This document shows, piece by piece, positions 1 through 64,000 of a DNA stretch of 64,000 nt. How positions within the stretch are numbered: the first letter of the stretch is position 1; each line of letters starts with the position of its first letter. This DNA is from Bacteroidales bacterium (lineage in GTDB: Bacteria > Bacteroidota > Bacteroidia > Bacteroidales > F082), in assembly GCA_017477425.1 (NCBI GenBank), contig JAFUVT010000024.1:1-64000 (forward strand), written 5' to 3'. The notes below the pieces were generated by a model. That model saw only the letters and a list, made by a program, of their open reading frames with translations. It did no database searches and was not told where the DNA came from. Made by a program: the position numbers and the translations under genes.

Positions 1-3000
1 TGCGCCGTAGGTGCCGCTACCCACAGGAGCATTGCCGCTACCCACATAGGTGGGAGTTTCGGGCTCGACAGGTGCGTCAGGATTCTCTGGGTCAGATTCA
101 GGAGTCTCGCCTTCTGCAGCATAGCAGTAGTTGATGGTACCCGTGTTCTCAGCAGCAAAGGCATAGAATGTGCTATTCTCGTGCGTGCCTTCAACCACGT
201 AGCAGTTCTCAATGTTGCCGGTGTTGTTGGCTGCAAAGCCACTGACCACCATGCTTGAAGTCTGATTCTCCATCTTGGCAAAGTCGACATTGCTATAGGA
301 GTTATAAAGGTCACCTGTGTTCTTACCCACGAGGCCACCCATGTTGGCACCGCCCGTCATGTCGGCCACAGCAAAAGCGGAGTGGATAGTACCACCCACG
401 TTGTTGCCAACGAGACCGCCCATGTTACTTTCCGTATAATTGTTGAGGATGGAACCAGCGCCTTCCACGTTGCTCAGCGTGCCGCCGTTCATCGTACCCA
501 CAACCGTGCCTAGGTTGTCGTTGGTGCCCGTGAAGCGGGTCGAAACCACGGCATCTTGGATGGTGGCATTGTCAGTGTAGCCAAACATACCCATGTTGGA
601 TTGCACCAATGAGCCATACATATCGGTAATCACATGGCCGTTACCCTCCAAGATTCCCTTGAACGGATGATCAGGCGTACCTATCGGCACCCAAACGTGA
701 CCGTCCATGCTAATGTCGTCGGTGATTTTAACGGTTTGACCAGCATAATCGTTGGCAGTGGCACCGTTCTCACCGTTGACCAAGGAGATGAACCATGCCA
801 GCTGTTGCGGCGTGTGGATGTTAGCAATACCTTCCCAGGAGCCTTCACCTTCAATACCAGTAACATCCTCGTTCGGCTCATGGTCTTGGTAGGTCACCCA
901 GGTGCTCAGCCAATAGAGGTAGTTGTTCGGGGTGTACTTTTCAAGTTTGTATTTGGCCTTATCGTGAACGATGATGCCTTCGCCAGCATCGTTGCGGTTG
1001 GCGTTGTAGGGCTCTTCGAGGTAGTTGATGGTTGACTCAGCCGTGTAAACCACAGGCAGGTAGTTGCCCATCATATGGGCATCGCTAGAGTATTCCTTGT
1101 CGATACCGATCTTGGCATTGGCCGTTTCCGAGGTCAGCAACTCGTTGTAGGCTTCGTCGTCAACCAAACCGATTTGCACGACTTTATACATGTCGCTTTC
1201 CGTGCCCTTGGTCAGCCAAACGTTGCTTTGCTCTTGGCCGTCTTTGGCAGTGGCAGGGGCCTTGAAGTTGTTGAAGACATAGGCGTAGCTCGAAACCACC
1301 ATGCCACCATCCATGTAAACACCACCAGCGTTGGTATTGATGTTACCCGTGATGTTGGCGGTTTCGTTCATGGTGAGCAGGCCGCCGTCCTTAACCCAAA
1401 CGGCACCGCCCATGGTGGCACCTTCGTCCGCGCCCGCATTGCCATTGTAGTTGTACAACAGCTTGCTGACGCTTCTCAAGTTGAGCGCACCACCATCGTT
1501 GATGACAAACAGAGGTGCGTCGGCCTTACCGTCGAAGATAACCGAGCCTTCGCCCGATGGATTGGGCGTGGTCGGGAAGATTTTCACTTTGTGCTCAGAG
1601 GCGATAGCTTCATTATATATGCCGTCAACCTTGATACTGGTCATCGTGAGCGGTTGGTTGACATTGAATAGAACGCCAGTGAATGCGTTGTTTAGCGTGT
1701 CGCCTACGATGGCAGGGGCTCCCGACTTCAGGGCATGGTTGCCCGGATAACGCCAAATGTTCACGTTGTCTTGTTTCTTGGAACCATCCCACTTCAGGGG
1801 CTTATTGATGCTCACCGTATTGACGATGAAGATGTTGTCGCCAGGCTTGTAGCCCAAGCGGCTGAGCACGAACTCCACGGTCTTGGCCGCATAGTTGGGA
1901 TATAAGCCTCGTCCTGCTTCGGTATCGTCTTTGCCATTGATGCCGTCAACGTAGAAGTTGCTGCCTTCGCCACGGCGGTACACTTGCACGATGACCTTGA
2001 AGTGGCCGATGTTGTCGCCATTTTGTTCGGCAAAGTGCGTAAACTTGATGCCAATCTCCAACGTGCCCATGAGCGTCTCGTCTTGAACGGTTGGCAGGTC
2101 AGAATAATAGAGGTTGAAGCCGAGGGAAAGGCCGTTACGACCACCAGCGTAGCCGAGGTAGCCTTGCTCGTCCCAAGTAGAAGTGTTGCCGCTGGTAATG
2201 GGAGCGCAGTCAAACTCAGGCTGCACATCGTGCCAGTCGTCCATGTTGTCGGGTGTGGGAACAGCGGCAACCGTAAGGCCGAAGCTGTTGATGTCCATGT
2301 TGGCGGTATTCACCTTATAGGATACAGTGTCGTTTTGATTCACGCTACCGTCACTGTTCAGTGCGACACCTTGTGTGAATTTAGCACTTTCCACATAGAA
2401 TTTAGCTTCGCTCGGGTGAGTGTCGGTGTCGAAGGTGGGCAGCACGATGGTGCCTTGCAGGCGTTTTCTGGCGCTGGAGCCTTCACCAACCATGCTAGCA
2501 TACAGCTGTTGGTTGAAGGTGGACTCGATGCCCGTCTCGGTGTTAATCGTCAAAGTGATATAAACGGTTTCCTTTTCCGTGCCGTCAGCCAGGCATTGCT
2601 TCAGCGGGATGGTGACGGGATCCCATGTCGTGTTGGAACTGATATTGTTCCTATAGGTGAGACGGAACGTCACGGTGGGCATCTTCATGTAGTTCGAGCA
2701 GTTGTATCTCATGTTTTCGGCAATGTAGCTGTCGGATGTGCTGCAGATGATATAGTTGGAATCATTCGTATTGGCGCTTTGCATGGCCGTGCCGGGCATG
2801 ATGACCAGACCGAAGTTCTGGTCGGGGTTCTCCGTCAGCTTGCCGATTTCAGGGCAGGCGGTCGAAGCTGTATCCGTCACTTGCGCGTCGGTGCCGTAAT
2901 ACATCCAGTTGTTGTTTGCCGGGGTTGCGCCATAGCAGGCCGCATTGTAGGTAATCACGTCGGTGCCGTAGTCGATCATGGTGAAGTATGACCCAGCATC

Positions 3001-6000
3001 GCCGGTGCGGTCGAAACGATAATAGGCCGTGTTCGTACGCCAAGCGGGCAGCTGCACGGTGACGTCGACGGTGATGTAGTCGGCGGTGCCTTGTGCGCCA
3101 GCTGTGCCCACCTGTTTGGCGGTAACGTAGCCTTCCACATAGTGGATGCCGCCGCCATAACGCCACACACGGAAGTATTCGGTGTCGCTACGCGTTGGGG
3201 CGTGGTTCTCGTAAGCCAGTTCGTATTGACCACCAGATTCAACCAAGGTTCCGTTCTGTGTGTAGACATTATAATAATCGTCGTAGCTGAGGAAGCCGCC
3301 GTCGGTGGAGTTGTCATAGCTACTTCCGACAGGGCTGTTCTCGGCGTTCTTCGGGCGGGCATAGGCGCAGGTGGCCTCATCGGTCTTGGCGCTGGTCATC
3401 ATGTGGGTGTAGCCAATCACCGGACCATAGAGGGTACTGGTAACAACGCCCGAGGCATTCTTCACATCGTATTTCACCTCGATGTAGCTGCCGTTGTTGA
3501 CGCGCACCTTGTTGTCCTGGTTGTTGAGGTGTGCGTTATACAGAGCGTCGCGGCCCAAGGTGGTGCATGACGGGTCGGTAACGAAAGTATTGGTGCTGGT
3601 GCCGCTGTTGTAGCTGTTGATTTGCGAAGCAGGCGCATCGAGCACCATAGTGGAGCCATTCACCACATAGACACCGCCGGTCTTGTCGGTGCGTTCGTCG
3701 AGGATGTTGTAGAGGCCGTATTTCTCGGTCACGTTCAGTTCGTTCATCTTGCCTTGTCCCTTGAAGGTGATGTGAGAGGCATCGATGAAGACCTTGGTGA
3801 AGAGTTGTGCCGAATAGAGCGAGCGAGTGGTGCCCGTGACGGGGTTCACCGTGGTGGCGCCAGCTTCCTTCATCTTGCCGTAGTTGCGCATGACGAGGTG
3901 GCGGTCGGCCTTACCGGCGTTGCACGAGGTGCCGCAGCCCAGCACCGAGCCGCCGATGCCCATGTAGTCCTTGTCGGTGTAGGTCGTCGATTCGGTGTCG
4001 TAGCCCTCGCCGTCGATGTAGATGTTGGTGTTGCCCGAGATGGTGGCCTTGCCGAACTCGCCGGCGAAGACGCCCCAGTCGCCACCAGCCCACACCGTGC
4101 CTTGGATGTAGACGTTGCTCGTATGGAAGGCCTTGTCACTGGTGTTGTAGGAGCTGGGGCTGTTTTGCACGGCCATGCTGCCGATGTTGACGTAGCACGA
4201 GCCGAAGCAACGGCCATAGTAGCCGGCGGCATACACATGCTCCTTGACGCGGCCGCCGCTGATGTTGACGACCGACGAGAGTTCGGTCTCACTGCTGTTG
4301 TCAAAACTGGCATGAGTGAGTGTCAGCGACTTGCCGTCGTTGGCCAAGCGCGAGCCGCCGTAGACGCTGCCCTTGATGAAGGGATAGTCGCCCGCCTCGT
4401 TGCCCATGATGTTGACGGTGTGCTTGCCGGCCACGTACACTCTTTGTGCCACGCCGTAGGCACCGCCAAACACGTTGCCGTTGACCGTGCCGCCGCTGAC
4501 GTTGACGATGGTGCGGCCTTGGGTGGTGCCTTCCTCGCCGCCGCCGAAGACGTTGCCGCCCACCGTGCCGCCGCTGACGCTGACGGTGGAGCTGTTGGTG
4601 CTGGTGGCACCATTGCTGGCGAAGGCCACCGAGCCGTTCTCGCCGCCGCCGTACACGTTGGCGATGGTACCGCCGCTCACGCTGACGGTAGTGGTGCCGC
4701 TGATATTGGCGTTGCCAGCCGCAGGCGGCCAAGTGGTGCCGGTGTATTCCGTGCCGAGACCGGCGCCGTACACGTTGTGCATCGTGCCGCCGCTCACCGT
4801 GACCACGGTGTTGCCCGTGACAGAGCCTTGTTCACCACCGCCATACACATTATTATTAATGGTGCCGCCAGTGACGTTGACTGCTGTGCCGGCATTCATG
4901 TTGGTGTTGGCACCATAGCCACCGCCGAAGACGTTGGTAACGGTTCCGCCAGAGACGTTGATGGTGGCGCCGTCGTTATTGGAGCCCCATGAATTGGAAC
5001 CGCCATAGATATTACCTTCTACGGTGCCGTCGTTCATGACGATGCTGACGGTTTGGCTTTGCTGGTTGTTGGTGCCGCCATATACGTTGCCTTTGATGAC
5101 ACCGCCAAGGATGCTGACACTACCCGTGCCGTTGGCACGCACATAACCATAGTTGCCGCCGCCATATACGTCTCTCCATATCGTAGCTGTGTCAGCGATG
5201 ACGACATTTGAGTTGTTAACACGGCCAACAGAATAATCATCATCTTGATAATCGTTATTTGGAGTAAACGTACCATTAGGCCAAGAGCCAGAATACGTAC
5301 CGGTAAGAATACCACAGCCTGCACCGAAAATGCTTCCGCCATCTGCACCATTTTGACCATAATAATACTGACCGTTTGTTATAGTTTGATATCGAACGGT
5401 GCCTCCAACATGGTTACCACCAGTGGAATTACCTACATTGGCTTTACCTCCAACATAGATATAGGTGTCTCCATAGAGCTCGCCACCAGTGGTGCGAGTT
5501 CCATTACAACCACCAGCGATCCAACTATCAATTTGACCGCCAGTGATTACCATTGTACGGCCACCAGCAGAACCTGCGAATGCAGCAGCACCATAAATTG
5601 CACCACGAACATGTGCATTACCATTCCTAATCCGAAGATAAAGTTTGTCTTTTGCAGTTAGGGTATTGAAGGTCGAATAATCGGTGGAATTTGAGTTAGT
5701 GCGGCCATCAATTCCACCTGCAATGTTTGCCATTTCTCCACCTTCGACGACTAATCTCCTTTTTCCGTTGTATTGCCATGTAGTTCCGCATGTCAGATAC
5801 ATACTCTGTTCTGCGTCTCCCTTACCCAGCAAATTTTCTTGGATTTTTCCGCTTTTTACATTCCAATCAAAAGTCAGTCTATCCTTGTTTGAGCTATTGG
5901 ACATTGTTAAGAATTCACCAGCAGAAACCTCTCCATTTGGGGATACATGAAGTAATGTGTCGGTGTTGGTTGCCCGATCATAATCGCAACCTATAACGCA

Positions 6001-8547
6001 TCTAACAGATACAGTTCCAGAATATGTTTTAGTATAGTTACCATTACTATTGTAATCGGTTAAAAATAGTTGGTTACATGTACCACTTTCAAGACGAATT
6101 GTGTAATCTAAATTGTCAGAAACACTTGTTCCACTCATTCCTCTCACATAATTCACCGTTCCACTAATTCCCCTACCAAAGATAAGGTCGTGGCCAGCGG
6201 CAGTGAGGGTGAAATTGTTATTATCGTAAAATGCCATATACTCAAACTTGGTATCAGCACCTAAAGTAATAGCTCTATTATTATTACCAGTGGGACGAAT
6301 CGTAGCATTAGCGTTGCCTAACGTTCCGTCAGGATAGCGTCTGGAAATGGTGGCAGAACGTCCTGTCTCTGAAATACGAGGATTGGTATTACCGCCAAAA
6401 TAATAATTCTGGTTTTGTGCAAGAACCACAAAGTTTCTCTCATAGCCAACACTATAGTTTCCGATAGCTGTATTGGAATTTTGTCCTCCAGTAGTTACCA
6501 CATACGCTCTAGCCCAAAGAGCTTCGAGTTCCACTTCCATGCCGTATTCGGCGGCAGGGACGAATTCCACTTCGGTTTCGGCAGGAATGGTGGTACCCAC
6601 GGCATAGCCGCTAATGCTACCGCCGCTCACGCTCTTCACGCGCCAGCCGTAGAAACCACGCCATTTGGTGGTGTTGTCGCTACCATACACAGGACGTTTC
6701 GAGAAGGGGTTGGGGATGGTGGTGTAGGCGCAGTTGCCTGTGCCAGCATTGCCATTGGCACGCTCCAAAGTCTTCAAATAAATGAACTGGTTCTCAGTTT
6801 CATTGTAACTAACCTGAACACTATTGTTGGTAGAAGCTGTGAAGGTATTGCCAGGATTGGCATTAGTACTCGTACTCACCGTGTTGGTACCATTACCATA
6901 ATACGTAATCTTCACATCGGCGGGGTTGAGGCTATGGATGGGTTGGTCGCCGTCGCTGTAGTAGCTCCAGCTGTGGTCTTCGCGGTCGTCGAGGAGGACC
7001 ACCTTGTCGTACACGCCGCTTTGGGGCTCGTCGTCGTCATTGGTGGGCACAAACATGTTGGAAACCGTGGCCGAGGCTACGTAGCCCGTTTGGTTCACGG
7101 CGGCTTTGGCCTTCACGGTCGTGCCTGCCGAAACTGGGAAGGGCGTGCTGTATTGCTGCGTGGGGTTGGTGCCGCCCACGAGGTCGAGGTCGGGCTCGCT
7201 GCCGTCGGTGGTGTAGTAGATGGTGGCACCCTCGTAGGGGCAGCTGAGCGTGGCCGTACCCGTGCCTTGCGTCAGGTTGGTGGTTTGGAACGAGATTGTG
7301 GGAGGGTCAACCAGCAAGTCGCCAAAGGTGAGCGGTCCCGCCACAGGCGACTGCAGGTTCTGGCAGGTGAAGCCATAGACCTTGGCACGGAACACCGCAC
7401 TGGGGTTGGTGCATTCAAACTCATACACGCTGCTGCGGTGCACGTTGAGCACTTTGTCGCCATCAGGTTCAAGATCGATGGTCGCCGAGTTCACGAAGAT
7501 GAGCTTCTTCGTGTAGTTGGAAGGCGAGGGGTCGCCAGTCTCAGTGATGCCGTCGGTATAATACACCACAAAGGTCTCGTTGAGGCCCGAGGGCACCGAG
7601 GGGCAGGTGATGCGCACCTTGTTGGTGTTCGGCACACGCTCGAGGCCGGGCTTGTAGGCATTCTGGTTGATGTTGGGGATGCGGTCGGCATCGGTGAACT
7701 CCACCGTGGTCACTGCCGAAGACACACCGTTGAGCACCGAGATGGCTTTCACGGTGAGGTTGCCGCTACCCCAAGTGATGGGCGTGCCGTCGTAGACCTG
7801 GGTTTGGTTCAGCGGGTCTTCCGGAACGGGAGCATTGCCGTTAGTGGTATAATAGATGGTAGCGTCGAGGGTTGTCGACTCTAGTTCGATGGCGTCGGAG
7901 CAGGTGCTGCGGCGGATATAGGGCGCTTGCGGCGTCATGCTGTTGACGGCCTGGATGGTGGCCGCCCATCCTTCTTCGCGGAACAGGTCGTTCGACACGA
8001 ATCGGAAGGTGATGGCGCCTTCGGCCATGATGGAGAACTCTTGCTTCGAGTTGCCGGTGTAGGCGCCAATTAGCTTGGTGTTGTCGGTGCCGTCGGTGCC
8101 TTCGTAGACGTAAAGCACATCGTCGTTCAACCTGAGCGATCAATCGCCGATGGATTGGCAGTTGTAGGGGTAGACAGGCGGGACTGCCTGGTAGTTACCC
8201 GAATTCGACCAGTCGTAGGCGGTGTACTTGTTGAATGTCACTTTCACATAGGGGGCACTGCTGGGGGCGACGAAAGTCTGGGTGTATTGCTCAGGAGCAT
8301 TGTACCATTTGTCCCAGTAGTTCACTCTCATGCCCGTATTGTCGTCGTTGGGATCCGAAAATTCAGCGGGACCGTGAGAGTCGTAGTAGTTAATGGTTTC
8401 ACCCGAAGTGATGGAGATGCGCTCTCCGCTCATCCAGATGTTCCTTTGCGCCTTCGCCGTCACGGCGAAGAGCGTCAGAAGCAGAAGCACTAAGCTGGTT
8501 TTCAGCTTGTTGAGCTTCTTTCTTTTGGGGTTGTAGATCATTTGCAT
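1..8547 (-). CDS. Giant secreted beta-helix/GLUG surface protein, 3' end outside window, interrupted by an in-frame TGA
   Basis: One minus-strand frame is open from 8547 to the window edge except for a single TGA at 8142-8140 (codon 136). It starts with a signal peptide (basic KRKKLNK, hydrophobic core, cut near AKAQ). A CUB-like domain follows (about residues 40-200) and spans the TGA: the residues after the stop (DDVLYVYEG, later TFRFVSND) complete the fold. Two chitobiase C-terminal-like Ig units come next (IYYTTNG, IYYTTDGSEP, about residues 230-470). A long glycine-rich array of VSGGTVxxNVYGGG units (about residues 1000-1500) suggests a right-handed beta-helix, and GLUG motifs (GGLVGNN, GGLVGKN) lie near residues 2700-2800. 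This is the architecture of Bacteroidales surface adhesins, probably T9SS exported, but the C-terminus is not in view. Without read-through the gene gives a 135-residue secreted fragment; the TGA may be a real nonsense mutation, strain variation or an assembly error. Confidence 0.75.
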
Positions 8548-8650
8548 TTTCTTAAGTGTTACTTGATGATTTATTTTTATTTCTTTTTATTGTCGGTTTT
8601 GTCGGTGGGGTTGGGAATCGTATTAATTAATAAGGTGTAGTTTGTCGGTT

Positions 8651-8917
8651 TTATTCGGTTGTTGGATGAGGGATGTTTTGTCCCGCAAAAATCAGTCGGT
8701 CAAGCCCTTGCGGGAAAGAGGGCGCCGTTGCGCAGCCCAAACGCACAAAAAGCCCCGCATCCATGTTGGAGGAGGTCAGTAGTCGTCGTATCACGCTGGC
8801 ATTGAGGCCGGTCTTTTCTGACAGCCAAGCCACGTCACGCCCCTGCTGGGCTAGGAGTTCGCTCAAGTAAAGGCCTGCATGGAAATAGGCCGCCCCTCTC
8901 TCGATAGTTGGATTCAT
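8651..8917 (-). CDS. Small HTH (Cro/C1-like) regulator
   Basis: An 88-residue protein whose middle reads LSELLAQQGRDVAWLSEK followed by TGLNASVIRRLL, the helix-turn-helix pattern of HigA/Cro-type proteins. It has no other domain, and the tail (PQGLDRLIFAGQ) is not recognised. It is divergent from another small HTH gene, and the spacer between them holds four TATTGC half-sites, so mutual or self regulation is likely (inference). It lies about 100 bases upstream of the giant surface protein on the same strand and could also affect that gene. A TATCTTTG -7 box at 9002-8995 serves it. Confidence 0.6.
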   Translation of the reverse strand: MNPTIERGAAYFHAGLYLSELLAQQGRDVAWLSEKTGLNASVIRRLLTSSNMDAGLFVRLGCATAPSFPQGLDRLIFAGQNIPHPTTE

Positions 8918-8994
8918 TTGTCCCTAATTTAACGCGTTTTATAGGTTTTTCTTCGTACGACATGCTCCATGGAAAGGTTTTCCAAAAAGCGCTG

Positions 8995-9088
8995 CAAAGA
9001 TATTGCTTTTTTGCGATATATCGTTATCATATGCAATAAAAAAGTGTAAAAATATTGCATTTGGTTAAATTTCAAAGGTTTAATTTTG
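8995..9088. promoter_or_regulatory. Divergent promoters and TATTGC operator array
   Basis: The minus-strand -7 box TATCTTTG is at 9002-8995. The plus-strand promoter has TTTG at 9060-9063 and TAATTTTG at 9081-9088, 17 bases apart. Four half-sites lie between or on them: TATTGC 9001-9006, its near complement GCGATA 9013-9018, GCAATA 9033-9038 and TATTGC 9053-9058. The last two form a perfect inverted repeat ATGCAATA-N14-TATTGCAT (9031-9060) that touches the plus-strand -33 element, as expected for an autoregulatory operator. Confidence 0.55.
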
Positions 9089-9118
9089 CGAAACTAAGGT
9101 GAATGTTTTTTTTTAGTC

Positions 9119-9448
9119 ATGCGAAGTATTTTAGACAATATTGAAGCCATTCGGAAGGAGAAGCACATCAAGCAGGAGGTGCTTGCCGCCGAGTTGGGCA
9201 TCAAGCAGAGCTCCTACTCGAGTTTCATCACGCGCGAGAGCGACATCACCTTCAGCCGTTTGGACCAAATCAATCGCATCCTGGGAGTCTCGATTGTCGA
9301 TATCATCACCTATCCTGAACACTACGTGCCTGAGGCCGACGACGACTTGTGTCCTTGCTGCGCCGAGAAGGACAAGACCATACAGCATCTCAATAGCTAC
9401 ATTGGAGTCTTGGAGCGCCACCTCTCGTTACCCCCAAGTGAGCATTAA
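9119..9448 (+). CDS. Small XRE-family HTH regulator with a CPCC motif
   Basis: A 109-residue protein. Residues 5-65 (IRKEKHIKQEVLAAELGIKQ, then SSYSSFITRESDITFSRL) form an XRE helix-turn-helix. A short C-terminal part holds CPCCAEKDKTIQHLNSYI, a Cys pair leading into a probable coiled coil (inference: metal or redox contact and dimerisation). The ATG lies about 30 bases after the TAATTTTG box. It pairs divergently with the other HTH gene through the shared TATTGC sites. The DNA-binding role is known for the family; the targets are inferred. Confidence 0.7.
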   Translation: MRSILDNIEAIRKEKHIKQEVLAAELGIKQSSYSSFITRESDITFSRLDQINRILGVSIVDIITYPEHYVPEADDDLCPCCAEKDKTIQHLNSYIGVLERHLSLPPSEH

Positions 9449-9516
9449 GGGAGGGTGGCTACACCTTATTATATTATTAATATGTGGATAAAGGTTTCCC
9501 CGGCAGGAGAGGGGAA

Positions 9517-10800
9517 CTAGGGTCTCAGGCAACCGATGGGCACCACTAAGATGCCATCGGGCCGACGGTAGGCATATTGTCCTATGGCCGTGAGCACCAT
9601 CTTGAAGCTGGGCTCGGGCATGCGGGTGGTGTCGAGTTTGCCAGCCAAAGAGTTGAGTGTCTTCACGCCTTCATCGATAAGGCTCTCGCCACCCAATTTC
9701 ACCTCAACCAGGCCATAATGCCCATTGCGCAGGTGCACCACGGCATCGCACTCCAGTTTGTTGCTGTCACGATAGTGATACACCTTTCCGCCCAATGCTT
9801 CGGCATACACCCTCAAGTCGCGCACGGCTAGGGTTTCAAACAGCAAGCCGAAGGTGTTCAAGTCGTTCATCAGGTCTTGGGGGCCAACACCTAATGCGGC
9901 GGTGGCGATGCTCGGGTCGACGAAATAGCGGGTGTCGGAGGTACGAATGGCGGCTTTGCTTCGCAGGTTGGGGTTCCATGCTGGCATGTCTTCTTCCATG
10001 AAGATTTTCTTCAGCACGTCGATATAACTTGCAATGGTGTCTTCGCTCATGCTTGTTTGGGCATTGGCAGTCAGGTCGGCATAAACCGTAGAAACGGGCA
10101 CCTGCCCGCCCTGATGGCGGGCGAGGCTTCGTATGATGCGCATCATGAAATCGGCATCGCGCTGCACGTCGTCAATACGGGAGATGTCGCTGTGCACAAC
10201 GCCGTCGAGATAGGCAGACGCAATGCGCAACGCAGCTTTAGGCCGCAACCTTAAGGCGCCAGGCCAACCACCGCGGCAAGTCAGGTATGCCATCGCTTCC
10301 AAGTCGTGCCTGCCTTGGTAGGCTTCCGGTAGAGCGCCCTCGAAGAGGCTTCCCAAACTGACTTCCCCTGTGCTGTCGCCCGACTCCCAGAGCGACATGG
10401 GGCGCATCAGCAGCCAAGCGAAACGACCTGTGCCTGAATGAAAGATCTTGTCACGCTGTTGCTTCTTCGGGACCGCCGAGCCAGTAAAGATGAACTGCCC
10501 TTGGTGCTGCTCACGATGGTCCACCTCGAAGCGTGCGGCATCCCAAAGCTGGGGCGCCAACTCCCATTCGTCAATCAGGCGAGGCGTGTCGCCTTGCAAC
10601 AATGCCTTGATGTTCACTTCCGCCAAATGCAGGTTTTGGGACTTGTTGCTAGGGTCATCCATGTACAGGATGCTTTTGGCATGCTGCTCCGATGTGGTCG
10701 TCTTGCCACACCATTTCGGACCCTCCACCAAAACGGCACCAACGGCCTCTAATAAATCCTCCAATAATTGGTCGCAAACTCTAGGTTTATATTCACTCAT
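9517..10800 (-). CDS. AAA (AAA_14) ATPase with DUF4143 C-terminal domain, copy 1
   Basis: A 427-residue protein. Its N-terminal P-loop is GPKWCGKTTT (about residues 28-37), followed by LIDEWELAPQLWD (Walker B-like) and FTGSAVP (sensor-like). The C-terminal DUF4143 half contains LECDAVVHLRNG and LVEVKLGG, which resembles the D...ExK core of PD-(D/E)XK folds. The cellular role of this family is not settled; it is common in Bacteroidota and often treated as accessory. The gene converges with the small XRE gene. Upstream lie a promoter shared in sequence with copy 2 and six 23-bp tandem repeats. It is more divergent from the typical family than copies 2 and 3. Confidence 0.8.
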   Translation of the reverse strand: MSEYKPRVCDQLLEDLLEAVGAVLVEGPKWCGKTTTSEQHAKSILYMDDPSNKSQNLHLAEVNIKALLQGDTPRLIDEWELAPQLWDAARFEVDHREQHQGQFIFTGSAVPKKQQRDKIFHSGTGRFAWLLMRPMSLWESGDSTGEVSLGSLFEGALPEAYQGRHDLEAMAYLTCRGGWPGALRLRPKAALRIASAYLDGVVHSDISRIDDVQRDADFMMRIIRSLARHQGGQVPVSTVYADLTANAQTSMSEDTIASYIDVLKKIFMEEDMPAWNPNLRSKAAIRTSDTRYFVDPSIATAALGVGPQDLMNDLNTFGLLFETLAVRDLRVYAEALGGKVYHYRDSNKLECDAVVHLRNGHYGLVEVKLGGESLIDEGVKTLNSLAGKLDTTRMPEPSFKMVLTAIGQYAYRRPDGILVVPIGCLRP

Positions 10801-10822
10801 TTTTCAGGTTTTTATTTTGCTG

Positions 10823-10844
10823 CAAAAATACTAAAAATCTGATA
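10823..10844 (-). promoter_or_regulatory. Promoter of DUF4143 ATPase copy 1
   Basis: The minus-strand -7 box TATTTTTG is at 10830-10823, about 22 bases before the start codon. The surrounding sequence, from AGATTTTTA through the box to GCAGC, matches the copy 2 promoter at 14617-14637 at all but one position, although the coding regions are not close in sequence. Confidence 0.55.
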
Positions 10845-10867
10845 AATACAAGTAATTTTATCTTTTT

Positions 10868-11001
10868 TATTCACCAAGTTGAGGATTTTTCATTCACCAA
10901 GTTGAGGGTTTTTCATTCACCAAGTTGAGGGTTTTTCATTCACCAAGTTGAGGGTTTTTCATTCACCAAGTTGAGGGTTTTTCATTCGCCAAGTTGAGGG
11001 A
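10868..11001. repeat. Six-copy 23-bp tandem repeat
   Basis: The motif CACCAAGTTGAGG recurs at 10872, 10895, 10918, 10941 and 10964, with a variant CGCCAAG copy at 10987, an exact 23-base period with no spacers. The array fills the gap between the stop codon of mutS2 (11003) and the promoter region of DUF4143 ATPase copy 1. The first and last copies carry the only obvious changes, as is usual in arrays that grow by internal duplication. Confidence 0.9.
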
Positions 11002-11002
11002 A

Positions 11003-13393
11003 TTATCTGAAATAAACTCTGGTAATACCGGTGCCGCCCGTCTCTAAGGAGGCGTCGCAGAAGCGTTCCACTTCGTGCATGTGGCTGAGCTTCTCGCGGA
11101 TGAGTTTGCGCAGGATGCCGTTGCCCTTGCCGTGCAGGATGCTGACCTCCTTGATGCTGAGCAGTTTGGCTTCGTCGAGGTATTTGTCGACGATGTCCAG
11201 GGCCTCTTCGGCGCGCTTGCCGCGCACGTCGAGGGTGAGGTCGAAGTGTTCGGCCTTCTCGCTGAGGTCGGCGGCGATGCCTTTCTGCCAGTTGCGTTGG
11301 GCCTTGCGGGCTTCGGCGCGGCTCACCTTGCGGAGCTTGTCGGGGCTGGTGCGCAGGCGGATGCTGTCGAAGAGCACGGTGGCGTCGGTGTCGCTGATGG
11401 TCAGGATCTCGCCTACCACCTGCATCTCGTCGATGCAGACCGTGTCGCCCACCTTCAGCGTCACCTCGGTTTCCTCCTTTTTCTTGGCTTCGGCCGCTTC
11501 CTTGGCTTTTTGCGCGATTTCGTGTTTCGTGTTCTCCAGGTTCTGGCGGATTTCCTTGGTCTTCTCTTTCTCGGCCTGTGCCTCCTTGATTTCGCGGATG
11601 GTGCGTTCAATCTGGCTGTTGGCCTTCTGGATCAGTTCCTGGGCCTCGGCGGCGGCGTCGTGGAGGTATTGTTTCTTCTTGCCTTCGAGTTCGGCGAGGA
11701 GGTTCTTGTATTTCTCCACCACTTCGGTGAGCAGCTGGTCGGCGATGCGCAGGTCTTGTTCTTTCTTGCGGATGGCTTTCTTGTCGACTTCGAGTTGTTG
11801 CAGCTGTTTCTCGAACTTCAGGTGCTGGTCGCCGGTGATGTTGGCGGCGTCGTCCAGAATCTGTTTTGGGAAGCCGATTTTCTTGGCGATTTCGAAGGCG
11901 AACGACGAGCCGGGTTTGCCCGTCAGCATGATGTACATGGGTTGCATGAACTTGGTGTCGAACAGCATGGCGCCGTTGATGATGCCTTCGTGGTTGTCGG
12001 CCAGCAGCTTCAAGTTGGCGTAGTGCGTGGTGACCATGCCGAAGGCCTGTTTCTTGTTCAGCTCCAAGAGGATGGCTTCGGCGATGGCGCCGCCCAGTTG
12101 GGGCTCGGTGCCCGTGCCGAACTCGTCGATGAGGAACAGCGTGCGTTCATCGGCGTGTTCCAGCAGGGCCTTCATATTAATAAGGTGTGAGCTGTAGGTC
12201 GAGAGGTCGTCGAGGATGGACTGTTCGTCGCCGATGTCGATGAAGAGGCTGTCGAAGAGGCCGCATTGCGAGTCGATGCGCATGGACGGCATGAGGCCGC
12301 ATTGCAGCATGTATTGCAGCAATCCGGTGGTCTTCAGACACACGGACTTGCCGCCCGCGTTGGGACCGCTGATGACGAGGATGCGGTTGTGCTCGTCTAA
12401 TTGCAGGTCGAGCGGGACGACTTGTTTGCCTTGGCTTTTCAGTTTCTTTTCCAAAAGGGGATGGCGCGCCTGTTGCCAATTCATATAAGGCGTCTCCTTG
12501 ATTTCGGGCTTCACGCCGTTGATGTCGCGGGCCAGCAGGGCCTTGGCACGGATGAAGTCGAGTTCGCCGAGCAGGTTCCAGGCCTTGCGGAGCTCGGAGA
12601 GGTAAGGCCTCAAAAGCCGTGTGAAAGCCATCAAAATGCGTTGGATTTCTCTGCGTTCGGCATATTCAAGTTCCTTGATTTCGTTGGAGGTGTCGAAGAT
12701 CTCGGCCGGCTCGATGTAGACGGTCTGTCCCGTGGCCGACTCGTCGTGGATGAAGCCGCGGATGGCGCGTTTGTCGCCCGCCTTGACGGGGATGACCAAA
12801 CGCCCGTCGCGGATGGTGATTTCCGATTTTTGGTCGACCCATCCGGCGGTCTTGGCGTCGCCCATGATCTGTCGGATGCGTTTCTCGATGCCGCCTTGCT
12901 TGCGGCGGATGCTTTGTCGGATCTCGGCCAGCTCGGGCGAAGCGTTGTCGGGGATCTCGCCTTTGTCGTCGACGAGGCGGTTGGCCTCGGTGAAGATATT
13001 GCGGTCGATGAAGATGTTCTCAATCAGCGACTTGAGTTGTGGGAACTCGGTGGCGCTTTCCGAGCGACCGAAGCGCAGGATGGCTTCGAGCGCGTTGAGC
13101 GAAGGCTTCAGGGCAAACAGGTCCTCGACGCTGAGGCTGGTGCCTTCGATTTGGATGCGGTGGAAGGCCTCGCGCAGGTCGTGGAAGTCGCGCATGGGGA
13201 AGGGGACGCCCGTTTGCAGCAGGCGGATGAATTCGTCGGTCTGTTCCAGGCTCTTGACGATGAGGGCTTTGTCGGTCGAGAAAGCCATCTCGTCCGCTTT
13301 TTCGAGTCCCATCTGGCTGATGCAAAGCTCGGAGAGCATCTGCCGGATGCTGGTGAAGCCGATTTTCTGTTCGAAGTTTTGTGGATAGATCAC
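11003..13393 (-). CDS. mutS2: MutS2 ATPase/Smr nuclease-domain protein
   Basis: A 796-residue protein, the normal length for MutS2. An N-terminal clamp/lever region is followed by the MutS-type ATPase (Walker A SGPNAGGKS near residue 345; Walker B FLIDEFGTGTEP). A long charged coiled coil (KKKQYLHDAAAEAQELIQK and beyond) leads to a C-terminal Smr domain with LDVRGKRAEEA and LHGKGNGILR, the conserved DxR and HGxG motifs. Members act on recombination intermediates or on collided ribosomes, depending on species; which applies here cannot be told from sequence. The start MIYPQNFEQKIGF fits Bacteroidota homologues. The upstream ATPase gene on the same strand ends 22 bases before the start. Confidence 0.95.
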   Translation of the reverse strand: MIYPQNFEQKIGFTSIRQMLSELCISQMGLEKADEMAFSTDKALIVKSLEQTDEFIRLLQTGVPFPMRDFHDLREAFHRIQIEGTSLSVEDLFALKPSLNALEAILRFGRSESATEFPQLKSLIENIFIDRNIFTEANRLVDDKGEIPDNASPELAEIRQSIRRKQGGIEKRIRQIMGDAKTAGWVDQKSEITIRDGRLVIPVKAGDKRAIRGFIHDESATGQTVYIEPAEIFDTSNEIKELEYAERREIQRILMAFTRLLRPYLSELRKAWNLLGELDFIRAKALLARDINGVKPEIKETPYMNWQQARHPLLEKKLKSQGKQVVPLDLQLDEHNRILVISGPNAGGKSVCLKTTGLLQYMLQCGLMPSMRIDSQCGLFDSLFIDIGDEQSILDDLSTYSSHLINMKALLEHADERTLFLIDEFGTGTEPQLGGAIAEAILLELNKKQAFGMVTTHYANLKLLADNHEGIINGAMLFDTKFMQPMYIMLTGKPGSSFAFEIAKKIGFPKQILDDAANITGDQHLKFEKQLQQLEVDKKAIRKKEQDLRIADQLLTEVVEKYKNLLAELEGKKKQYLHDAAAEAQELIQKANSQIERTIREIKEAQAEKEKTKEIRQNLENTKHEIAQKAKEAAEAKKKEETEVTLKVGDTVCIDEMQVVGEILTISDTDATVLFDSIRLRTSPDKLRKVSRAEARKAQRNWQKGIAADLSEKAEHFDLTLDVRGKRAEEALDIVDKYLDEAKLLSIKEVSILHGKGNGILRKLIREKLSHMHEVERFCDASLETGGTGITRVYFR

Positions 13394-13415
13394 GGGTAGG
13401 TTTGTTTTTCTGCGG

Positions 13416-14588
13416 TTATTTCATCGGATAATTTCCCCAGTCCTTCCAGGAAACGTAGTCGATCCCGTTGAGGGAGAGGCTTAGGTCGCCAAGGTAGAAG
13501 ACTGCGCCTTGGCTGCCGTCGTTGCCACGAAGGGCGAGGTAGTCGCGAGTGTTTTTCGAGAGGTTTTGCTCGGCCTCGATGGTGCTTTTGATTTCGATGG
13601 CGAAAGTGTGTCTCCAGTCGGCGATGGTGTCCACCTCGAAGCCTTTTTGGTCGCGGTAGAAGGTCAGGTTGGGCTGCTTGCCTTGGTTGAGGCGGTTTTT
13701 CAGCAGTTCGGCAATGGCGAAGCTCTCCACGATGGCGCCCTTGTGCTCGCTGAGAATCAGTTCCTCGACGGACTCGATTCGGAGCAGATGGCAAAGCAAT
13801 CCCGAATCCACGAAGTAGAGCTTGGGCGTTTTCACCAGCGACTTGCCCAGGTTCTGTGTGTCGGGCTCCAAGAGGTGGATGATGAAGGACGACTCCAGAA
13901 TGGAAAGCCATTGTTTGACGGTTGGGGCCGAAACGCCGATGCCACGGGCGATGCTGTCCATCGAGAGCATCTGTCCGCTGTAGGTGGCGCAAATCTGGAT
14001 GAATTTCTTGAACACGGACAGGTTGCTGTAGTTGATCTGACTCTCCACATCCAGGTCGAGGTAGGTGTCCACATAGCTGTTGAACCAATCGTCGACCGTA
14101 AAATGCTTGTCAGGGTCGTACAAAGGCGGATAGCAGCCTTTGAAAATCGTCTCGTATACGTTGGAACCCAGTGCGTTGCCGTTTTGGAGCTCGCCGATGG
14201 AGAAGGGGAGCAGCTTCAAAAAGGCGGCTCGCCCTGCCAGCGAGTCGGTCATGTTTTGCTTCAGGTTGAACTGGTTGGAGCCTGTGAGGATGAACTTGCC
14301 TGGCGTGAATGCGTTTTGGTCGATGTGGTATTTGACGGCATTGAAGATCTCGGGCACCTTTTGTGCCTCGTCGATGATGGCTCCGTCGGGGAAAGCCAGC
14401 AGGAAATCGGTCGGATTGGCAGCGGCCAACTCGCGGAAGTTCTTGTCGTCGAACGAGATGTAGCGTTTCTCGGGAAACGCCATCTTCGCGAGGGTCGATT
14501 TTCCGCTTTGGCGTGGTCCCGTGATGCCGATGACGGCGAATTGCGAGGCAAGTCGTAGCAAGGCGTCTTTTGCAGTTCTCTCAATCAT
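13416..14588 (-). CDS. AAA_14/DUF4143 ATPase, copy 2
   Basis: A 390-residue ATPase of the same family as copy 1 but closer to the family consensus. Walker A is GPRQSGKST (residues 24-32), Walker B-like AIIDEAQKVPE, and LTGSNQF acts as sensor. A winged-helix-like part (IARGIGVSAPTVKQWL) is followed by the DUF4143 region with YFVDSGLLCHLL and a PD-(D/E)XK-like pair, GFEVDTIADW and AIEIKS. It ends 22 bases before mutS2 and may be co-transcribed with it. Its promoter (-7 TATTTTTG at 14624-14617) is preceded by four copies of a 22-23 bp repeat. The function of the family is not established. Confidence 0.85.
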   Translation of the reverse strand: MIERTAKDALLRLASQFAVIGITGPRQSGKSTLAKMAFPEKRYISFDDKNFRELAAANPTDFLLAFPDGAIIDEAQKVPEIFNAVKYHIDQNAFTPGKFILTGSNQFNLKQNMTDSLAGRAAFLKLLPFSIGELQNGNALGSNVYETIFKGCYPPLYDPDKHFTVDDWFNSYVDTYLDLDVESQINYSNLSVFKKFIQICATYSGQMLSMDSIARGIGVSAPTVKQWLSILESSFIIHLLEPDTQNLGKSLVKTPKLYFVDSGLLCHLLRIESVEELILSEHKGAIVESFAIAELLKNRLNQGKQPNLTFYRDQKGFEVDTIADWRHTFAIEIKSTIEAEQNLSKNTRDYLALRGNDGSQGAVFYLGDLSLSLNGIDYVSWKDWGNYPMK

Positions 14589-14616
14589 TTTTCCCTTTTT
14601 TCATTGAAATTCGCTG

Positions 14617-14624
14617 CAAAAATA
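14617..14624 (-). promoter_or_regulatory. -7 element of DUF4143 ATPase copy 2
   Basis: TATTTTTG on the minus strand, about 28 bases upstream of the start codon. It is directly followed upstream by AAAAATCT repeats, so the repeats cover the -33 region. Confidence 0.5.
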
Positions 14625-14625
14625 G

Positions 14626-14711
14626 TAAAAATCTAAAGTTTTGAGCGGAAAAATCTAAAGTTTTATATGGTAAAAATCTAAAGTTTTGAGCGGAAAAATC
14701 TAAGGTTTTGA
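14626..14711. repeat. Four-copy 22-23 bp tandem repeat
   Basis: AAAAATCTAAAGTTTT recurs with ATCTAA at 14631, 14653, 14676 and 14698 (steps of 22, 23 and 22). Three units keep the tail GAGCGG or a variant. The array sits immediately upstream of the ATPase copy 2 -7 box. Its AAGTTTTGAGCGG part resembles AAGTTGAGGG of the array in front of copy 1. Confidence 0.85.
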
Positions 14712-14769
14712 TTTTAGATACATTTTATAATGCTTGTAATCAATTTGTTATGATGTTTATTGGTAATAT

Positions 14770-14812
14770 AAAAATCCAATTCGCCGAGAAAGAATTCTTT
14801 CTCGGCGAATTG
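14770..14812 (-). terminator. Intrinsic terminator: 36-bp perfect palindrome
   Basis: Positions 14777-14812 are a perfect inverted repeat (arms CAATTCGCCGAGAAAG, centre AATT). On the minus strand it is followed by GATTTTTAT. It lies 27 bases after the stop codon of the minus-strand lipoprotein gene, so it ends that transcript. Confidence 0.8.
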
Positions 14813-14838
14813 CAAATGGGTATGAGTTTCGGTAGAAG

Positions 14839-15837
14839 TTACAAGCCAATCTCGTACATATAGCCGTTGTATTGCAGCGAGCCGTCGAGGATGGGCCAGA
14901 AGAACTCGCTGTCGTGTTCGACGTTCTTCAGCTTGAGGTTCTCCATGATGACGGTCTTGGTGCCATCCTGGTTGGTGATGACCTTCAGCGTGCCGCTCTT
15001 GGCTACATAGCCCGTTTGGGGTTGCATGTTCCAGAAGTCGTGGTCGAGGGCGACGTGGACGCAGGGAAGGAAGGGCAGATAAGGTGTGCCGAGATAGCCA
15101 AGTTGGTATTCGCCATCGACGAGTTGTCCGCCACCATAGCTGACGATGAACGAACGTTTGTGGTCAGCCGACATGAAGAGCATGGATTTCACGCCGTCAC
15201 CGAGGATGCCCATGCCGCTGATGGTGGTGATGCCCGCCAGGCCGATGGGGCTTTCGATGTTGCCGATTTGGAATTTGTTGTCGGTGTCGAACACGTATGG
15301 CGTCAGAGTGCCGCTGAAGTTGACGGCCAAGTTGATTTGGTTGCCGTTGGCATTGCTGCCTACGCATTGTGACAAAACGACCGTGTAGGTGCCGTCGCCA
15401 TTTTCGGTGACAAACAGTTCGCCGCTAATCCAGAAATAGGTGTCGAAATACACTGTGTCGGCACCCATGATAAAGGGCAGCTCGCTCATATTGAACTCGT
15501 GCAGACCAACCACAAGCGGTCCAGGTCCTGCCGGGTCATTGCGATTTGTACCAATCGTGTACGTTCCTGGCATAATGTCGTCGTTAAACACAATGGCGAT
15601 GCCTTCGTTGTCGGCAGCGGTCATCTCCTTGGAGGCAAGGACGATGGCGTTCTTTTGTCCGTACTTGACGGCTTTGGCGGTGACGATGTTGTCGGTGTTG
15701 TTGCCGACGGTCATCGAGCCGGCTTGCACTTCGGGAGTCACATTACTGTTTCCGTTGTTTCCGTTTTCCTTGTTGCAACTGGTGCTGAAGAGGGCTAAGC
15801 CGCAGAGGAGCATCAAACTGAAAAATACTTTTTTCAT
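14839..15837 (-). CDS. Lipoprotein of unknown function
   Basis: The start was placed at the ATG at 15837, giving the signal MKKVFFSLMLLCGLALFSTS with a lipobox ending at Cys21 (FSTSC). The upstream codons in the same frame look untranslated. The mature part, about 310 residues, starts with an Asn/Gly-rich linker and appears all beta (repeated GTYTVVLSQ, GTLTPYVFD, SGTLKVITN strands). It is not recognised. Sequence shows an exported, membrane-anchored protein, probably periplasmic or on the surface. It has its own strong terminator downstream and belongs to no clear operon. Confidence 0.75.
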   Translation of the reverse strand: MKKVFFSLMLLCGLALFSTSCNKENGNNGNSNVTPEVQAGSMTVGNNTDNIVTAKAVKYGQKNAIVLASKEMTAADNEGIAIVFNDDIMPGTYTIGTNRNDPAGPGPLVVGLHEFNMSELPFIMGADTVYFDTYFWISGELFVTENGDGTYTVVLSQCVGSNANGNQINLAVNFSGTLTPYVFDTDNKFQIGNIESPIGLAGITTISGMGILGDGVKSMLFMSADHKRSFIVSYGGGQLVDGEYQLGYLGTPYLPFLPCVHVALDHDFWNMQPQTGYVAKSGTLKVITNQDGTKTVIMENLKLKNVEHDSEFFWPILDGSLQYNGYMYEIGL

Positions 15838-15942
15838 GATGATAGGGTTTTTGATGGTTTTGTAATTACATAACATATTTCCCTAGCAAAAATTGTGCCG
15901 ATATGTTCGGAAAAAGTCTTCGAAATGTGTCAAAAGGACGAC

Positions 15943-16752
15943 TTATAGGTTCAGTCGTAATTGTATCTCCTCCACCTGTCGTTTCAGTTCCTGGACGGTC
16001 TGCATCAGTTGTTCCTCGCGGAAGTGGTTTTCGCGTTGCTCGGGCATCTCCGCGCTGATGTAATGCACAAATTTCCACACCTCTTTAATATCTGAGGCGG
16101 GCAGGTCGTAAGGATGGTAGAGCGGATTGAGTGAGCTGAGGGTCAGTTTGCTCTCGTGCTCGATTTTGTTTTCCACGATCTTGAAGACGATGCCGTCGTC
16201 CTGCGTGAGCACGATGTAAGGCTGGCCGCTGCGGATGTAGGTCCAGTCGATGACATACTCGCCGGTGACGTAGGAGCCGTCGGGGATGGGCAGCATCGAG
16301 TCGCCGCTGATTTGGAAGGTGCGGTACTTGCGGTCGTGCGAGAGGAACGGCATCGTGAAGGTCGGCAGCACCTTGATGTATTCAGGGTCGGCGAAGCCCG
16401 TGGCATAGCCCGCCTTGGCTTTTTCGGTGACGAGTTCGATGTTTTCGTTGTTGTCCGTATTGACGGTGGTGGCCAAGACGCGCAAGTTGCTGCCTTTCAG
16501 GTGGACGTCGTAGCCACGCTCCAGTTGTGAGAGTTGGCTCGGGCTGATGGTGCTCAAGTCGACCTTCACCAAGGTGTCGATGGCGATGCCGAAATATTTC
16601 GAGAAGGCCACCAAAGCCTCAAGATTGGGCTCGGAGACGCCGTTTTCGTAGCCGCTCAAGGTGGAGCGCTTCATATCCAGCGCGAAAGCCACGTCGTCTT
16701 GTGTGCGGTTGCGGTGCTTGCGCAGAAATTTTATGTTCGATTTGAAGTACAT
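15943..16752 (-). CDS. LexA-like repressor: XRE HTH plus S24 autoprotease domain
   Basis: A 269-residue protein. Residues 5-62 are an XRE helix-turn-helix (RTQDDVAFALDMKRSTLSGY). A linker leads to an S24/LexA-type domain. KAKAGYATGF holds an Ala114-Gly115 pair suited to self-cleavage. GDSM supplies the likely nucleophile Ser152, and GIVFKIV supplies Lys191, 39 residues later, close to the Ser-Lys spacing of LexA. The C-terminus is a short coiled coil (LMQTVQELKRQVEEIQLRL). It is divergent from dinB across a spacer that carries an inverted-repeat operator. Expected role: RecA-stimulated cleavage, releasing dinB, itself and dnaE (family knowledge plus inference). Confidence 0.85.
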   Translation of the reverse strand: MYFKSNIKFLRKHRNRTQDDVAFALDMKRSTLSGYENGVSEPNLEALVAFSKYFGIAIDTLVKVDLSTISPSQLSQLERGYDVHLKGSNLRVLATTVNTDNNENIELVTEKAKAGYATGFADPEYIKVLPTFTMPFLSHDRKYRTFQISGDSMLPIPDGSYVTGEYVIDWTYIRSGQPYIVLTQDDGIVFKIVENKIEHESKLTLSSLNPLYHPYDLPASDIKEVWKFVHYISAEMPEQRENHFREEQLMQTVQELKRQVEEIQLRLNL

Positions 16753-16783
16753 ATTGATAAAATGATTAGATTTGTGGCGAAAG

Positions 16784-16817
16784 TTTTGATTAAAAACTCG
16801 TCAAAAGTACGACTTTT
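16784..16817. promoter_or_regulatory. Probable SOS-type operator between the repressor gene and dinB
   Basis: TTTTGA and TCAAAA (16784-16806) are inverted around TTAAAAACTCG, overlapping a second inverted repeat AAAAGT-ACG-ACTTTT (16803-16817). The 22-base stretch that begins with GGCGAAA and ends in TTTTGATTAAAAACT is nearly identical to that before the DnaE gene at 19706-19727. It would serve both divergent genes. Confidence 0.6.
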
Positions 16818-16859
16818 TTGGAACATACAAGCATTTTAGGCAAAAAAAAGCGAAAAAAT

Positions 16860-17996
16860 ATGGAACGCACGATATTGCATCTGGATTTGGACACCTTTTT
16901 CGTGTCGGTGGAGCGGCTGTCGAATCCCGCTTTGGTGGGCAAGCCGGTCATTGTGGGCGGTATGTCGGACCGTGGCGTCGTCTCGACGTGCAGCTATGAG
17001 GCAAGAAAGTTCGGCGTGCATTCGGCCATGCCGATGCGCATGGCGCGGCAACTTTGCGGGCAGGCGGTCTTCATCCGTGGCGACATGGAACTTTACAGCC
17101 GTTATTCGCGCCTCGTGACTGACATCATCGCCGACAGCGCACCCGTCTATGAGAAAATGTCCATCGACGAGCATTACCTCGACCTGACGGGTATGGACCG
17201 CTTCCACGACTGCCAGCTGTGGTCGCACGAACTGCGGCAGAGAATCATCCACGAGACGGGCCTCCCGATTTCGTTTGGCCTCTCGGAAAACAAGACGGTG
17301 GCGAAGATTGCCACGGGGCAGGCCAAGCCCAACGGCGAGCTGGAGGTGCCCACACCTTATATTAATAGCTTCCTCGACCCGCTGTCGGTGCAAAAGATCC
17401 CGATGGTAGGCGAGAAGACCTACGCCTTGTTACGCTCGATGGGCGTGGAGAAAATCGGCACCTTGCGCCGCCTGCCGCCCGTGGCCGTCGAGCAGGCGAT
17501 GGGCAAGCACGGCCTCGACATCTGGAAGAAGGCCAACGGCCACGACAGCACACCCGTGTGCCCTTACCAGGAGCGGAAGTCCATCAGCAAGGAGCGCACC
17601 TTCGAGCAGGACACCATCGACATCGTGGCCATCAAGCAATGCCTAGCGCGGATGGTGGAGAGCCTTGGTTTCGACCTGCGCTCGCAAGGCAAGCTGGCGG
17701 GCTGCGTGACGGTGAAGATCCGCTACGCGAACTTCGACACGCACGACATGCAGCAGCGCATTCCCTACACTGCCTTTGACCATGTGTTGCAACAGGTTGT
17801 AAACGAGATTTTTAAGAAACTATACAACCGCCGGATGATGATCCGTCTCATCGGTGTGCGGCTGAGCGAACTGGTGAACGGTGCGCCGCAGTTGGCCTTG
17901 TTTGACGACAACACGGGACTGACGCAACTCTACGCCGCAATGGACAAAATCAAAATGCGCTTCGGCGAGAAGGTGCTTCATCGGGCGGCGGGGTGA
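16860..17996 (+). CDS. dinB: Y-family DNA polymerase IV
   Basis: The start is the ATG at 16860 (MERTILHLDLDTFF), a 378-residue protein. It does translesion synthesis. Catalytic carboxylates are visible at Asp9 and in SIDEHYLD (Asp103, Glu104), and Phe14 takes the steric-gate position of DinB. The helix-hairpin-helix region (VGEKTYALLRSMGVEKIG) and little-finger domain follow. Near the C-terminus QLALF fits the beta-clamp-binding motif. The active-site residues are all present, so this is an active DinB rather than an inactive ImuB. It is divergent from the LexA-like gene and under the shared operator. A DnaE-type polymerase lies downstream beyond an inserted ATPase gene. Confidence 0.95.
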   Translation: MERTILHLDLDTFFVSVERLSNPALVGKPVIVGGMSDRGVVSTCSYEARKFGVHSAMPMRMARQLCGQAVFIRGDMELYSRYSRLVTDIIADSAPVYEKMSIDEHYLDLTGMDRFHDCQLWSHELRQRIIHETGLPISFGLSENKTVAKIATGQAKPNGELEVPTPYINSFLDPLSVQKIPMVGEKTYALLRSMGVEKIGTLRRLPPVAVEQAMGKHGLDIWKKANGHDSTPVCPYQERKSISKERTFEQDTIDIVAIKQCLARMVESLGFDLRSQGKLAGCVTVKIRYANFDTHDMQQRIPYTAFDHVLQQVVNEIFKKLYNRRMMIRLIGVRLSELVNGAPQLALFDDNTGLTQLYAAMDKIKMRFGEKVLHRAAG

Positions 17997-18041
17997 GATT
18001 GAAGGGTGAAGCCATATTACAGTAGCCTACTCATAGGCTCA

Positions 18042-19178
18042 TCATATTCCTTCCGACCAAAGCATTTTAAGGAAGTCAAGGATGTAGACACATTCAATGT
18101 CGCCTATACGGCGATTGAATTTGTCGAGCGACACGACCATTCGTCGGCTATGGGGGTGCTCCTCGCCAAAGGCTTTTAGACCCTTCAAGTGACGCGGCTG
18201 TACTTCTTCCGCCGATTTTATCTCTATGGCCACCCGCGCATCGCCAATCACTGCGTCCACCTCAAGGCCTGTATAAGTGCGCCAATAAGACAAGGTCTCT
18301 TCCGAGTGGGTGTAGTGCAACCAAGCATAGATTTCCTGGATGACCAAATGCTCGAAGGCATGCCCATAATCAATGCTGCCTCTGTCCATTTCTTTGCGGT
18401 GCAACAGATGATTGGCGACGCCGATGTCGAAATAATAAAATTTTGGCGCTTGCATCAGACGCCTTTTCATAACCTTACGGAACGCCGGTATCCGATAGCC
18501 CATTAGCGTGTCCTCAAGGATGTCGAAATAGGCATTTACGGTTGTGGCATGGACACCGCAGTCTTGGGCGATGTTGTTGTTGTTGACAATCTCGCCATCC
18601 GTCAATGCCGCCATTTCAAGAAAGCGGTGGAAAGCATCGAGGTTGCGCACAAGGGCTTCTTCTTTGATTTCCTCTTTCAGATAGATGTCGATATACCCGG
18701 CCAGGAATCGGTTGGGATTTTTGGCTAAATAGTGAGGCGGTATCATACCATAGGTGACGGCGCGGTCAATGTCGAAATCAGGTATCTCTGCACTTACCAG
18801 GGGATAGAGATATACAGGGAAGGCGCGACCACCAAGCGTGTTGTGTCCCTTGCGTTTCAGTTTTCTTGCGCTGGAGCCGCACAAAATGAAGACAACTCCG
18901 GCCTCGACAATTAGGCGGTGAACCTCGTTCAGCAGTTCTGGCACTTCTGGTATTTCATCAATGATGACCAACGTGCCTTCTGGTTTGTCCTTCAAAGTCT
19001 CGTAAAGGAGTGTTGGACGCCTCCGATACCTTTCTTTCACGCTGGTGTCGAGCAAGTCGATGTAAATCGAATCGGGGAATTGTTGCCTCAATATAGTTGA
19101 TTTTCCTGTTTGGCGCGCTCCGAACAGGAAAATGCTTCCGTCTATTTCTTCTTTTAGGTCTAAAATGCGGTGTAACAT
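18042..19178 (-). CDS. AAA_14/DUF4143 ATPase, copy 3
   Basis: A 378-residue member of the same ATPase family as copies 1 and 2. Walker A is GARQTGKST (residues 20-28), Walker B-like LVIIDEIPEVPE, sensor FILCGSSARKLKRKG. The DUF4143 part has FYYFDIGVANHLL and the PD-(D/E)XK-like pair GLEVDAVIGDARV and AIEIKSAEE. It lies on the opposite strand between dinB and the DnaE-like gene, so it appears inserted into the cassette. Unlike copies 1 and 2 there is no tandem repeat upstream; its -7 box TATCTTTG is at 19264-19257 and its leader holds an AT-rich palindrome (GATTTTTAATTAAAATC, 19235-19251). Confidence 0.85.
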   Translation of the reverse strand: MLHRILDLKEEIDGSIFLFGARQTGKSTILRQQFPDSIYIDLLDTSVKERYRRRPTLLYETLKDKPEGTLVIIDEIPEVPELLNEVHRLIVEAGVVFILCGSSARKLKRKGHNTLGGRAFPVYLYPLVSAEIPDFDIDRAVTYGMIPPHYLAKNPNRFLAGYIDIYLKEEIKEEALVRNLDAFHRFLEMAALTDGEIVNNNNIAQDCGVHATTVNAYFDILEDTLMGYRIPAFRKVMKRRLMQAPKFYYFDIGVANHLLHRKEMDRGSIDYGHAFEHLVIQEIYAWLHYTHSEETLSYWRTYTGLEVDAVIGDARVAIEIKSAEEVQPRHLKGLKAFGEEHPHSRRMVVSLDKFNRRIGDIECVYILDFLKMLWSEGI

Positions 19179-19256
19179 ACAGATAACTTTTTATTTATGC
19201 AATATTTTTCTTGAATATATTGGATTATACACAAGATTTTTAATTAAAATCGAGCG

Positions 19257-19264
19257 CAAAGATA
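19257..19264 (-). promoter_or_regulatory. -7 element of DUF4143 ATPase copy 3
   Basis: TATCTTTG on the minus strand, about 80 bases upstream of the start codon. This leaves a leader that contains the AT-rich inverted repeat at 19235-19251. Confidence 0.45.
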
Positions 19265-19392
19265 TGACTTTTTTCTGGGTTGGGGATAAAATGATGGGAA
19301 AATTTGACTTCGGCGGTTCCGCTTATCAATTGGATGAGGTAGTGGCGCGTGGAGTGAAGGAATTGAAACTACAGAAAGAAAAATATCCGTAA
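19264..19392 (+). CDS. Short unrecognised open frame, possible gene remnant
   Basis: A 42-residue frame, MTFFWVGDKMMGKFDFGGSA then YQLDEVVARGVKELKLQ. The second half looks like natural protein sequence (acidic/basic helix) but matches no family I recognise. It overlaps the ATPase copy 3 promoter and has no promoter of its own. It may be a relic of a gene lost when the dinB-dnaE interval was rearranged, or chance. Confidence 0.2.
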   Translation: MTFFWVGDKMMGKFDFGGSAYQLDEVVARGVKELKLQKEKYP

Positions 19393-19705
19393 AAACACCA
19401 ACATATTGGAATAATGTGTATTATCGCACTATTTAATGAAAAAAAGAAAAAAGTTGCGCAAATTGTAAACTATTTCGTGTTTTTGCGCTATTGATAAAAA
19501 CGATATGGAAAAAGGAAAGAAGTTCACAAACGGCTAGCCTTGACCTTGGCTCACTCGGACGGGTGGCACTTTGGTAGGCCATCGTCATTGCCACAAAAAA
19601 ACTGCCCCACCATCTTCGCTTTTCCATTTGATTGAATGTGGAACGAGGATGGTTTATTTTATGCCTGAATCCATCTCCATCCCAAAAACTTTGATTAAAT
19701 TTACG
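19393..19705. other. Gene-poor spacer with a GC-rich, possibly structured segment
   Basis: No confident gene. Positions 19505-19627 are richer in GC than the surrounding spacer and carry a hairpin GTGGCA-N20-TGCCAC (19563-19594) and the palindrome GGCTAGCC (19532-19539). A minus-strand frame of 64 residues crosses it (MEKRRWWGSFFVAMTMAY and on), but its last third is low-complexity AT-rich DNA. The segment could be a small RNA, a dispersed element or a short peptide gene; sequence alone does not decide. Confidence 0.3.
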
Positions 19706-19735
19706 GCGAAAATTTTGATTAAAAACTAATCAAAT
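19706..19735. promoter_or_regulatory. Probable SOS-type operator before the DnaE-like gene
   Basis: A perfect inverted repeat TTTGATTA-AAAAC-TAATCAAA (19714-19734), preceded by GGCGAAA as at dinB. It ends at the likely TTG start codon, so a bound repressor would block the transcript start. A further half-site-like TTTGATTAAATTTA lies at 19690-19703. Confidence 0.6.
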
Positions 19736-22659
19736 TGTGTAAATTGATTGAGGTTCGTTCATATAACAGTCTGTGTTACGGCACGATGCACATTCAAGAC
19801 CTTGTCGGAAAGGCAAAGGAATTGGGCTATACGGCCTTGCCTTTGACCGACATCAACACGATGATGGGCGTGCCCGATTTCGTGGTCGAGTGCGGGAGGA
19901 AAGGCGTGCGGCCTGTGGTCGGCGTGGAGTTCCGCAACGGCAACGAACTGCTGTATGTGGCCTTGGCCAAAAACAACGCGGGCTTCGCCGAACTCAACCG
20001 CTTCCTGACGCAACACAACATCAATAAGCAGCCCTATCCCGAAACGGCGCCCGATTGGGAACAGGTTTTCGTGTTTTATCCCTTCGGGAAACGAACTGCG
20101 AACTCGCTGAAAGAGAAGGAGTTTCTTGGCGTAAGGCTTTCGCAACTCACCAAATTGTATCATTGCAAGTCGTTTGAGAAAATGGTCGCCATGCAGCCTG
20201 TGACCTTTGCGGATGCTGAGGATTTCCAACTGCATCAGTGTATGCGGGCCATCGATGAGAATGTGCTGATTTCGCGCCTCGAACCTGCCGCATGCGCCTC
20301 GCCCGATGAGGTTTTTATGTCGCTGGAACAACTGAAAGAAGCCTACGCACAATATCCACAACTGATTGAGAATGCGGAACTTTTGTTGAGCCAATGCGAA
20401 ATCCACCTCGACGGAAACGTGAAAAACAAGCATTGCTATACAGACAACGTCAACGACGACCGCGAACTGCTCCGCAAACTCGCTTTCGACGGCATGATGT
20501 ATCGCTATGGCACGACCAACAAAACCGCCTATCGCCGCATCGAGAAGGAGTTGGACATCATCGACCGAATGGGCTTCTGCGCTTATTTCCTCATTGCTTG
20601 GGACATCGTGCGCTACGCCATGTCGCAGGGTTTTTATCACATCGGACGCGGCAGCGGCGCCAACAGTGTGGTGGCTTATTGCCTGAAAATCACCGATGTG
20701 GACCCGATTGAACTGGATTTGTACTTCGAGCGTTTCCTCAACCCCAAGCGAAGCAGTCCGCCCGATTTCGACCTCGATTTCTCGTGGCGCGACCGTGACC
20801 GCATTTTCGAATACCTCTTTAAGAAATACGGCCCCGACCACGTGGCTTTGCTCGGCGCGACGGTCACCTTCCAGGGCAATTCGCTTTGCCGCGAGCTGGG
20901 CAAGGTGTTCGGTCTGCCCAAAGGCGAAATCGACCAGATGGAGCGCAACCCCGAGGAGTTTGCCCGTTACAGCGGCCTCGGGCGGCAGATTTTGTCCATC
21001 GCCGAGCGCCTCCGCGACTTCCCGCGCCAACGCTCCATCCATGCCGGAGGCGTGCTGATTACGGAAGACCCGATTACCGATTTCGCCGCCCTCGACCTGC
21101 CGCCCAAAGGCTTCCTGACGACGCAATACGATATGTATTCCGCTGAAAAACTGGGATTTGAGAAAATCGACATTCTCAGTCAGCGGGGCATCGCCCACAT
21201 CCGCGACGCGGTGGAGATGGTGGAACGCAACCACGGCGTGCACCTCGACATCCATCAGGTGAACGCGCTGAAAGAGGACGAACAAGTCAAGCGGCAACTG
21301 CTGAAAGCCGAGACCTGCGGATGCTTCTACATCGAGAGTCCGGCCATGCGCGGCCTGCTGCGCAAGTTGCGCTGCAGCGATTACAAGACTTTGGTCGCGG
21401 CCAGTTCCATCATCCGGCCAGGTGTGGCCAAATCGGGTATGATGCGCGAGTACATTCATCGCTTCCATCATCCTGAAACAGTGAACTATAAGCATCCCGT
21501 TTTGAAGGAATTGCTGGCCGAAACCTACGGCGTGATGATTTACCAAGAGGATGTGCTGAAGGTCGGGCATTATTTTGCAGGTTTGGACTTGGCCGAAGCC
21601 GATGTGCTGCGCCGTATGATGGGCCACAAGATGCGCGACAAGGCTGAATTTGAGGAAGTTAAAAACCGATTCTTCGGCAACTGCAAGGCCAAGGGCTATC
21701 CCGATGCCTTGGTGGGCGAACTTTGGCGGCAGATCGAGTCGTTTTCGGGCTATTCATTCTCGAAGGCACACTCGGCATCCTACGCGGTGGAGAGCTACCA
21801 AAGTCTCTATCTGAAAAGCCACTATCCGCTTGAGTTTCAAGTGGCTGTCATCAATAATTTCGGTGGCTTCTATCAGACTTGGTTCTACTTCAACGAGGCG
21901 CGGCGTATGGGCGCAAAGATCCATTTGCCCTGCGTCAATAGGAGCCAATATCTTACCACTTTGAAAGGTCGGACGGTGTTTATGGGCTTCGTGCATCTGC
22001 AAGGCGCGGAGCAGCGTTTTGTGGAGCGTTTCATCGCCGAACGCGAGGCGCGTGGTCCTTTCGCCGACTTTGAGGATTTCGTTGCGCGTGTGTCGTTCAC
22101 GCTGGAACAACTCATTTTGCTCATTCGTGGCGGCGCGTTCAGCTTCACGGGACGTACCAAAGCCGAACTGCTTTGGCAGGCGCACTTGAACAAAGGCCAC
22201 GGCAAAAAGGAACAGCCCGAAACGCTTTTCAAGGTTGAGAACCAGCATTTTGAGTTTCCGAACTTCACGGTCAACGCCTTGCAAAACGCTTACGATGAGA
22301 TTGAATTGTACGGTTTCCCCGTGTCGATGTCTTGGTTCGATATGCTGAAAACCAAGTTCCGAGGCGAGCTGATGGCTTGCCAGATGCTGCATTTCGTAGG
22401 GCAACATTACCGGATGCTCGGCAAGCTGGTGACGGCGAAATACGTCCGTACCAGCCGTGGCGAGACGATGGTGCTGGGCACTTTCGTGGACGCCACGGGC
22501 GAGGCCTTCGACACGGTGCATTTCCCGCAGGTGCTGAAAGCCTATCCCTTCCAAGGCGACGGCGTGTATCTGCTGTTGGGCATGGTCACGGAGGAGTTTG
22601 GGCAACCGTCGTTGCAGGTGGAGAAGATGGCGAGGATGGAGTATAGGATGTTAGAGTAA
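19735..22659 (+). CDS. DnaE2/ImuC-like DNA polymerase III alpha subunit
   Basis: A 974-residue C-family polymerase, shorter than replicative DnaE (about 1160) and close to error-prone DnaE2/ImuC. The N-terminal PHP domain is degenerate: it opens with SYNSLCYGTMHIQDL where active PHP domains have metal-binding histidines. The palm has GRGSGANSVVAYCL and the catalytic PDFDLDFSWRDRD. HAGGVLIT, the helix-hairpin-helix region and a C-terminal OB-fold (LGKLVTAKYVRTSRGETMVL) follow. There is no in-frame ATG nearby; TTG at 19735 or 19744 is the likely start. The operator directly upstream and the nearby LexA-like gene and dinB point to damage-induced mutagenesis. No imuA-like gene was seen. Confidence 0.85.
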   Translation: MCKLIEVRSYNSLCYGTMHIQDLVGKAKELGYTALPLTDINTMMGVPDFVVECGRKGVRPVVGVEFRNGNELLYVALAKNNAGFAELNRFLTQHNINKQPYPETAPDWEQVFVFYPFGKRTANSLKEKEFLGVRLSQLTKLYHCKSFEKMVAMQPVTFADAEDFQLHQCMRAIDENVLISRLEPAACASPDEVFMSLEQLKEAYAQYPQLIENAELLLSQCEIHLDGNVKNKHCYTDNVNDDRELLRKLAFDGMMYRYGTTNKTAYRRIEKELDIIDRMGFCAYFLIAWDIVRYAMSQGFYHIGRGSGANSVVAYCLKITDVDPIELDLYFERFLNPKRSSPPDFDLDFSWRDRDRIFEYLFKKYGPDHVALLGATVTFQGNSLCRELGKVFGLPKGEIDQMERNPEEFARYSGLGRQILSIAERLRDFPRQRSIHAGGVLITEDPITDFAALDLPPKGFLTTQYDMYSAEKLGFEKIDILSQRGIAHIRDAVEMVERNHGVHLDIHQVNALKEDEQVKRQLLKAETCGCFYIESPAMRGLLRKLRCSDYKTLVAASSIIRPGVAKSGMMREYIHRFHHPETVNYKHPVLKELLAETYGVMIYQEDVLKVGHYFAGLDLAEADVLRRMMGHKMRDKAEFEEVKNRFFGNCKAKGYPDALVGELWRQIESFSGYSFSKAHSASYAVESYQSLYLKSHYPLEFQVAVINNFGGFYQTWFYFNEARRMGAKIHLPCVNRSQYLTTLKGRTVFMGFVHLQGAEQRFVERFIAEREARGPFADFEDFVARVSFTLEQLILLIRGGAFSFTGRTKAELLWQAHLNKGHGKKEQPETLFKVENQHFEFPNFTVNALQNAYDEIELYGFPVSMSWFDMLKTKFRGELMACQMLHFVGQHYRMLGKLVTAKYVRTSRGETMVLGTFVDATGEAFDTVHFPQVLKAYPFQGDGVYLLLGMVTEEFGQPSLQVEKMARMEYRMLE

Positions 22660-22686
22660 AGTCTATTGCATATTCTGGAAAAATCG

Positions 22687-22694
22687 TATTTTTG
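22687..22694 (+). promoter_or_regulatory. -7 element of the TonB receptor operon
   Basis: TATTTTTG, 21 bases before the ATG at 22716, giving a short leader. It excludes the longer in-frame start at 22692. Confidence 0.5.
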
Positions 22695-22715
22695 CGCAAA
22701 ATTATTCGAATCAAG

Positions 22716-25064
22716 ATGAGACGAAAGCCGTTTGTATTGATACTATTTTCTATATTATTTAGTTTCAGCGCATTGGCGCAACAACGAGGCCACCTTTCAG
22801 GTGTGGTCAAAGATGCCGAATCGGGGGAGACCTTGATCGGTGTTTCCATTTATGAGGAAAAGCTTCAGGTGGGCACCACAACGGATGAGCGAGGCCGTTA
22901 TGAACTGGATTTGCCTTTGGGCGAACACACCTTGCGTGTCTCTTACATCGGTTACACGACGCTTCATAAGAAAGTCAACGTGGCAGCCAAGCCTCAGACG
23001 CTCAACCTAAGGCTCCTTCCTGAGTCGGAGAAGCTCTCGGAAGTGGAGGTGACCAGCGAGCGCAAGGACCGTAATGTGACCGCCATGGCGATGAGTGTGC
23101 AGACGCTCGACATGATCACCATCAAGAAGATTCCGGCTTTGATGGGCGAGGTGGATGTCATCAAATCGATGACGCTGTTGCCAGGCGTGCAGTCGGCTTC
23201 GGAGGGCTCGTCGGGATTCAGTGTGCGTGGTGGCGCCACCGATCAGAACCTTATCCTTTTGGACGGCGCCCCCATCTACAATGCTTCGCATTTTCTCGGG
23301 TTTTTCTCGGTGTTCAATAACGATGTGGTGAAAGACGCCACATTGTATAAAGGTGACATTCCTGCCAATTTCGGTGGACGGCTCTCATCGGTGCTTGACG
23401 TGTCGGTGAAGGACGAAATGCCAAGGCGTTTCGGACTGCAAGGTGGTGTGGGTCTGGTGACGAGCCATGTGATGCTTGAGGCGCCGCTTTTCGACCATAG
23501 GACTTCGGTGATGCTGGCCGGTCGTAGGACCTATGCGGGCCTCGTTTTGCCTTTCCTTGGCGAGGATCTGAACAAGTCGAAAATCAACTTCTACGACATC
23601 AACGCCAAGGTGACCCAGATGCTGGGCAAAAACGACCGTCTGTTCCTCTCGTTCTATAACGGTCACGACGAATTCAATATGCAGCAGATGATAGGCTTGG
23701 GCTATGGCAATAGTAGTGCCACCTTACGTTGGAGCCATATCTTCTCCGACCGGCTTACTTCCAACCTGTCGTTCATCGGCTCGCGCTATCGATACAGCAT
23801 AGACATCAACTATAGTCCATACGATTTCGGTATCAAGGCAGGCACCGATGCAGCCAGTTTGAATTATGACTTGGCGATGCATTGGAACGAACGGCACACC
23901 TCAAAGTTGGGCTTGACTACGGGTATCCAGTCGTATCTTCAAGGAGAAATTGACGACCGTGGTGGCGCCTTGGCCCAATATATAGGCATCGACCAAGCGC
24001 AATCGGTGGCCAGAAAGGGTCTCGAACATGCCGTTTATGTCACCCACGACTACACGCCCACTCCGCGATTTACCCTGCGTACGGGCCTGAGGCTGTCGTG
24101 TTTTCAGAATATCGGTGAGGAAGATTTCTTTACCTTCGATTCCATCCTTTATACCGTCACCGACACCTTGCATTATGGCAAGGGCGAGGTGTTCAACACG
24201 GTAGTTAACCCCGAGCCACGTGTGGCGGCCATGTTCCAACTGGACGAGCATTCCTCGGTCAAGGCCTCGTATTCGCGCACGGTGCAATACGCTCAGGTGG
24301 CCTCGTCGGCGACGGGAGGCTTGCCTTTCGACGTGTGGTTCCCGACCAGCCCCAATGTGAAGCCGCAAAAATGTGACCAGTTTGCACTCGGTTATTTCCG
24401 CAATTTCGACAACGACGCCATCGAGACCTCCGTGGAGGTGTACTACAAGAACATGCAGAATGTCATCGACTTCAAGGACAACGCCATCACCTACGGCTAC
24501 CTGCTGATCGACGGCGAGTTGCGTACGGGCAAAGGCCGTTCCTTCGGTGCTGAGTTTTTGGTTAGGAAAAACGTAGGCAAGTTCACGGGTTGGATCTCCT
24601 ATACTTATTCGCGTACGTTCCGCACCATCGAGGGCATCAGCCTGGGCAGGGAATATCGTTCGCCTTACGACCGTCCCCATAATTTCGTGATTGTGGCCAA
24701 CTACGACCTCAACGACCGTATCAGCCTTGCTGCCAACTGGATCTATAACACGGGGCAACCCGTCACATTCCCATATGGGCAATACACCATCAACGGGATG
24801 ACCTACGCCGTGTACAATGGCAAACGCAACGAGAGCCGTTATCCGGATTATCATCGTCTCGACCTTTCATTCACCTGCAAACTCGGCAAGCTTGACAGCC
24901 ATCACCGTTGGCAGCACGACATCAACGTGTCAGTTTATAATGCCTATGCACGCCACAACACTTGGGCCATCACCTTCGACCAAGGCGATAATGGCAGCAT
25001 CGTCACCAAGAATATGTACCTTTTCTCGGCCGTGCCCTCCATTTCCTATAACTTTAAATTCTGA
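22716..25064 (+). CDS. TonB-dependent outer-membrane receptor with carboxypeptidase-regulatory-like domain
   Basis: The start is the ATG at 22716, giving a signal peptide MRRKPFVLILFSILFSFSAL cut after LAQ. A CarboxypepD_reg-like domain (about residues 25-105, GHLSGVVKDAESGETLIGVS) precedes the plug (VRGGATDQNLILLDGAPIYN) and a 22-strand-type barrel ending in aromatic YNFKF. The domain order is SusC-like, but no SusD follows. Instead two DUF4249 lipoproteins come next, 5 and about 940 bases downstream. The substrate is not evident. Role: energy-dependent uptake across the outer membrane. Confidence 0.9.
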   Translation: MRRKPFVLILFSILFSFSALAQQRGHLSGVVKDAESGETLIGVSIYEEKLQVGTTTDERGRYELDLPLGEHTLRVSYIGYTTLHKKVNVAAKPQTLNLRLLPESEKLSEVEVTSERKDRNVTAMAMSVQTLDMITIKKIPALMGEVDVIKSMTLLPGVQSASEGSSGFSVRGGATDQNLILLDGAPIYNASHFLGFFSVFNNDVVKDATLYKGDIPANFGGRLSSVLDVSVKDEMPRRFGLQGGVGLVTSHVMLEAPLFDHRTSVMLAGRRTYAGLVLPFLGEDLNKSKINFYDINAKVTQMLGKNDRLFLSFYNGHDEFNMQQMIGLGYGNSSATLRWSHIFSDRLTSNLSFIGSRYRYSIDINYSPYDFGIKAGTDAASLNYDLAMHWNERHTSKLGLTTGIQSYLQGEIDDRGGALAQYIGIDQAQSVARKGLEHAVYVTHDYTPTPRFTLRTGLRLSCFQNIGEEDFFTFDSILYTVTDTLHYGKGEVFNTVVNPEPRVAAMFQLDEHSSVKASYSRTVQYAQVASSATGGLPFDVWFPTSPNVKPQKCDQFALGYFRNFDNDAIETSVEVYYKNMQNVIDFKDNAITYGYLLIDGELRTGKGRSFGAEFLVRKNVGKFTGWISYTYSRTFRTIEGISLGREYRSPYDRPHNFVIVANYDLNDRISLAANWIYNTGQPVTFPYGQYTINGMTYAVYNGKRNESRYPDYHRLDLSFTCKLGKLDSHHRWQHDINVSVYNAYARHNTWAITFDQGDNGSIVTKNMYLFSAVPSISYNFKF

Positions 25065-25069
25065 GCTGT

Positions 25070-25960
25070 ATGAAGCGCTTCCGTAAGTTTCTGGTTTTTT
25101 GTGTTTTTGCTGCGTTGGCTGCGTGTACCGAGGACATCGTCATTGACGTGGAAGAGGGCGATCCGATGATTGGCGTGGAAGCCTACTTCACCGATGAATT
25201 GAAGCAGCATGAAGTCATCTTGAGCTATACCTCTAGTTTCTATGACGATACTGATATTCGGATGGTGACAGGCGCCACCGTTTATGTCACCGACGAGGTG
25301 GACACCATCTTTTTCCATGAAGAAAACGAGAACAAAGGCCATTATCTGAGTGACGTGGTGGCGGGGCAGAAAAACACGCTTTACCGTTTGTGCATTGATG
25401 TGCCTGAGGCGGATGGCGAAGTAGTGCATCTTTTCTCTGAGAGCATGATGCCCAACAACGTGGAAAGCATCGATAGTTTGGTCGTCAAGCACTTCAACGG
25501 CGGCGACACCATCCCAACCACCTTCTTCGGCGATACCATCGAGTGGCTTTATCCCTATTTCCAAAGTCTGCCAGACCCCACCATCATCTATATGCCGTTG
25601 ATTTCCATCAACGATTCCCTTCTGTCCGACTCACTCACCCAGCGTATGACGATTCCCGTGGGAGGTTATGCAGGTTATTACATCAACGGTCCCGAGATGC
25701 AACAAGAGAACAAGGAGATCCCGATTGCCTATTTCCGCAGGTCGCAGCTGTCGGTGGGCGATACGATTCATGCCGATTTGTGCAGCGTTGCGCCTGATTA
25801 TCTTTATTTTGTGTATAGCATTATGGTGTCGTCGGGTAGCAATCCCATGCTGGGCGCGCCAGCCAATGTGACCAGCAATATCCAACCTCAGGGCAAGGCG
25901 GTGGGATGGTTCTATACGGCTTCGGTGGTGTCGGCGTCGGTGGTTTTCGACGGACGATAG
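25070..25960 (+). CDS. DUF4249 lipoprotein 1
   Basis: A 296-residue protein with a lipoprotein signal (MKRFRKFLVFCVFAALAAC, Cys at residue 19). The family pattern follows: VEAYFTDELKQHEVILSYTS, then VTGATVYVTDEVDT, GHYLSDVVAG and GYYINGPEMQ. DUF4249 proteins accompany TonB receptors in Bacteroidota and are thought to be surface-exposed partners; ligand unknown. It starts 5 bases after the receptor gene, so one operon is very likely. The next gene is a paralogue with the same strand order. Confidence 0.85.
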   Translation: MKRFRKFLVFCVFAALAACTEDIVIDVEEGDPMIGVEAYFTDELKQHEVILSYTSSFYDDTDIRMVTGATVYVTDEVDTIFFHEENENKGHYLSDVVAGQKNTLYRLCIDVPEADGEVVHLFSESMMPNNVESIDSLVVKHFNGGDTIPTTFFGDTIEWLYPYFQSLPDPTIIYMPLISINDSLLSDSLTQRMTIPVGGYAGYYINGPEMQQENKEIPIAYFRRSQLSVGDTIHADLCSVAPDYLYFVYSIMVSSGSNPMLGAPANVTSNIQPQGKAVGWFYTASVVSASVVFDGR

Positions 25961-26005
25961 GCGGTTTGAATGATCAAAATGAGCAAAAAGATGTTCCGTA
26001 TGACA

Positions 26006-26911
26006 ATGAAAAGGTTTCTCTTCCGTTGGTTGGCTGCTTTGCCGCTGCTTGCCGTGGTGGCTTGCACCGAGGACATCACGATGGAGCTCCCCGAAGGCCG
26101 GAAACGGCCTGTCGTCGAGGGGTCGATTACCAATGAATACAAACGTCATGAGGTGATCTTGAGCTATTCCTCTGAGTTGTACTCTTCCGAACGAGAAATG
26201 ATTTCGGGCGCTGTGGTTTATGTGGAAAGCAACGGCGATACCATTTGGTTCTACGAACAAGCCAACAAGCCAGGCCATTACCTCTCCGACTCGGTGGCGG
26301 GCGTAAAAAACCGTTGGTATCATCTGGAGGTGAACGTGGAGGAAAACGACTTGTATTCGAGGCCTATCCGCATGTATGCCGACACCAAAATGTCGAACAA
26401 TGCCACTGGCATCGATTCCATTGGGCTCTTGCCGAAACGCGACGACAACAACATCCCGCTGGTCGACGACTCTGCTGCGGTTTGCGTATGCCCTTATTTC
26501 CAGACGTTGCCTGATTCCTCTATCGTCTATAACGTGGAGTTGTATCTGAATGGCGTCAAGTTCAAGAACCGCCCGTCAAAATTGTTCAACCTCTTCTCAA
26601 TGCAGGGCTATGCAGGCTATTATTTCAATGGCCCCGAGATGCTGCAAAACAACATCGAAGTCCCAGTGGGCATTATGAATAAAGTGTATATGCACGAAGG
26701 CGACGTGGTGAAGGTGAGGCTCTACAGCATCTCGAGAGACTATATGTATTTTCTGGTGGGACAGAAACTCGCCATTGGTGTCAACCCTGTGATGGGAGCC
26801 TTCCCAGCTATGTTCACCAACATTTTCTCGAACTGCAACGCCATAGGTTGGTTCAACGCCACCTCTGTGATAGAAGGCGAAAGCGTCTATCACGAGGATT
26901 TGTTTCAGTAA
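26006..26911 (+). CDS. DUF4249 lipoprotein 2
   Basis: A paralogue of the preceding gene. The start at 26006 (MKRFLFRWLAALPLLAVVAC) was chosen because it reproduces the paralogue's signal peptide; in-frame ATGs at 25970-26000 would add up to 12 residues. Shared blocks include HEVILSYSSELY, SGAVVYVESNGDTIWFYE, GHYLSDSVAGVKN and GYYFNGPEMLQ. Likely function as for its neighbour. The tandem copy suggests duplication with divergence around one receptor. It ends 20 bases before the convergent valS. Confidence 0.8.
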   Translation: MKRFLFRWLAALPLLAVVACTEDITMELPEGRKRPVVEGSITNEYKRHEVILSYSSELYSSEREMISGAVVYVESNGDTIWFYEQANKPGHYLSDSVAGVKNRWYHLEVNVEENDLYSRPIRMYADTKMSNNATGIDSIGLLPKRDDNNIPLVDDSAAVCVCPYFQTLPDSSIVYNVELYLNGVKFKNRPSKLFNLFSMQGYAGYYFNGPEMLQNNIEVPVGIMNKVYMHEGDVVKVRLYSISRDYMYFLVGQKLAIGVNPVMGAFPAMFTNIFSNCNAIGWFNATSVIEGESVYHEDLFQ

Positions 26912-26931
26912 GTATAAATATCCGGGAATAA

Positions 26932-29619
26932 TTATCCCCTCAGACCCGCCAGCTGCTGCTCAATCACGGCAATCTTGGCTTCGGCGTCGGCTTTCTTCTT
27001 GCGCTCCTTCTCGACCACTGCGGCAGGAGCACCGTTCACGAAGCGTTCGTTGGAGAGCTTCGCCTCAACGCTCTTCAAGAAGCCTTGGGCGTATTTCAGT
27101 TCCTCTTCGAGCTTCTTGATTTCGGCCTCCACATCCACATTGTCGGTGAGTGGGACGAAGAATTCGGTGCTGCCCACGATGAAACCGAAGGCACCGGCGG
27201 GAGCCTCGGCCACATAGCTGATTTCACTCACGTTGCAGAGCTTGGCAATCACGCAGTCGAAGTCCTGGTTGGCCGTGCCTTTCACCACAAGTTGGATGGC
27301 ATCGCGGAAGGCGATGTTCTTGTCGGAACGCATCTTGCGGACGTTGTTGATGACTTCTTGCGTGAACTCCATCTGCTTGAGAATGGCAGCAGCCTGGTCG
27401 CTGAGCCTGTCGAAGCGCGGCTGTTGGGCAACGATGATATCGTCACCATCCTTGCGCTCGGCGATGGTGTGCCAGATTTCCTCGGTGATGAACGGCATGA
27501 AGGGGTGCAACAGCAGCATCAGGTTCTCGAAGAACTTGATGGTAGCAGCGTAGGTCACGCGGTCGATGTCCTGACCTTGCGGAGCCTTTACCATTTCGAG
27601 GTACCACGAGCAGAAGTCGTCCCAAGTGAGTTTGTAAATCGCCATCAAGGCGTCGCTGAGGCGGTACTTGTCGATGTTATCGTTGGTCTCGGCCAGCACT
27701 TGGTTGAAGCGGGCTTCGAACCACTTCACGGCCATCTTGGCGGCCTCGGGTTGGGCGGCATTCTCGTCCACATTCCAGCCTTTCACCAAACGGAGGGCGT
27801 TCCAAATCTTGTTGCAGAAATTGCGGCCTTGCTCGCACAGCGACTCGTCAAAGAGGATGTCGTTGCCGGCAGGGGCGCTGAGCATCATACCCATACGCAC
27901 GCCGTCGGCACCAAACTTGTCGATGAGCTCAATCGGGTCAGGCGAGTTGCCAAGGGATTTGCTCATCTTACGACCCAACTTATCTCTCACAATACCGGTG
28001 AAATACACATTCTTGAACGGCACTTCCTTTTGGTATTCCTCGCCGGCCATAATCATACGGGCCACCCAGAAGAAGATGATATCGGGGGCGGTGATGAGGT
28101 CGTTGGTGGGGTAGTAGTACTTGAATTCCTCGTTCTCGGGGTCGAGGATGCCGTTGAAGAGCGACAGAGGCCACAGCCACGACGAGAACCAAGTGTCCAA
28201 AGCGTCATCGTCTTGTCTCAAATCGTTGAGGGTCAAGTTTTTGTTTCCTGATTTTTCGATGGCAAGTTTTAGGGCTTCTTCCTTGGTTTCGGCGACCACA
28301 AAACCGCCTTCAGGCAGGTAGTAGGCTGGGATTTGGTGCCCCCACCACAGTTGGCGGCTGATGCACCAGTCCTTGATGTTCTCCAACCAGTGGCGGTAGA
28401 GGTTGATGTATTTCGAGGGATAGAACTTGATGTCGCCATCGATGACGGGCTTCAGTGCGATGTTGGCGAGGTGTTCCATCTTAAGGAACCACTGCATGGA
28501 GAGCTTCGGCTCAATGGGCACATTGGTGCGCTCCGAATAGCCCACCTTATTATTATAGTCCTCGATTTTCTCCAGCAGTCCAGCCTCCTTCATATCAATG
28601 ATGATTTGCTTGCGCACGTCCTCGCGGGTCATGCCGACATACATTCCAGCGGCTTCGCTCAAAGTGGCATCGTCGTTGAAGATGTTGATGCTCTGTAGGT
28701 TGTGTTTCTCGCCGAGCATATAGTCGTTCACATCGTGCGCCGGTGTGACCTTCAAGCATCCCGTACCGAACTCGATGTCCACATAGCTGTCCTCAATGAC
28801 GGGAATCACGCGGTTGACCAGCGGCACCACGACCTTTTTGCCGCGCAGCCATTGGTTCTTCGGGTCTTCGGGGTTGATGCACATGGCCGTGTCGCCCATG
28901 ATGGTCTCGGGGCGCGTCGTGGCCACCACTGCATAGCGGCGACCTTGTTCGTCGGTGTGAATAATCTCGCCTTCGGCACCCGTGGCACCTGTTCCGTCGT
29001 CCTCATGGAGGTAATAACGGAGGTAGAACAACTTGCTGTGCTCATCTTTGAAGATGACTTCCTCGTCGCTCAAGGCAGTCAGGGCTTTCGGGTCCCAGTT
29101 GACCATACGCACGCCTCTGTAAATCAAGCCTTTGTTGTAGAGGTCGACGAAGGCGCGGATGACGCTCTTCGAGCGGATGTCGTCCATCGTGAACGAGGTG
29201 CGTTCCCAGTCGCAGGAGCAACCGAGGCGGCGCAACTGCTTGAGGATGATGCCACCGTGCTCGTGGGTCCAGTCCCAAGCGTGCTTGAGGAACTCCTCAC
29301 GGCTGATATCGGTCTTCTTGATGCCCTGTTGCGCCAGCTTATTCACCACCTTGGCTTCGGTGGCGATGGAGGCGTGGTCGGTGCCGGGCACCCAGCAGGC
29401 GTTCTTGCCTTGCATGCGGGCGCGGCGGATCAAGATGTCCTGGATCGTGTTGTTCATCATGTGGCCCATGTGAAGCACGCCAGTCACATTGGGCGGCGGG
29501 ATCACGATGGTATAGGGTTCGCGTTCGTCGGGCGTGGAGTGGAAGTAGTTTTTGTCCATCCAGTGCTCGTACCATTTGCCTTCAACTTCCGAAGGGCTGT
29601 ATTTGCTGCTGATTTCCAT
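26932..29619 (-). CDS. valS: Valyl-tRNA synthetase
   Basis: 895 residues, standard for ValS. It charges tRNA-Val. Class I signatures are visible: [16 protein letters not shown] (HIGH region, about residue 41) and [14 protein letters not shown] (KMSKS, about residue 550). The CP1 editing domain contains [14 protein letters not shown]. The C-terminal coiled-coil arm ([17 protein letters not shown] to the end) is typical of ValS and separates it from IleS and LeuS. The minus-strand -7 box TAATTTTG lies at 29646-29639, about 20 bases before the start. Confidence 0.97.
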
Positions 29620-29638
29620 AGTCGTGAAAAATGAAGTG

Positions 29639-29646
29639 CAAAATTA
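29639..29646 (-). promoter_or_regulatory. -7 element of valS
   Basis: TAATTTTG read on the minus strand, leaving a leader of about 14-20 bases. No T-box or other leader structure fits in that space. Confidence 0.5.
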
Positions 29647-29670
29647 GGGAATTTTTGGGTATGTCTATGC

Positions 29671-29730
29671 TATCTTTGCCGAAAATTTGCTATTGAAGTT
29701 TTTACAAACCAGAATTATGTCTTATTTTTG
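29671..29730 (+). promoter_or_regulatory. Two tandem -7 elements before the first YhcG gene
   Basis: TATCTTTG at 29671-29678 and TATTTTTG at 29723-29730. The second falls inside the longest possible frame for the gene and therefore argues for a start at 29740 or 29752. Confidence 0.45.
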
Positions 29731-29751
29731 CAGTCTTTAATGTTGAATCGT

Positions 29752-30813
29752 ATGGAAATCTCGGAAGTGTTGAAAAGTGATGCGCAAGGTGAAGACCTGC
29801 TGTTTTCAGATGTTTGTGGCATGATAGAAAATGCACGCAAGCATATTGCCGTTTATGTCAATTCAGAGATTTGTCTGATGAAGTGGCATATTGGAAAGCG
29901 CATCAAGGAAGATGTGCTTTACAACCAGCGGGCCGAGTACGGCAAGCAGGTAGTCAAGAACTTGGCGCGAAAACTTACTGACAAATACGGCAACGGTTGG
30001 AGCGATAGGACTTTGATACATTGTATACGCGCCGCGTATACTTTTTCCGAGGAAGAGATTGTATACGCAGTGCGGAGACAATTCACTTGGACGCACTTGC
30101 GGTCGCTGATGTTTGTGGAAAACCCTCTTGCCCGTCAGTTTTACATGGAAATGTGCCGCATTGAGCATTGGGATACGCGAACGCTTGATGCGAAGATAGA
30201 TTCCCAACTTTTTGAAAGGACGGCCATTAGCAGGAAACCCGAAGAACTTATCAAACAAGAGTTGTCGCAATTGAAGGAAGAAAATGCCTTGAATCCCGAT
30301 TTTGTCTTCCGTAGCAGTTATTTCCTGGATATGCTTGGCCTTCCCGACTTCTTTACCGAAAAAGACTTGGAATCAGCCATAGTATCGCAAATGCAGGAGT
30401 TTATCTGTGAGTTGGGGACGGATTTTGCGTTTCTTGGAAGACAAAAGCGTATAACTGTCGATGCCGTGGATTATTATATCGACTTGCTGTTCTATCATCG
30501 TTCGTTGCGCCGTTTGGTGGCTATTGATTTGAAACTTGGGAAATTCAAACCAGAGCATGAGGGACAAATGTTGCTTTATTTGCGTTACCTTGACCGAAAC
30601 GAGAGAAAAGAAGGTGAGGAATCGCCTATTGGACTAATTTTGTGTAGCGAAGGCAACACCGAACACATTGAATACTTAATGTTGGATGATAATAGCCCCA
30701 TCAAAGTTGCCCAATACTATACGCAGTTGCCAGACAAAAAGTTGCTTGCTGAAAAACTGCAAAAAGCCATTGCTATTGCGAGGGAGCAATATATGGAACA
30801 AAAAACTAAATGA
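29752..30813 (+). CDS. DUF1016 (YhcG) PD-(D/E)XK nuclease-like protein, copy 1
   Basis: The start was set at the ATG at 29752 (MEISEVLKSDAQ); a TTG at 29728 sits in the -7 box. 353 residues. The N-terminal DUF1016 domain has WHIGKRIKEDVLYNQRAEYG and GWSDRTLIHCIRAAYTF. The C-terminal nuclease-like domain has VDYYIDLLFYHRSLRRLVAI followed by DLKLGKF, the D...(D/E)xK core. This family is found with defence and mobile regions; the biochemical role is not settled. It overlaps or abuts the DUF4236 gene (ATGA junction at 30810), so the two form one operon. Confidence 0.85.
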   Translation: MEISEVLKSDAQGEDLLFSDVCGMIENARKHIAVYVNSEICLMKWHIGKRIKEDVLYNQRAEYGKQVVKNLARKLTDKYGNGWSDRTLIHCIRAAYTFSEEEIVYAVRRQFTWTHLRSLMFVENPLARQFYMEMCRIEHWDTRTLDAKIDSQLFERTAISRKPEELIKQELSQLKEENALNPDFVFRSSYFLDMLGLPDFFTEKDLESAIVSQMQEFICELGTDFAFLGRQKRITVDAVDYYIDLLFYHRSLRRLVAIDLKLGKFKPEHEGQMLLYLRYLDRNERKEGEESPIGLILCSEGNTEHIEYLMLDDNSPIKVAQYYTQLPDKKLLAEKLQKAIAIAREQYMEQKTK

Positions 30814-30815
30814 TT

Positions 30816-32210
30816 ATGGGCTTGTATTTTAGGAAACGGATTAAAGTTGCCCCAGGATTCCATCTTAATTTGAGTCGAAGAGGAATTAGCGCTTCAATTG
30901 GTCGACGCGGAGCCAGTTTTACGATTGGAAGCAGAGGCGCCCATGTAAATGCCAGTATCCCTGGAACTGGCATTTACTATCGCCAAAGACTTTGGTCAAA
31001 GAAAAGAAAACCCAATAAAAAGACATATAGTTTTAGAACCCATTCATCACATATGTTTTCTTCAAGAGCCTCCAAAACCTATAATCAGAGTTTTAATAGT
31101 CATCTTTATGACGATCAAAACTATAACTATTCCAAATCGGATTCTGGAATTACAGGCAAAGGATGTGCTAAGGGGTTATTATGGGTTCTTTTGGTTATTA
31201 ATGGTTTTGTGTTTTTGGTTGGAAGCCTTGAACTCTTTCTAAATAGCGATGGAAGCGCTCAAACAAGTGATTGGATTGTTGACTGTTTCTTTGGAGTCGC
31301 TACTATTTGCTGTATATTGCTTCTTATCAAATTATCCAAATCCAAAACATTATCTTCTAAAAAACAAACGGAAGATTTGGCCAGACAAATTGAATATTTG
31401 GAAAAACGGATAGAAGAAGAGCCTAATCCGCTCAAAGTAAGAATTCTAAATAACCAACTCGGGAATTTGATTAGTAATGAAGCCCATTCTCGCTTGACAC
31501 CTTTAATTGAAGTACAAAGCAAAAAGATGTCAAAGAATCCTAAACCAGAGTCGGAGCAATTACTTCAAGAATATGAAAGTGAATTAAATGAAGCAAAAGT
31601 GAAAGCAGAAGCCATGGTGTATGATATAGTTGGTGAACTGACGGAAGAGGAAAAGAAAAACTATACGGCTTTTTGTGAAAAGTATCGTGTATTGTGTAAT
31701 AGTGATAAGGCTTGGATTGTCCTATCGAAAGAAGCGAATTCGGAAAACAAAGCATCGGTTAAGACCATAAACAGGAAACGCAAATACTATTTTAATGTAG
31801 GCAATTTTGACTATCTTCAAGTTCCGTTTGATGTTCCATTGATATCAATCTCTGGCATAAATTATTATTTTTATCCTCGTTTTGTGATTGCAGCGCGAAC
31901 AACTGATGATTTTGAAATTATGCCATTAACGGATTTCAATATGACATGTCGAAGTGTCCGATTCCATGAAGAAGGCGAAATTCCCCTAGATGCCCAGAAA
32001 GTTGGCGAATCATATAAGTATGTTAATAAAGACGGAAGTCCCGATAAAAGGTATTTTGACAACCCGCTTATCCCGGTGCTATTATATGGTGAATTGTCAA
32101 TTGAACCTATTGGAGTTACATTTCAGGTTAGTAATAATCAATCGGTAATTGAGTTGAAAAATTCATTCAATGTTATAAAGACTTCTTGTTATTGGAGTCA
32201 CCCAAACTAA
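30816..32210 (+). CDS. DUF4236 membrane protein
   Basis: The N-terminus MGLYFRKRIKVAPGFHLNLS then RRGISASIGRRGASFTIGSR is the DUF4236 domain, which usually starts exactly like this, so the ATG at 30816 was preferred over 30810. Two membrane helices follow (about residues 115-140, GLLWVLLVINGFVFLVGSLE, and about 152-172, CFFGVATICCILLLIKL). Then comes a coiled coil (LARQIEYLEKRIEEEP) and a roughly 230-residue cytoplasmic part with no recognised domain. The gene is clearly AT-richer than its flanks and follows a YhcG nuclease-like gene, both signs of acquired DNA. Function unknown. Confidence 0.7.
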   Translation: MGLYFRKRIKVAPGFHLNLSRRGISASIGRRGASFTIGSRGAHVNASIPGTGIYYRQRLWSKKRKPNKKTYSFRTHSSHMFSSRASKTYNQSFNSHLYDDQNYNYSKSDSGITGKGCAKGLLWVLLVINGFVFLVGSLELFLNSDGSAQTSDWIVDCFFGVATICCILLLIKLSKSKTLSSKKQTEDLARQIEYLEKRIEEEPNPLKVRILNNQLGNLISNEAHSRLTPLIEVQSKKMSKNPKPESEQLLQEYESELNEAKVKAEAMVYDIVGELTEEEKKNYTAFCEKYRVLCNSDKAWIVLSKEANSENKASVKTINRKRKYYFNVGNFDYLQVPFDVPLISISGINYYFYPRFVIAARTTDDFEIMPLTDFNMTCRSVRFHEEGEIPLDAQKVGESYKYVNKDGSPDKRYFDNPLIPVLLYGELSIEPIGVTFQVSNNQSVIELKNSFNVIKTSCYWSHPN

Positions 32211-32264
32211 ATAGGGATTTATTACTTTTTTCCACCATTCTTTCCTCCGCATTGATAATTTTCC

Positions 32265-32272
32265 TATTTTTG
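32265..32272 (+). promoter_or_regulatory. -7 element of POT transporter 1
   Basis: TATTTTTG, giving a leader of about 45 bases before the ATG at 32326. Confidence 0.45.
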
Positions 32273-32325
32273 TCCGCTAATGAAAACCGAAGCGAAAATT
32301 CATCAACAATTAAATTCATAAGATT

Positions 32326-34008
32326 ATGGTATTACTATCAACAAATGTGACAATGGTGATCTTCATCTGCATCCTTGCAGTGGTCATCCTGGTCCTGATT
32401 TTCTACCTGAACAAGGCGAAGAAGGAACATCCTAAAGGCTTGATTGCAGCCGCTTTAAGTAACATGGGTGAGCGTTTTGGCTACTACATCATGAACGCCA
32501 TCCTGTTGCTGTTCATCGTGTCGAAGTTCGGCTTGTCCGACGGCACTGCCGGTCTCATCTACTCGGTGTTCTACTTCGGCATTTATGTGCTGAGTCTGGT
32601 GGGCGGCATCATCGCCGACCGCACCCAGAACTACAACCGCACCATCCAATGGGGCTTGATTATCATGGCCCTCGGTTATGTCGGCATGGCTATCCCGCTG
32701 TTCAGCAAGAATGTTGACGGCATCATCGCCGACGGCAACAGTGCTTGGTGGGGCATCCTCATCTTCACTTGCTTCGCTTTACTCTGCATCGCTTTCGGTA
32801 ATGGTCTGTTCAAGGGCAACTTGCAGGCTCTGGTCGGCCAGATGTACGACAACTTCGAGGCCGAGGCTGCCAAGAAAGGTCCCGAGGCTCTCGCCGAGGC
32901 CAAGGACAAGCGCGACAGCGGTTTCCAGATTTTCTATGTGTTCATCAACATCGGCGGCGTGATTGCCCCGTTTGTGGCACCCATGCTGCGCGAGTGGTGG
33001 CTCAAGATCCACAACTTCGTTTACAATGCTGACATGTCGGCTCTGTGCCACCAGTATTTGGCTGACGGCACCGTCTCGCAAAAGTTCTCTGAGACGATGG
33101 CCAACTCCGTCCTGCCTGCTGCCAACTATGGCGACAACCTGATGCAGTTCTGCTCCGACTATATCCTCACCTTCAACCAAGGTGTTCACTTCTCGTTCAT
33201 CGTGTCGGTGGCCGCCATGCTGATTTCGCTGATTATCTTCTTCACGCAAAAGAACAAGTTCCCGCAACCTGGCAAGAAGGTGGCTGCCGCCACTGCTGGC
33301 TACACCGCCGAGGAAAAGGCTGCCATGGCCAAGGAAATCAAACAGCGTATGGCCGCTTTGTTTGCCGTGCTGGGCATCGCCGTGTTCTTCTGGCTGTCGT
33401 TCCACCAGAACGGTCAGTCCTTGTCGGTCTTCGCCCGCGACTTCGTCAACTCCGACCAAATCGCTCCCGAAATCTGGCAGGCTTTGAACCCCTTGTTCGT
33501 CATCATTCTGACCCCGCTGGTCATGGGCATCTTTGCTTCGTTGGCTCGCAAGGGCAAACCCGTTTCCACGCCACGTAAGATTGCCCTCGGTATGGGTCTC
33601 GCAGGTTGCGCCTACCTCTTCCTGATGGTCTTCTCCATCATCAAGCATTATCCTTCGGGCGACGCTTTCCGTGCTATGGATGCTGCCACGATGCTGACCA
33701 ATGGTCTCTCGAAAGCCGCACCTTGGGTGATGATTGTCACCTATTTCTTCCTGACTGTAGCCGAGTTGTTCATCTCCCCGCTGGGACTTTCGTTCGTCTC
33801 CAAGGTGGCTCCGCGCCACATGGTGGGCCTCTGCCAAGGCTTGTGGCTTGGTGCCACGGCTCTCGGTAACCTCATGATTTGGATTGGCCCCGTCATGCTC
33901 AATGCTTGGGACATCTGGAAGTGCTGGGGCGTGTTCCTGCTCATCTGTCTCGTCTCCATGTCCGTCATGTTCGGCATGGTGAAATGGCTGGAGAGAGTGA
34001 CGGAATAA
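32326..34008 (+). CDS. POT/PTR2-family oligopeptide:proton symporter 1
   Basis: 560 residues, inner-membrane MFS transporter of the proton-dependent oligopeptide family. An extra N-terminal helix (VIFICILAVVILVLIFYLNK) precedes the conserved HPKGLIAAALSNMGERFGYY. This is the first-helix signature, but with Asn in place of the first Glu of the E1xxE2R proton-coupling motif. The PTR2 pattern continues with GNGLFKGNLQALVGQMYD and FQIFYVFINIGGVIAPFVAP. It is followed by a terminator at 34030-34058 and is its own unit. A second POT gene lies 1.4 kb downstream. Confidence 0.9.
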   Translation: MVLLSTNVTMVIFICILAVVILVLIFYLNKAKKEHPKGLIAAALSNMGERFGYYIMNAILLLFIVSKFGLSDGTAGLIYSVFYFGIYVLSLVGGIIADRTQNYNRTIQWGLIIMALGYVGMAIPLFSKNVDGIIADGNSAWWGILIFTCFALLCIAFGNGLFKGNLQALVGQMYDNFEAEAAKKGPEALAEAKDKRDSGFQIFYVFINIGGVIAPFVAPMLREWWLKIHNFVYNADMSALCHQYLADGTVSQKFSETMANSVLPAANYGDNLMQFCSDYILTFNQGVHFSFIVSVAAMLISLIIFFTQKNKFPQPGKKVAAATAGYTAEEKAAMAKEIKQRMAALFAVLGIAVFFWLSFHQNGQSLSVFARDFVNSDQIAPEIWQALNPLFVIILTPLVMGIFASLARKGKPVSTPRKIALGMGLAGCAYLFLMVFSIIKHYPSGDAFRAMDAATMLTNGLSKAAPWVMIVTYFFLTVAELFISPLGLSFVSKVAPRHMVGLCQGLWLGATALGNLMIWIGPVMLNAWDIWKCWGVFLLICLVSMSVMFGMVKWLERVTE

Positions 34009-34029
34009 ACCTTTAAGAATTCAATACGA

Positions 34030-34058
34030 AAAGCTGGCAGCAATGTCGGCTTTTTTTT
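34030..34058 (+). terminator. Intrinsic terminator after POT transporter 1
   Basis: AAAGCTGGC and GTCGGCTTT pair over nine positions (two G-T wobbles) around a six-base loop and run into eight T residues. Confidence 0.8.
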
Positions 34059-34080
34059 GTGTCGGTTGCAAACATTTTGC

Positions 34081-34088
34081 TAATTTTG
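34081..34088 (+). promoter_or_regulatory. -7 element of the second YhcG gene
   Basis: TAATTTTG, with TTTG at 34056-34059 21 bases upstream, and the ATG at 34105. Confidence 0.5.
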
Positions 34089-34104
34089 CGGCAAATACTG
34101 GGAT

Positions 34105-35412
34105 ATGGAAAACAACGATTTGGAACAACCTCGCATGGTCAGTTCGCACGACATCCATCTTGATACGGATTATGCCGCTTGGATTGCGGAACTGAAACAC
34201 CGTTATCGCTCGGCACAGGTGAAAGCCGCCGTAAGGGTGAACGCCGAGAAACTGCTTTTCAACTGGCAACTTGGCCGCGACCTCGTTCAGAAAAAGGCCG
34301 AAGAGCGCTGGGGCGCAGGCGTGGTGGAACAGGTGAGTTTGGATTTACAGAGTGAGTTCCCGGATGCGGACGGATTCTCTGCATCTAATTTGTGGTATAT
34401 GAAAAGGTGGTATTTGTTCTATGCGAGTAAAGCATCGCCTCAAATTCTTCAACGAGCCGTTGAAGAATTACAACTGTCTATAAATCAATTTTCTAAAAAA
34501 CTTCAACGACCCGTTGAAGTAATTCCAGACGCACAATTTCTGCAACGACCCGTTGCAGAAACGCAAGATGCTGTAAATCAAAATTCAACAAAGCCGCACC
34601 AACTTGGTGCAGAAACAGATGGCGAAAAACTTTACCAAGTTGGTGAAGAATTTCCATTGCCTTTCGCTTTGGTGCCTTGGGGACAGCATATTGAAATCAT
34701 TGTCAATTGTAAAACTCTTGACGAAGCCTTATTCTATATCCGTGAAACCATAGAAAAAGGTTTAAGCCGACCTGCGTTGCGCAATGTAATCAAAGCAAAC
34801 CTATTTGAGCATCAAGGCAAAATCCTCAACAATTTTGCGGAACATTTGCCCGCATTGCAAAGCAAACTTGTTCAAGAGGTTTTGAAAGAAAACTACGATT
34901 TCGGCTTCGCGACGGTCAACCATGAGATATACGATGAAGCTGAACTGGAAGAAGCACTTTCCAAAAACATCACGGCCATGCTCTTGGAAATGGGAACAGG
35001 TTTCGCTTTCATTGGAAAACAAAAGGAAATCATTGTGGGTGGTCGCACGCGGAAGATAGACCTTCTGTTCTATCACATCCGCTTGCGGTGCTATATCGCT
35101 TGCGAGCTGAAAGCCAAGCCTTTCGAGCCTGAATATGCTGGCAAATTGAATTTCTATGTGAACGCGGTGGACGAATTGCTGAAAACGGAAGACGACAACC
35201 CAACCATAGGGCTGCTGATTTGTTCCGATATGAACAGTACAGATGTCCAATGGTCGTTTCGAGGCATTAGCACACCTATGGGCGTGGCTACTTACAATAA
35301 CATTCGAATCAAGGACGCATTGCCTTCGCAAGAACAACTGAAAGAGCGGATGGAGTTGCTGCAAAAAGAACTCCGCGAAACCAAACGATTAATGAATAAC
35401 AAAACTGAATAA
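34105..35412 (+). CDS. DUF1016 (YhcG) PD-(D/E)XK nuclease-like protein, copy 2, with palindromic in-frame repeats
   Basis: 435 residues. The N-terminal DUF1016 part (NWQLGRDLVQKKAEERWGAG, FSASNLWYMKRWYLFYA) and the C-terminal nuclease-like domain (RKIDLLFYHIRLRCYIACEL, then KAKPFEPEYAGKLNFYVNAV) are intact. The linker between them (about residues 113-183) holds five variants of LQRPVAE: ILQRAVEEL, KLQRPVEVI, FLQRPVAET, HQLGAET and YQVGEEF. At DNA level each is a palindrome. Many YhcG proteins have one such block just before the PWGxH motif (here PWGQHIEI), so this copy looks expanded. It stands between the two POT genes. Confidence 0.85.
   Translation: MENNDLEQPRMVSSHDIHLDTDYAAWIAELKHRYRSAQVKAAVRVNAEKLLFNWQLGRDLVQKKAEERWGAGVVEQVSLDLQSEFPDADGFSASNLWYMKRWYLFYASKASPQILQRAVEELQLSINQFSKKLQRPVEVIPDAQFLQRPVAETQDAVNQNSTKPHQLGAETDGEKLYQVGEEFPLPFALVPWGQHIEIIVNCKTLDEALFYIRETIEKGLSRPALRNVIKANLFEHQGKILNNFAEHLPALQSKLVQEVLKENYDFGFATVNHEIYDEAELEEALSKNITAMLLEMGTGFAFIGKQKEIIVGGRTRKIDLLFYHIRLRCYIACELKAKPFEPEYAGKLNFYVNAVDELLKTEDDNPTIGLLICSDMNSTDVQWSFRGISTPMGVATYNNIRIKDALPSQEQLKERMELLQKELRETKRLMNNKTE
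34443..34648 (+). repeat. Five palindromic repeats inside the second YhcG gene
   Basis: Inverted repeats at 34443-34469 (12-base arms, perfect, core CAACG-AGC-CGTTG), 34500-34520 (9-base arms, perfect), 34537-34561 (11-base arms, perfect), 34596-34610 (GCACCAA-C-TTGGTGC, perfect) and 34630-34648 (one mismatch). All are in the same reading frame and encode versions of one short peptide. Confidence 0.9.
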
Positions 35413-35448
35413 CAAAACTGAATAACTGACAACTAAAAACTGACAACT

Positions 35449-37131
35449 ATGTTCAAAGGTCATCCCAAAGGGCTTTACGCCCTCGCATTGGCCAACACGG
35501 GCGAGCGCTTCGGCTACTATACCATGTTGGCGATCTTCGTGCTTTTCCTGCAGGCCAAGTTCGGCTACAACGAGGCGCAGGCAGGCAACATCTACGGCAT
35601 CTTCCTCGGATGTGTCTATTTTATGCCCCTCATCGGCGGTATGCTGGCCGACCGCTTCGGCTACGGCAAGATGGTGCGTGCCGGCATCGTGGTGATGTTC
35701 CTCGGCTACCTGCTTTTGGCGGTGCCGATGGCTTCCACTACGGCTAAAGTCACTATGTTTTCTGCACTTGCATTGATTGCCATCGGGACGGGGTTGTTCA
35801 AGGGCAACCTACAGGTGATGGTGGGCAATCTTTACGACGAGGCCAAATACAGTGCCTTCCGCGACAACGGCTTCAGCTTGTTCTACATGGCCATCAACAT
35901 CGGCTCGATGTTTGCGCCCATCACTGCTACCAAGGTGACGGATTTGTTCCTCGGCAAGGCGGGATTCACCTACGTGCCGCAGATTCCTTCGTTGGCGCAC
36001 CAATATTTGGATGGCACCATCACGCCTGACGCATTGGCCAACTTTGAGGCTTTGGCGGTGCAGCAAGGCGGCAACATCAACGACTTGGCGGGCTTTGCCA
36101 ACCATTACATTGACGCTTTGTCGGGTGCCTACAACTACGGTTTCGGCGTGGCTTGCCTCTCGCTGATTCTCTCGATGGCGATTTACCTGAGTTGCCGCAA
36201 GTGGTTCAAGCACGCGGATGTCAACTCGAAGCAGGCCAAGACGATGGAAAGCACCACCGTCCATGTGGAGGAACTCTCGAAGGAGCAGACCCGCGAACGC
36301 ATCACGGCGTTGGTGCTGGTGTTTGTGGTGGTCATTTTCTTCTGGATGTCGTTCCAGCAGGCTGGCCTTTGCTTGACTTATTTCGCCCGCGATTACACGC
36401 AAAGCACTGTGAGCGGCTTCACGCGCTTTGGCTTCAACATTTGGTCATTGACTTTGGTGGCCATCTCGATTTATACGATATTCGGGGCTGCTCAGGCTAC
36501 TAAACCCATGAACCGTGGCATCTTATGCGGCGTTACATGTTTCCTGTGGATTATGGCTTGGGTGGTTTATAAGACGATGCCCGATCCGATCAATGTGTTG
36601 CCGCAACAGTTCCAGCAATTTAATCCGTTCTTCGTGGTCGCCCTGACGCCTGTCTCGATGGCGGTGTTTGGTGCGTTGGCCAAGAAAGGCAAAGAGCCTT
36701 CTTCGCCGCGTAAAATCGGCCTCGGCATGATTGTCGCTGCCCTCGGCTTCCTGATTTTGGTCTTCGCCTCGTTCCCCTTGGCGAGTCCGGCCGAACTGAA
36801 GGCGCAAGGTGGCGTGAGCAGTACCTTGGTCTCGCCCAATTGGCTGATTAGCACTTATTTCGTTTTGACTTTTGCCGAGTTGCTGCTGAGTCCCATCGGC
36901 ATCTCTTTCGTCACGAAGGTGGCACCGCCGAAGTACAAAGGCATGATGATGGGCCTGTGGTTCTGCGTGACCGCCATCGGCAACTACCTCACCAGTGTCA
37001 TCGCCCGCATCTGGGGCACCGGAATGCCGCTGTGGATGGTCTGGGGCGTGCTCGTCGTGCTGTGCTGCCTCTCCGCCGTGTTCATCTTCTCGATTATGAA
37101 GAAGTTGGAGAAGGCGACGGAAGGATGCTGA
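35449..37131 (+). CDS. POT/PTR2-family oligopeptide:proton symporter 2
   Basis: 560 residues, a second POT transporter, about as long as the first but without the extra N-terminal helix. It starts MFKGHPKGLYALALANTGER then FGYYTM, again Asn at the first Glu position of E1xxE2R. PTR2 signatures are GTGLFKGNLQVMVGNLYDEA and FSLFYMAINIGSMFAPITA. Its start lies 36 bases after the YhcG gene, in an AACTGA-type repeated leader also seen before queC and queD. It ends at a strong terminator (37192). Confidence 0.9.
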   Translation: MFKGHPKGLYALALANTGERFGYYTMLAIFVLFLQAKFGYNEAQAGNIYGIFLGCVYFMPLIGGMLADRFGYGKMVRAGIVVMFLGYLLLAVPMASTTAKVTMFSALALIAIGTGLFKGNLQVMVGNLYDEAKYSAFRDNGFSLFYMAINIGSMFAPITATKVTDLFLGKAGFTYVPQIPSLAHQYLDGTITPDALANFEALAVQQGGNINDLAGFANHYIDALSGAYNYGFGVACLSLILSMAIYLSCRKWFKHADVNSKQAKTMESTTVHVEELSKEQTRERITALVLVFVVVIFFWMSFQQAGLCLTYFARDYTQSTVSGFTRFGFNIWSLTLVAISIYTIFGAAQATKPMNRGILCGVTCFLWIMAWVVYKTMPDPINVLPQQFQQFNPFFVVALTPVSMAVFGALAKKGKEPSSPRKIGLGMIVAALGFLILVFASFPLASPAELKAQGGVSSTLVSPNWLISTYFVLTFAELLLSPIGISFVTKVAPPKYKGMMMGLWFCVTAIGNYLTSVIARIWGTGMPLWMVWGVLVVLCCLSAVFIFSIMKKLEKATEGC

Positions 37132-37191
37132 TGTTATTTATGGTATATCCTTTGGATAGAAATCTTTCAAAAATTCACATTAAAATCTTTC

Positions 37192-37237
37192 AAAATCCGT
37201 GTCTATGAGACAAGTGATTGTCAGACACGGATTTTTT
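37192..37237 (+). terminator. Intrinsic terminator after POT transporter 2
   Basis: AAAATCCGTGTCT (37192-37204) pairs perfectly with AGACACGGATTTT (37223-37235), ending in a T run. Confidence 0.9.
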
Positions 37238-37303
37238 CTTTTGATTTTTGAACGATTTTGACGGATTTCTGCCCTTTAGGGCATCCCATCAAATAACATT
37301 TTA

Positions 37304-37311
37304 TAATTTTG
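37304..37311 (+). promoter_or_regulatory. -7 element of the queF-queC-queD-queE cluster
   Basis: TAATTTTG, about 18 bases before the queF ATG. The leader is too short to hold a preQ1 riboswitch. Confidence 0.55.
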
Positions 37312-37328
37312 CAGCAAAATTCAACCGT

Positions 37329-37808
37329 ATGTCAAGGAACGAACAAGAATTACAAGGCGTGACCCTGTTGGGCAACCAAAACACGCACTACAGCTACGAC
37401 TATACGCCGGAGGTGTTGGAAGTTTTCGAGAACAAACACCCTGATAACGAGTATCTTGTGACTTTGGATTGTCCCGAGTTCACCTCGCTGTGTCCAAAGA
37501 CAGGCCAGCCCGATTTTGGCCACCTTATCATCAATTATATCCCGCGCACGCTGATGGTGGAGAGCAAGAGCCTGAAACTCTATCTCTTCAGCTTCCGTAA
37601 TCACGGCGACTTCCACGAGGATTGCGTCAACATCATCATGAAGGACTTGGTCAAGCTGATGAACCCCAAATATTTGGAAGTCATCGGATTGTTCAATCTC
37701 CGCGGTGGCATTTCCATCAAACCGTTCGCCAACTACGGCGACGCTGAGCATCAGGACATGGTGAAGCAACGCCTTTTCAGTCATTGCGAGCGAAGCGTGG
37801 CAATCTAG
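37329..37808 (+). CDS. queF: NADPH-dependent 7-cyano-7-deazaguanine reductase, C-terminus replaced by a dispersed repeat
   Basis: The start is the ATG at 37329 ([17 protein letters not shown]). 159 residues, the short type I form. It reduces preQ0 to preQ1. [16 protein letters not shown] carries the active-site Cys, and [20 protein letters not shown] is the QueF motif. The body is complete through [13 protein letters not shown] and the [10 protein letters not shown] that follows. The last residues, HCERSVAI, are encoded by the left arm of a dispersed inverted repeat (37780-37851), where other QueF proteins continue for about ten native residues. It is first in the que cluster. Confidence 0.95.
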
Positions 37809-37851
37809 ACCAGAAGTTTTTACTCTGGATTGCTTCGTTTCTCGCAATGAC
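37780..37851. repeat. Dispersed inverted repeat overlapping the queF stop
   Basis: GTCATTGCGAG (37780-37790) is repeated in inverse at 37841-37851, with further pairing between GGCAATC and GATTGC inside. This GCGAGCGAAGCGTGGCAATC type of element is a familiar intergenic repeat in many bacterial genomes. Here it spans the end of queF and the spacer before queC. Confidence 0.75.
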
Positions 37852-37899
37852 GCAAAGCGATAACTGAACAATTGAATAACTGAACAACTGACAACTTAA

Positions 37900-38553
37900 A
37901 TGAAGGACGCAGTAATCATCATCTCCGGCGGCATGGACTCGACCACGATGCTCTACGAGTTCAAGGACGAAATCGCCTTGGCCATCACTTTCGATTATGG
38001 CTCGACGCAAAACGGGCGCGAGCGTGTTTGTGCCGTCACGCATTGCCAACGCTTGGGCATTAAGCATATCGTCATCCCGTTGGAATTCATGCACCGTTAT
38101 TTCAAGAGCGCGCTTCTAATGACCGCCGACGACATTCCCGAAGGCAACTACGACGACGAAAACATGAAATCGACGGTGGTGCCTTTCCGCAACGGCATCA
38201 TGCTGGCCATCGCTGCGGGCATTGCGGAGAGCAACGGTCTGAAGCGGGTGATGATTGCCAACCACGCCGGCGACCACTCCATCTATCCCGACTGCCGTCC
38301 TGCTTTCGTCAAGGCGATGTCGGAGGCGATGTCGGCGGGAACATACGAAAACATTACGGTCTTTGCGCCTTATACCCACTTGAGCAAGAAGGAAATCGCT
38401 GAGCACGGCAAGGCTTTGTGCATCGACTACAGCGAGACCTATTCATGCTACAAAGGCGGCGAGAAGCACTGCGGCAAATGCGGCACCTGCCGCGAGCGCA
38501 TTGAGGCGCTGCGCGAGGCTGGAATCGAAGACCATACCGAATACGAATCATAA
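37900..38553 (+). CDS. queC: 7-cyano-7-deazaguanine synthase
   Basis: 217 residues. It makes preQ0 from carboxy-deazaguanine, ATP and ammonia. The PP-loop is IISGGMDSTTMLYEF near the start. FRNGIMLAIAAGIAESNG and NHAGDHSIYPDCRP are QueC signatures. The C-terminal zinc site is built by CYKGGEKHCGKCGTCRERIE. It is preceded by an AACTGA-rich leader with no purine-rich Shine-Dalgarno. It lies between queF and queD, with a repeat element on each side. Confidence 0.97.
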   Translation: MKDAVIIISGGMDSTTMLYEFKDEIALAITFDYGSTQNGRERVCAVTHCQRLGIKHIVIPLEFMHRYFKSALLMTADDIPEGNYDDENMKSTVVPFRNGIMLAIAAGIAESNGLKRVMIANHAGDHSIYPDCRPAFVKAMSEAMSAGTYENITVFAPYTHLSKKEIAEHGKALCIDYSETYSCYKGGEKHCGKCGTCRERIEALREAGIEDHTEYES

Positions 38554-38560
38554 CGATAAG

Positions 38561-38622
38561 GTCCCTGAGCTTGTCGAAGGGCCGACCGAAATCAAGACGG
38601 CGTTTCGACAGGCTCAACGACC
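38561..38622. repeat. Dispersed palindrome pair between queC and queD
   Basis: Unit 1 is GTCCCTGAGCTTGTCGAAGG at 38561-38580. Unit 2, inverted, is GGCGTTTCGACAGGCTCAAC, ending at 38622 in GACC. The same pair, in reverse order, lies at 59400-59475. Confidence 0.8.
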
Positions 38623-38665
38623 TGCAACAACTGATAACTGAACAACTACAAACTGATAACTGAAT

Positions 38666-39019
38666 ATGTATTACGTCAGAAAAACCCTAGAAATATCCGC
38701 CTGCCACCAGCTCTATCTTGATTACGAGAGCAAGTGCGAAAACCTTCACGGACATAACTGGAAAATCAATGTGTATTGCCGTGCCGAAAAACTGGACAGC
38801 AATGGCATGGTGTGCGATTTCACCGAGATCAAGCGACTGATTCACGGCAAGATTGACCATACCAACATCAACGAAGTCCTTGACTTCAACCCGACGGCGG
38901 AAAACCTCGCCAAGTGGATTGTGGACACCGTCCCTAACTGCTACCGCGCCGATGTGTGGGAGTCGCGCGACAACAAGGCTTCCTACATTAAGGAGGATGC
39001 CCCTCAGAATTTTGACTGA
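38666..39019 (+). CDS. queD: 6-carboxy-5,6,7,8-tetrahydropterin synthase
   Basis: 117 residues. It converts dihydroneopterin triphosphate to carboxytetrahydropterin. Zinc ligands are in ACHQLYL and CENLHGHNW, with the catalytic Cys in the latter. VCDFTEIK and DHTNINEV are family motifs, and the C-terminal VWESRDNKASY carries the substrate-binding Glu. It follows queC, and queE starts 36 bases downstream. folE is not in the window. Confidence 0.95.
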   Translation: MYYVRKTLEISACHQLYLDYESKCENLHGHNWKINVYCRAEKLDSNGMVCDFTEIKRLIHGKIDHTNINEVLDFNPTAENLAKWIVDTVPNCYRADVWESRDNKASYIKEDAPQNFD

Positions 39020-39055
39020 TTTTATGGTCACAAAACCTGCAAAACAGACAAAGAG

Positions 39056-39646
39056 ATGTATAGGATAAATGAAATATTCTACTCTTTGCAAGGCGAAGGC
39101 TTCCACTCGGGAACGCCAGCGGTCTTTGTGCGCTTCAGCGGCTGCAATTTGCGTTGTGTTTTTTGCGACACAAAGCATCAAGAAGGGCAGATGATGTCGT
39201 TGCAAGAGATTGTGGATGAAGTGAATAAGTACCCATCTGCGCCGCTTGTCGTGCTGACAGGTGGCGAGCCGTCCTTGTTCATCGGCGAGGCTTTTGTAGC
39301 CGAAATGAAGCAAAAAACGGGCAAGAAAATCGCCATCGAGACCAATGGGACAAGGCCTCTGCCCAACAATTTGGATTGGGTGACTTTGTCGCCAAAGACG
39401 GCTTTCGAAGGTGGTGATATGGAACCGTGTATTTTAAAGCGTTGCGACGAGCTGAAAGTCGTCTATCTCGGTCAGGATTTGGCGCAATATGACGACATTG
39501 AGGCGCAACACCGTTTTTTGCAGCCTTGTTTTTGCGAAGACGAAAAGCAACGCCAAGCCAATATGAAATCCTGCGTGGAAGCCGTGATGCGTCATCCGAA
39601 TTGGCGGCTTTCCTTGCAGATCCACAGGGTGTTGAACATCCCTTGA
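39056..39646 (+). CDS. queE: 7-carboxy-7-deazaguanine synthase (radical SAM)
   Basis: 196 residues. It turns carboxytetrahydropterin into carboxy-deazaguanine. SLQGEGFHSGTPAVFVRFSG leads to the iron-sulfur motif CNLRCVFC, the CxxxCxxC of radical SAM proteins (CNLRC-VFC). LTGGEPSL and ETNGT follow. The C-terminus SLQIHRVLNIP matches the usual QueE ending. It is last in the queF-queC-queD-queE cluster and ends directly at the convergent methyltransferase gene. Confidence 0.96.
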   Translation: MYRINEIFYSLQGEGFHSGTPAVFVRFSGCNLRCVFCDTKHQEGQMMSLQEIVDEVNKYPSAPLVVLTGGEPSLFIGEAFVAEMKQKTGKKIAIETNGTRPLPNNLDWVTLSPKTAFEGGDMEPCILKRCDELKVVYLGQDLAQYDDIEAQHRFLQPCFCEDEKQRQANMKSCVEAVMRHPNWRLSLQIHRVLNIP

Positions 39647-40393
39647 TTATTTCTTTCTTTGGAAATTCCGTTTGGGCTCGCTGTAAATCAAGAACACGGC
39701 GGGCTTTTTGTTTAGGTCGCCTTTATAGCTTTTCCATTCCCCGATGCTTTGGCTGATGATGAGCTCGTCGTCGCAGGTGAGGTTGCTGGCGATGCAAAGT
39801 TGCGTGGCAGGGTGGAGGTTCTTGCAAAGGTCTTGCAGCATGGCATTGTTGCGGAAGGGCGTCTCGATGAACAGCTCAGTCTCGTTGTGGGCCATCGAGC
39901 GGCGTTCCAAGTCCTTGATGGCGTTTTGCCGTTCAGGACTTTTGATGGGAAGGTAGCCATGGAAAGCAAAGGCTTGTCCATTGAAGCCCGAGGCCATCAA
40001 AGCCAAAATCATCGCATTGGGGCCGACCAAAGGAACGACTTGAATGCCGGCTGAGTGCGCCAAGTCGACGACCAAGGCGCCAGGGTCGGCGACGCAGGGC
40101 GTGCCGGCTTCCGACATCAGGCCCATGTCCTCGCCTTGCAGGCAGGCGCCGAGGTGTTCCATCAGGTCGAGGTTGCGGGCGTTGTGCTTGTCGAGTTCGA
40201 TGAATTCGATGTCGTCAATGGCGTTGTCCATCCCGATGCGACTCAGCACGCGGCGTGAGGTGCGCGTGTTTTCCACCACGAAATGTTTTAGGCGTTTGAC
40301 GATAGCTATAGTGCCAGCGGGCAACACTTGTTCGGGTCGTGTGGAGCCGAGCAGGTTGGGCACAAGATAAAGCTTTCCGAAGTTGTTGGTCAT
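39647..40393 (-). CDS. RsmI-like SAM-dependent methyltransferase (tetrapyrrole methylase fold)
   Basis: 248 residues. GLMSEAGTPCVADPGALVVD and VPLVGPNAMILALMASGFNG are the SAM-binding signatures shared with RsmI, which 2'-O-methylates C1402 of 16S rRNA. The next block AFHGYLPIKSPERQNAIKDL also fits. It is shorter than RsmI and has extra variation, so it may be the Bacteroidota paralogue rather than RsmI itself. It starts 14 bases after the dnaA stop on the same strand and so is likely co-transcribed with dnaA. Confidence 0.8.
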   Translation of the reverse strand: MTNNFGKLYLVPNLLGSTRPEQVLPAGTIAIVKRLKHFVVENTRTSRRVLSRIGMDNAIDDIEFIELDKHNARNLDLMEHLGACLQGEDMGLMSEAGTPCVADPGALVVDLAHSAGIQVVPLVGPNAMILALMASGFNGQAFAFHGYLPIKSPERQNAIKDLERRSMAHNETELFIETPFRNNAMLQDLCKNLHPATQLCIASNLTCDDELIISQSIGEWKSYKGDLNKKPAVFLIYSEPKRNFQRKK

Positions 40394-40407
40394 AAAGGAT
40401 TTATGGG

Positions 40408-41829
40408 TTATGACAGGGCGATTTTCTTCTCAATGTCGGCGAACATCACTTTGAATTGCTTGTCGGTCTCCAACTGGTTGGCGATGGTCTTGCAGGCGTG
40501 GTGCACCGTGGCGTGGTCTTTCTTGCCACATTGTTGCCCAATGGAGGCGAGGCTGGCGTTGGAGTATTTTTTCGACAGGTACATGGCGATTTGGCGAGCC
40601 TGCACTACCTGTCGCTTGCGCGTGTTGAGGGCCATCTGCTCAGGCGAAATCTTGAAATAGTCGCACACGGTGTTGATGATGTATTCCACCGAGACTTCCT
40701 TGACCGTATTGCGCACGAAGCGGTCGATGATTTGCTGGGTCATCTCGATGGTGACTGCTTTCTTGTTGAGAACCGACTGGGCCATCAGCGAGTTCATCAC
40801 GCCTTCGAGTTCGCGGATGTTGTTGCGGACGTTGGAGGCTATGTATTGTACTACTTCGTCGGGGAAGGAGATGCCGTTGTCGTGAAGCTTCTCTCGGATG
40901 ATGGAGGTCCGCGTCGAAAGGTCGGGCGACTGCAGGTCGGCGGTCAGGCCCCACTTGAAGCGCGACAGCAGTCGGTCTTCCATCCCTTGCAGGTCGGAGG
41001 GGAACTTGTCGCTGGTGATGACAATCTGCTTGTTGTTCTGCTGCAAGTGGTTGAAAATGTGGAAGAAAACATCCTGTGTTCCCGATTTTCCAGAAAGGAA
41101 TTGGATGTCATCGATGATGAGCACGTCAATCATCTGGTAGAAATTGATGAAGTCGGGGCGGTTGTTGTTCTTGTTAGCGGTCACATATTGGGTCGAAAGC
41201 TGCTCGGCTTGAACGTAAAGCACGGTTTTCTCAGGATGCAAGCGCTTGGTTTCCAATCCGATGGCATGGCATAGATGGGTCTTTCCCAAACCAGTGCCAC
41301 TATAGATGACTAGGGGGTTGAAGGCGGTCTTTCCAGGTGACTTTGCGATTTGCAAGCCGGCCGAACGCGCCAGACGATTGCATTCGCCTTCGATGAAGTT
41401 GTCGAAGGTGTAGTTCTCGTTGAGTTGCGAGTCGATTTGGAGCTTTTTCAGTCCAGGTATGACAAAAGGATTGATAGGACCTTCGGATAACCGTTGCGGT
41501 GCAGGCTGGCCAATGGGGTTTTTCGGGAAGCTGCGGTTGGCGCTTGGAACGGTGATGCTGCCTGCGCTAGTGCTGCTATCGACGGCAGTTTTGTAGTCGA
41601 GCTTTCCCTTCTCGCCCACGAACCGCCTGATGACGGTGCGCAACAAGTCGATGTAATGTTCCTCAAGATATTCCACGAAGAAAAGCGTCGGCACCTCGAT
41701 GGTGAGCGTCTTGCCTTCAATCGATAATGGAACGATAGGCGCGAACCATGTCGAATAGCTCTGCTCTGTGACGTTGTCTTTAATCACAGAAAGGCACTTA
41801 CTCCATATTTCCACATGGTCGTTTGTCAT
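40408..41829 (-). CDS. dnaA: Chromosomal replication initiator DnaA
   Basis: The start is the ATG at 41829 (MTNDHVEIWSKCLSVIKDNV); the frame also has an upstream TTG. 473 residues. Domain I is the first 90 residues. The AAA+ domain has Walker A YSGTGLGKTH and Walker B VLIIDDIQFLSG. The C-terminal domain IV has the DnaA signature GKKDHATVHHACKTI. It binds DnaA boxes and opens oriC. dnaN is not adjacent. No clear cluster of TTATNCACA boxes was found upstream, so this need not be the origin. The leader (about 85 bases) carries a hairpin. Confidence 0.97.
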   Translation of the reverse strand: MTNDHVEIWSKCLSVIKDNVTEQSYSTWFAPIVPLSIEGKTLTIEVPTLFFVEYLEEHYIDLLRTVIRRFVGEKGKLDYKTAVDSSTSAGSITVPSANRSFPKNPIGQPAPQRLSEGPINPFVIPGLKKLQIDSQLNENYTFDNFIEGECNRLARSAGLQIAKSPGKTAFNPLVIYSGTGLGKTHLCHAIGLETKRLHPEKTVLYVQAEQLSTQYVTANKNNNRPDFINFYQMIDVLIIDDIQFLSGKSGTQDVFFHIFNHLQQNNKQIVITSDKFPSDLQGMEDRLLSRFKWGLTADLQSPDLSTRTSIIREKLHDNGISFPDEVVQYIASNVRNNIRELEGVMNSLMAQSVLNKKAVTIEMTQQIIDRFVRNTVKEVSVEYIINTVCDYFKISPEQMALNTRKRQVVQARQIAMYLSKKYSNASLASIGQQCGKKDHATVHHACKTIANQLETDKQFKVMFADIEKKIALS

Positions 41830-41883
41830 CGGAAAGTTCAATTATTTTATTGTTGTTCAACCTTTTTAAGGTGTCGTAACCAG

Positions 41884-41930
41884 AGGTCTTGGCCCCCGTT
41901 CTTTCGGGCTTTTTTGACCTTGCAAAGATA
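41884..41930 (-). promoter_or_regulatory. dnaA promoter and leader hairpin
   Basis: The minus-strand -7 box TATCTTTG is at 41930-41923. Right at the expected 5' end of the RNA, AGGTC (41884-41888) and GACCT (41916-41920) are complementary, enclosing an inner GCCC/GGGC stem. The rest of the spacer to 42042 shows no further structure that I can support. Confidence 0.45.
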
Positions 41931-42042
41931 TAGGATTAATTGTTCATAAAAAAATCAAAAACCTATTGTTTTTTAATTTTCTTTTCCCGAAATTACGAGC
42001 GTTTTCGGCTATGAGGTAAAATGGTTTTTGTAAATAGCAGAT

Positions 42043-42654
42043 TTACATCGTCTTAATGTGTGTAATATTTACCCCAAATAAATTACCAAAACGTTCGAAA
42101 ATTCTCGAAGCGGAATTTTTCCTTGTTGAAAACTCCAAATAGCAATCCATTTCGAATCGAGGGTTGAGCTGCTCCAAATCCTCTTCTTTCATGATGCGCA
42201 TCACCTCGTTTATCAAGGGGTATTCGAACTCCAAACTGTAAATTTCGTTTATGGTTTTCTCCACAATCGTCGCATTGTCAAGGGCATCGCGAGCGGCCGT
42301 TTTGTATGCGTTGATGAGTCCGGAAGTGCCCAATTTGATGCCGCCGAAATACCTGGTCACGACCACGCACACGTTGGTCACGTCCTTCGAGAGGATTTGA
42401 TTGAGGATGGGCTTGCCCGCCGTGCCCGAAGGCTCGCCGTCGTCGCTTGAGCGGAAGGTTTTCTTGTCGGGACCAATCATATAGGCGAAGCAGTGGTGCC
42501 GCGCATCGAAATACTTCTTGCGGATGTCGGCGATGGCGGCCTTGGCTTCGTCCTCGCTCGTCACGGTGAAGGCCTGCGCGATGAACTTGCTGCCTTTTTC
42601 CTTGTAAAGCCCTTCGCCTGGGGCGGATAACATATTGTAGGTGTCGTCGTTCAT
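42043..42654 (-). CDS. YigZ/IMPACT-family protein
   Basis: The start is the ATG at 42654 (MNDDTYNMLSAPGEGLYKEK), overlapping the stop of the upstream transporter (ATGA). 203 residues. The N-terminal UPF0029/IMPACT domain is clear: GSKFIAQAF, DARHHCFAYMIG, DGEPSGTAGKPILNQI and RYFGGIKLGTSGLI. A C-terminal DUF1949-like ferredoxin fold follows. The family is conserved, but its bacterial function is not firmly known. The overlap implies translational coupling to the transporter. Confidence 0.9.
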   Translation of the reverse strand: MNDDTYNMLSAPGEGLYKEKGSKFIAQAFTVTSEDEAKAAIADIRKKYFDARHHCFAYMIGPDKKTFRSSDDGEPSGTAGKPILNQILSKDVTNVCVVVTRYFGGIKLGTSGLINAYKTAARDALDNATIVEKTINEIYSLEFEYPLINEVMRIMKEEDLEQLNPRFEMDCYLEFSTRKNSASRIFERFGNLFGVNITHIKTM

Positions 42655-43562
42655 GGTTTTGCGGTGATGAGAAGTACGGCAATGATGGCAATGGCGAGGC
42701 CAAGGTAGTTCTTCCATGTCAGCTTTTCCTTGAAAAGCAGCCAACCCGCGAGGGCGGTGAGGCACACCACGCCGATGTTGTAGACAGGGAAGAGCACCAC
42801 ATTGTCGAACAAACGCATTGATTTATAGACAAAATAGGTGGAAAAAAAGTTGATGACACCCAGACAGATGCCGCCGAGGGCGTTCTTCCATGCCCATTTC
42901 GATTTGCCTCGGATGAGGTCGAAACTAACCAAAACCAGCCCGAAAAGCATGGCAATCAGGTAGATGAAGGCGATCATGAAGCCCATGTCGTCGGAGGCGT
43001 TGCGCTGTTCGGTGAGTTTCATCAAGATGTCACCCGTACCCGTACCGAAGAAAATGAGAATTGGAAGTAGCCAATTCTTTCTTGGCAAAGCCTCGCTGTG
43101 CATGTCATTCCTAGCAGGGGCTTGTGCGAATTTGGAATCTATGTGCGGCGAGGCTTTGTCCCCCACCACCAACACCAATGCCACCAAAGCCAAAACGATG
43201 CCCAAAACGGGAACCAATCCCAGCGTTTCATGGAAAAGCACCACGCCGGCAAGCGTCGGCAGCACGACGGAGAGTTTGCTCGATAGCGAAGTGACCGTCA
43301 CGCCAGAGCGTTGCGTGGAAGCGGCCATCAGCAGGTAGGTGAAGATGAACCAGAAGCCCGTCACCAGCGAGAGGCCGAACCAAGGCTCGGCGACGAGTTG
43401 CGGCACGGTGTCGAACTGCTTGCACATCAGGAAACCCGTGGTCGTGGCGAAGACGTAGTTCCACATCAGCGCCTGGTGGTTGTCGAGGCGGAAACGCTCA
43501 AAGAGGCGCATCGCGACGAAAACGCCCGTGGAACATAATATAGCGAGAATGAGGTAAATCAT
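42651..43562 (-). CDS. EamA/DMT-family membrane transporter
   Basis: The start is the ATG at 43562 (MIYLILAILCSTGVFVAMRL). 303 residues with about ten hydrophobic helices in two EamA-like halves. The central loop (DKASPHIDSKFAQAPARNDM) is hydrophilic, and its DNA (43110-43150) resembles a dispersed CATTCC-type repeat, possibly inserted in frame. The substrate is unknown; drug/metabolite transporters of this type export or import small molecules across the inner membrane. The -7 box TATCTTTG is at 43626-43619. It overlaps the YigZ gene by four bases. Confidence 0.85.
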   Translation of the reverse strand: MIYLILAILCSTGVFVAMRLFERFRLDNHQALMWNYVFATTTGFLMCKQFDTVPQLVAEPWFGLSLVTGFWFIFTYLLMAASTQRSGVTVTSLSSKLSVVLPTLAGVVLFHETLGLVPVLGIVLALVALVLVVGDKASPHIDSKFAQAPARNDMHSEALPRKNWLLPILIFFGTGTGDILMKLTEQRNASDDMGFMIAFIYLIAMLFGLVLVSFDLIRGKSKWAWKNALGGICLGVINFFSTYFVYKSMRLFDNVVLFPVYNIGVVCLTALAGWLLFKEKLTWKNYLGLAIAIIAVLLITAKP

Positions 43563-43573
43563 CGTTGTTGTAG

Positions 43574-43592
43574 GGACGCATCGCATGCGTCC
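43574..43592. repeat. Short palindrome GGACGCA-TCGCA-TGCGTCC
   Basis: A perfect seven-base inverted repeat in the spacer between the transporter and prmC, followed by a second small one (GCATTAATGC). It resembles dispersed intergenic palindromes and lies in the transporter's leader. Confidence 0.6.
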
Positions 43593-43618
43593 GCATTAAT
43601 GCGTTCGATAAATTTCGG

Positions 43619-43647
43619 CAAAGATACGGAGTTTTTGCCTAATTTTG
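43619..43647. promoter_or_regulatory. Back-to-back -7 elements of the transporter and prmC
   Basis: TATCTTTG on the minus strand (43626-43619) and TAATTTTG on the plus strand (43640-43647). The plus-strand box ends five bases before the prmC ATG, so the prmC transcript may be leaderless. Confidence 0.5.
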
Positions 43648-43651
43648 CCCC

Positions 43652-44521
43652 ATGATCGGATTTAATCTACAAAAGGCCAAACGCCATTTCATAGAGATGC
43701 TTTCGGCGACCTTCCCGCAACGCGAGGCGGAGCAGCTGATGCGCATTCTGTTGGAAGACCTGTTCGACATCGACCTGAAAAGGCAACTGATGGAGCCGGA
43801 GTTGCGCATCGAGGAGTTCCAGTATGCGCAACTGAAAACCGCCGTTGAGCGTCTGCTGGCGGGCGAGCCGGTTCAGTATGTGACGGGCGTGGCGCATTTC
43901 GGCGACCTATTAATTAAGGTGTCGCCCTCGGTGCTCATTCCCCGTCCCGAGACCGAAGAGATGGTGCAGCGCATTTGCACGACCTTGCCCAAGGAAAAGC
44001 CCATCCGCATTTGGGACATCGGCACTGGCTCAGGCTGCATTGCCATCGCCTTGGCGAAGCATTTCGCTGAGGCCGAAGTCTTCGCCTTCGATGTGTCGGA
44101 GGCGGCCTTGGCCACGGCAAGGGAAAACGCCGAGCGCAACGCCGCCAAGGTGCATTTCGTCCTCGATGATGTGTTGCACCCGCAGTCCGAGATACTTTTC
44201 CAGCCCGTCGATTGGGTGGTGAGCGACCCGCCCTACGTTTGCGACAGCGAGCGCGCCGCGATGGAGTCCAATGTCCTCGACTGGGAGCCGCAGAACGCCC
44301 TCTTCGTTCCCGACGATGACCCGCTGCTGTTTTACCGCCAAATCCTGACCTTGGCCAAAAACCAACTGACGCCCGAAGGCCAAGTCTGGTTCGAAATCAA
44401 CGAGCGAATGGGGGAGGAGATGTTGCTTCTGTGCCGCGAAATGGGGTTTGCGGAGGTGGAAATCCTGACGGATTTTGCCGAAAAACAACGATTTTGCCGT
44501 GCCTGCAACCAAAAATCATAA
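43652..44521 (+). CDS. prmC: Release factor glutamine methyltransferase PrmC/HemK
   Basis: 289 residues. It methylates the GGQ glutamine of release factors RF1 and RF2. The N-terminal helical domain ends in LLAGEPVQYVTGVAHFGDL. The SAM site is IWDIGTGSGCIAIALAKHF. Motif IV reads SDPPYVCDSE, with Asp where PrmC normally has NPPY; DPPY is the form found in DNA adenine methyltransferases and should still work. RPETEEMV is a PrmC hallmark. The ATG lies only five bases after a -7 box. Confidence 0.93.
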   Translation: MIGFNLQKAKRHFIEMLSATFPQREAEQLMRILLEDLFDIDLKRQLMEPELRIEEFQYAQLKTAVERLLAGEPVQYVTGVAHFGDLLIKVSPSVLIPRPETEEMVQRICTTLPKEKPIRIWDIGTGSGCIAIALAKHFAEAEVFAFDVSEAALATARENAERNAAKVHFVLDDVLHPQSEILFQPVDWVVSDPPYVCDSERAAMESNVLDWEPQNALFVPDDDPLLFYRQILTLAKNQLTPEGQVWFEINERMGEEMLLLCREMGFAEVEILTDFAEKQRFCRACNQKS

Positions 44522-44626
44522 GGACAAAATCAAGCAATATATTTTTGCAAAATCTTGATTTTTAATAGCCTAAATCATTAAAAACCGAAAATCATAGGGA
44601 CAAAACCATGTTTCTACCGTTTCGAT

Positions 44627-45601
44627 ATGAACGCCGACACTTTGTCATGCCGTTTCGTCACCGCGGAACAGCCCCATCCGGAAGCAACCATGTATGGTTA
44701 TGATTGTTACAAATTACTGCAAAATCCTAATAATGATGGCATCGTTGTGATTTGCGCAGGTCTAAACAACAAGAATTCGCTTCTGATGTACGACCACGAC
44801 TTCAACTATGAGGACGGATTCATTTTGTCCCCTGCCTTTCGTGAAAGTTTTGTGTATTCCTATTCCGACCATTGGCTTTCCGACAATAGACTATTGTTAA
44901 TGGGAGATATGAAGCCGTATGGGGAATACACCAAGTGGACTATTGGTATGGCAGAGGTCGGCCTTGACGGGACTTTCGACCGCTGGGACAGGGTTTACCA
45001 CAAACATGACACCGCCATACAATCATCATCAGACCGTTGCATGGCATACGCCAACGACACCACCATATACGGAGGGTCATGGTTTTACACAGTATTAGGT
45101 GGAGAGAGCCACGGGAGCGTATGCCTGTACGACACTGACATGGAGCTGCTGGGGCGGAAGGAATTTATCGAACCAGAGTATGGTGACAAAGCGTCCTGTC
45201 GTTTCGTCCTGCCAACGGTGGACGGGGGATGCCTTGTCGGCTTATTAACATATTTTGTTAATAATGGCCATAGATCCAGCAAGCTCATCAAAATGAATCG
45301 CGAGGACTTCAACCCCATTCCTTGCAGCGTAAAGGAATTGCCAAAGGAAGCGATAAAGGCTATGGCTTATCCCAATCCTGCCAAGGATGAGTTGAACATC
45401 GACATTTCGGGCTTGCCGAAACACGATGAGAACCGCATACAGATTGTCGATGCCTTGGGGCGCATTTGCATGGATCGCATCATCCGTGGCGAGGGCAATG
45501 TGCTCACGGTGGGCGTTTCGAGCCTTAAACCAGGCATTTATTTCTATTGCGTCTATAGTGCGGATAGGGAGTTGCTGAAAGGGAAGTTCGTGAAGGAATG
45601 A
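44627..45601 (+). pseudogene. N-terminally truncated T9SS-sorted protein
   Basis: 324 residues with no signal peptide. The C-terminal 80 residues are a T9SS type A sorting domain (YPNPAKDELNIDISGLPKHD ... LKPGIYFYCVYSADRELLKG). The frame stays open upstream of the ATG for 15 codons (KPCFYRFD precedes it) before a TAA at 44579. This suggests that the present start is internal to a once longer protein that lost its export signal. A near-perfect 18-base direct repeat (44513-44530 and 44589-44606) brackets the junction. As it stands it could not be exported. Confidence 0.6.
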
Positions 45602-45603
45602 TG

Positions 45604-45650
45604 ATGCCCAGCCCCGAAGGGGCGACAGCGTTTGTAGGCAGGCGGTGTGA
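45604..45650. repeat. Probable dispersed repeat downstream of the truncated T9SS gene
   Basis: GCCCCGAAGGGGC is a perfect palindrome, followed by a GACAGCGTTTGTAGGCAGGC type sequence that I recognise as a common style of intergenic repeat. It was seen only once in this window, so dispersal is inferred. Confidence 0.4.
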
Positions 45651-45730
45651 ATAACTATGATATCGTAGATTTTTCATTTATTCCCAAAAAAATCGTTGCT
45701 GAATGAAGAAAAAGCTCTATCTTTGCAGCA

Positions 45731-45785
45731 ACAAACTTACCCCGCTTCCCGCAAGAACAGCGCGCTTAGGGTAAGTCTTTTTTTG
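45731..45785 (+). ncRNA. Small terminator-ended RNA upstream of abiF
   Basis: A -7 box TATCTTTG (45718-45725) predicts a start near 45731. ACTTACCC (45735-45742) pairs perfectly with GGGTAAGT (45769-45776). CGCT (43-46) and AGCG (59-62) can form an inner stem. A T run follows at 45778-45784, then the abiF ATG at 45793. The product would be an RNA of about 50 bases ending in front of the toxin-like gene. AbiF-type genes with associated noncoding RNAs have been described; whether this RNA belongs to them is inference. Confidence 0.55.
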
Positions 45786-45792
45786 TCCCATT

Positions 45793-46680
45793 ATGAATAG
45801 ATATTCTGATAAACCGCTGAATTTCAATCAACAAATTGCATTGCTGAAAAGTAATGGATTGGCTTTTGCCGATGAACAAAAAGCCTTGCATACGCTACGG
45901 CATGTGAGTTATTTCCGTATGAAAAGCTATTTGATGCCTCTGATGGATGATAAGATGTTGCATACATTTAAAAAGGGTGCGTCTTTTGAGCAGGCTTTTG
46001 AATTATATAAGTTTGACAGCTGTTTGCGGAAACTTGTCGCTTCAGAGTTGGAGAAGATAGAAGTGTCTATCCGCACTCAGATGGCATATACACTTGCCGA
46101 TGAAACAGGCATTTACTGGTTTTCGGATAGTGCCAATTTTTCAAATCCTACCAAACATGCCGCGACATTGGTCAACCTTAAAGCGGAATTGGATCGAAGT
46201 GATGAAGACCAAATACTGCGTTTCAAGAGTATCTATTCAGACCCATATCCACCTGCTTGGATGACTTTGGAGGTATCATCTTTCGGCACGCTTTCTATGC
46301 TTTTCAAGTTGTTGAAACCCAATTTGACGAAGCGTAAAATTGCCAATTTTTATGGGGTGAGTGATAGCGTTTTCGAGTCTTGGTTGCATAGTATTGTCTA
46401 TGTAAGAAATATCTGTGCTCATCATAGTAGATTGTGGAACAAGACGCTGCGCATTCAGCCGTTATTCCCAAGAAAGACGACATTTGCATTTTTGTCTTCT
46501 GCCGTGCGTTCCGACCGTATCTATTATGTTTTGTGTATCATGCAATATCTTCTTCGTACCGTTAATCCATCAACAAGTTTCTCGTTGAGATTGAAGTCAT
46601 TATTGGCTGAGTTTCCGAATGTGGATATTTCTGCAATGGGATTTGTGCAGGATTGGGACAAGGAGATGCTTTGGCAATAA
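45793..46680 (+). CDS. Abi_2 (AbiD/AbiF-type) abortive-infection HEPN protein
   Basis: 295 residues. The N-terminus NFNQQIALLKSNGLAFADEQ and HVSYFRMKSYLMPLMD are Abi_2 features. EKIEVSIRTQMAYTLAD follows. VRNICAHHSRLWN contains Arg205-Asn206 and His210, the RxxxxH ribonuclease motif of HEPN domains. Expected role: RNA cleavage leading to growth arrest on phage infection (family knowledge). The gene is AT-richer than its neighbours and sits between a degraded T9SS gene and rnpB, as expected for acquired DNA. It has no own promoter beyond that of the small RNA; read-through past the terminator would set its level. Confidence 0.85.
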   Translation: MNRYSDKPLNFNQQIALLKSNGLAFADEQKALHTLRHVSYFRMKSYLMPLMDDKMLHTFKKGASFEQAFELYKFDSCLRKLVASELEKIEVSIRTQMAYTLADETGIYWFSDSANFSNPTKHAATLVNLKAELDRSDEDQILRFKSIYSDPYPPAWMTLEVSSFGTLSMLFKLLKPNLTKRKIANFYGVSDSVFESWLHSIVYVRNICAHHSRLWNKTLRIQPLFPRKTTFAFLSSAVRSDRIYYVLCIMQYLLRTVNPSTSFSLRLKSLLAEFPNVDISAMGFVQDWDKEMLWQ

Positions 46681-46707
46681 TAATAATCACCCAATCGAAA
46701 AATTCCC

Positions 46708-46715
46708 TATTTTTG
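46708..46715 (+). promoter_or_regulatory. -7 element of rnpB
   Basis: TATTTTTG, about 10 bases before the predicted 5' end of the RNase P RNA. Confidence 0.6.
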
Positions 46716-46720
46716 CACCG

Positions 46721-47110
46721 CGATTCAGGCAGACTGTCGCGGGTCGGGAAAGCCGGCGCGAGGAAAGTCGGGACAGCACAGAGCACCATACTTCTTAACA
46801 GGAAGGTGCCCGAAAGGGTAACAGCAAGTGCCACAGAAACATACCGCCCTGAACCCTGAGCTTGTCGAAGGGTCGAAGGGTAAGGGTGAAAACGCGAGGT
46901 AAGAGCTCACGCGACGGGTGGCGACACTCCGCCGAGGTAAACCTTATGGGCTGCAAGTCCAAGTATAGAGACACTGAAGCCTTCGGGCTTCGAGAGGGCT
47001 GCTCGTCCGTCGTCTCAGGGTAGGGCGCTTGAGCCTGCGGGCGACCGCAGGCCTAGAGAAATGACAGTCGCCCCGCAAGGGGAACAGAATCCCGCTTATT
47101 CGCCTGGGTC
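46721..47110 (+). ncRNA. rnpB: RNase P RNA (class A)
   Basis: The catalytic RNA that trims tRNA 5' ends. Conserved blocks are GAGGAAAGTCGGGACAGCAC then AGAGCA near the 5' end, and ACAGAA with the P4 strand near the 3' end (AAATGACAGTCGCCCC, GGGGAACAGAATCCCGCTTA). CAGGC near 46726 pairs with GCCTG at 47102 as P1. Inside a variable helix a dispersed palindrome (CCCTGAGCTTGTCGAAGGG, 46854-46872) is inserted. A strong terminator follows at 47119-47158. The exact ends are estimated. Confidence 0.93.
46854..46872 (+). repeat. Dispersed palindrome inside rnpB
   Basis: CCCTGAGCTTGTCGAAGGG, the same element as between queC and queD, near 59455, and in the large T9SS gene. It extends a peripheral helix of the RNA. 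Confidence 0.8.
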
Positions 47111-47118
47111 GTTGCTAT

Positions 47119-47158
47119 AAGGAGGTTCCGCTTACGAGCGGGACTTCCTTCGTTTTTT
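47119..47158 (+). terminator. rnpB terminator
   Basis: AAGGAGGTTCCGCT and AGCGGGACTTCCTT form a 14-pair stem (two wobbles) with loop TACG, followed by TTTTTT. Confidence 0.9.
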
Positions 47159-47222
47159 GGGGATTTCTTTTCCGCAGGATAATCTCAGTGTCGAAAAAAA
47201 GTCGTTATTTTGCGGCCGAATT

Positions 47223-47540
47223 ATGAGGAGATGCAAGAAAATAATGCCCTGTTTCTTGTTGGCAGTCTATCTGCCAATATTGTTGGTGGCTTCGTTTCAT
47301 GTGCATACGGCTCCATTGCCGAACTCTAACGTCAATCAAACCGAGGCTGTAACTACCGAGTTGGATGGAAGCGACTGCCTGCTATGCCAGTTCTTGCAAC
47401 TTCCATACAAAGAAGCTGTTCCAGTTTCGCTGTCGGTCAATTTGACTGAAATGAAGGCCTCCGAACAGCTTGTTTCGGCGCTGAAACTTTCGGTCACAGG
47501 CCAAACTCCTTCATTGCGTGCTCCACCAGTCTTGTTGTAA
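47223..47540 (+). CDS. Small exported Cys/His-containing protein
   Basis: The start at 47223 (MRRCKKIMPCFLLAVYLPIL) gives 105 residues with one signal or membrane helix. Then FHVHTA, and further on DCLLCQFLQLPYKE: a His pair and a CxxC that could bind metal. It is not recognised as a named family. It lies 53 bases before a TonB receptor of the ZnuD/heme type and on the same strand, so an operon is likely. I infer a metal- or heme-related accessory role; sequence does not prove it. Confidence 0.6.
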   Translation: MRRCKKIMPCFLLAVYLPILLVASFHVHTAPLPNSNVNQTEAVTTELDGSDCLLCQFLQLPYKEAVPVSLSVNLTEMKASEQLVSALKLSVTGQTPSLRAPPVLL

Positions 47541-47593
47541 ATTTATGGAAATCAACTTATTGAATTTACAAATCTAATAACAAGACTATTATA

Positions 47594-49684
47594 ATGAAAA
47601 AATTATTGTTAGGCTTGTCATTGGCGTGTACATTGCCGATGGCAGCCCAGAGTTTGCCTGACTCTACTGATATGTTTTTCAGGCATTTGGAATTGAAAGA
47701 AGTGATGGTCACAGGCGCATTGGGCGATATGAAGATGAAAGAGTCGCCTATGCCGATTACCATCCTGAAAGCGAAGGAGTTGCGCGAATTGCCTTCCACT
47801 AATCTCATTGATGCCATCGCCCGTCAGCCTGGCGTGGCGCAAATCACCACGGGAAGCGGCATCTCGAAGCCCGTCATTCGTGGCTTGGGCTACAACCGCA
47901 TCGTGGTGGTCAACGACGGTATCAGGCAGGAAGGCCAGCAATGGGGCGACGAGCACGGCATCGAAATCGACGCCAACGAAGTGGGCACGGTGGAAATCCT
48001 GAAAGGGCCCGCCAGCCTGATGTATGGCTCGGATGCTATGGGCGGCGTGTTGGTGTTCAAGAGCCAACCTGTGTTGCCCGAAGGTAGCATCAAGGGAAAT
48101 CTAAATGCTGAATATCAAACCAATAACGGGCTTTTGGGTGGCTCGTTCAATTTGGCGGGCAACCAAAAGGGCTTGATATGGGACGCGCGCTACAGCGAGA
48201 AACACGCCCACGCCTACAAGAACCGCTACGATGGCTATGTGCCTAATTCCCAGTTCGATGAACGTGCCTTCTCGGCCAAGTTGGGCTTGATGCGAGAATG
48301 GGGCTATTCCCATCTGAAATTCGGTTATTACAACGTCAATCCGAGCATCGTGGAGGGTGAGCGCGACACGCTGACGGGGGCTTTGGCTTCCGAGGGCGAG
48401 AAGGAGAAAACCTACTGTCACGGCTTGCCTTATCAGCGGGTTTACCACTACAAGGCGGTTTCGGAGACTTTTGTGGGCCTGAATTCGGGACATTTGAAGC
48501 TTGTCTTTGGCTATCAGCAGAATAGACGCAAGGAATACGAGGAGTCGGCGGACGAATATGGGATGTATCTGCAACTGCACACTTTGAATTATGACGTCCG
48601 TTATGTCACCGAGGAAAGGGCTGGCTGGAAGTTTTCAACGGGCTTGAACGGTATGGGACAGAAGTCGCTGAATCTAGGTGAAGAGTTCCTCATTCCCGAT
48701 TATGGCTTAGTAGATGTAGGCGTTTTTGCCACGGCTTCCAAGTCGCTGAATCGCTGGGACTTGAGTGGCGGACTGCGTTTCGATCATCGTTATTTGGACT
48801 CGAAAGGATTGACGGAAGAAGGCGAGGAGAGATTTGTCGACTTCAAGCGGCATTTCAACGGCGTGACGGGTAGCGTTGGCGCGACTTACGAACTCACCGA
48901 GCGCATCGGACTGAAAATCAATTTGGCGCGTGGTTATCGTGCGCCCAACATCAGCGAATTGGCCTCCAACGGCGAGCACGAGGGCTCTTTGCGCTATGAG
49001 ATTGGCAACCGCAATTTCAGTCCCGAGACCAGCTGGCAGGCGGATTTTGGCTTCGATTTTGCCACGGAACATTTGGAGCTGCAAGGAGCTTTCTTTGCCA
49101 ACCGCATTCAGGATTACATCTACCTGCATCGCATCGACAGCGTAATCGAGCCTGATTTGATGACCTTTGAATATGCCCAAGGCGATGCCTTGTTGTGGGG
49201 CTTTGAGGCAGGCTTGGACTTCCATCCTTTCCACGCTTTGCACTTTGGGGCCAGCTTCTCCTACGTCAACGCGCAGCTGTTGCATCAACCTGAAGAGATG
49301 CGCTACCTGCCGATGACGCCGGCGCCGCGTCTTTCGGCCGACGTGAAATATGAATTGTCGCACGACGCCAAGGTGTTCAACAATGCCTATGTCGCCATCC
49401 AAGCGGATTGGTACTGGCGGCAAGACCATTGTTTTTCGGCCTACGGCACCGAGACGACGACCCCGTCCTACCTCTTGTTAGGACTTTCGGCGGGTAGCGA
49501 TGTGCTGTTGAAAGGCAAGAAAATCGCTGAGCTCCATTTGATGGTCGACAATTTGACCGATGTCTGCTATCAGGACCATCTGAGCCGACTGAAATATGCC
49601 GATTTGAATGTCGTCACAGGTCGGCGCGGCGTGTTCAATATGGGGCGGAACGTTGTTTTCAGGGTGTCCATCCCCATCGGTTGA
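47594..49684 (+). CDS. TonB-dependent receptor, ZnuD/HmuR-like
   Basis: 696 residues. The signal MKKLLLGLSLACTLPMAAQ is followed by a short N-terminal stretch and the plug (DAIARQPGVAQITTGSGISK, then RGLGYNRIVVVNDGIRQEG, with EILKGPASLMYGSDAMGG). The barrel contains GYRAPNISELASNGEHEGSL and RYEIGNRNFSPETS, patterns typical of zinc or heme receptors such as ZnuD. It ends in FRVSIPIG without a strong terminal aromatic. It lacks the carboxypeptidase-like domain of the receptor at 22716. It follows the small Cys/His protein. The cobalamin riboswitch lies downstream, so this gene is not under B12 control. Confidence 0.88.
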   Translation: MKKLLLGLSLACTLPMAAQSLPDSTDMFFRHLELKEVMVTGALGDMKMKESPMPITILKAKELRELPSTNLIDAIARQPGVAQITTGSGISKPVIRGLGYNRIVVVNDGIRQEGQQWGDEHGIEIDANEVGTVEILKGPASLMYGSDAMGGVLVFKSQPVLPEGSIKGNLNAEYQTNNGLLGGSFNLAGNQKGLIWDARYSEKHAHAYKNRYDGYVPNSQFDERAFSAKLGLMREWGYSHLKFGYYNVNPSIVEGERDTLTGALASEGEKEKTYCHGLPYQRVYHYKAVSETFVGLNSGHLKLVFGYQQNRRKEYEESADEYGMYLQLHTLNYDVRYVTEERAGWKFSTGLNGMGQKSLNLGEEFLIPDYGLVDVGVFATASKSLNRWDLSGGLRFDHRYLDSKGLTEEGEERFVDFKRHFNGVTGSVGATYELTERIGLKINLARGYRAPNISELASNGEHEGSLRYEIGNRNFSPETSWQADFGFDFATEHLELQGAFFANRIQDYIYLHRIDSVIEPDLMTFEYAQGDALLWGFEAGLDFHPFHALHFGASFSYVNAQLLHQPEEMRYLPMTPAPRLSADVKYELSHDAKVFNNAYVAIQADWYWRQDHCFSAYGTETTTPSYLLLGLSAGSDVLLKGKKIAELHLMVDNLTDVCYQDHLSRLKYADLNVVTGRRGVFNMGRNVVFRVSIPIG

Positions 49685-49737
49685 GTCCCTGTTTCGTTTT
49701 TTGTGCTCCGACCGATTCCCAAGTCAAGAAAATACCG

Positions 49738-49745
49738 TAATTTTG
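49738..49745 (+). promoter_or_regulatory. -7 element for cobalamin riboswitch 1
   Basis: TAATTTTG directly before the riboswitch. Confidence 0.55.
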
Positions 49746-49751
49746 CAGCCG

Positions 49752-49895
49752 TTTTGGTTAAGGGAATGCCGTGCAAATCGGCAACAGTGCCCGCTGCTGT
49801 AAGCCCGCGTAAGGTCTGCCAAACCAAGCCACTGTCCTGGCTCATCCGGATGGGAAGGCGGCAGACTCGGGCGAGTCAGAAGACCTGCCAAACAG
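49752..49895 (+). ncRNA. Cobalamin riboswitch 1
   Basis: Contains AGGGAATGCCGTGCAAATCG, CAACAGTGCCCGCTGCTGT, GCCACTGTCC, GGATGGGAAGGCGGC and AGTCAGAAGACCTGCC, the conserved core and B12 box in the right order. It precedes the DUF4465-containing T9SS gene by about 110 bases. Such riboswitches lower expression when B12 is plentiful. Confidence 0.95.
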
Positions 49896-50006
49896 GTAAT
49901 TCATTGCAAGCCTTCGGGAACAAGGGCGACGCTTAAACGCGGCAATTACGCATCGTTTCTTGCGACGGTTTTGCAGTAGTGGTAAATTCGTAATAATCAT
50001 CAAGTT

Positions 50007-53000
50007 ATGCGAAAAACATTTCTTTTGTTCCTGTCGCTGCTTTCGGCGACTTTTGCAAGTGCTCAACTGTCAGGCACTTACACCATCAACTCCAATGCTT
50101 CACAAAATCCCGACTTCACCTCGCTCAGTGCGGCGGCATCGGCGCTCTCGGCGGGCGTTTCGGGCCAAGTCGTCTTCGAGGTGGCTCCTGGCACCTACGA
50201 GGAGTATGTCACCCTTAACAACATCAGTGGTACTGGTGCATCCAACCGCGTCATTTTCAGAGGAATGGGTGCCGACAACCAACAAGTCGTGGTGACCAGC
50301 AATGCGGGCTACACCAACAACAGCACCCTCACCCTCGACGGCCCCGATTATGTGACCTTCGAGAATATGACCTTGGCCTCCACTTCCGAAAACACGGCCA
50401 TCGTGGTGACCCTTCGCGGCGGCCTGAGCAACGACCGCTTCGAGAATGTGCGTTTCGTGGGTTGCGTTTCCGATGCCAGCAATACCGACAACAACAAGAA
50501 CTTGGTTTACAGGATCTCTGGCGGCTGGATGGACACCGACAACGCATTCGTGGGCTGCGAATTCGTCAATGGTTTCATCGGCTTGTATTACCAAGGCTCT
50601 GATATGACCCAGTACAACGACGGCCTGGTGGTGGAAAACTGCACCTTCGCCAACCAATGCAGCAAGAGCATCTACGCCACCTTCACCGACCACGTAACGC
50701 TGAGCGGCAACATCATCGACAACGCCAACGACACCCACACCGACTACAACGCCATTGATGTGTTCCGCTGCCGCTATAACTGCCTCATTGAGAACAATGT
50801 GATGACCGTGAACCACCCAACGAAATACGCGACGGTGATGAAAATCCGTCCTTGCACGGGCTCGGCTGCCGAGCCAATTATCATCCGCAACAACATCGTC
50901 AACCTGCAAACGGGAGCCTCCTCGAACTGGTGCTATTCCTTCGACAATGCCGATTGCGACTACATCTATTTTGCCCACAACACGGCCAAAATCAGCGGCT
51001 CGGGCTCGGGCGGCAACCTCTTTGTGCAAAAGGATTGGGAACATTTTTATGCCTATAACAACCTGTTTGTCAACGAGACGAGTGGCTATGTTTTCCGCTT
51101 CAACAATGCTTCAGCCAATCGTTTTTGCGACTACAATCGCGTTTCGTTCGTTGGTAGCAATGTCGGCATCTATGCGGGAACCGACTGCGCCACATTGAGT
51201 GATTGGACGGCGGCTACGGGTTTCGACTCCCATTCGGAAACTTGCACGCCCGAGTTTGTCGGCAGCAACGACTTGCACATCACCGCTGCCGACGGCCTCA
51301 CCGTGGCGCATCCTTTGGATTATGTGACGACCGACATTGATGGCGAGGACCGTTCCAACACGCCTTGTGCCGGTGCCGATGAGTACGAGAGTGGCACCAA
51401 CCTGCCGCCCGTCGTGGTTAACCCCATCAGCGACATTTTATTTGAGACTTTCCCTGCCAACCAAACCGTTGACCTCACCAACACTTTCGATGACCCCGAC
51501 GACCCGAATGAGAACATCGTCATCAGCGTGGTGGCCAACACGAATCCGACTTTGGTCGGCGTGACGCTGAACAACCGCAGCCTGCTGGTCGAGCGTTTGC
51601 TTGGCGCGGGCGGAAGCACAACGGTTACCTTGCAGGCAGAAAGCAACGGGCAAACCGTAGAGACTTCGTTTTCAGTGGAGTGTATTGCCGAAGACTTGCC
51701 GCCCGTGGTGCAGAATCCGCTGGCTCCGATCGTCTTTACCGATTATCCGCAAACTTTCACTTTCGACTTGAGCGAGACCTTCGATGATCCCGACAACAAC
51801 AACCAGTTCATCGAAATCACGGTGCAGTCGTGCCCCTCGGTGATTTCGGCTTCCATTGACGGAAACGATATGCTTACTGTGAATCGCTTGACTCCCAATG
51901 CTTTCAGCGGAGAGACCTTGGTGATTCGCGCTACGAGCAATGGCAAGCATGTGGATATGCCGGTCAGCGTTTCGGGCAACGAGGTCGCGATCAATGTGGA
52001 TGTCGCCGACTTTGAGGATGTGGAGCTGGGTTCTAATGGCTATTGGCAAGGGACGGAAGGCGACAACGAGATGCTGAGCCACGGCTGGCTGTTCACCAAT
52101 TATTATAGCGAATACTTTTGGGGCGGCTTTACGGCTTCCAACCATACCGATTTGACCCAAACGGGCATGGGAGCGCAGTACACCGCCGTTACTGGAATCG
52201 GCTGCGATGGCTCTTCGCAATATGCCGTGGCGTATACCTACGGTGCCCAAACGGAGGTCTATGCCGCTGACGGTGAGCCTCATACCGTGACGGGTTGTTA
52301 TGTCACCAACAACCTTTGGGCTTACCAGAATATGCTGGAAGGCGATTATTCCGTGACGCCTTTCGGAGGACCGACGGGCACCGATCCCGACTGGTTCAAG
52401 CTGACCGCCACAGGTAAGAACGCCAACGGCCAAACGGTGGGTACATTGGATTTCTACCTTGCCGACTATCGTTTTGACAATCCCGAGGACGACTACATCC
52501 TCGACACTTGGGAATGGTTCGACCTCAGCCCGTTGGGCGAGGTGGCCAGCATTTCTTTCAGCCTCGAATCCACAAAACAGAACTATGGCGGCATGATTAC
52601 GCCGGCGTATTTCTGCATGGACGATTTCAATGGCGAGGTGACCCCTGTCGACATGCCACCTTATGTGGTCGAACCGTTGAAGGAGATCACGCTCGACGAG
52701 TTCCCACAGACCTATCAGCTGGTTCTTGACGGTGTGGTCACAGATGATGACGACCCAGACGAGTTGATCGAATACAGCTTGGTTTCCAATCCGAGCGAGA
52801 ATCTTCTGTCGGTTGTCATCGAGAACAAAGTCTTGAATTTGACACGCCTACAAAATGAAAATGCAGAGATTACCCTTGTCTTGCGTGCCACAAGCGATGG
52901 ACAGTATGTCGACTTCAATGTGCTGGTCATTCTGAGACAAGTGGAAAGCATCGATGAGAACGCGATGTCTGTCGTGCTTTATCCCAATCCGACCCAAGGA

Positions 53001-53192
53001 AAAGTCACGATTGGCATGGACGTCCAGGATTTCAGATTCGAGATTTTCGATATGATGGGGCAATCAATACTGAAAGGGCAAAGCGAGAGCCCGTCGGTGA
53101 CGCTCGACCTGGGTACGCTTGGCAAAGGTGCCTATCTGGTTTCCATGATAACTGAGGGCAAGCGATGCACACGTAAGCTTATCATCCAATGA
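50007..53192 (+). CDS. T9SS surface protein with DUF4465 (BtuH-like) corrinoid-binding domain
   Basis: 1061 residues. A signal peptide (cut near SAQLSG) leads to a right-handed beta-helix (about residues 30-440, many NNxV and GNIIDN turns). Two Ig/cadherin-like units (PPVVVNPISDILFETFPANQ and PPVVQNPLAPIVFTDYP) precede a DUF4465 domain at about residues 668-875 (YWQGTEGDNEMLSHGWLFTN, FTASNHTDLTQTGMGAQYTA, YGGMITPAYFCMDDF). A third Ig-like unit and a T9SS sorting domain (YPNPTQGKVTIGMDVQDF to the end) close it. DUF4465 is the fold of the B12-binding BtuH lipoproteins of Bacteroides. With the riboswitch upstream, surface capture of corrinoids is likely. Here it is a T9SS-exported fusion, not a lipoprotein. 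A terminator follows. Confidence 0.88.
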   Translation: MRKTFLLFLSLLSATFASAQLSGTYTINSNASQNPDFTSLSAAASALSAGVSGQVVFEVAPGTYEEYVTLNNISGTGASNRVIFRGMGADNQQVVVTSNAGYTNNSTLTLDGPDYVTFENMTLASTSENTAIVVTLRGGLSNDRFENVRFVGCVSDASNTDNNKNLVYRISGGWMDTDNAFVGCEFVNGFIGLYYQGSDMTQYNDGLVVENCTFANQCSKSIYATFTDHVTLSGNIIDNANDTHTDYNAIDVFRCRYNCLIENNVMTVNHPTKYATVMKIRPCTGSAAEPIIIRNNIVNLQTGASSNWCYSFDNADCDYIYFAHNTAKISGSGSGGNLFVQKDWEHFYAYNNLFVNETSGYVFRFNNASANRFCDYNRVSFVGSNVGIYAGTDCATLSDWTAATGFDSHSETCTPEFVGSNDLHITAADGLTVAHPLDYVTTDIDGEDRSNTPCAGADEYESGTNLPPVVVNPISDILFETFPANQTVDLTNTFDDPDDPNENIVISVVANTNPTLVGVTLNNRSLLVERLLGAGGSTTVTLQAESNGQTVETSFSVECIAEDLPPVVQNPLAPIVFTDYPQTFTFDLSETFDDPDNNNQFIEITVQSCPSVISASIDGNDMLTVNRLTPNAFSGETLVIRATSNGKHVDMPVSVSGNEVAINVDVADFEDVELGSNGYWQGTEGDNEMLSHGWLFTNYYSEYFWGGFTASNHTDLTQTGMGAQYTAVTGIGCDGSSQYAVAYTYGAQTEVYAADGEPHTVTGCYVTNNLWAYQNMLEGDYSVTPFGGPTGTDPDWFKLTATGKNANGQTVGTLDFYLADYRFDNPEDDYILDTWEWFDLSPLGEVASISFSLESTKQNYGGMITPAYFCMDDFNGEVTPVDMPPYVVEPLKEITLDEFPQTYQLVLDGVVTDDDDPDELIEYSLVSNPSENLLSVVIENKVLNLTRLQNENAEITLVLRATSDGQYVDFNVLVILRQVESIDENAMSVVLYPNPTQGKVTIGMDVQDFRFEIFDMMGQSILKGQSESPSVTLDLGTLGKGAYLVSMITEGKRCTRKLIIQ

Positions 53193-53229
53193 ACTGTTAT
53201 TCAGTATATATAGATTTTTGAGTGAGTGA

Positions 53230-53254
53230 GGGCAGTCCCAACGGGCTGCCCTTT
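53230..53254 (+). terminator. Terminator of the DUF4465 gene
   Basis: GGGCAG (53230-53235) and CTGCCC (53246-53251) pair, followed by TTT. Confidence 0.7.
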
Positions 53255-53259
53255 CTGAT

Positions 53260-53293
53260 GAAAAAAACCGGCGACAGGAAACCTGTCACCGGT
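53260..53293 (-). terminator. Terminator of the small minus-strand gene
   Basis: On the minus strand ACCGGTGACAGG and CCTGTCGCCGGT pair with one mismatch around TTT and run into seven T residues. Confidence 0.8.
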
Positions 53294-53319
53294 CAACAAT
53301 ATGAAAGAAAAAAAGTATC

Positions 53320-53592
53320 TTATTGCTGATCCTTGTGTTTTTTGCCCACAAGGTAGGCGGCGCCGAGGCCCAAGAGCACGGCGATGCCGCTGCCCAGGGG
53401 AGCGTCTTGGTTGGTCGTCGCGCCGTGGTTAGGCAGCCCGGGGGTGGGGACGATACCGCCTACACTTTCGCGCATGCCGTTGGGTTGTTCAGGCGTGTTG
53501 CCGCGTTGGAACAGTCCGCCGCCGTTGGGGTCAGCGAAAGTAGCGGTGGCGAGGCCGAGAATGATGGTTGCTGTCAGTGCTAACTTTTTCAT
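53320..53592 (-). CDS. Small exported protein with C-terminal membrane anchor
   Basis: 90 residues. The signal MKKLALTATIILGLATATFA is followed by a Pro/Gly/Asn-rich mature part (GGGLFQRGNTPEQPNGMRES). PLGSGIAVLLGLGAAYLVGK then KHKDQQ closes it, a Gly-rich hydrophobic helix with a basic end. This last pattern is common at the end of Bacteroidota surface and gliding-associated proteins, but the function is unknown. It lies downstream of the large T9SS gene on the same strand, beyond a strong hairpin. Confidence 0.7.
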   Translation of the reverse strand: MKKLALTATIILGLATATFADPNGGGLFQRGNTPEQPNGMRESVGGIVPTPGLPNHGATTNQDAPLGSGIAVLLGLGAAYLVGKKHKDQQ

Positions 53593-53650
53593 CGTATGTT
53601 CAATTTATTTGATATTTCTAACTCTTGTTTTCGTATTTAGCTTGTTGTTA

Positions 53651-53726
53651 CTATGGCTTATGGCCTATGGCCCACGCCAACAGTTGGCGCTGCCATCGGC
53701 CATAGGCCATTGGCCATAGGCCATAG
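53651..53726. repeat. Large compound palindrome after the T9SS gene
   Basis: CTATGGCTTATGGCC (53651-53665) pairs at 14 of 15 positions with the inverse sequence ending at 53726. GGCCTATGGCC-type units repeat on both sides, and CGCCAAC-A-GTTGGCG (53675-53689) is a perfect inner palindrome. It touches the stop codon of the T9SS gene at 53727 and may end its transcript or protect its 3' end. Confidence 0.75.
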
Positions 53727-56700
53727 TTACTTCACCACCACCTTCTGCACCTTCACGTCGTTGCCATTAGTGAGGCGGAGGATGTAGAGGCCGGCGGGCT
53801 GGTTGAGGTTGACTTCAGCGTTACCGTTGATTTGCTCCGTGTAGAGCACACGGCCCATCACGTCGATGACTTGCAAAGCAGCCTTGCCTTCGTTGAGGAC
53901 GACGAGTTTGTCGTTACTGAAGAAAGCGAACATGTCGTCGTCGCCATTCGCGTTTCCATTGGTGGAAAACACCAGACGGAAGCGGCTGGCATAGTCGGTC
54001 TTGCGGGCCTCGAAGGTGTAGCTGGCTGGTCCCTGAGCCTGTCGAAGGGCCAGCAGGTCGACGTCGGCACCGGTCATGTTGTCGATGAGGTGCAGATAGT
54101 CGAAAGCGATTTCCTCGTTGGAGAAGGTAAAGGTGTAGTCGCCGTTTTCTTCGGCCTTGAAGTTGACGGGCAGTTCGCCCACGTTGCTTTCGGCGGAGAC
54201 AATGGCGTAGTCCTTGTTCTCTTGCGGGATGTAGACCTTCGTGCTGTTCGGGTTCAGTTGGAACTTGGGCAGCTGTTGACCCTCGTCAAAACGGATGATG
54301 GCACGGTCGATAGTGGTTGCTGAGCCTGTCGAAGCACCACGGTCGTGGGTGACGTTGACGACAAGCTGCTGGTTCTGTTTGGCAGGTTGCGTAGTGCCAA
54401 AAGTCATTTCCTCGCCATCTTGATTGGCAATTACGAAAACACCTTCCATGACTTCAATACTGTTGCCAGTGCCAGCAATAACCTCGGAACCATTATCATT
54501 CATGGTGTAGAATGTCTTTGTGATATAAGCCGTTTGGGCAAAAGGATTGCCAACGAGGTTCCAGCCAGACCATTCAACATCATCTGTCTTGGTCAAGGTT
54601 ACTATGCTGTTGCCACTATAAGGCACCCCTGTAAACTTCAACGTGACATTCTGGCTGTTGGCATAGAGATAGCCTTTGCCAGGTTCAAGGTTGAAGCTTT
54701 CGGCTTTATAGTTTTCCCATTCCAAGCCAATACCATCCGCGAGGGTCGGGTTTTGGTTGAAGCGGTAGAGGTCGTAGCTGTTTGAAAGCATGTCCGTCAC
54801 ATTCTCGGGGCTCACTTCACCGATAGGTGAGGCGATAAGATAATAACGGTCTTTGCTGCCTGCAGTGTAGGCGGTGATGTCCTTAGTGAAGATTTCGCCA
54901 ACATGGACTTGGACGTTGTCGACATACCATGTGCAGCCGCTGGTGCCTGAACCTTTGAATTTGAAGGCAACGTAGAGGTCTTGACCGTTGAAGTCCGATA
55001 ACGAAACCGTGGCGTTTGTTTTTCCTGAAGGCAAATTGTTGCCATCGGCAGCCCAAATGGTTTGGTTGAAATCGTTGTAGGTCATCTCTCCAGTTGAGAC
55101 CACAACTGAGCAGCTTTCGTTGTAAGTGCCGCTGCCGATGAGATGGTCAAATGTGAGTGTCGCATCGCCATTGATGTGCATCTTGGGCAATACCAAGAAA
55201 GCATAACCTTCGTTCCAATAACTGAAGGCTGCACTTGAACCTAAGCCGTTGTTGGAATTCAAATACCAATAGGTATAACCTGACATCTCGTGACTGAACT
55301 TGTTCCAGCAGAGGGGCGGGAAGTCGGAAGTCCCGACGTTTTCGAAGTCTTCGACGAAGGAATGCGTTGCGTCAATGGGCATAACTCCACAGTCTGAGGT
55401 GAAAGTGACGACGTCTGTCCAATCGCTGAAGTCGCCATCGCCGCAGTTGGCGCGAACCTTGACCGAGTAGGTTGTCGCACGTGCCGTCGACAATAAATAG
55501 GAGGGCTCTCCATTGACTTGGATGGTTTGCGAAATGCCGCTGGCCTCGGCGGTCACTTCAAGCTCCCAATTGGTTTCGTCACCGCCAGCTTGCCATGTCA
55601 AAGTGGTTTCGGTTGCGCTGTTGACGGTCGCATCGAGTTCCGTGGGGATGCGGCATGAAGGAATTTCTTCCACCGTGAGGTCGTCAATGTAAAAATAAAT
55701 GTTATTACTACTTGTTCCACATTTAATGGCGATATAGCGGCCATCGCCTTCATAGTTTTCTAAGGTGACGGTAAACTCTGTGTAGTTCGACGAAATGCCT
55801 TCCACATCTGCCACTTTTGTAAAGGTGTTCACATCGGTCGGAGAGGTCATCACACCTATCATGATTGATTGGTTGGTTGAACCCGACTTGGCCCAAAATC
55901 TAATTTGTAAGTCCTTCATTTGGTAAATGTCGTCAATGACCGGCAATATTGCTGTTTCGTTTGCTGAAGCAGAAGTTTTGTACAGGCGCAGACTCTTGCT
56001 TCCACCATGTGCATATGACGAGTAGTCGTATACATAAGGATAATAGGAATAGGAGTATGAACCATATTGATACACAATCCGTGACCAGCACTTAGGCATG
56101 GGATAGCTGGAATATGGAGAAGTTTCAACTGCGCCTTCAAAGTCGCAAGTGTAAGGAAGCGTCAATTCAGCACATTCTGTTGTGAAGTTGGTATTGCTAG
56201 TCCATTGGCTCAAATCGCCATCGCCGCAATCGGCCTGTACGCGTACGTTGTAGGTGGTAACGGGGCTAAGGTTTTCGAGGTTACAGGTGGTGGCATCCGT
56301 TGAAATCGATGTCCATTCGTTGTCCGACGACTTCTTGTATTGCAGATTCCAAGCAGTTTGGTCAGCTTCGCCTGCCGTCCATGTGATGGTGGCTGTTGAC
56401 GAAGTGACATTGCTCGCGGTCAAATTGGTCGGCTGGATGCAGGTGGCCAAAGTAGTGAAATATTTGTAACTGCTCCAAGCACTCATTCCGTCTTCATCGC
56501 CACAATTGGCACGCACGTAAACATAATAGGAAGTCTCGGGAGTCAATCCAGTGAGCGTATACGGATTGGTATTGGCGGCAATGACGGTGCCATTCTCAGG
56601 GTTCGACTGCGTGGTAGTGCTATAGCTGATTTCCCAGGCCTCTTGACCTTCTTCGCCGTTGGTCCAGCCGATGGCGGCACTGTAGGCGGTGATGTCATTT

Positions 56701-58454
56701 GCCGTCACGCTGGTAGGCTTAACACAGGTGGCTGTTGTGGTGAAGTTAATCACATCGCTCCACGAGCTTTCGCAGTTGGATTTTACGCGAACGTAATACT
56801 TTGTTTCACCACTAAGGCCGGTCAAACCATAGCCAGCATAACTCCCGTTTACAGTGAACCCCTCGCTGATTTCCACAAGGTTTGTGCTGAAATTGGCATC
56901 GGTGGCATACTGAAGCGTCCAACCGTTGGCAGTGCCGTTTTCTTTCCATGCCAGAATGGCGGTGCGCGCTGCTATATTGCTCGCGGTCAGGTTGGTGGGT
57001 CTCGGGCAAGTCAAGAGACTGATGCTGATGTTGTCGATGGCCGCAGGGGGTTGGGAACCGCCGCCGCCGTCGTTGCGCCAGAGGAAGACCATGGTGTAGG
57101 TGCCCGAAAGGGCGGTTTCGGTTACTTTGGTTTGCCAATCATTGCTTTGGTTGAGTTTGCTTCCACCGTCGAGCGCAATCCAGGTGTCGGGCAAAGTACT
57201 TGCAGTGACTCCAGAAAGTAAAGAGCCTCCTGCAGTAAAGGTTTTGTCTCCAGGAACCAAAGCCACACGGAGAAAGTCATAAGAGCTTTCACCATTTGCT
57301 TTCCAATCGAAAGAGAAGGTGTAAGTGCCTTGGGCGAAGCCAAACAGTTTTGAAGCGTAAACCACGAGTGCTGAATGTGAGTAATTATTGCTCGCACCAT
57401 TATCGTCAGAGATGTACAAGGCTTTCGCCCCACCATTGTTGGTGGCGCTGCCCCAGCACCACTGATTGACATAGGTGCCATTGGCTAACGTCCAATCATT
57501 ATTGTTCTCAAAGTCTTGTGTGTAAGGGTTTTCTGCGTCAATGGTTAAGGCTTCGCGGGTGGTGGTAAAACTCGTATTGGCCCACTTGCTGTTGCCATCA
57601 TCGCCGCCGCAAGCGGAACGGACAAATGCATAGTAGGTGGTTTGTGTTTCAAGGCTATTCAAAGCCTTCGTGCATTCTGTGACTTGGTAGGTGGGCGTAG
57701 TGTTTTCATCTGGAACGATTGTGGCATCTGTTGTCACATACACATCCCAGTTGCTTTGGCCTTCGGCACCAGCTTGCCATGTTAATGTGGCTTCGTGAGC
57801 GGTAATGCCAGCTGCATTGAAGCTCTTGGGCTTGGCACAAGTGACAGAAGCCATGTCAATATCTAGAATGATTTGGTTTTTGTAGGTTACCGTTCCGGAT
57901 GCGTTTCCTGGATTGGACAGATCATAGTTGCTGCCGTCATTTGAAGCATAAAGCGATACCACTCCTTGGTCGCCAGAAGGAGTGAAGACTAGGCATGACA
58001 TGCCATTAGAATAACCTCCTGTCTTGTCGTTTACAACAACAGCTAAGTTATCGCCTGCAAAATCAAATGCGGAAGAAAAATGGATTGTAGTCCATGCGTT
58101 TTCTGTCATGGTCACACTGCCACTGAAGACCAAATCATTGGAAGAGACAGAAAGCCAGTCGGACGACCCAGAAAATGAACTTTTTTCTGTGTTGACAAGG
58201 TAGATGTCGTAGGTGCGTGTTTTCTCTGAGCCTGAATTGAAAAAGGCGATGCTGTTGATAGTGCCAACTCCACCAATCTCTTCGGCAGTATAAATCTGTT
58301 GTGTCAGAGAGTACTTGAAGTAGGAATGGCTGGGAAGCCATGGCTGTTGGTCTGTTCCCGACCCTATCTGCACTTCTTCGGCTCGCAAAGGAACCGAAAA
58401 CATTCCAATCATTCCCATCAATAGGAATAATCGCGTAAAGAATTTTGAATACAT
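53727..58454 (-). CDS. Large T9SS surface protein with fibronectin type III and choice-of-anchor-like domains
   Basis: The start is the ATG at 58454 (MYSKFFTRLFLLMGMIGMFS), about 1575 residues. After the signal comes a jelly-roll-like domain (YDIYLVNTEKSSFSGS region). At least six fibronectin III units follow, each opening with Cys-x-x-Pro-Thr (CPRPTNLTASNIAARTAILA, CVKPTSVTANDITAYSAAIG, CIQPTNLTASNVTSS). They alternate with cleaved-adhesin/MAM-like modules (QDFENNNDWTL, CDFEGAVETSPYSSYPMPKC, EDFENVGTSDFPPLC). A T9SS sorting domain ends it (VIDVMGRVLYTEQINGNAEV to VVVK). Two dispersed palindromes are inserted in frame near the C-terminus. A cobalamin riboswitch lies upstream. Role inferred: adhesion or capture at the cell surface under B12 control. 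Confidence 0.85.
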   Translation of the reverse strand: MYSKFFTRLFLLMGMIGMFSVPLRAEEVQIGSGTDQQPWLPSHSYFKYSLTQQIYTAEEIGGVGTINSIAFFNSGSEKTRTYDIYLVNTEKSSFSGSSDWLSVSSNDLVFSGSVTMTENAWTTIHFSSAFDFAGDNLAVVVNDKTGGYSNGMSCLVFTPSGDQGVVSLYASNDGSNYDLSNPGNASGTVTYKNQIILDIDMASVTCAKPKSFNAAGITAHEATLTWQAGAEGQSNWDVYVTTDATIVPDENTTPTYQVTECTKALNSLETQTTYYAFVRSACGGDDGNSKWANTSFTTTREALTIDAENPYTQDFENNNDWTLANGTYVNQWCWGSATNNGGAKALYISDDNGASNNYSHSALVVYASKLFGFAQGTYTFSFDWKANGESSYDFLRVALVPGDKTFTAGGSLLSGVTASTLPDTWIALDGGSKLNQSNDWQTKVTETALSGTYTMVFLWRNDGGGGSQPPAAIDNISISLLTCPRPTNLTASNIAARTAILAWKENGTANGWTLQYATDANFSTNLVEISEGFTVNGSYAGYGLTGLSGETKYYVRVKSNCESSWSDVINFTTTATCVKPTSVTANDITAYSAAIGWTNGEEGQEAWEISYSTTTQSNPENGTVIAANTNPYTLTGLTPETSYYVYVRANCGDEDGMSAWSSYKYFTTLATCIQPTNLTASNVTSSTATITWTAGEADQTAWNLQYKKSSDNEWTSISTDATTCNLENLSPVTTYNVRVQADCGDGDLSQWTSNTNFTTECAELTLPYTCDFEGAVETSPYSSYPMPKCWSRIVYQYGSYSYSYYPYVYDYSSYAHGGSKSLRLYKTSASANETAILPVIDDIYQMKDLQIRFWAKSGSTNQSIMIGVMTSPTDVNTFTKVADVEGISSNYTEFTVTLENYEGDGRYIAIKCGTSSNNIYFYIDDLTVEEIPSCRIPTELDATVNSATETTLTWQAGGDETNWELEVTAEASGISQTIQVNGEPSYLLSTARATTYSVKVRANCGDGDFSDWTDVVTFTSDCGVMPIDATHSFVEDFENVGTSDFPPLCWNKFSHEMSGYTYWYLNSNNGLGSSAAFSYWNEGYAFLVLPKMHINGDATLTFDHLIGSGTYNESCSVVVSTGEMTYNDFNQTIWAADGNNLPSGKTNATVSLSDFNGQDLYVAFKFKGSGTSGCTWYVDNVQVHVGEIFTKDITAYTAGSKDRYYLIASPIGEVSPENVTDMLSNSYDLYRFNQNPTLADGIGLEWENYKAESFNLEPGKGYLYANSQNVTLKFTGVPYSGNSIVTLTKTDDVEWSGWNLVGNPFAQTAYITKTFYTMNDNGSEVIAGTGNSIEVMEGVFVIANQDGEEMTFGTTQPAKQNQQLVVNVTHDRGASTGSATTIDRAIIRFDEGQQLPKFQLNPNSTKVYIPQENKDYAIVSAESNVGELPVNFKAEENGDYTFTFSNEEIAFDYLHLIDNMTGADVDLLALRQAQGPASYTFEARKTDYASRFRLVFSTNGNANGDDDMFAFFSNDKLVVLNEGKAALQVIDVMGRVLYTEQINGNAEVNLNQPAGLYILRLTNGNDVKVQKVVVK
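54026..54054. repeat. Dispersed palindrome inside the T9SS gene, site 1
   Basis: CCCTGAGCCTGTCGAAGGG (54031-54049) with flanking GCTGG/CCAGC pairing. It encodes LRQAQGPAS in the T9SS protein. Confidence 0.8.
54313..54340. repeat. Dispersed palindrome inside the T9SS gene, site 2
   Basis: The core TGAGCCTGTCGAAG with outer arms GTGGT and ACCAC. It encodes GASTGSATT. Confidence 0.75.
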
Positions 58455-58604
58455 AATACAAAAGTTTATAGGTTTGACATAAAGTTCATTACCCAAAAAC
58501 TTTCGGAAAAAATGTTGGAATGCCTAAAATGAAGATAACGCCCTCGGTAGGGCATACCTTATTAAAATAGAATCCCAGCTCCAATTCCCGGAAGCCTTGT
58601 TTCA

Positions 58605-58768
58605 CGACTTGAGGCAGGTCTTCTGACTGAGGCCTCGCTTCTGCCGCCTTCCCGAAAGTTTGTGTCTTTCAGTGACATAATGGCAAGCGATTGGCCAACA
58701 CAGCAGCGGGAACTGTCCGGGATTTGCACCCGATTCCCTATTGAGTCCGCAGGGGGACACCACAAATC
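58605..58768 (-). ncRNA. Cobalamin riboswitch 2
   Basis: Minus strand: AGGGAATCGGGTGCAAATCC, then GGACAGTTCCCGCTGCTGT, GAAGGCGGCAGAAGC and AGTCAGAAGACCTGCC, the B12-riboswitch core in order. The -7 box TATCTTTG is at 58781-58774, five bases from the marC stop codon. It lies about 150 bases before the large T9SS gene. Confidence 0.95.
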
Positions 58769-58785
58769 GACTGCAAAGATACGGA

Positions 58786-59382
58786 TTATTTCGTCACGTT
58801 GGCGATAATCACGGAAATATTGTTGACGAACATGTTGACGGCAATGGCCAACAAAATGACGCCGAAAAACTTACGCAGAATAAAGATCAGATTGGGACCG
58901 AGCAACTTTTGCACTTTGTCCAACATGCGGATGACGAGATAGTCCAACCCGATGTTGAGCAACAACCCGATCATGATGTTGACGACGGCATAGTCCGCAC
59001 GCAACGAGAGCAGGGCGGTCAGCGCTCCGGGACCGGCAATCAAGGGGAAGGCGATGGGGACGATGCTGGCACCTCCCGAGCCACCGTCGTTCTTGATGAT
59101 TTCACGGCCGAGGATCATCTCGACGGCGAGGATGAACAGCACGAATGAGCCCGCCACAGCAAACGAGGCCGCATCGATGCCGAACAATTTCAGCAAGGCG
59201 TCGCCCGCAAAGAAAAAAGCCAAAAACAGTCCCAAAGCCGTCAGGCAGGCTTGCCCCGCCTTGATGGTCTTGTTTTGCTCTTTCATGCTGACGAAGATCG
59301 GGATGGAACCGAAAATGTCGATGATGGCCGCCATGACGATGAACGAGCTGAAGATTTCGACGAAGTTGATGCTTTTGAACAT
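58786..59382 (-). CDS. MarC-family integral membrane protein
   Basis: 198 residues with six hydrophobic segments. VMAAIIDIFGSIPIFVSM, IVPIAFPLIAGPGALTALL and FGVILLAIAVNMFVNNI are MarC/UPF0056 signatures. The family's transport role is not proven despite its name. It lies about 100 bases downstream of the CoA-transferase gene, on the same strand and separated by a repeat pair. Its stop codon adjoins the promoter of riboswitch 2. Confidence 0.92.
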   Translation of the reverse strand: MFKSINFVEIFSSFIVMAAIIDIFGSIPIFVSMKEQNKTIKAGQACLTALGLFLAFFFAGDALLKLFGIDAASFAVAGSFVLFILAVEMILGREIIKNDGGSGGASIVPIAFPLIAGPGALTALLSLRADYAVVNIMIGLLLNIGLDYLVIRMLDKVQKLLGPNLIFILRKFFGVILLAIAVNMFVNNISVIIANVTK

Positions 59383-59399
59383 AGGACTATTGAGTTTTG

Positions 59400-59475
59400 G
59401 GTCGGCGTTTCGACAAGCTCAACGACCTTAGCTTTTTCAGTTTTGCCGAGGTCCCTGAGCTTGTCGAAGGGCCGC
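59400..59475. repeat. Dispersed palindrome pair between the CoA-transferase gene and marC
   Basis: GGCGTTTCGACAAGCTCAAC (59404-59423), ending in GACC at 59427, and GTCCCTGAGCTTGTCGAAGG (59451-59470), the same two inverted units found between queC and queD. Confidence 0.8.
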
Positions 59476-59481
59476 CCCCGA

Positions 59482-60795
59482 TTACAAATTATTCCACAAA
59501 TAATGAAAATGCGGCCCAAACCGCTTGAAGGCTGCTTCGTCAAGCATCTCCTGGAACTGCGGATGCGCCACCGAGATGATGAGCTTGGCCCTTTCCTGCA
59601 ACGAGCGCCCGTAGAGGTTGACCGCTCCGTATTCCGTGATGAACCAATGGATGTGGTTGCGCGTGGTGACGGCACCTGAACCCAAGTCCAAGGCGGGCAC
59701 AATCTTGTTGATGCCCTTGCGCGTGGTGGAAGGCATGGCGATGATGGCCTTGCCGCCTTTTGAGCGCGACGAGCCGTAGACATAGTCGATCTGGCCACCT
59801 ACGCCCGAATAGATGCGCTCGCCCAATGAGTCGGCGCACACTTGCCCCGACAAGTCAATCTGTATGCCTGAGTTGATGGAGGTCATCTTGGGCTGCTGTG
59901 CGATGATAAAGGGGTCGTTGGTATATTCCACGTCTTTCAGCAGCACCTCGTGGTTGCCGTCGATGAAGTCGTAGATTTTCTTCGAGCCCATCACGAAAGT
60001 CGAGACGATTTTGCCCTTGTCGAGTTTCTTGTTATTGCCCGTGATGACACCTTTTTTAATTAAAGGCAGGATGCCGTCGCTGAACATCTCGGTGTGGATG
60101 CCGATGTCCTTGTGGTTGTGGAGACACGAGAGGATGGCGTTAGGGATGCTGCCAATGCCCATCTGGAGGCAGGCACCGTCCTCGATGAGTTCGGCGCAAT
60201 AGCGTCCAATGGTCTTCTCCACCTCGGTAGGCTCGGGCATGTCGACGGTGAGCAGGGGAGAGTCGTCTTCAACGAAAACGTTGATCCTGCTGATGTGGAC
60301 CAAGGCATCGCCAAAGGTGCGTGGCACGTGCTTGTTGACCACGGCGATGACGAACTCGGCGCTTTCCATGGCGGCCAAGGTGGCGTCGACGGAAGAACCC
60401 AACGATACATACCCGAACTTGTCGGGCGGACACACTTGAATCATCGCCACGTTGCACTTGATGTATTTCTCGCGGTAGAGTTTCGAGGTCTCGCCGAGGA
60501 AAACGGGGATGTAGTCGGCCAGACCTTTTTGCACGCTTTCGCGCACGTTGGCGCCCACGAAGAAGGCGTTGTGCTGGAAGATGCCCTCAAACTCTGGATT
60601 GACATAGGGCGCGGCGCCCTCGGTGTGCAGGTGGTGGATGTAGACGTTCTTCAATTCGCCGGCCCGACCGCGGTCGCACAAGGCCTTGACCAAACATTGC
60701 GGCACATTCGACACCGAGCTGATGTGGACATGGTCGCCCGACTTAATGACTTTGACGGCCTCTTCAGCCGTAACTGCTTGATATTGTTTCTTCAT
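59482..60795 (-). CDS. Acetyl-CoA hydrolase/CoA-transferase family protein
   Basis: 437 residues, the size of 4-hydroxybutyrate, succinyl or propionyl CoA-transferases. It moves CoA between acyl groups through a glutamyl-CoA intermediate; the candidate Glu is in GIHTEMFSDG. MGIGSIPNAIL and YSGVGGQIDYVYGSSRSKGG are family blocks. MPSTTRKGINKIVPAL and ITEYGAVNLYGRSLQERA end it. The exact substrates cannot be read from sequence. A cobalamin riboswitch in its leader links it to B12 status; in Bacteroidales succinate-to-propionate conversion uses a B12-dependent mutase, so an acyl-CoA step that must change when B12 is scarce is plausible. Confidence 0.92.
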   Translation of the reverse strand: MKKQYQAVTAEEAVKVIKSGDHVHISSVSNVPQCLVKALCDRGRAGELKNVYIHHLHTEGAAPYVNPEFEGIFQHNAFFVGANVRESVQKGLADYIPVFLGETSKLYREKYIKCNVAMIQVCPPDKFGYVSLGSSVDATLAAMESAEFVIAVVNKHVPRTFGDALVHISRINVFVEDDSPLLTVDMPEPTEVEKTIGRYCAELIEDGACLQMGIGSIPNAILSCLHNHKDIGIHTEMFSDGILPLIKKGVITGNNKKLDKGKIVSTFVMGSKKIYDFIDGNHEVLLKDVEYTNDPFIIAQQPKMTSINSGIQIDLSGQVCADSLGERIYSGVGGQIDYVYGSSRSKGGKAIIAMPSTTRKGINKIVPALDLGSGAVTTRNHIHWFITEYGAVNLYGRSLQERAKLIISVAHPQFQEMLDEAAFKRFGPHFHYLWNNL

Positions 60796-60834
60796 ATTTC
60801 ACAAACTTTTGTTCCCGAAAGTCGTTCATACGGA

Positions 60835-61000
60835 GTCGGGCAGGTCTTCTGGCTTGGTCCAGTCGGCGGCGTCTTCCCGATAACGAATATCAGTGACATC
60901 AATGCCGCAAACCTCGTTGTGGACTCACAGCTACGGGCATAGCTCCTGATTCTCACAGGATTCCCTATTAATCTTCGGCTGAAGAACCCGAATCCAGCGG
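60835..61000 (-). ncRNA. Cobalamin riboswitch 3
   Basis: Minus strand: AATAGGGAATCCTGTGAGAA, then AGCTATGCCCGTAGCTGTGA, GATGTCACTG, CGGGAAGACGCCGCC and AGCCAGAAGACCTGCC. The -7 box TACTTTTG is at 61008-61001. The CoA-transferase ATG follows about 40 bases after the B12 box region. Confidence 0.93.
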
Positions 61001-61149
61001 CAAAAGTACGGCTTTTTTGCTTGCCAAGCGCCGAAAAACGATAATAAAACCACCCTAAAAGCGTTTTCAAAGAGCGATTCGGCACGAAATTTGAACTTTT
61101 TTGCCGAACCAAATAAAGAAAAGCGTATTTTCGTCAAAAATTTCGAAGT

Positions 61150-64000
61150 ATGAGTTCTCGACTTAAAATCACTCTGACAATGCTGGCGGCTTGCCTCTTG
61201 TCCAGCTCATTGTCAGCACAAAAGCATATCGAAGCCTACGAGCCTGAGGCCCTTTTCAATGAAGGTGTCGTCTTGTTCCAAAACCAGGAATTTGGCGCGG
61301 CATTGTCGGCCTTCGAGCGATATCGTGCCAAAGTGGGCGACGCCAAGTCGCAGCGTTGCGTTGACGCGCAGTATTATGAGGCGGTCAGCGCGATGTATCT
61401 CGGTCACGCCGACGGTCCCGCCAAGGTCATCCAATTCGTGAACGACAACCCAGGCAGCACTTGGGCGAAGCATGCCAACTTCCTTTATGCCAATAACTTG
61501 TTCCAAAACAAAAAGTACAAAGAGGCGTTGGCCATCTATGAAAAGACCGATGCCTTTTCGTTGACCACCGACGAGGCGCAGCAGATGCAGTTCAACATGG
61601 GCTATGCCTATTTCCAGTCGGGCGAGTTGGACAAGGCGATGCCGCTCTTCCACGGCTTGATGATGAACGAAGGCAAATATCAGGAATCATCGCGCTATTA
61701 TTACGCTCATATCCAATATGTCAAGGAGAAATACAACGAGGCCTTGGACAACTTCCGCCGCCTGCGTAGCCATTCCGATTACGCCAAGGTGGTACCGGCC
61801 TACATCATGCAAATCGACTACCTCAAAGGCGATTACCAATCCGTCATCGAGGAAGGACCGGCCTATATCCAGCAAGCTGACAAGAAACGCAAGTCGGAGA
61901 TGGCGCAAATCGTGGCCGATGCCTATTTCCAACAGAAGAATTACGACAAAGCCCTAGAATACTATCAGATTTACACTCGCAACCTCACTCGTGGCATTTC
62001 GCGCGAGGCCTATTACCAGATGGGCGTCAGCAAGATGATGAAGGGCAACTACAAGGATGCCATCGCCGACCTGCAAAAGATTGCGGGCAACAACGACATC
62101 TTGGCGCAATACGCTTCGTATTACCTTGGCTCAAGCTATGCCAAGACGGATGAACTGAAATACGCCCGAAGCGCGTTCTACAACGCCTATTCCGCTGGCT
62201 TCGACAAGGAACTTGCCGAAGAAGCCCTCTTCGATTACGCCAAACTGAGCCTTATCCCAGGGGCCGACCCGTTTAACGAGGCGGTGGGGCTGCTCGATAA
62301 TTTCATCGCCGAGCATCCCAAGTCGGAGCGCAAGGCCGAAGCGGAAGAGATGGCCATTTATCTGCTGCTCAACGCAAAGGAAAACGACGAAGCCTTAAAT
62401 CGCCTCGAAGCCATGAAGAAGAAAAGCAAAGAACTACAAACCGTGTACAACGAATTGCTGTATTCGACGGGTATCGACAATTTCCAGAATGGCAACTACG
62501 ACAAGGCGCAGGTGTATTTTTCCAAGATCATGAACAGCAAGCAATCGGCGGCCAACAAGGCGGCGGCATGCTTCTGGATGGGTGAGTCGGCCTACCAGCT
62601 GGGCGACCATGCGAAAGCCAACAAATATCTGACCCAGTTCAAGGAGATGGACGGAGCCTCAGGCTTGCCGGAATACAACCTCGCCGACTACGATTTGGGC
62701 TACATCTATTATCAAAAGCCCGATTATAGTGCTGCCGAGGAGCATTTCCGTAGCTTCATCCGTCTGGTCGACGACAGCCAAAACGACCTCAAGACCGATG
62801 CCTATATCCGCCTCGGCGACTGCTTCTTTATGGAACGCAGCTACGACCAAGCTATCAACTATTACGACCTTGCTACCCGCGTTGGGAAACGCAACATCGA
62901 CTATGCCCTTTTCCAACAAGGCCTTTGCTATGGCGCTAAGGGCAACGTGAACAAGAAGATATCCATGTTGAATGACCTCATACAGGCCTATCCGAGTACG
63001 CCTTATTACGACCAGGCTTTGTTTGAAATCGGCAACACCTATCTCGTGCACGGCGACAAGCGCTCGGCCATCGCCAATTTCAGTCGGCTCATCAAGGACC
63101 GTCCGCGCTCGAGTTACACCCGCCAGGCGATGATGAAGGTCGGCATGATTTACTACAACAACAACCAGTACGACAAGGCTTTGGAGAACCTGAAGAACCT
63201 CGTGGAGACCTACCCCAACACCGACGAGTCGCGTGAGGCCTTGAGCATCATCCGCAGCATCTACATGGAACAGAACAAGCTGAATGAGTATTTCGGTTAT
63301 GTCAACGCCAACGGCGGCCAAGTGAAGGTGACGCAACAGGATTCGCTGGCCTTCGCCAATGCGGAAAACTTCTATCTCGACGGTCGCTACCAGCAGGCTC
63401 AGACTGCGTTGCAATACTATTTCGACAATTTCCGCAACGGAGCATATGCGCTGAAAGCCCATTATTATGCCTCTGAATGTGCCGAAAAGGTGGGCACCGA
63501 GGACCAAGTCGTCACACACCTTAATTATATATTGGCGCAACCCGACAACGACTACACCGACAACGCCCTCTTGAAGATGGCGCGCATCGAGTACCAGAAG
63601 GGCAACTACGCCAAGGCAGGCGAGTATTATGAGCGTCTGTCGCGCATCACAGAGGAACCGCTGAAGCGTCTGGAAGCCCTGGAAGGCAGTATGAAGAGCA
63701 ACTTCTTCCTCGGCAAGTATGACAAAGCTATCGAAATGGGGGAGGACCTGCGCGTCTCCCGCGACTTGACCAATGAGCAAGTGAACCAAATCAACCACAT
63801 CGTGGGCAAGTCGTATTTCGAGAAGGGCAACTATAACGCCGCCATTGAGAAACTTGACAAGAGCGCCCGCAACGACAAGTCGGAATATGGCGCCGAGAGC
63901 GCCTATTATTCCGCCGTGGCTTCCATCAAGCTGAAGAGATATGACGAAGCCGAGAACAAGATTTTCGACCTTTCGGACAACTTCTCGGCCTACGACTATT
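61150..64000 (+). CDS. Large exported TPR-repeat protein, 3' end outside window
   Basis: The ATG at 61150 (MSSRLKITLTMLAACLLSSS) starts a signal peptide cut after LSAQ. The frame stays open for over 950 codons to the window edge. Many tetratricopeptide units follow, such as ALAIYEKTDAFS, MGYAYFQSGELDKAMPLFHG, ADAYFQQKNYDKALEYYQIY, LGDCFFMERSYDQAINYYDL and GNTYLVHGDKRSAIANFSRL. Large periplasmic TPR proteins of this type in Bacteroidota are thought to scaffold envelope complexes. Partner unknown. It is divergent from the riboswitch-controlled CoA-transferase gene. Confidence 0.9.
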   Translation, partial: MSSRLKITLTMLAACLLSSSLSAQKHIEAYEPEALFNEGVVLFQNQEFGAALSAFERYRAKVGDAKSQRCVDAQYYEAVSAMYLGHADGPAKVIQFVNDNPGSTWAKHANFLYANNLFQNKKYKEALAIYEKTDAFSLTTDEAQQMQFNMGYAYFQSGELDKAMPLFHGLMMNEGKYQESSRYYYAHIQYVKEKYNEALDNFRRLRSHSDYAKVVPAYIMQIDYLKGDYQSVIEEGPAYIQQADKKRKSEMAQIVADAYFQQKNYDKALEYYQIYTRNLTRGISREAYYQMGVSKMMKGNYKDAIADLQKIAGNNDILAQYASYYLGSSYAKTDELKYARSAFYNAYSAGFDKELAEEALFDYAKLSLIPGADPFNEAVGLLDNFIAEHPKSERKAEAEEMAIYLLLNAKENDEALNRLEAMKKKSKELQTVYNELLYSTGIDNFQNGNYDKAQVYFSKIMNSKQSAANKAAACFWMGESAYQLGDHAKANKYLTQFKEMDGASGLPEYNLADYDLGYIYYQKPDYSAAEEHFRSFIRLVDDSQNDLKTDAYIRLGDCFFMERSYDQAINYYDLATRVGKRNIDYALFQQGLCYGAKGNVNKKISMLNDLIQAYPSTPYYDQALFEIGNTYLVHGDKRSAIANFSRLIKDRPRSSYTRQAMMKVGMIYYNNNQYDKALENLKNLVETYPNTDESREALSIIRSIYMEQNKLNEYFGYVNANGGQVKVTQQDSLAFANAENFYLDGRYQQAQTALQYYFDNFRNGAYALKAHYYASECAEKVGTEDQVVTHLNYILAQPDNDYTDNALLKMARIEYQKGNYAKAGEYYERLSRITEEPLKRLEALEGSMKSNFFLGKYDKAIEMGEDLRVSRDLTNEQVNQINHIVGKSYFEKGNYNAAIEKLDKSARNDKSEYGAESAYYSAVASIKLKRYDEAENKIFDLSDNFSAYDY

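Follow-up and report, generated by a model that had tools for sequence, protein, structure and literature searches.

Non-canonical LexA proteins, in which a CI-type helix-turn-helix (HTH) is joined to an S24 domain, have been described from Bacteroidetes (Sanchez-Osuna et al., 2021; PMC8565304). According to the available sections of that paper, they bind dyad-N5-dyad sites with the motifs CTAA-N5-TTAG, GGA-N5-TCC and, in one case, TTAC-N5-GTAA, their targets are induced by mitomycin, and their regulons, in several families, hold 8.9 ± 3.27 operons; both groups are reported there as absent from Bacteroidales. A putative DnaE2B-PolY-RecA mutasome, with DinB and DnaE2 but without ImuA/ImuB, has also been put forward for Bacteroidetes (PMC6511836; PMC12926913, in the parts available). 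S24 repressors other than LexA include HdiR (PMC8565304), UmuDAb (PMC11332147) and FddR of Francisella (PMC13148647). These resemble the locus described here in their small damage regulons and, in some, in being divergent from a DinB gene, but they belong to other clades and have other motifs (GTG-N11-CAC for FddR), and the accessible portions of these sources show no DnaE2 cassette so arranged. The Bacteroidales locus considered below is probably a small damage-inducible mutagenesis switch under a non-canonical LexA with paired operators.

The window, a stretch of 64,000 nucleotides, carries a repressor gene divergent from dinB, with a dnaE2-like polymerase gene further on. The features are given by position in the window, with the -7 box consensus taken from PMC4747536, as far as that source is available.

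15943..16752, minus strand: XRE-S24 repressor of non-canonical LexA type, 269 aa, with predicted cleavage site Ala114-Gly115, Ser152 and Lys191
16741..16744, plus strand: TTTG, possible dinB -33 element lying 22 bases upstream of the -7 box (weak, judged by eye)
16764..16778, plus strand: candidate operator O1 of the repressor/dinB promoter, GATTA-GATTT-GTGGC
16767..16774, plus strand: TAGATTTG, exact TANNTTTG -7 box candidate for dinB, within O1
16788..16802, plus strand: candidate operator O2 of the repressor/dinB promoter, GATTA-AAAAC-TCGTC, 24 bp from O1
16802..16809, minus strand: TACTTTTG, TANNTTTG -7 box candidate of the repressor gene, its last base common to O2
16828..16831, minus strand: CTTG, candidate -33 element of the repressor promoter, 18 bases upstream of its -7 box
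16860..17996, plus strand: dinB, Y-family polymerase, catalytically intact by sequence, 378 aa, ATG at 16860, IMS and IMS_C domains
18042..19178, minus strand: AAA_14/DUF4143 ATPase gene between dinB and the dnaE2-like gene, not counted in the cassette
19693..19707, plus strand: candidate operator O1 of the dnaE2-like gene, GATTA-AATTT-ACGGC
19717..19731, plus strand: candidate operator O2 of the dnaE2-like gene, GATTA-AAAAC-TAATC, a perfect dyad, 24 bp from O1
19735..22659, plus strand: dnaE2-like C-family polymerase, 974 aa, start TTG at 19735 or 19744 (uncertain)

An earlier note on this DNA had read the first gene as encoding a LexA-like S24 repressor with an Ala-Gly site, Ser152 and Lys191, and both residues and domains agree with it. 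HTH_3 (PF01381) and Peptidase_S24 (PF00717) exceed the Pfam cut-off, while the winged HTH DNA-binding domain of LexA is absent, Pfam giving HTH_3-type domains only. Ala114-Gly115, Ser152 and Lys191 are invariant in 16 of 16 aligned homologues. The published family is marked by an additional C-terminal helix, and a C-terminal extension is visible in the alignment. The repressor shares with the proteins of PMC8565304, in its available sections, the CI-type HTH and S24 domains with Ala-Gly and Ser/Lys, dyad-N5-dyad operators (here with a site at its own promoter), autoregulation (predicted here) and control of error-prone polymerases, the Elizabethkingia anophelis repressor being divergent from one. 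In contrast, its motif, GATTA-N5-TAATC, is neither published group motif, which places it in the same wider family but outside the two named groups. It also has two promoters against the published operon number, and those sections describe no pair with a fixed 23/24 bp spacing. In a quick protein tree without outgroup, its rows labelled by order and not by motif, 42 of 43 Bacteroidales rows form one cluster (SH-aLRT 89), which adjoins a cluster holding CTAA rows (95); no named published protein is included, and four rows whose starts were short or misread were excluded. One Bacteroidales row, which lacks a GATTA site, is placed among the CTAA rows. Full-length repressor homologues occur in 8 of 24 sampled genomes from other families of the order (as the search tool defines it), and one of these eight groups with CTAA.

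The 80 best of 193 relatives were used; two of them lacked upstream DNA, leaving 78 testable loci. Absence of the motif from other XRE-S24/dinB loci had been named in the earlier note as counting against its reading; an operator pair is present at 77 of the 78, with a spacing of only 23 or 24 bp. Pairs at the tested loci all score above 15, and the best among 780 shuffled 250-base promoters reaches 5.8. When partners were sought from 44 anchors with no restriction on offset, 41 were found at offset 23 and at most 5 at any other. An order-wide search by pattern alone matched the 23 bp pair in 65 of 247 genomes, where the backward control gave a count of 4; of 30 loci among the matches listed, 26 hold the repressor, dinB or dnaE2. 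Pairs lie upstream of SRAP genes in two other genomes, and SRAP (COG2135) is given as a LexA-regulated SOS gene in the available part of PMC8565304. In one genome, six of seven pairs adjoin genes without a repair link.

It is very unlikely that the repressor is the immunity repressor of a prophage or plasmid, set beside dinB by chance and controlling the polymerases by accident. Among the best 80 of the 193 relatives, 66 have a divergent dinB and 53 a dnaE2 close by, and the pair stays beside dinB even with the repressor up to ~1.4 kb away, being nearer dinB than the repressor in 14 of the 78 loci. Phage records yield only four partial repressor matches, with identity below 40%, which argues against such an origin despite a CI-like HTH, a best PHROG match to a phage transcriptional repressor family and a lambda-like operator spacing. 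Homologues also occur on Bacteroidota plasmids, some next to dinB-dnaE, as a mobile element would have it. Counting against the switch itself, an automatic test did not find the dyad pair at three of four plasmid homologues.

The description of DinB as catalytically intact holds at the level of sequence, where the acid residues in DLD and SIDE line up with those of E. coli and further Pol IV chains. A clamp motif, QLALF, is found at residue 344. The RecA-N-terminus-like tail is a weak match: the N-terminal window is the best of all RecA windows, but 177 of 2000 shuffles are as good, and a loose form of the motif occurs in 46 of 66 DinB tails of relatives. The second polymerase has Pol III alpha NTPase, finger, HHH and PHP domains, and its DFD and a later Asp align with E. 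coli DnaE; the earlier label "DnaE2-like" is less firm, as in NCBIfam the protein passes the polc superfamily cut-off only, falls below those of the DnaE and error-prone polymerase models and scores higher with DnaE. From its context and the publications we infer an accessory DnaE2. A Y-family polymerase, active by sequence and with a clamp motif, beside a putative extra DnaE2 recalls the DnaE2B-PolY-RecA mutasome, and a RecA-NT-like tail and the lack of an ImuB may be further likenesses; the repressor and operators are not named in the available parts of PMC6511836 and PMC12926913. A leaderless dnaE2 message, its start codon coming after O2, was considered as a possible arrangement.

Both polymerase promoters carry a tandem pair of operators of the form GATTA-N5-(TAATC or variants), at a spacing of 24 bp. 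The near-identical elements noted earlier before dinB and dnaE are real, the stretches 16776-16798 and 19705-19727 having 1 difference in 23 bases, as is the perfect palindrome at dnaE (TTTGATTA-N5-TAATCAAA at 19714-19734). Matching operators thus do stand before both genes, but as two tandem 15-mers and not as one palindrome, and GGCG, once taken for the start of the element, begins at the end of the first 15-mer. At the repressor/dinB promoter the second half-sites are imperfect (TCGTC, GTGGC). O2 is symmetric before dnaE2 and asymmetric before dinB. A -33/-7 promoter formed from the TTTG flanks of O1 and O2 was rejected, its spacing being too short.

Lambda CI is an S24-domain repressor. 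The present protein resembles it in its phage-type HTH and adjacent operators, and the centres of lambda OR1, OR2 and OR3 lie 23 and 24 bp apart (NC_001416, J02459), the same two spacings as here. The operator sequence differs, lambda has three sites where we find two, the repressor here is a host gene controlling polymerases, and its cooperativity is putative. The two 15-mers may instead be bound independently, one for each divergent promoter, with the spacing a matter of promoter geometry only, a reading to which we give somewhat less than an even chance. O1 and O2 overlap or adjoin the candidate -7 boxes of both divergent genes, so promoter spacing alone could fix their distance, and the overlap of two divergent promoters could have given rise to the second operator as a by-product; the repressor -7 box sits at one exact position beside O2 in 57 of 63 relatives. 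One-way dnaE2 promoters nevertheless keep the 24 bp pair. Within the genus of the window, a separate pair stands before dnaE2 in all 12 fetched cases where dinB is not closely upstream, and in none of the 12 where dnaE2 follows dinB.

Exact GATTA-N5-TAATC was found at 0 of 40 homologues from other orders, and CTAA sites at 14 of the 40. A second copy at 22-23 bp is present in 11 of these 14 CTAA-type promoters of other Bacteroidia, and in two of the 40 promoters the pair is spaced by 33 bp, both of which argue against promoter geometry as the whole explanation. In its favour, CTAA pairs at 23 bp are not enriched genome-wide: 33 of 247 class genomes matched, against an approximate count of 30 by backward control, so in the CTAA group the case for pairing is made by the 11 promoters.

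In the window's own genome dnaE alone has an exact match to the 24 bp pair; the dinB match has 2 mismatches, and two other places with as many fall within ORFs. The match at the cassette promoters is not chance. Allowing up to 3 mismatches gives 18+24 matches (7+6 in the control), and the further ones were taken as chance and not as targets, 16 of 17 fetched loci beyond the cassette promoters lying within ORFs of at least 120 aa. The only convincing pairs are those at the two cassette promoters, and recA of this genome has neither an operator pair nor a site. The palindrome had been proposed as the local SOS box, to be sought at recA by a genome scan; at dinB and dnaE it may have that role, but judged by pairs it hardly appears to be a general SOS box here.

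With recA lacking a site, the link to DNA damage is drawn from homology and the S24 residues. A repressor that is not self-cleaved with RecA but answers another signal or protease, like the XRE repressor DdrO with its protease in Deinococcus, would suit a recA without operator, and the HTH profile does weakly match DdrO structures. We hold this to be highly improbable, however, as the Ala-Gly, Ser and Lys are retained in 43 of 43 Bacteroidales repressor rows and DdrO is not known to have an S24 domain.

The sequence itself shows the domains, catalytic residues, operators with their spacing and conservation, and the match between operators and transcription units; for the switch under a non-canonical LexA we infer repressor binding, cooperative pairing, RecA-stimulated cleavage, damage induction and translesion function. 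Repressor dimers would occupy two adjacent GATTA-N5-TAATC type operators, 24 bp apart, at each promoter. At the divergent promoter one operator holds the candidate dinB -7 box and the other abuts that of the repressor, so that one bound pair would shut dinB and the repressor gene together, and a second pair would do the same to a dnaE2-like gene with a promoter of its own. On damaged DNA, RecA filaments would then promote cleavage at Ala114-Gly115 and vacate the operators, and both polymerases would be made and copy past lesions, probably with RecA in place of ImuA/ImuB.

More tentatively, and with the balance somewhat against it, the locus may be a domesticated phage switch, in which Bacteroidota non-canonical LexA keeps the lambda OR geometry as a cooperative 22-24 bp pair while the half-sites drift (GATTA, CTAA), graded operators releasing dinB first and DnaE2 last. 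If so, a cellular SOS switch would have a steep, lambda-like response, and a spacing kept more than sequence would be a clue to how a phage-type repressor becomes such a switch. A Bacteroidales clade with a motif of its own, the fixed lambda-like pair, the way this pair fits the repressor promoter and a regulon of two promoters appear to be new. These would correct the published map, in which neither SOS-regulator group occurs in Bacteroidales, offer a ready motif for damage regulons in a large gut and rumen order and suggest where uncultured anaerobes may exert control over inducible mutagenesis.

Single sites may add further targets in this genome. GATTA-N5-TAATC with one mismatch occurs at 62 places against 27 for the backward control, an excess that is not fully explained. 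Eleven of 15 fetched sites overlap an ORF of at least 100 aa; the other four are dnaE2, L227 (by eye at the end of a small coding gene) and the intergenic L229 and L232. L229, L232 and L233 lie next to genes for a ketoacyl synthase, a sigma-70-type factor and an FHA/trypsin-like protein, none of them repair genes. TTTGA-based 21-mers have two further exact places, both overlapping ORFs. Profile searches of the same genome gave one RecA-family and two Y-family matches; the second of these polymerases, of 526 aa, lacks both an UmuD-like S24 partner there and an operator pair. The only two S24 matches are the repressor and a 140-aa ORF, and the latter adjoins a 97-aa ORF that is PqqD-like by eye.

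The genome that contains the window (2.98 Mb in 39 contigs) has as its closest named records uncultured Bacteroidales or Bacteroidia assemblies, at 80-95% repressor identity among the best 80 of 193 relatives. Several of their titles indicate rumen or other gut samples, and the first genus-named relative is Candidatus Limimorpha caballi (repressor identity 72%). The cassette and its paired operators, O1 and O2, are laid out as follows.

15943-16752, minus strand: repressor gene, domains HTH_3 and Peptidase_S24
16764-16778: dinB operator O1, GATTAGATTTGTGGC
16788-16802: dinB operator O2, GATTAAAAACTCGTC
16860-17996, divergent from the repressor gene: dinB
18042-19178, opposite strand to dinB: AAA_14/DUF4143 gene, between dinB and the dnaE2-like gene
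19693-19707: dnaE2 operator O1, GATTAAATTTACGGC
19717-19731: dnaE2 operator O2, GATTAAAAACTAATC
19735-22659, after the AAA_14/DUF4143 gene: dnaE2-like gene, C-family polymerase, 974 aa

The repressor residues named in the earlier note (an Ala-Gly cleavage site, here Ala114-Gly115, with Ser152 and Lys191) are present and unvarying, in 16/16 aligned homologues and in 43/43 Bacteroidales rows of a wider set. Its catalytically intact dinB also held up, the acid residues aligning with those of solved Pol IV chains. Its DnaE2-like polymerase stands as a C-family enzyme, with catalytic aspartates that match E. coli DnaE in alignment, but not as an assigned DnaE2: in NCBIfam it passes the cut-off of the polc superfamily only and falls under those of the DnaE and error-prone polymerase models, with DnaE scoring higher. 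We call it dnaE2-like in this qualified sense. Some relatives have a longer second DnaE frame (32-35% identity). Two AAA_14/DUF4143 ATPase genes (13416-14588 and 18042-19178) lie on either side of repressor-dinB. Elsewhere in the genome (contig C35; L308, 574-2154) lies another Y-family polymerase, 526 aa long, in which inspection by eye shows a RecA-NT-like tail and the motif QLDLF; no UmuD-like S24 partner for it was found in this genome, and it has no operator pair.

The most interesting feature is the pairing of the operators at a fixed, lambda-like spacing, which the earlier note did not see. The near-identical stretches that it pointed to (16776-16798 and 19705-19727) do exist, but as the middle of a longer paired element rather than as a single one. 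The O1-to-O2 start distance is 24 bp at both dinB and dnaE2, and spacing in the phage lambda right operators is alike to that of the GATTA pairs (23 and 24 bp), with OR3-OR2 at 23 bp and OR2-OR1 at 24 bp in the annotated record. Inspection by eye finds a pair of this kind in 27/30 same-genus upstream stretches (200 bases each, own included), and also upstream of dnaE2 in same-genus relatives.

The regulatory device is real and well conserved. Scanning named genomes with alignment A1 yielded 193 confirmed relatives; the best 80 loci were retained, and two of these had insufficient upstream DNA, leaving 78 promoters. With no preset motif, GATTA-N5-TAATC was the commonest perfect gapped palindrome with five-base arms (33/78 promoters; shuffled mean 0.06, maximum 1, over 100 shuffles). 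A pair matrix permitting offsets of 22-25, a range picked after inspection of the data, placed a pair no more than 250 bases from the start of the repressor gene in 63/78 promoters, at an offset of 23 in 47, 24 in 16, and 22 or 25 in none. All 63 scored above 15 against a top of 5.8 among 780 shuffled promoters, a comparison that covered the 250-base promoters. In 14 of the remaining 15 promoters, the pair sits 90-308 bases upstream of dinB and up to ~1.4 kb from the repressor, and scores at least 22. The motif thus recurs at other XRE-S24/dinB loci, where the earlier note would have it sought, with a pair at 77/78 tested loci, which share kinship and include some near copies of one another. 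At the one exception (L161), dinB was also not found in the stretch. A free partner search (offsets 10-110, 44 anchors) returned 41 partner sites at an offset of 23, whereas no other offset gave more than five. Starting from the pattern, the 23 bp pair (≤2 mismatches) matches 65/247 genomes of the order, against 4 for the same pattern read backward, and 26/30 loci returned have the repressor, dinB or dnaE2 within ~3 kb; the 24 bp pair (≤1 mismatch) matches 44/60 genomes of the genus (control 3).

The pairs also fit the promoters. The Bacteroides -7 consensus, given in PMC4747536 as TANNTTTG, lies on the repressor strand at one fixed place, with one base common to O2, in 57/63 promoters; the 66 bases searched held a single further occurrence, against a per-position background of 0.0035. 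Its CAAA part falls within the extended operator, and TA are therefore the informative letters. By eye, it is found at 2/12 one-way dnaE2 promoters. For dinB in the window, an exact TAGATTTG inside O1 is a candidate -7 box; relatives show looser forms, and the evidence is weaker than for the repressor's box. With candidate boxes at O1 and O2, the two operators would sit over the start regions of dinB and the repressor gene alike. Among 24 same-genus dnaE2 loci (the window's own among them; four more genomes, whose matches were split, left out), dnaE2 has its own pair in 12/12 cases without dinB in the upstream stretch or with dinB 717 bases off (L075), and in 0/12 where it closely follows dinB (same strand, ≤424 bases upstream). 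O2 ends in TAATC at all 12 dnaE2 promoters with their own pair, and at none of the dinB-side O2 sites visible in the 200-base same-genus upstream stretches, which suggests graded operator strength.

These genomes show directly which parts and residues are present, that the operators are paired, how they are spaced and conserved, and how they match the transcription units. In the mechanism that we propose, repressor dimers would bind the paired operators, pairing cooperatively on O1 and O2; RecA would drive repressor cleavage, DNA damage would thereby induce the cassette genes, and the polymerases would bypass lesions with RecA.

The regulon of pairs looks minimal in the window's genus. In the genome itself, the 24 bp pair, allowing 0-2 mismatches, turns up at dnaE2, at dinB and at two places inside ORFs; the 23 bp pair is absent, and of 17 pair places fetched outside the cassette, 16 fall in ORFs. 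At ≤1 mismatch, none of 60 genomes of the genus shows more than two 24 bp pairs, a threshold that misses weaker pairs such as the genome's own dinB pair. The palindrome that the earlier note would look for at recA was not borne out, as this genome's recA shows no operator site. Single GATTA-N5-TAATC sites (one mismatch) number 62 against 27 in the control, an approximately twofold excess; those inspected, part of the 62, either fall within ORFs or neighbour genes that have no role in repair. Another genome, G462 (L309-L315), has seven pairs, one at the cassette and six adjoining GH65, ATP synthase A, unnamed ORFs and a carboxypeptidase-regulatory-domain protein/small HTH protein, with no obvious repair role; the seven pairs may mark an enlarged regulon or else a family of repeats. 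In 2/20 further stretches from multi-pair genomes (L319 and L323, two other Bacteroidales genomes), a pair stands upstream of a gene for SRAP (SOS response associated peptidase).

The device is a variant within the already known non-canonical LexA type, whose Bacteroidetes members share the HTH and S24 architecture of the window's repressor (PMC8565304). Motifs published there include CTAA-N5-TTAG, GGA-N5-TCC and a TTAC-N5-GTAA case. That paper places neither of its two groups in Bacteroidales; the order Bacteroidales as drawn by our genome tool may be wider than in that paper, and our locus names are in many cases Bacteroidales, with a few Marinilabiliales or Prolixibacteraceae. Among the papers listed by searches of an open-access collection, none dealt with Bacteroidales operators of the GATTA pair kind. 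Repressor matches occur in 62/296 genomes of the phylum (own included), and full-length homologues in 31/35 same-genus genomes and 8/24 from other families of the order. Among 40 promoters chosen outside the order, CTAA-N5-TTAG is found in 14 and exact GATTA-N5-TAATC in none. A second CTAA-type copy lies at 22-23 bp in 11 of those 14, but genome-wide CTAA pairs at 23 bp match 33/247 genomes against ~30 for the control, which counts against such pairing. Two loci outside Bacteroidales (L255 and L267) have pairs ~33 bp apart, one helical turn above 22-23. The recognition helix varies in step with the operator motif, being typically KRSTLSGYEN in Bacteroidales rows, KRSLVGAYEE with CTAA and TR-RY--YED in two TTAC rows, and a homologue from another order (L235) combines a GATTA-like helix with a GATTA pair that is degenerate and spaced at 23 bp. 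A tree groups 42/43 Bacteroidales rows together, with modest support.

A polymerase module without ImuA/ImuB is already published (PMC6511836, PMC12926913). The repressor stands beside polymerase genes on Bacteroidota plasmids (L362, L363, L364), and the switch therefore travels on plasmids. Four named plasmid homologues were read. The repressor is divergent from dinB-dnaE in Chryseobacterium and Emticicia, and from ImuA, a Y-family protein and an error-prone polymerase in Dyadobacter; none of these genes neighbours the Runella homologue. An automatic test found a dyad pair in none of the Chryseobacterium, Emticicia and Dyadobacter homologues and two weak dyad pairs at 23 bp in Runella, and by eye the Emticicia plasmid has a direct repeat at 23 bp.
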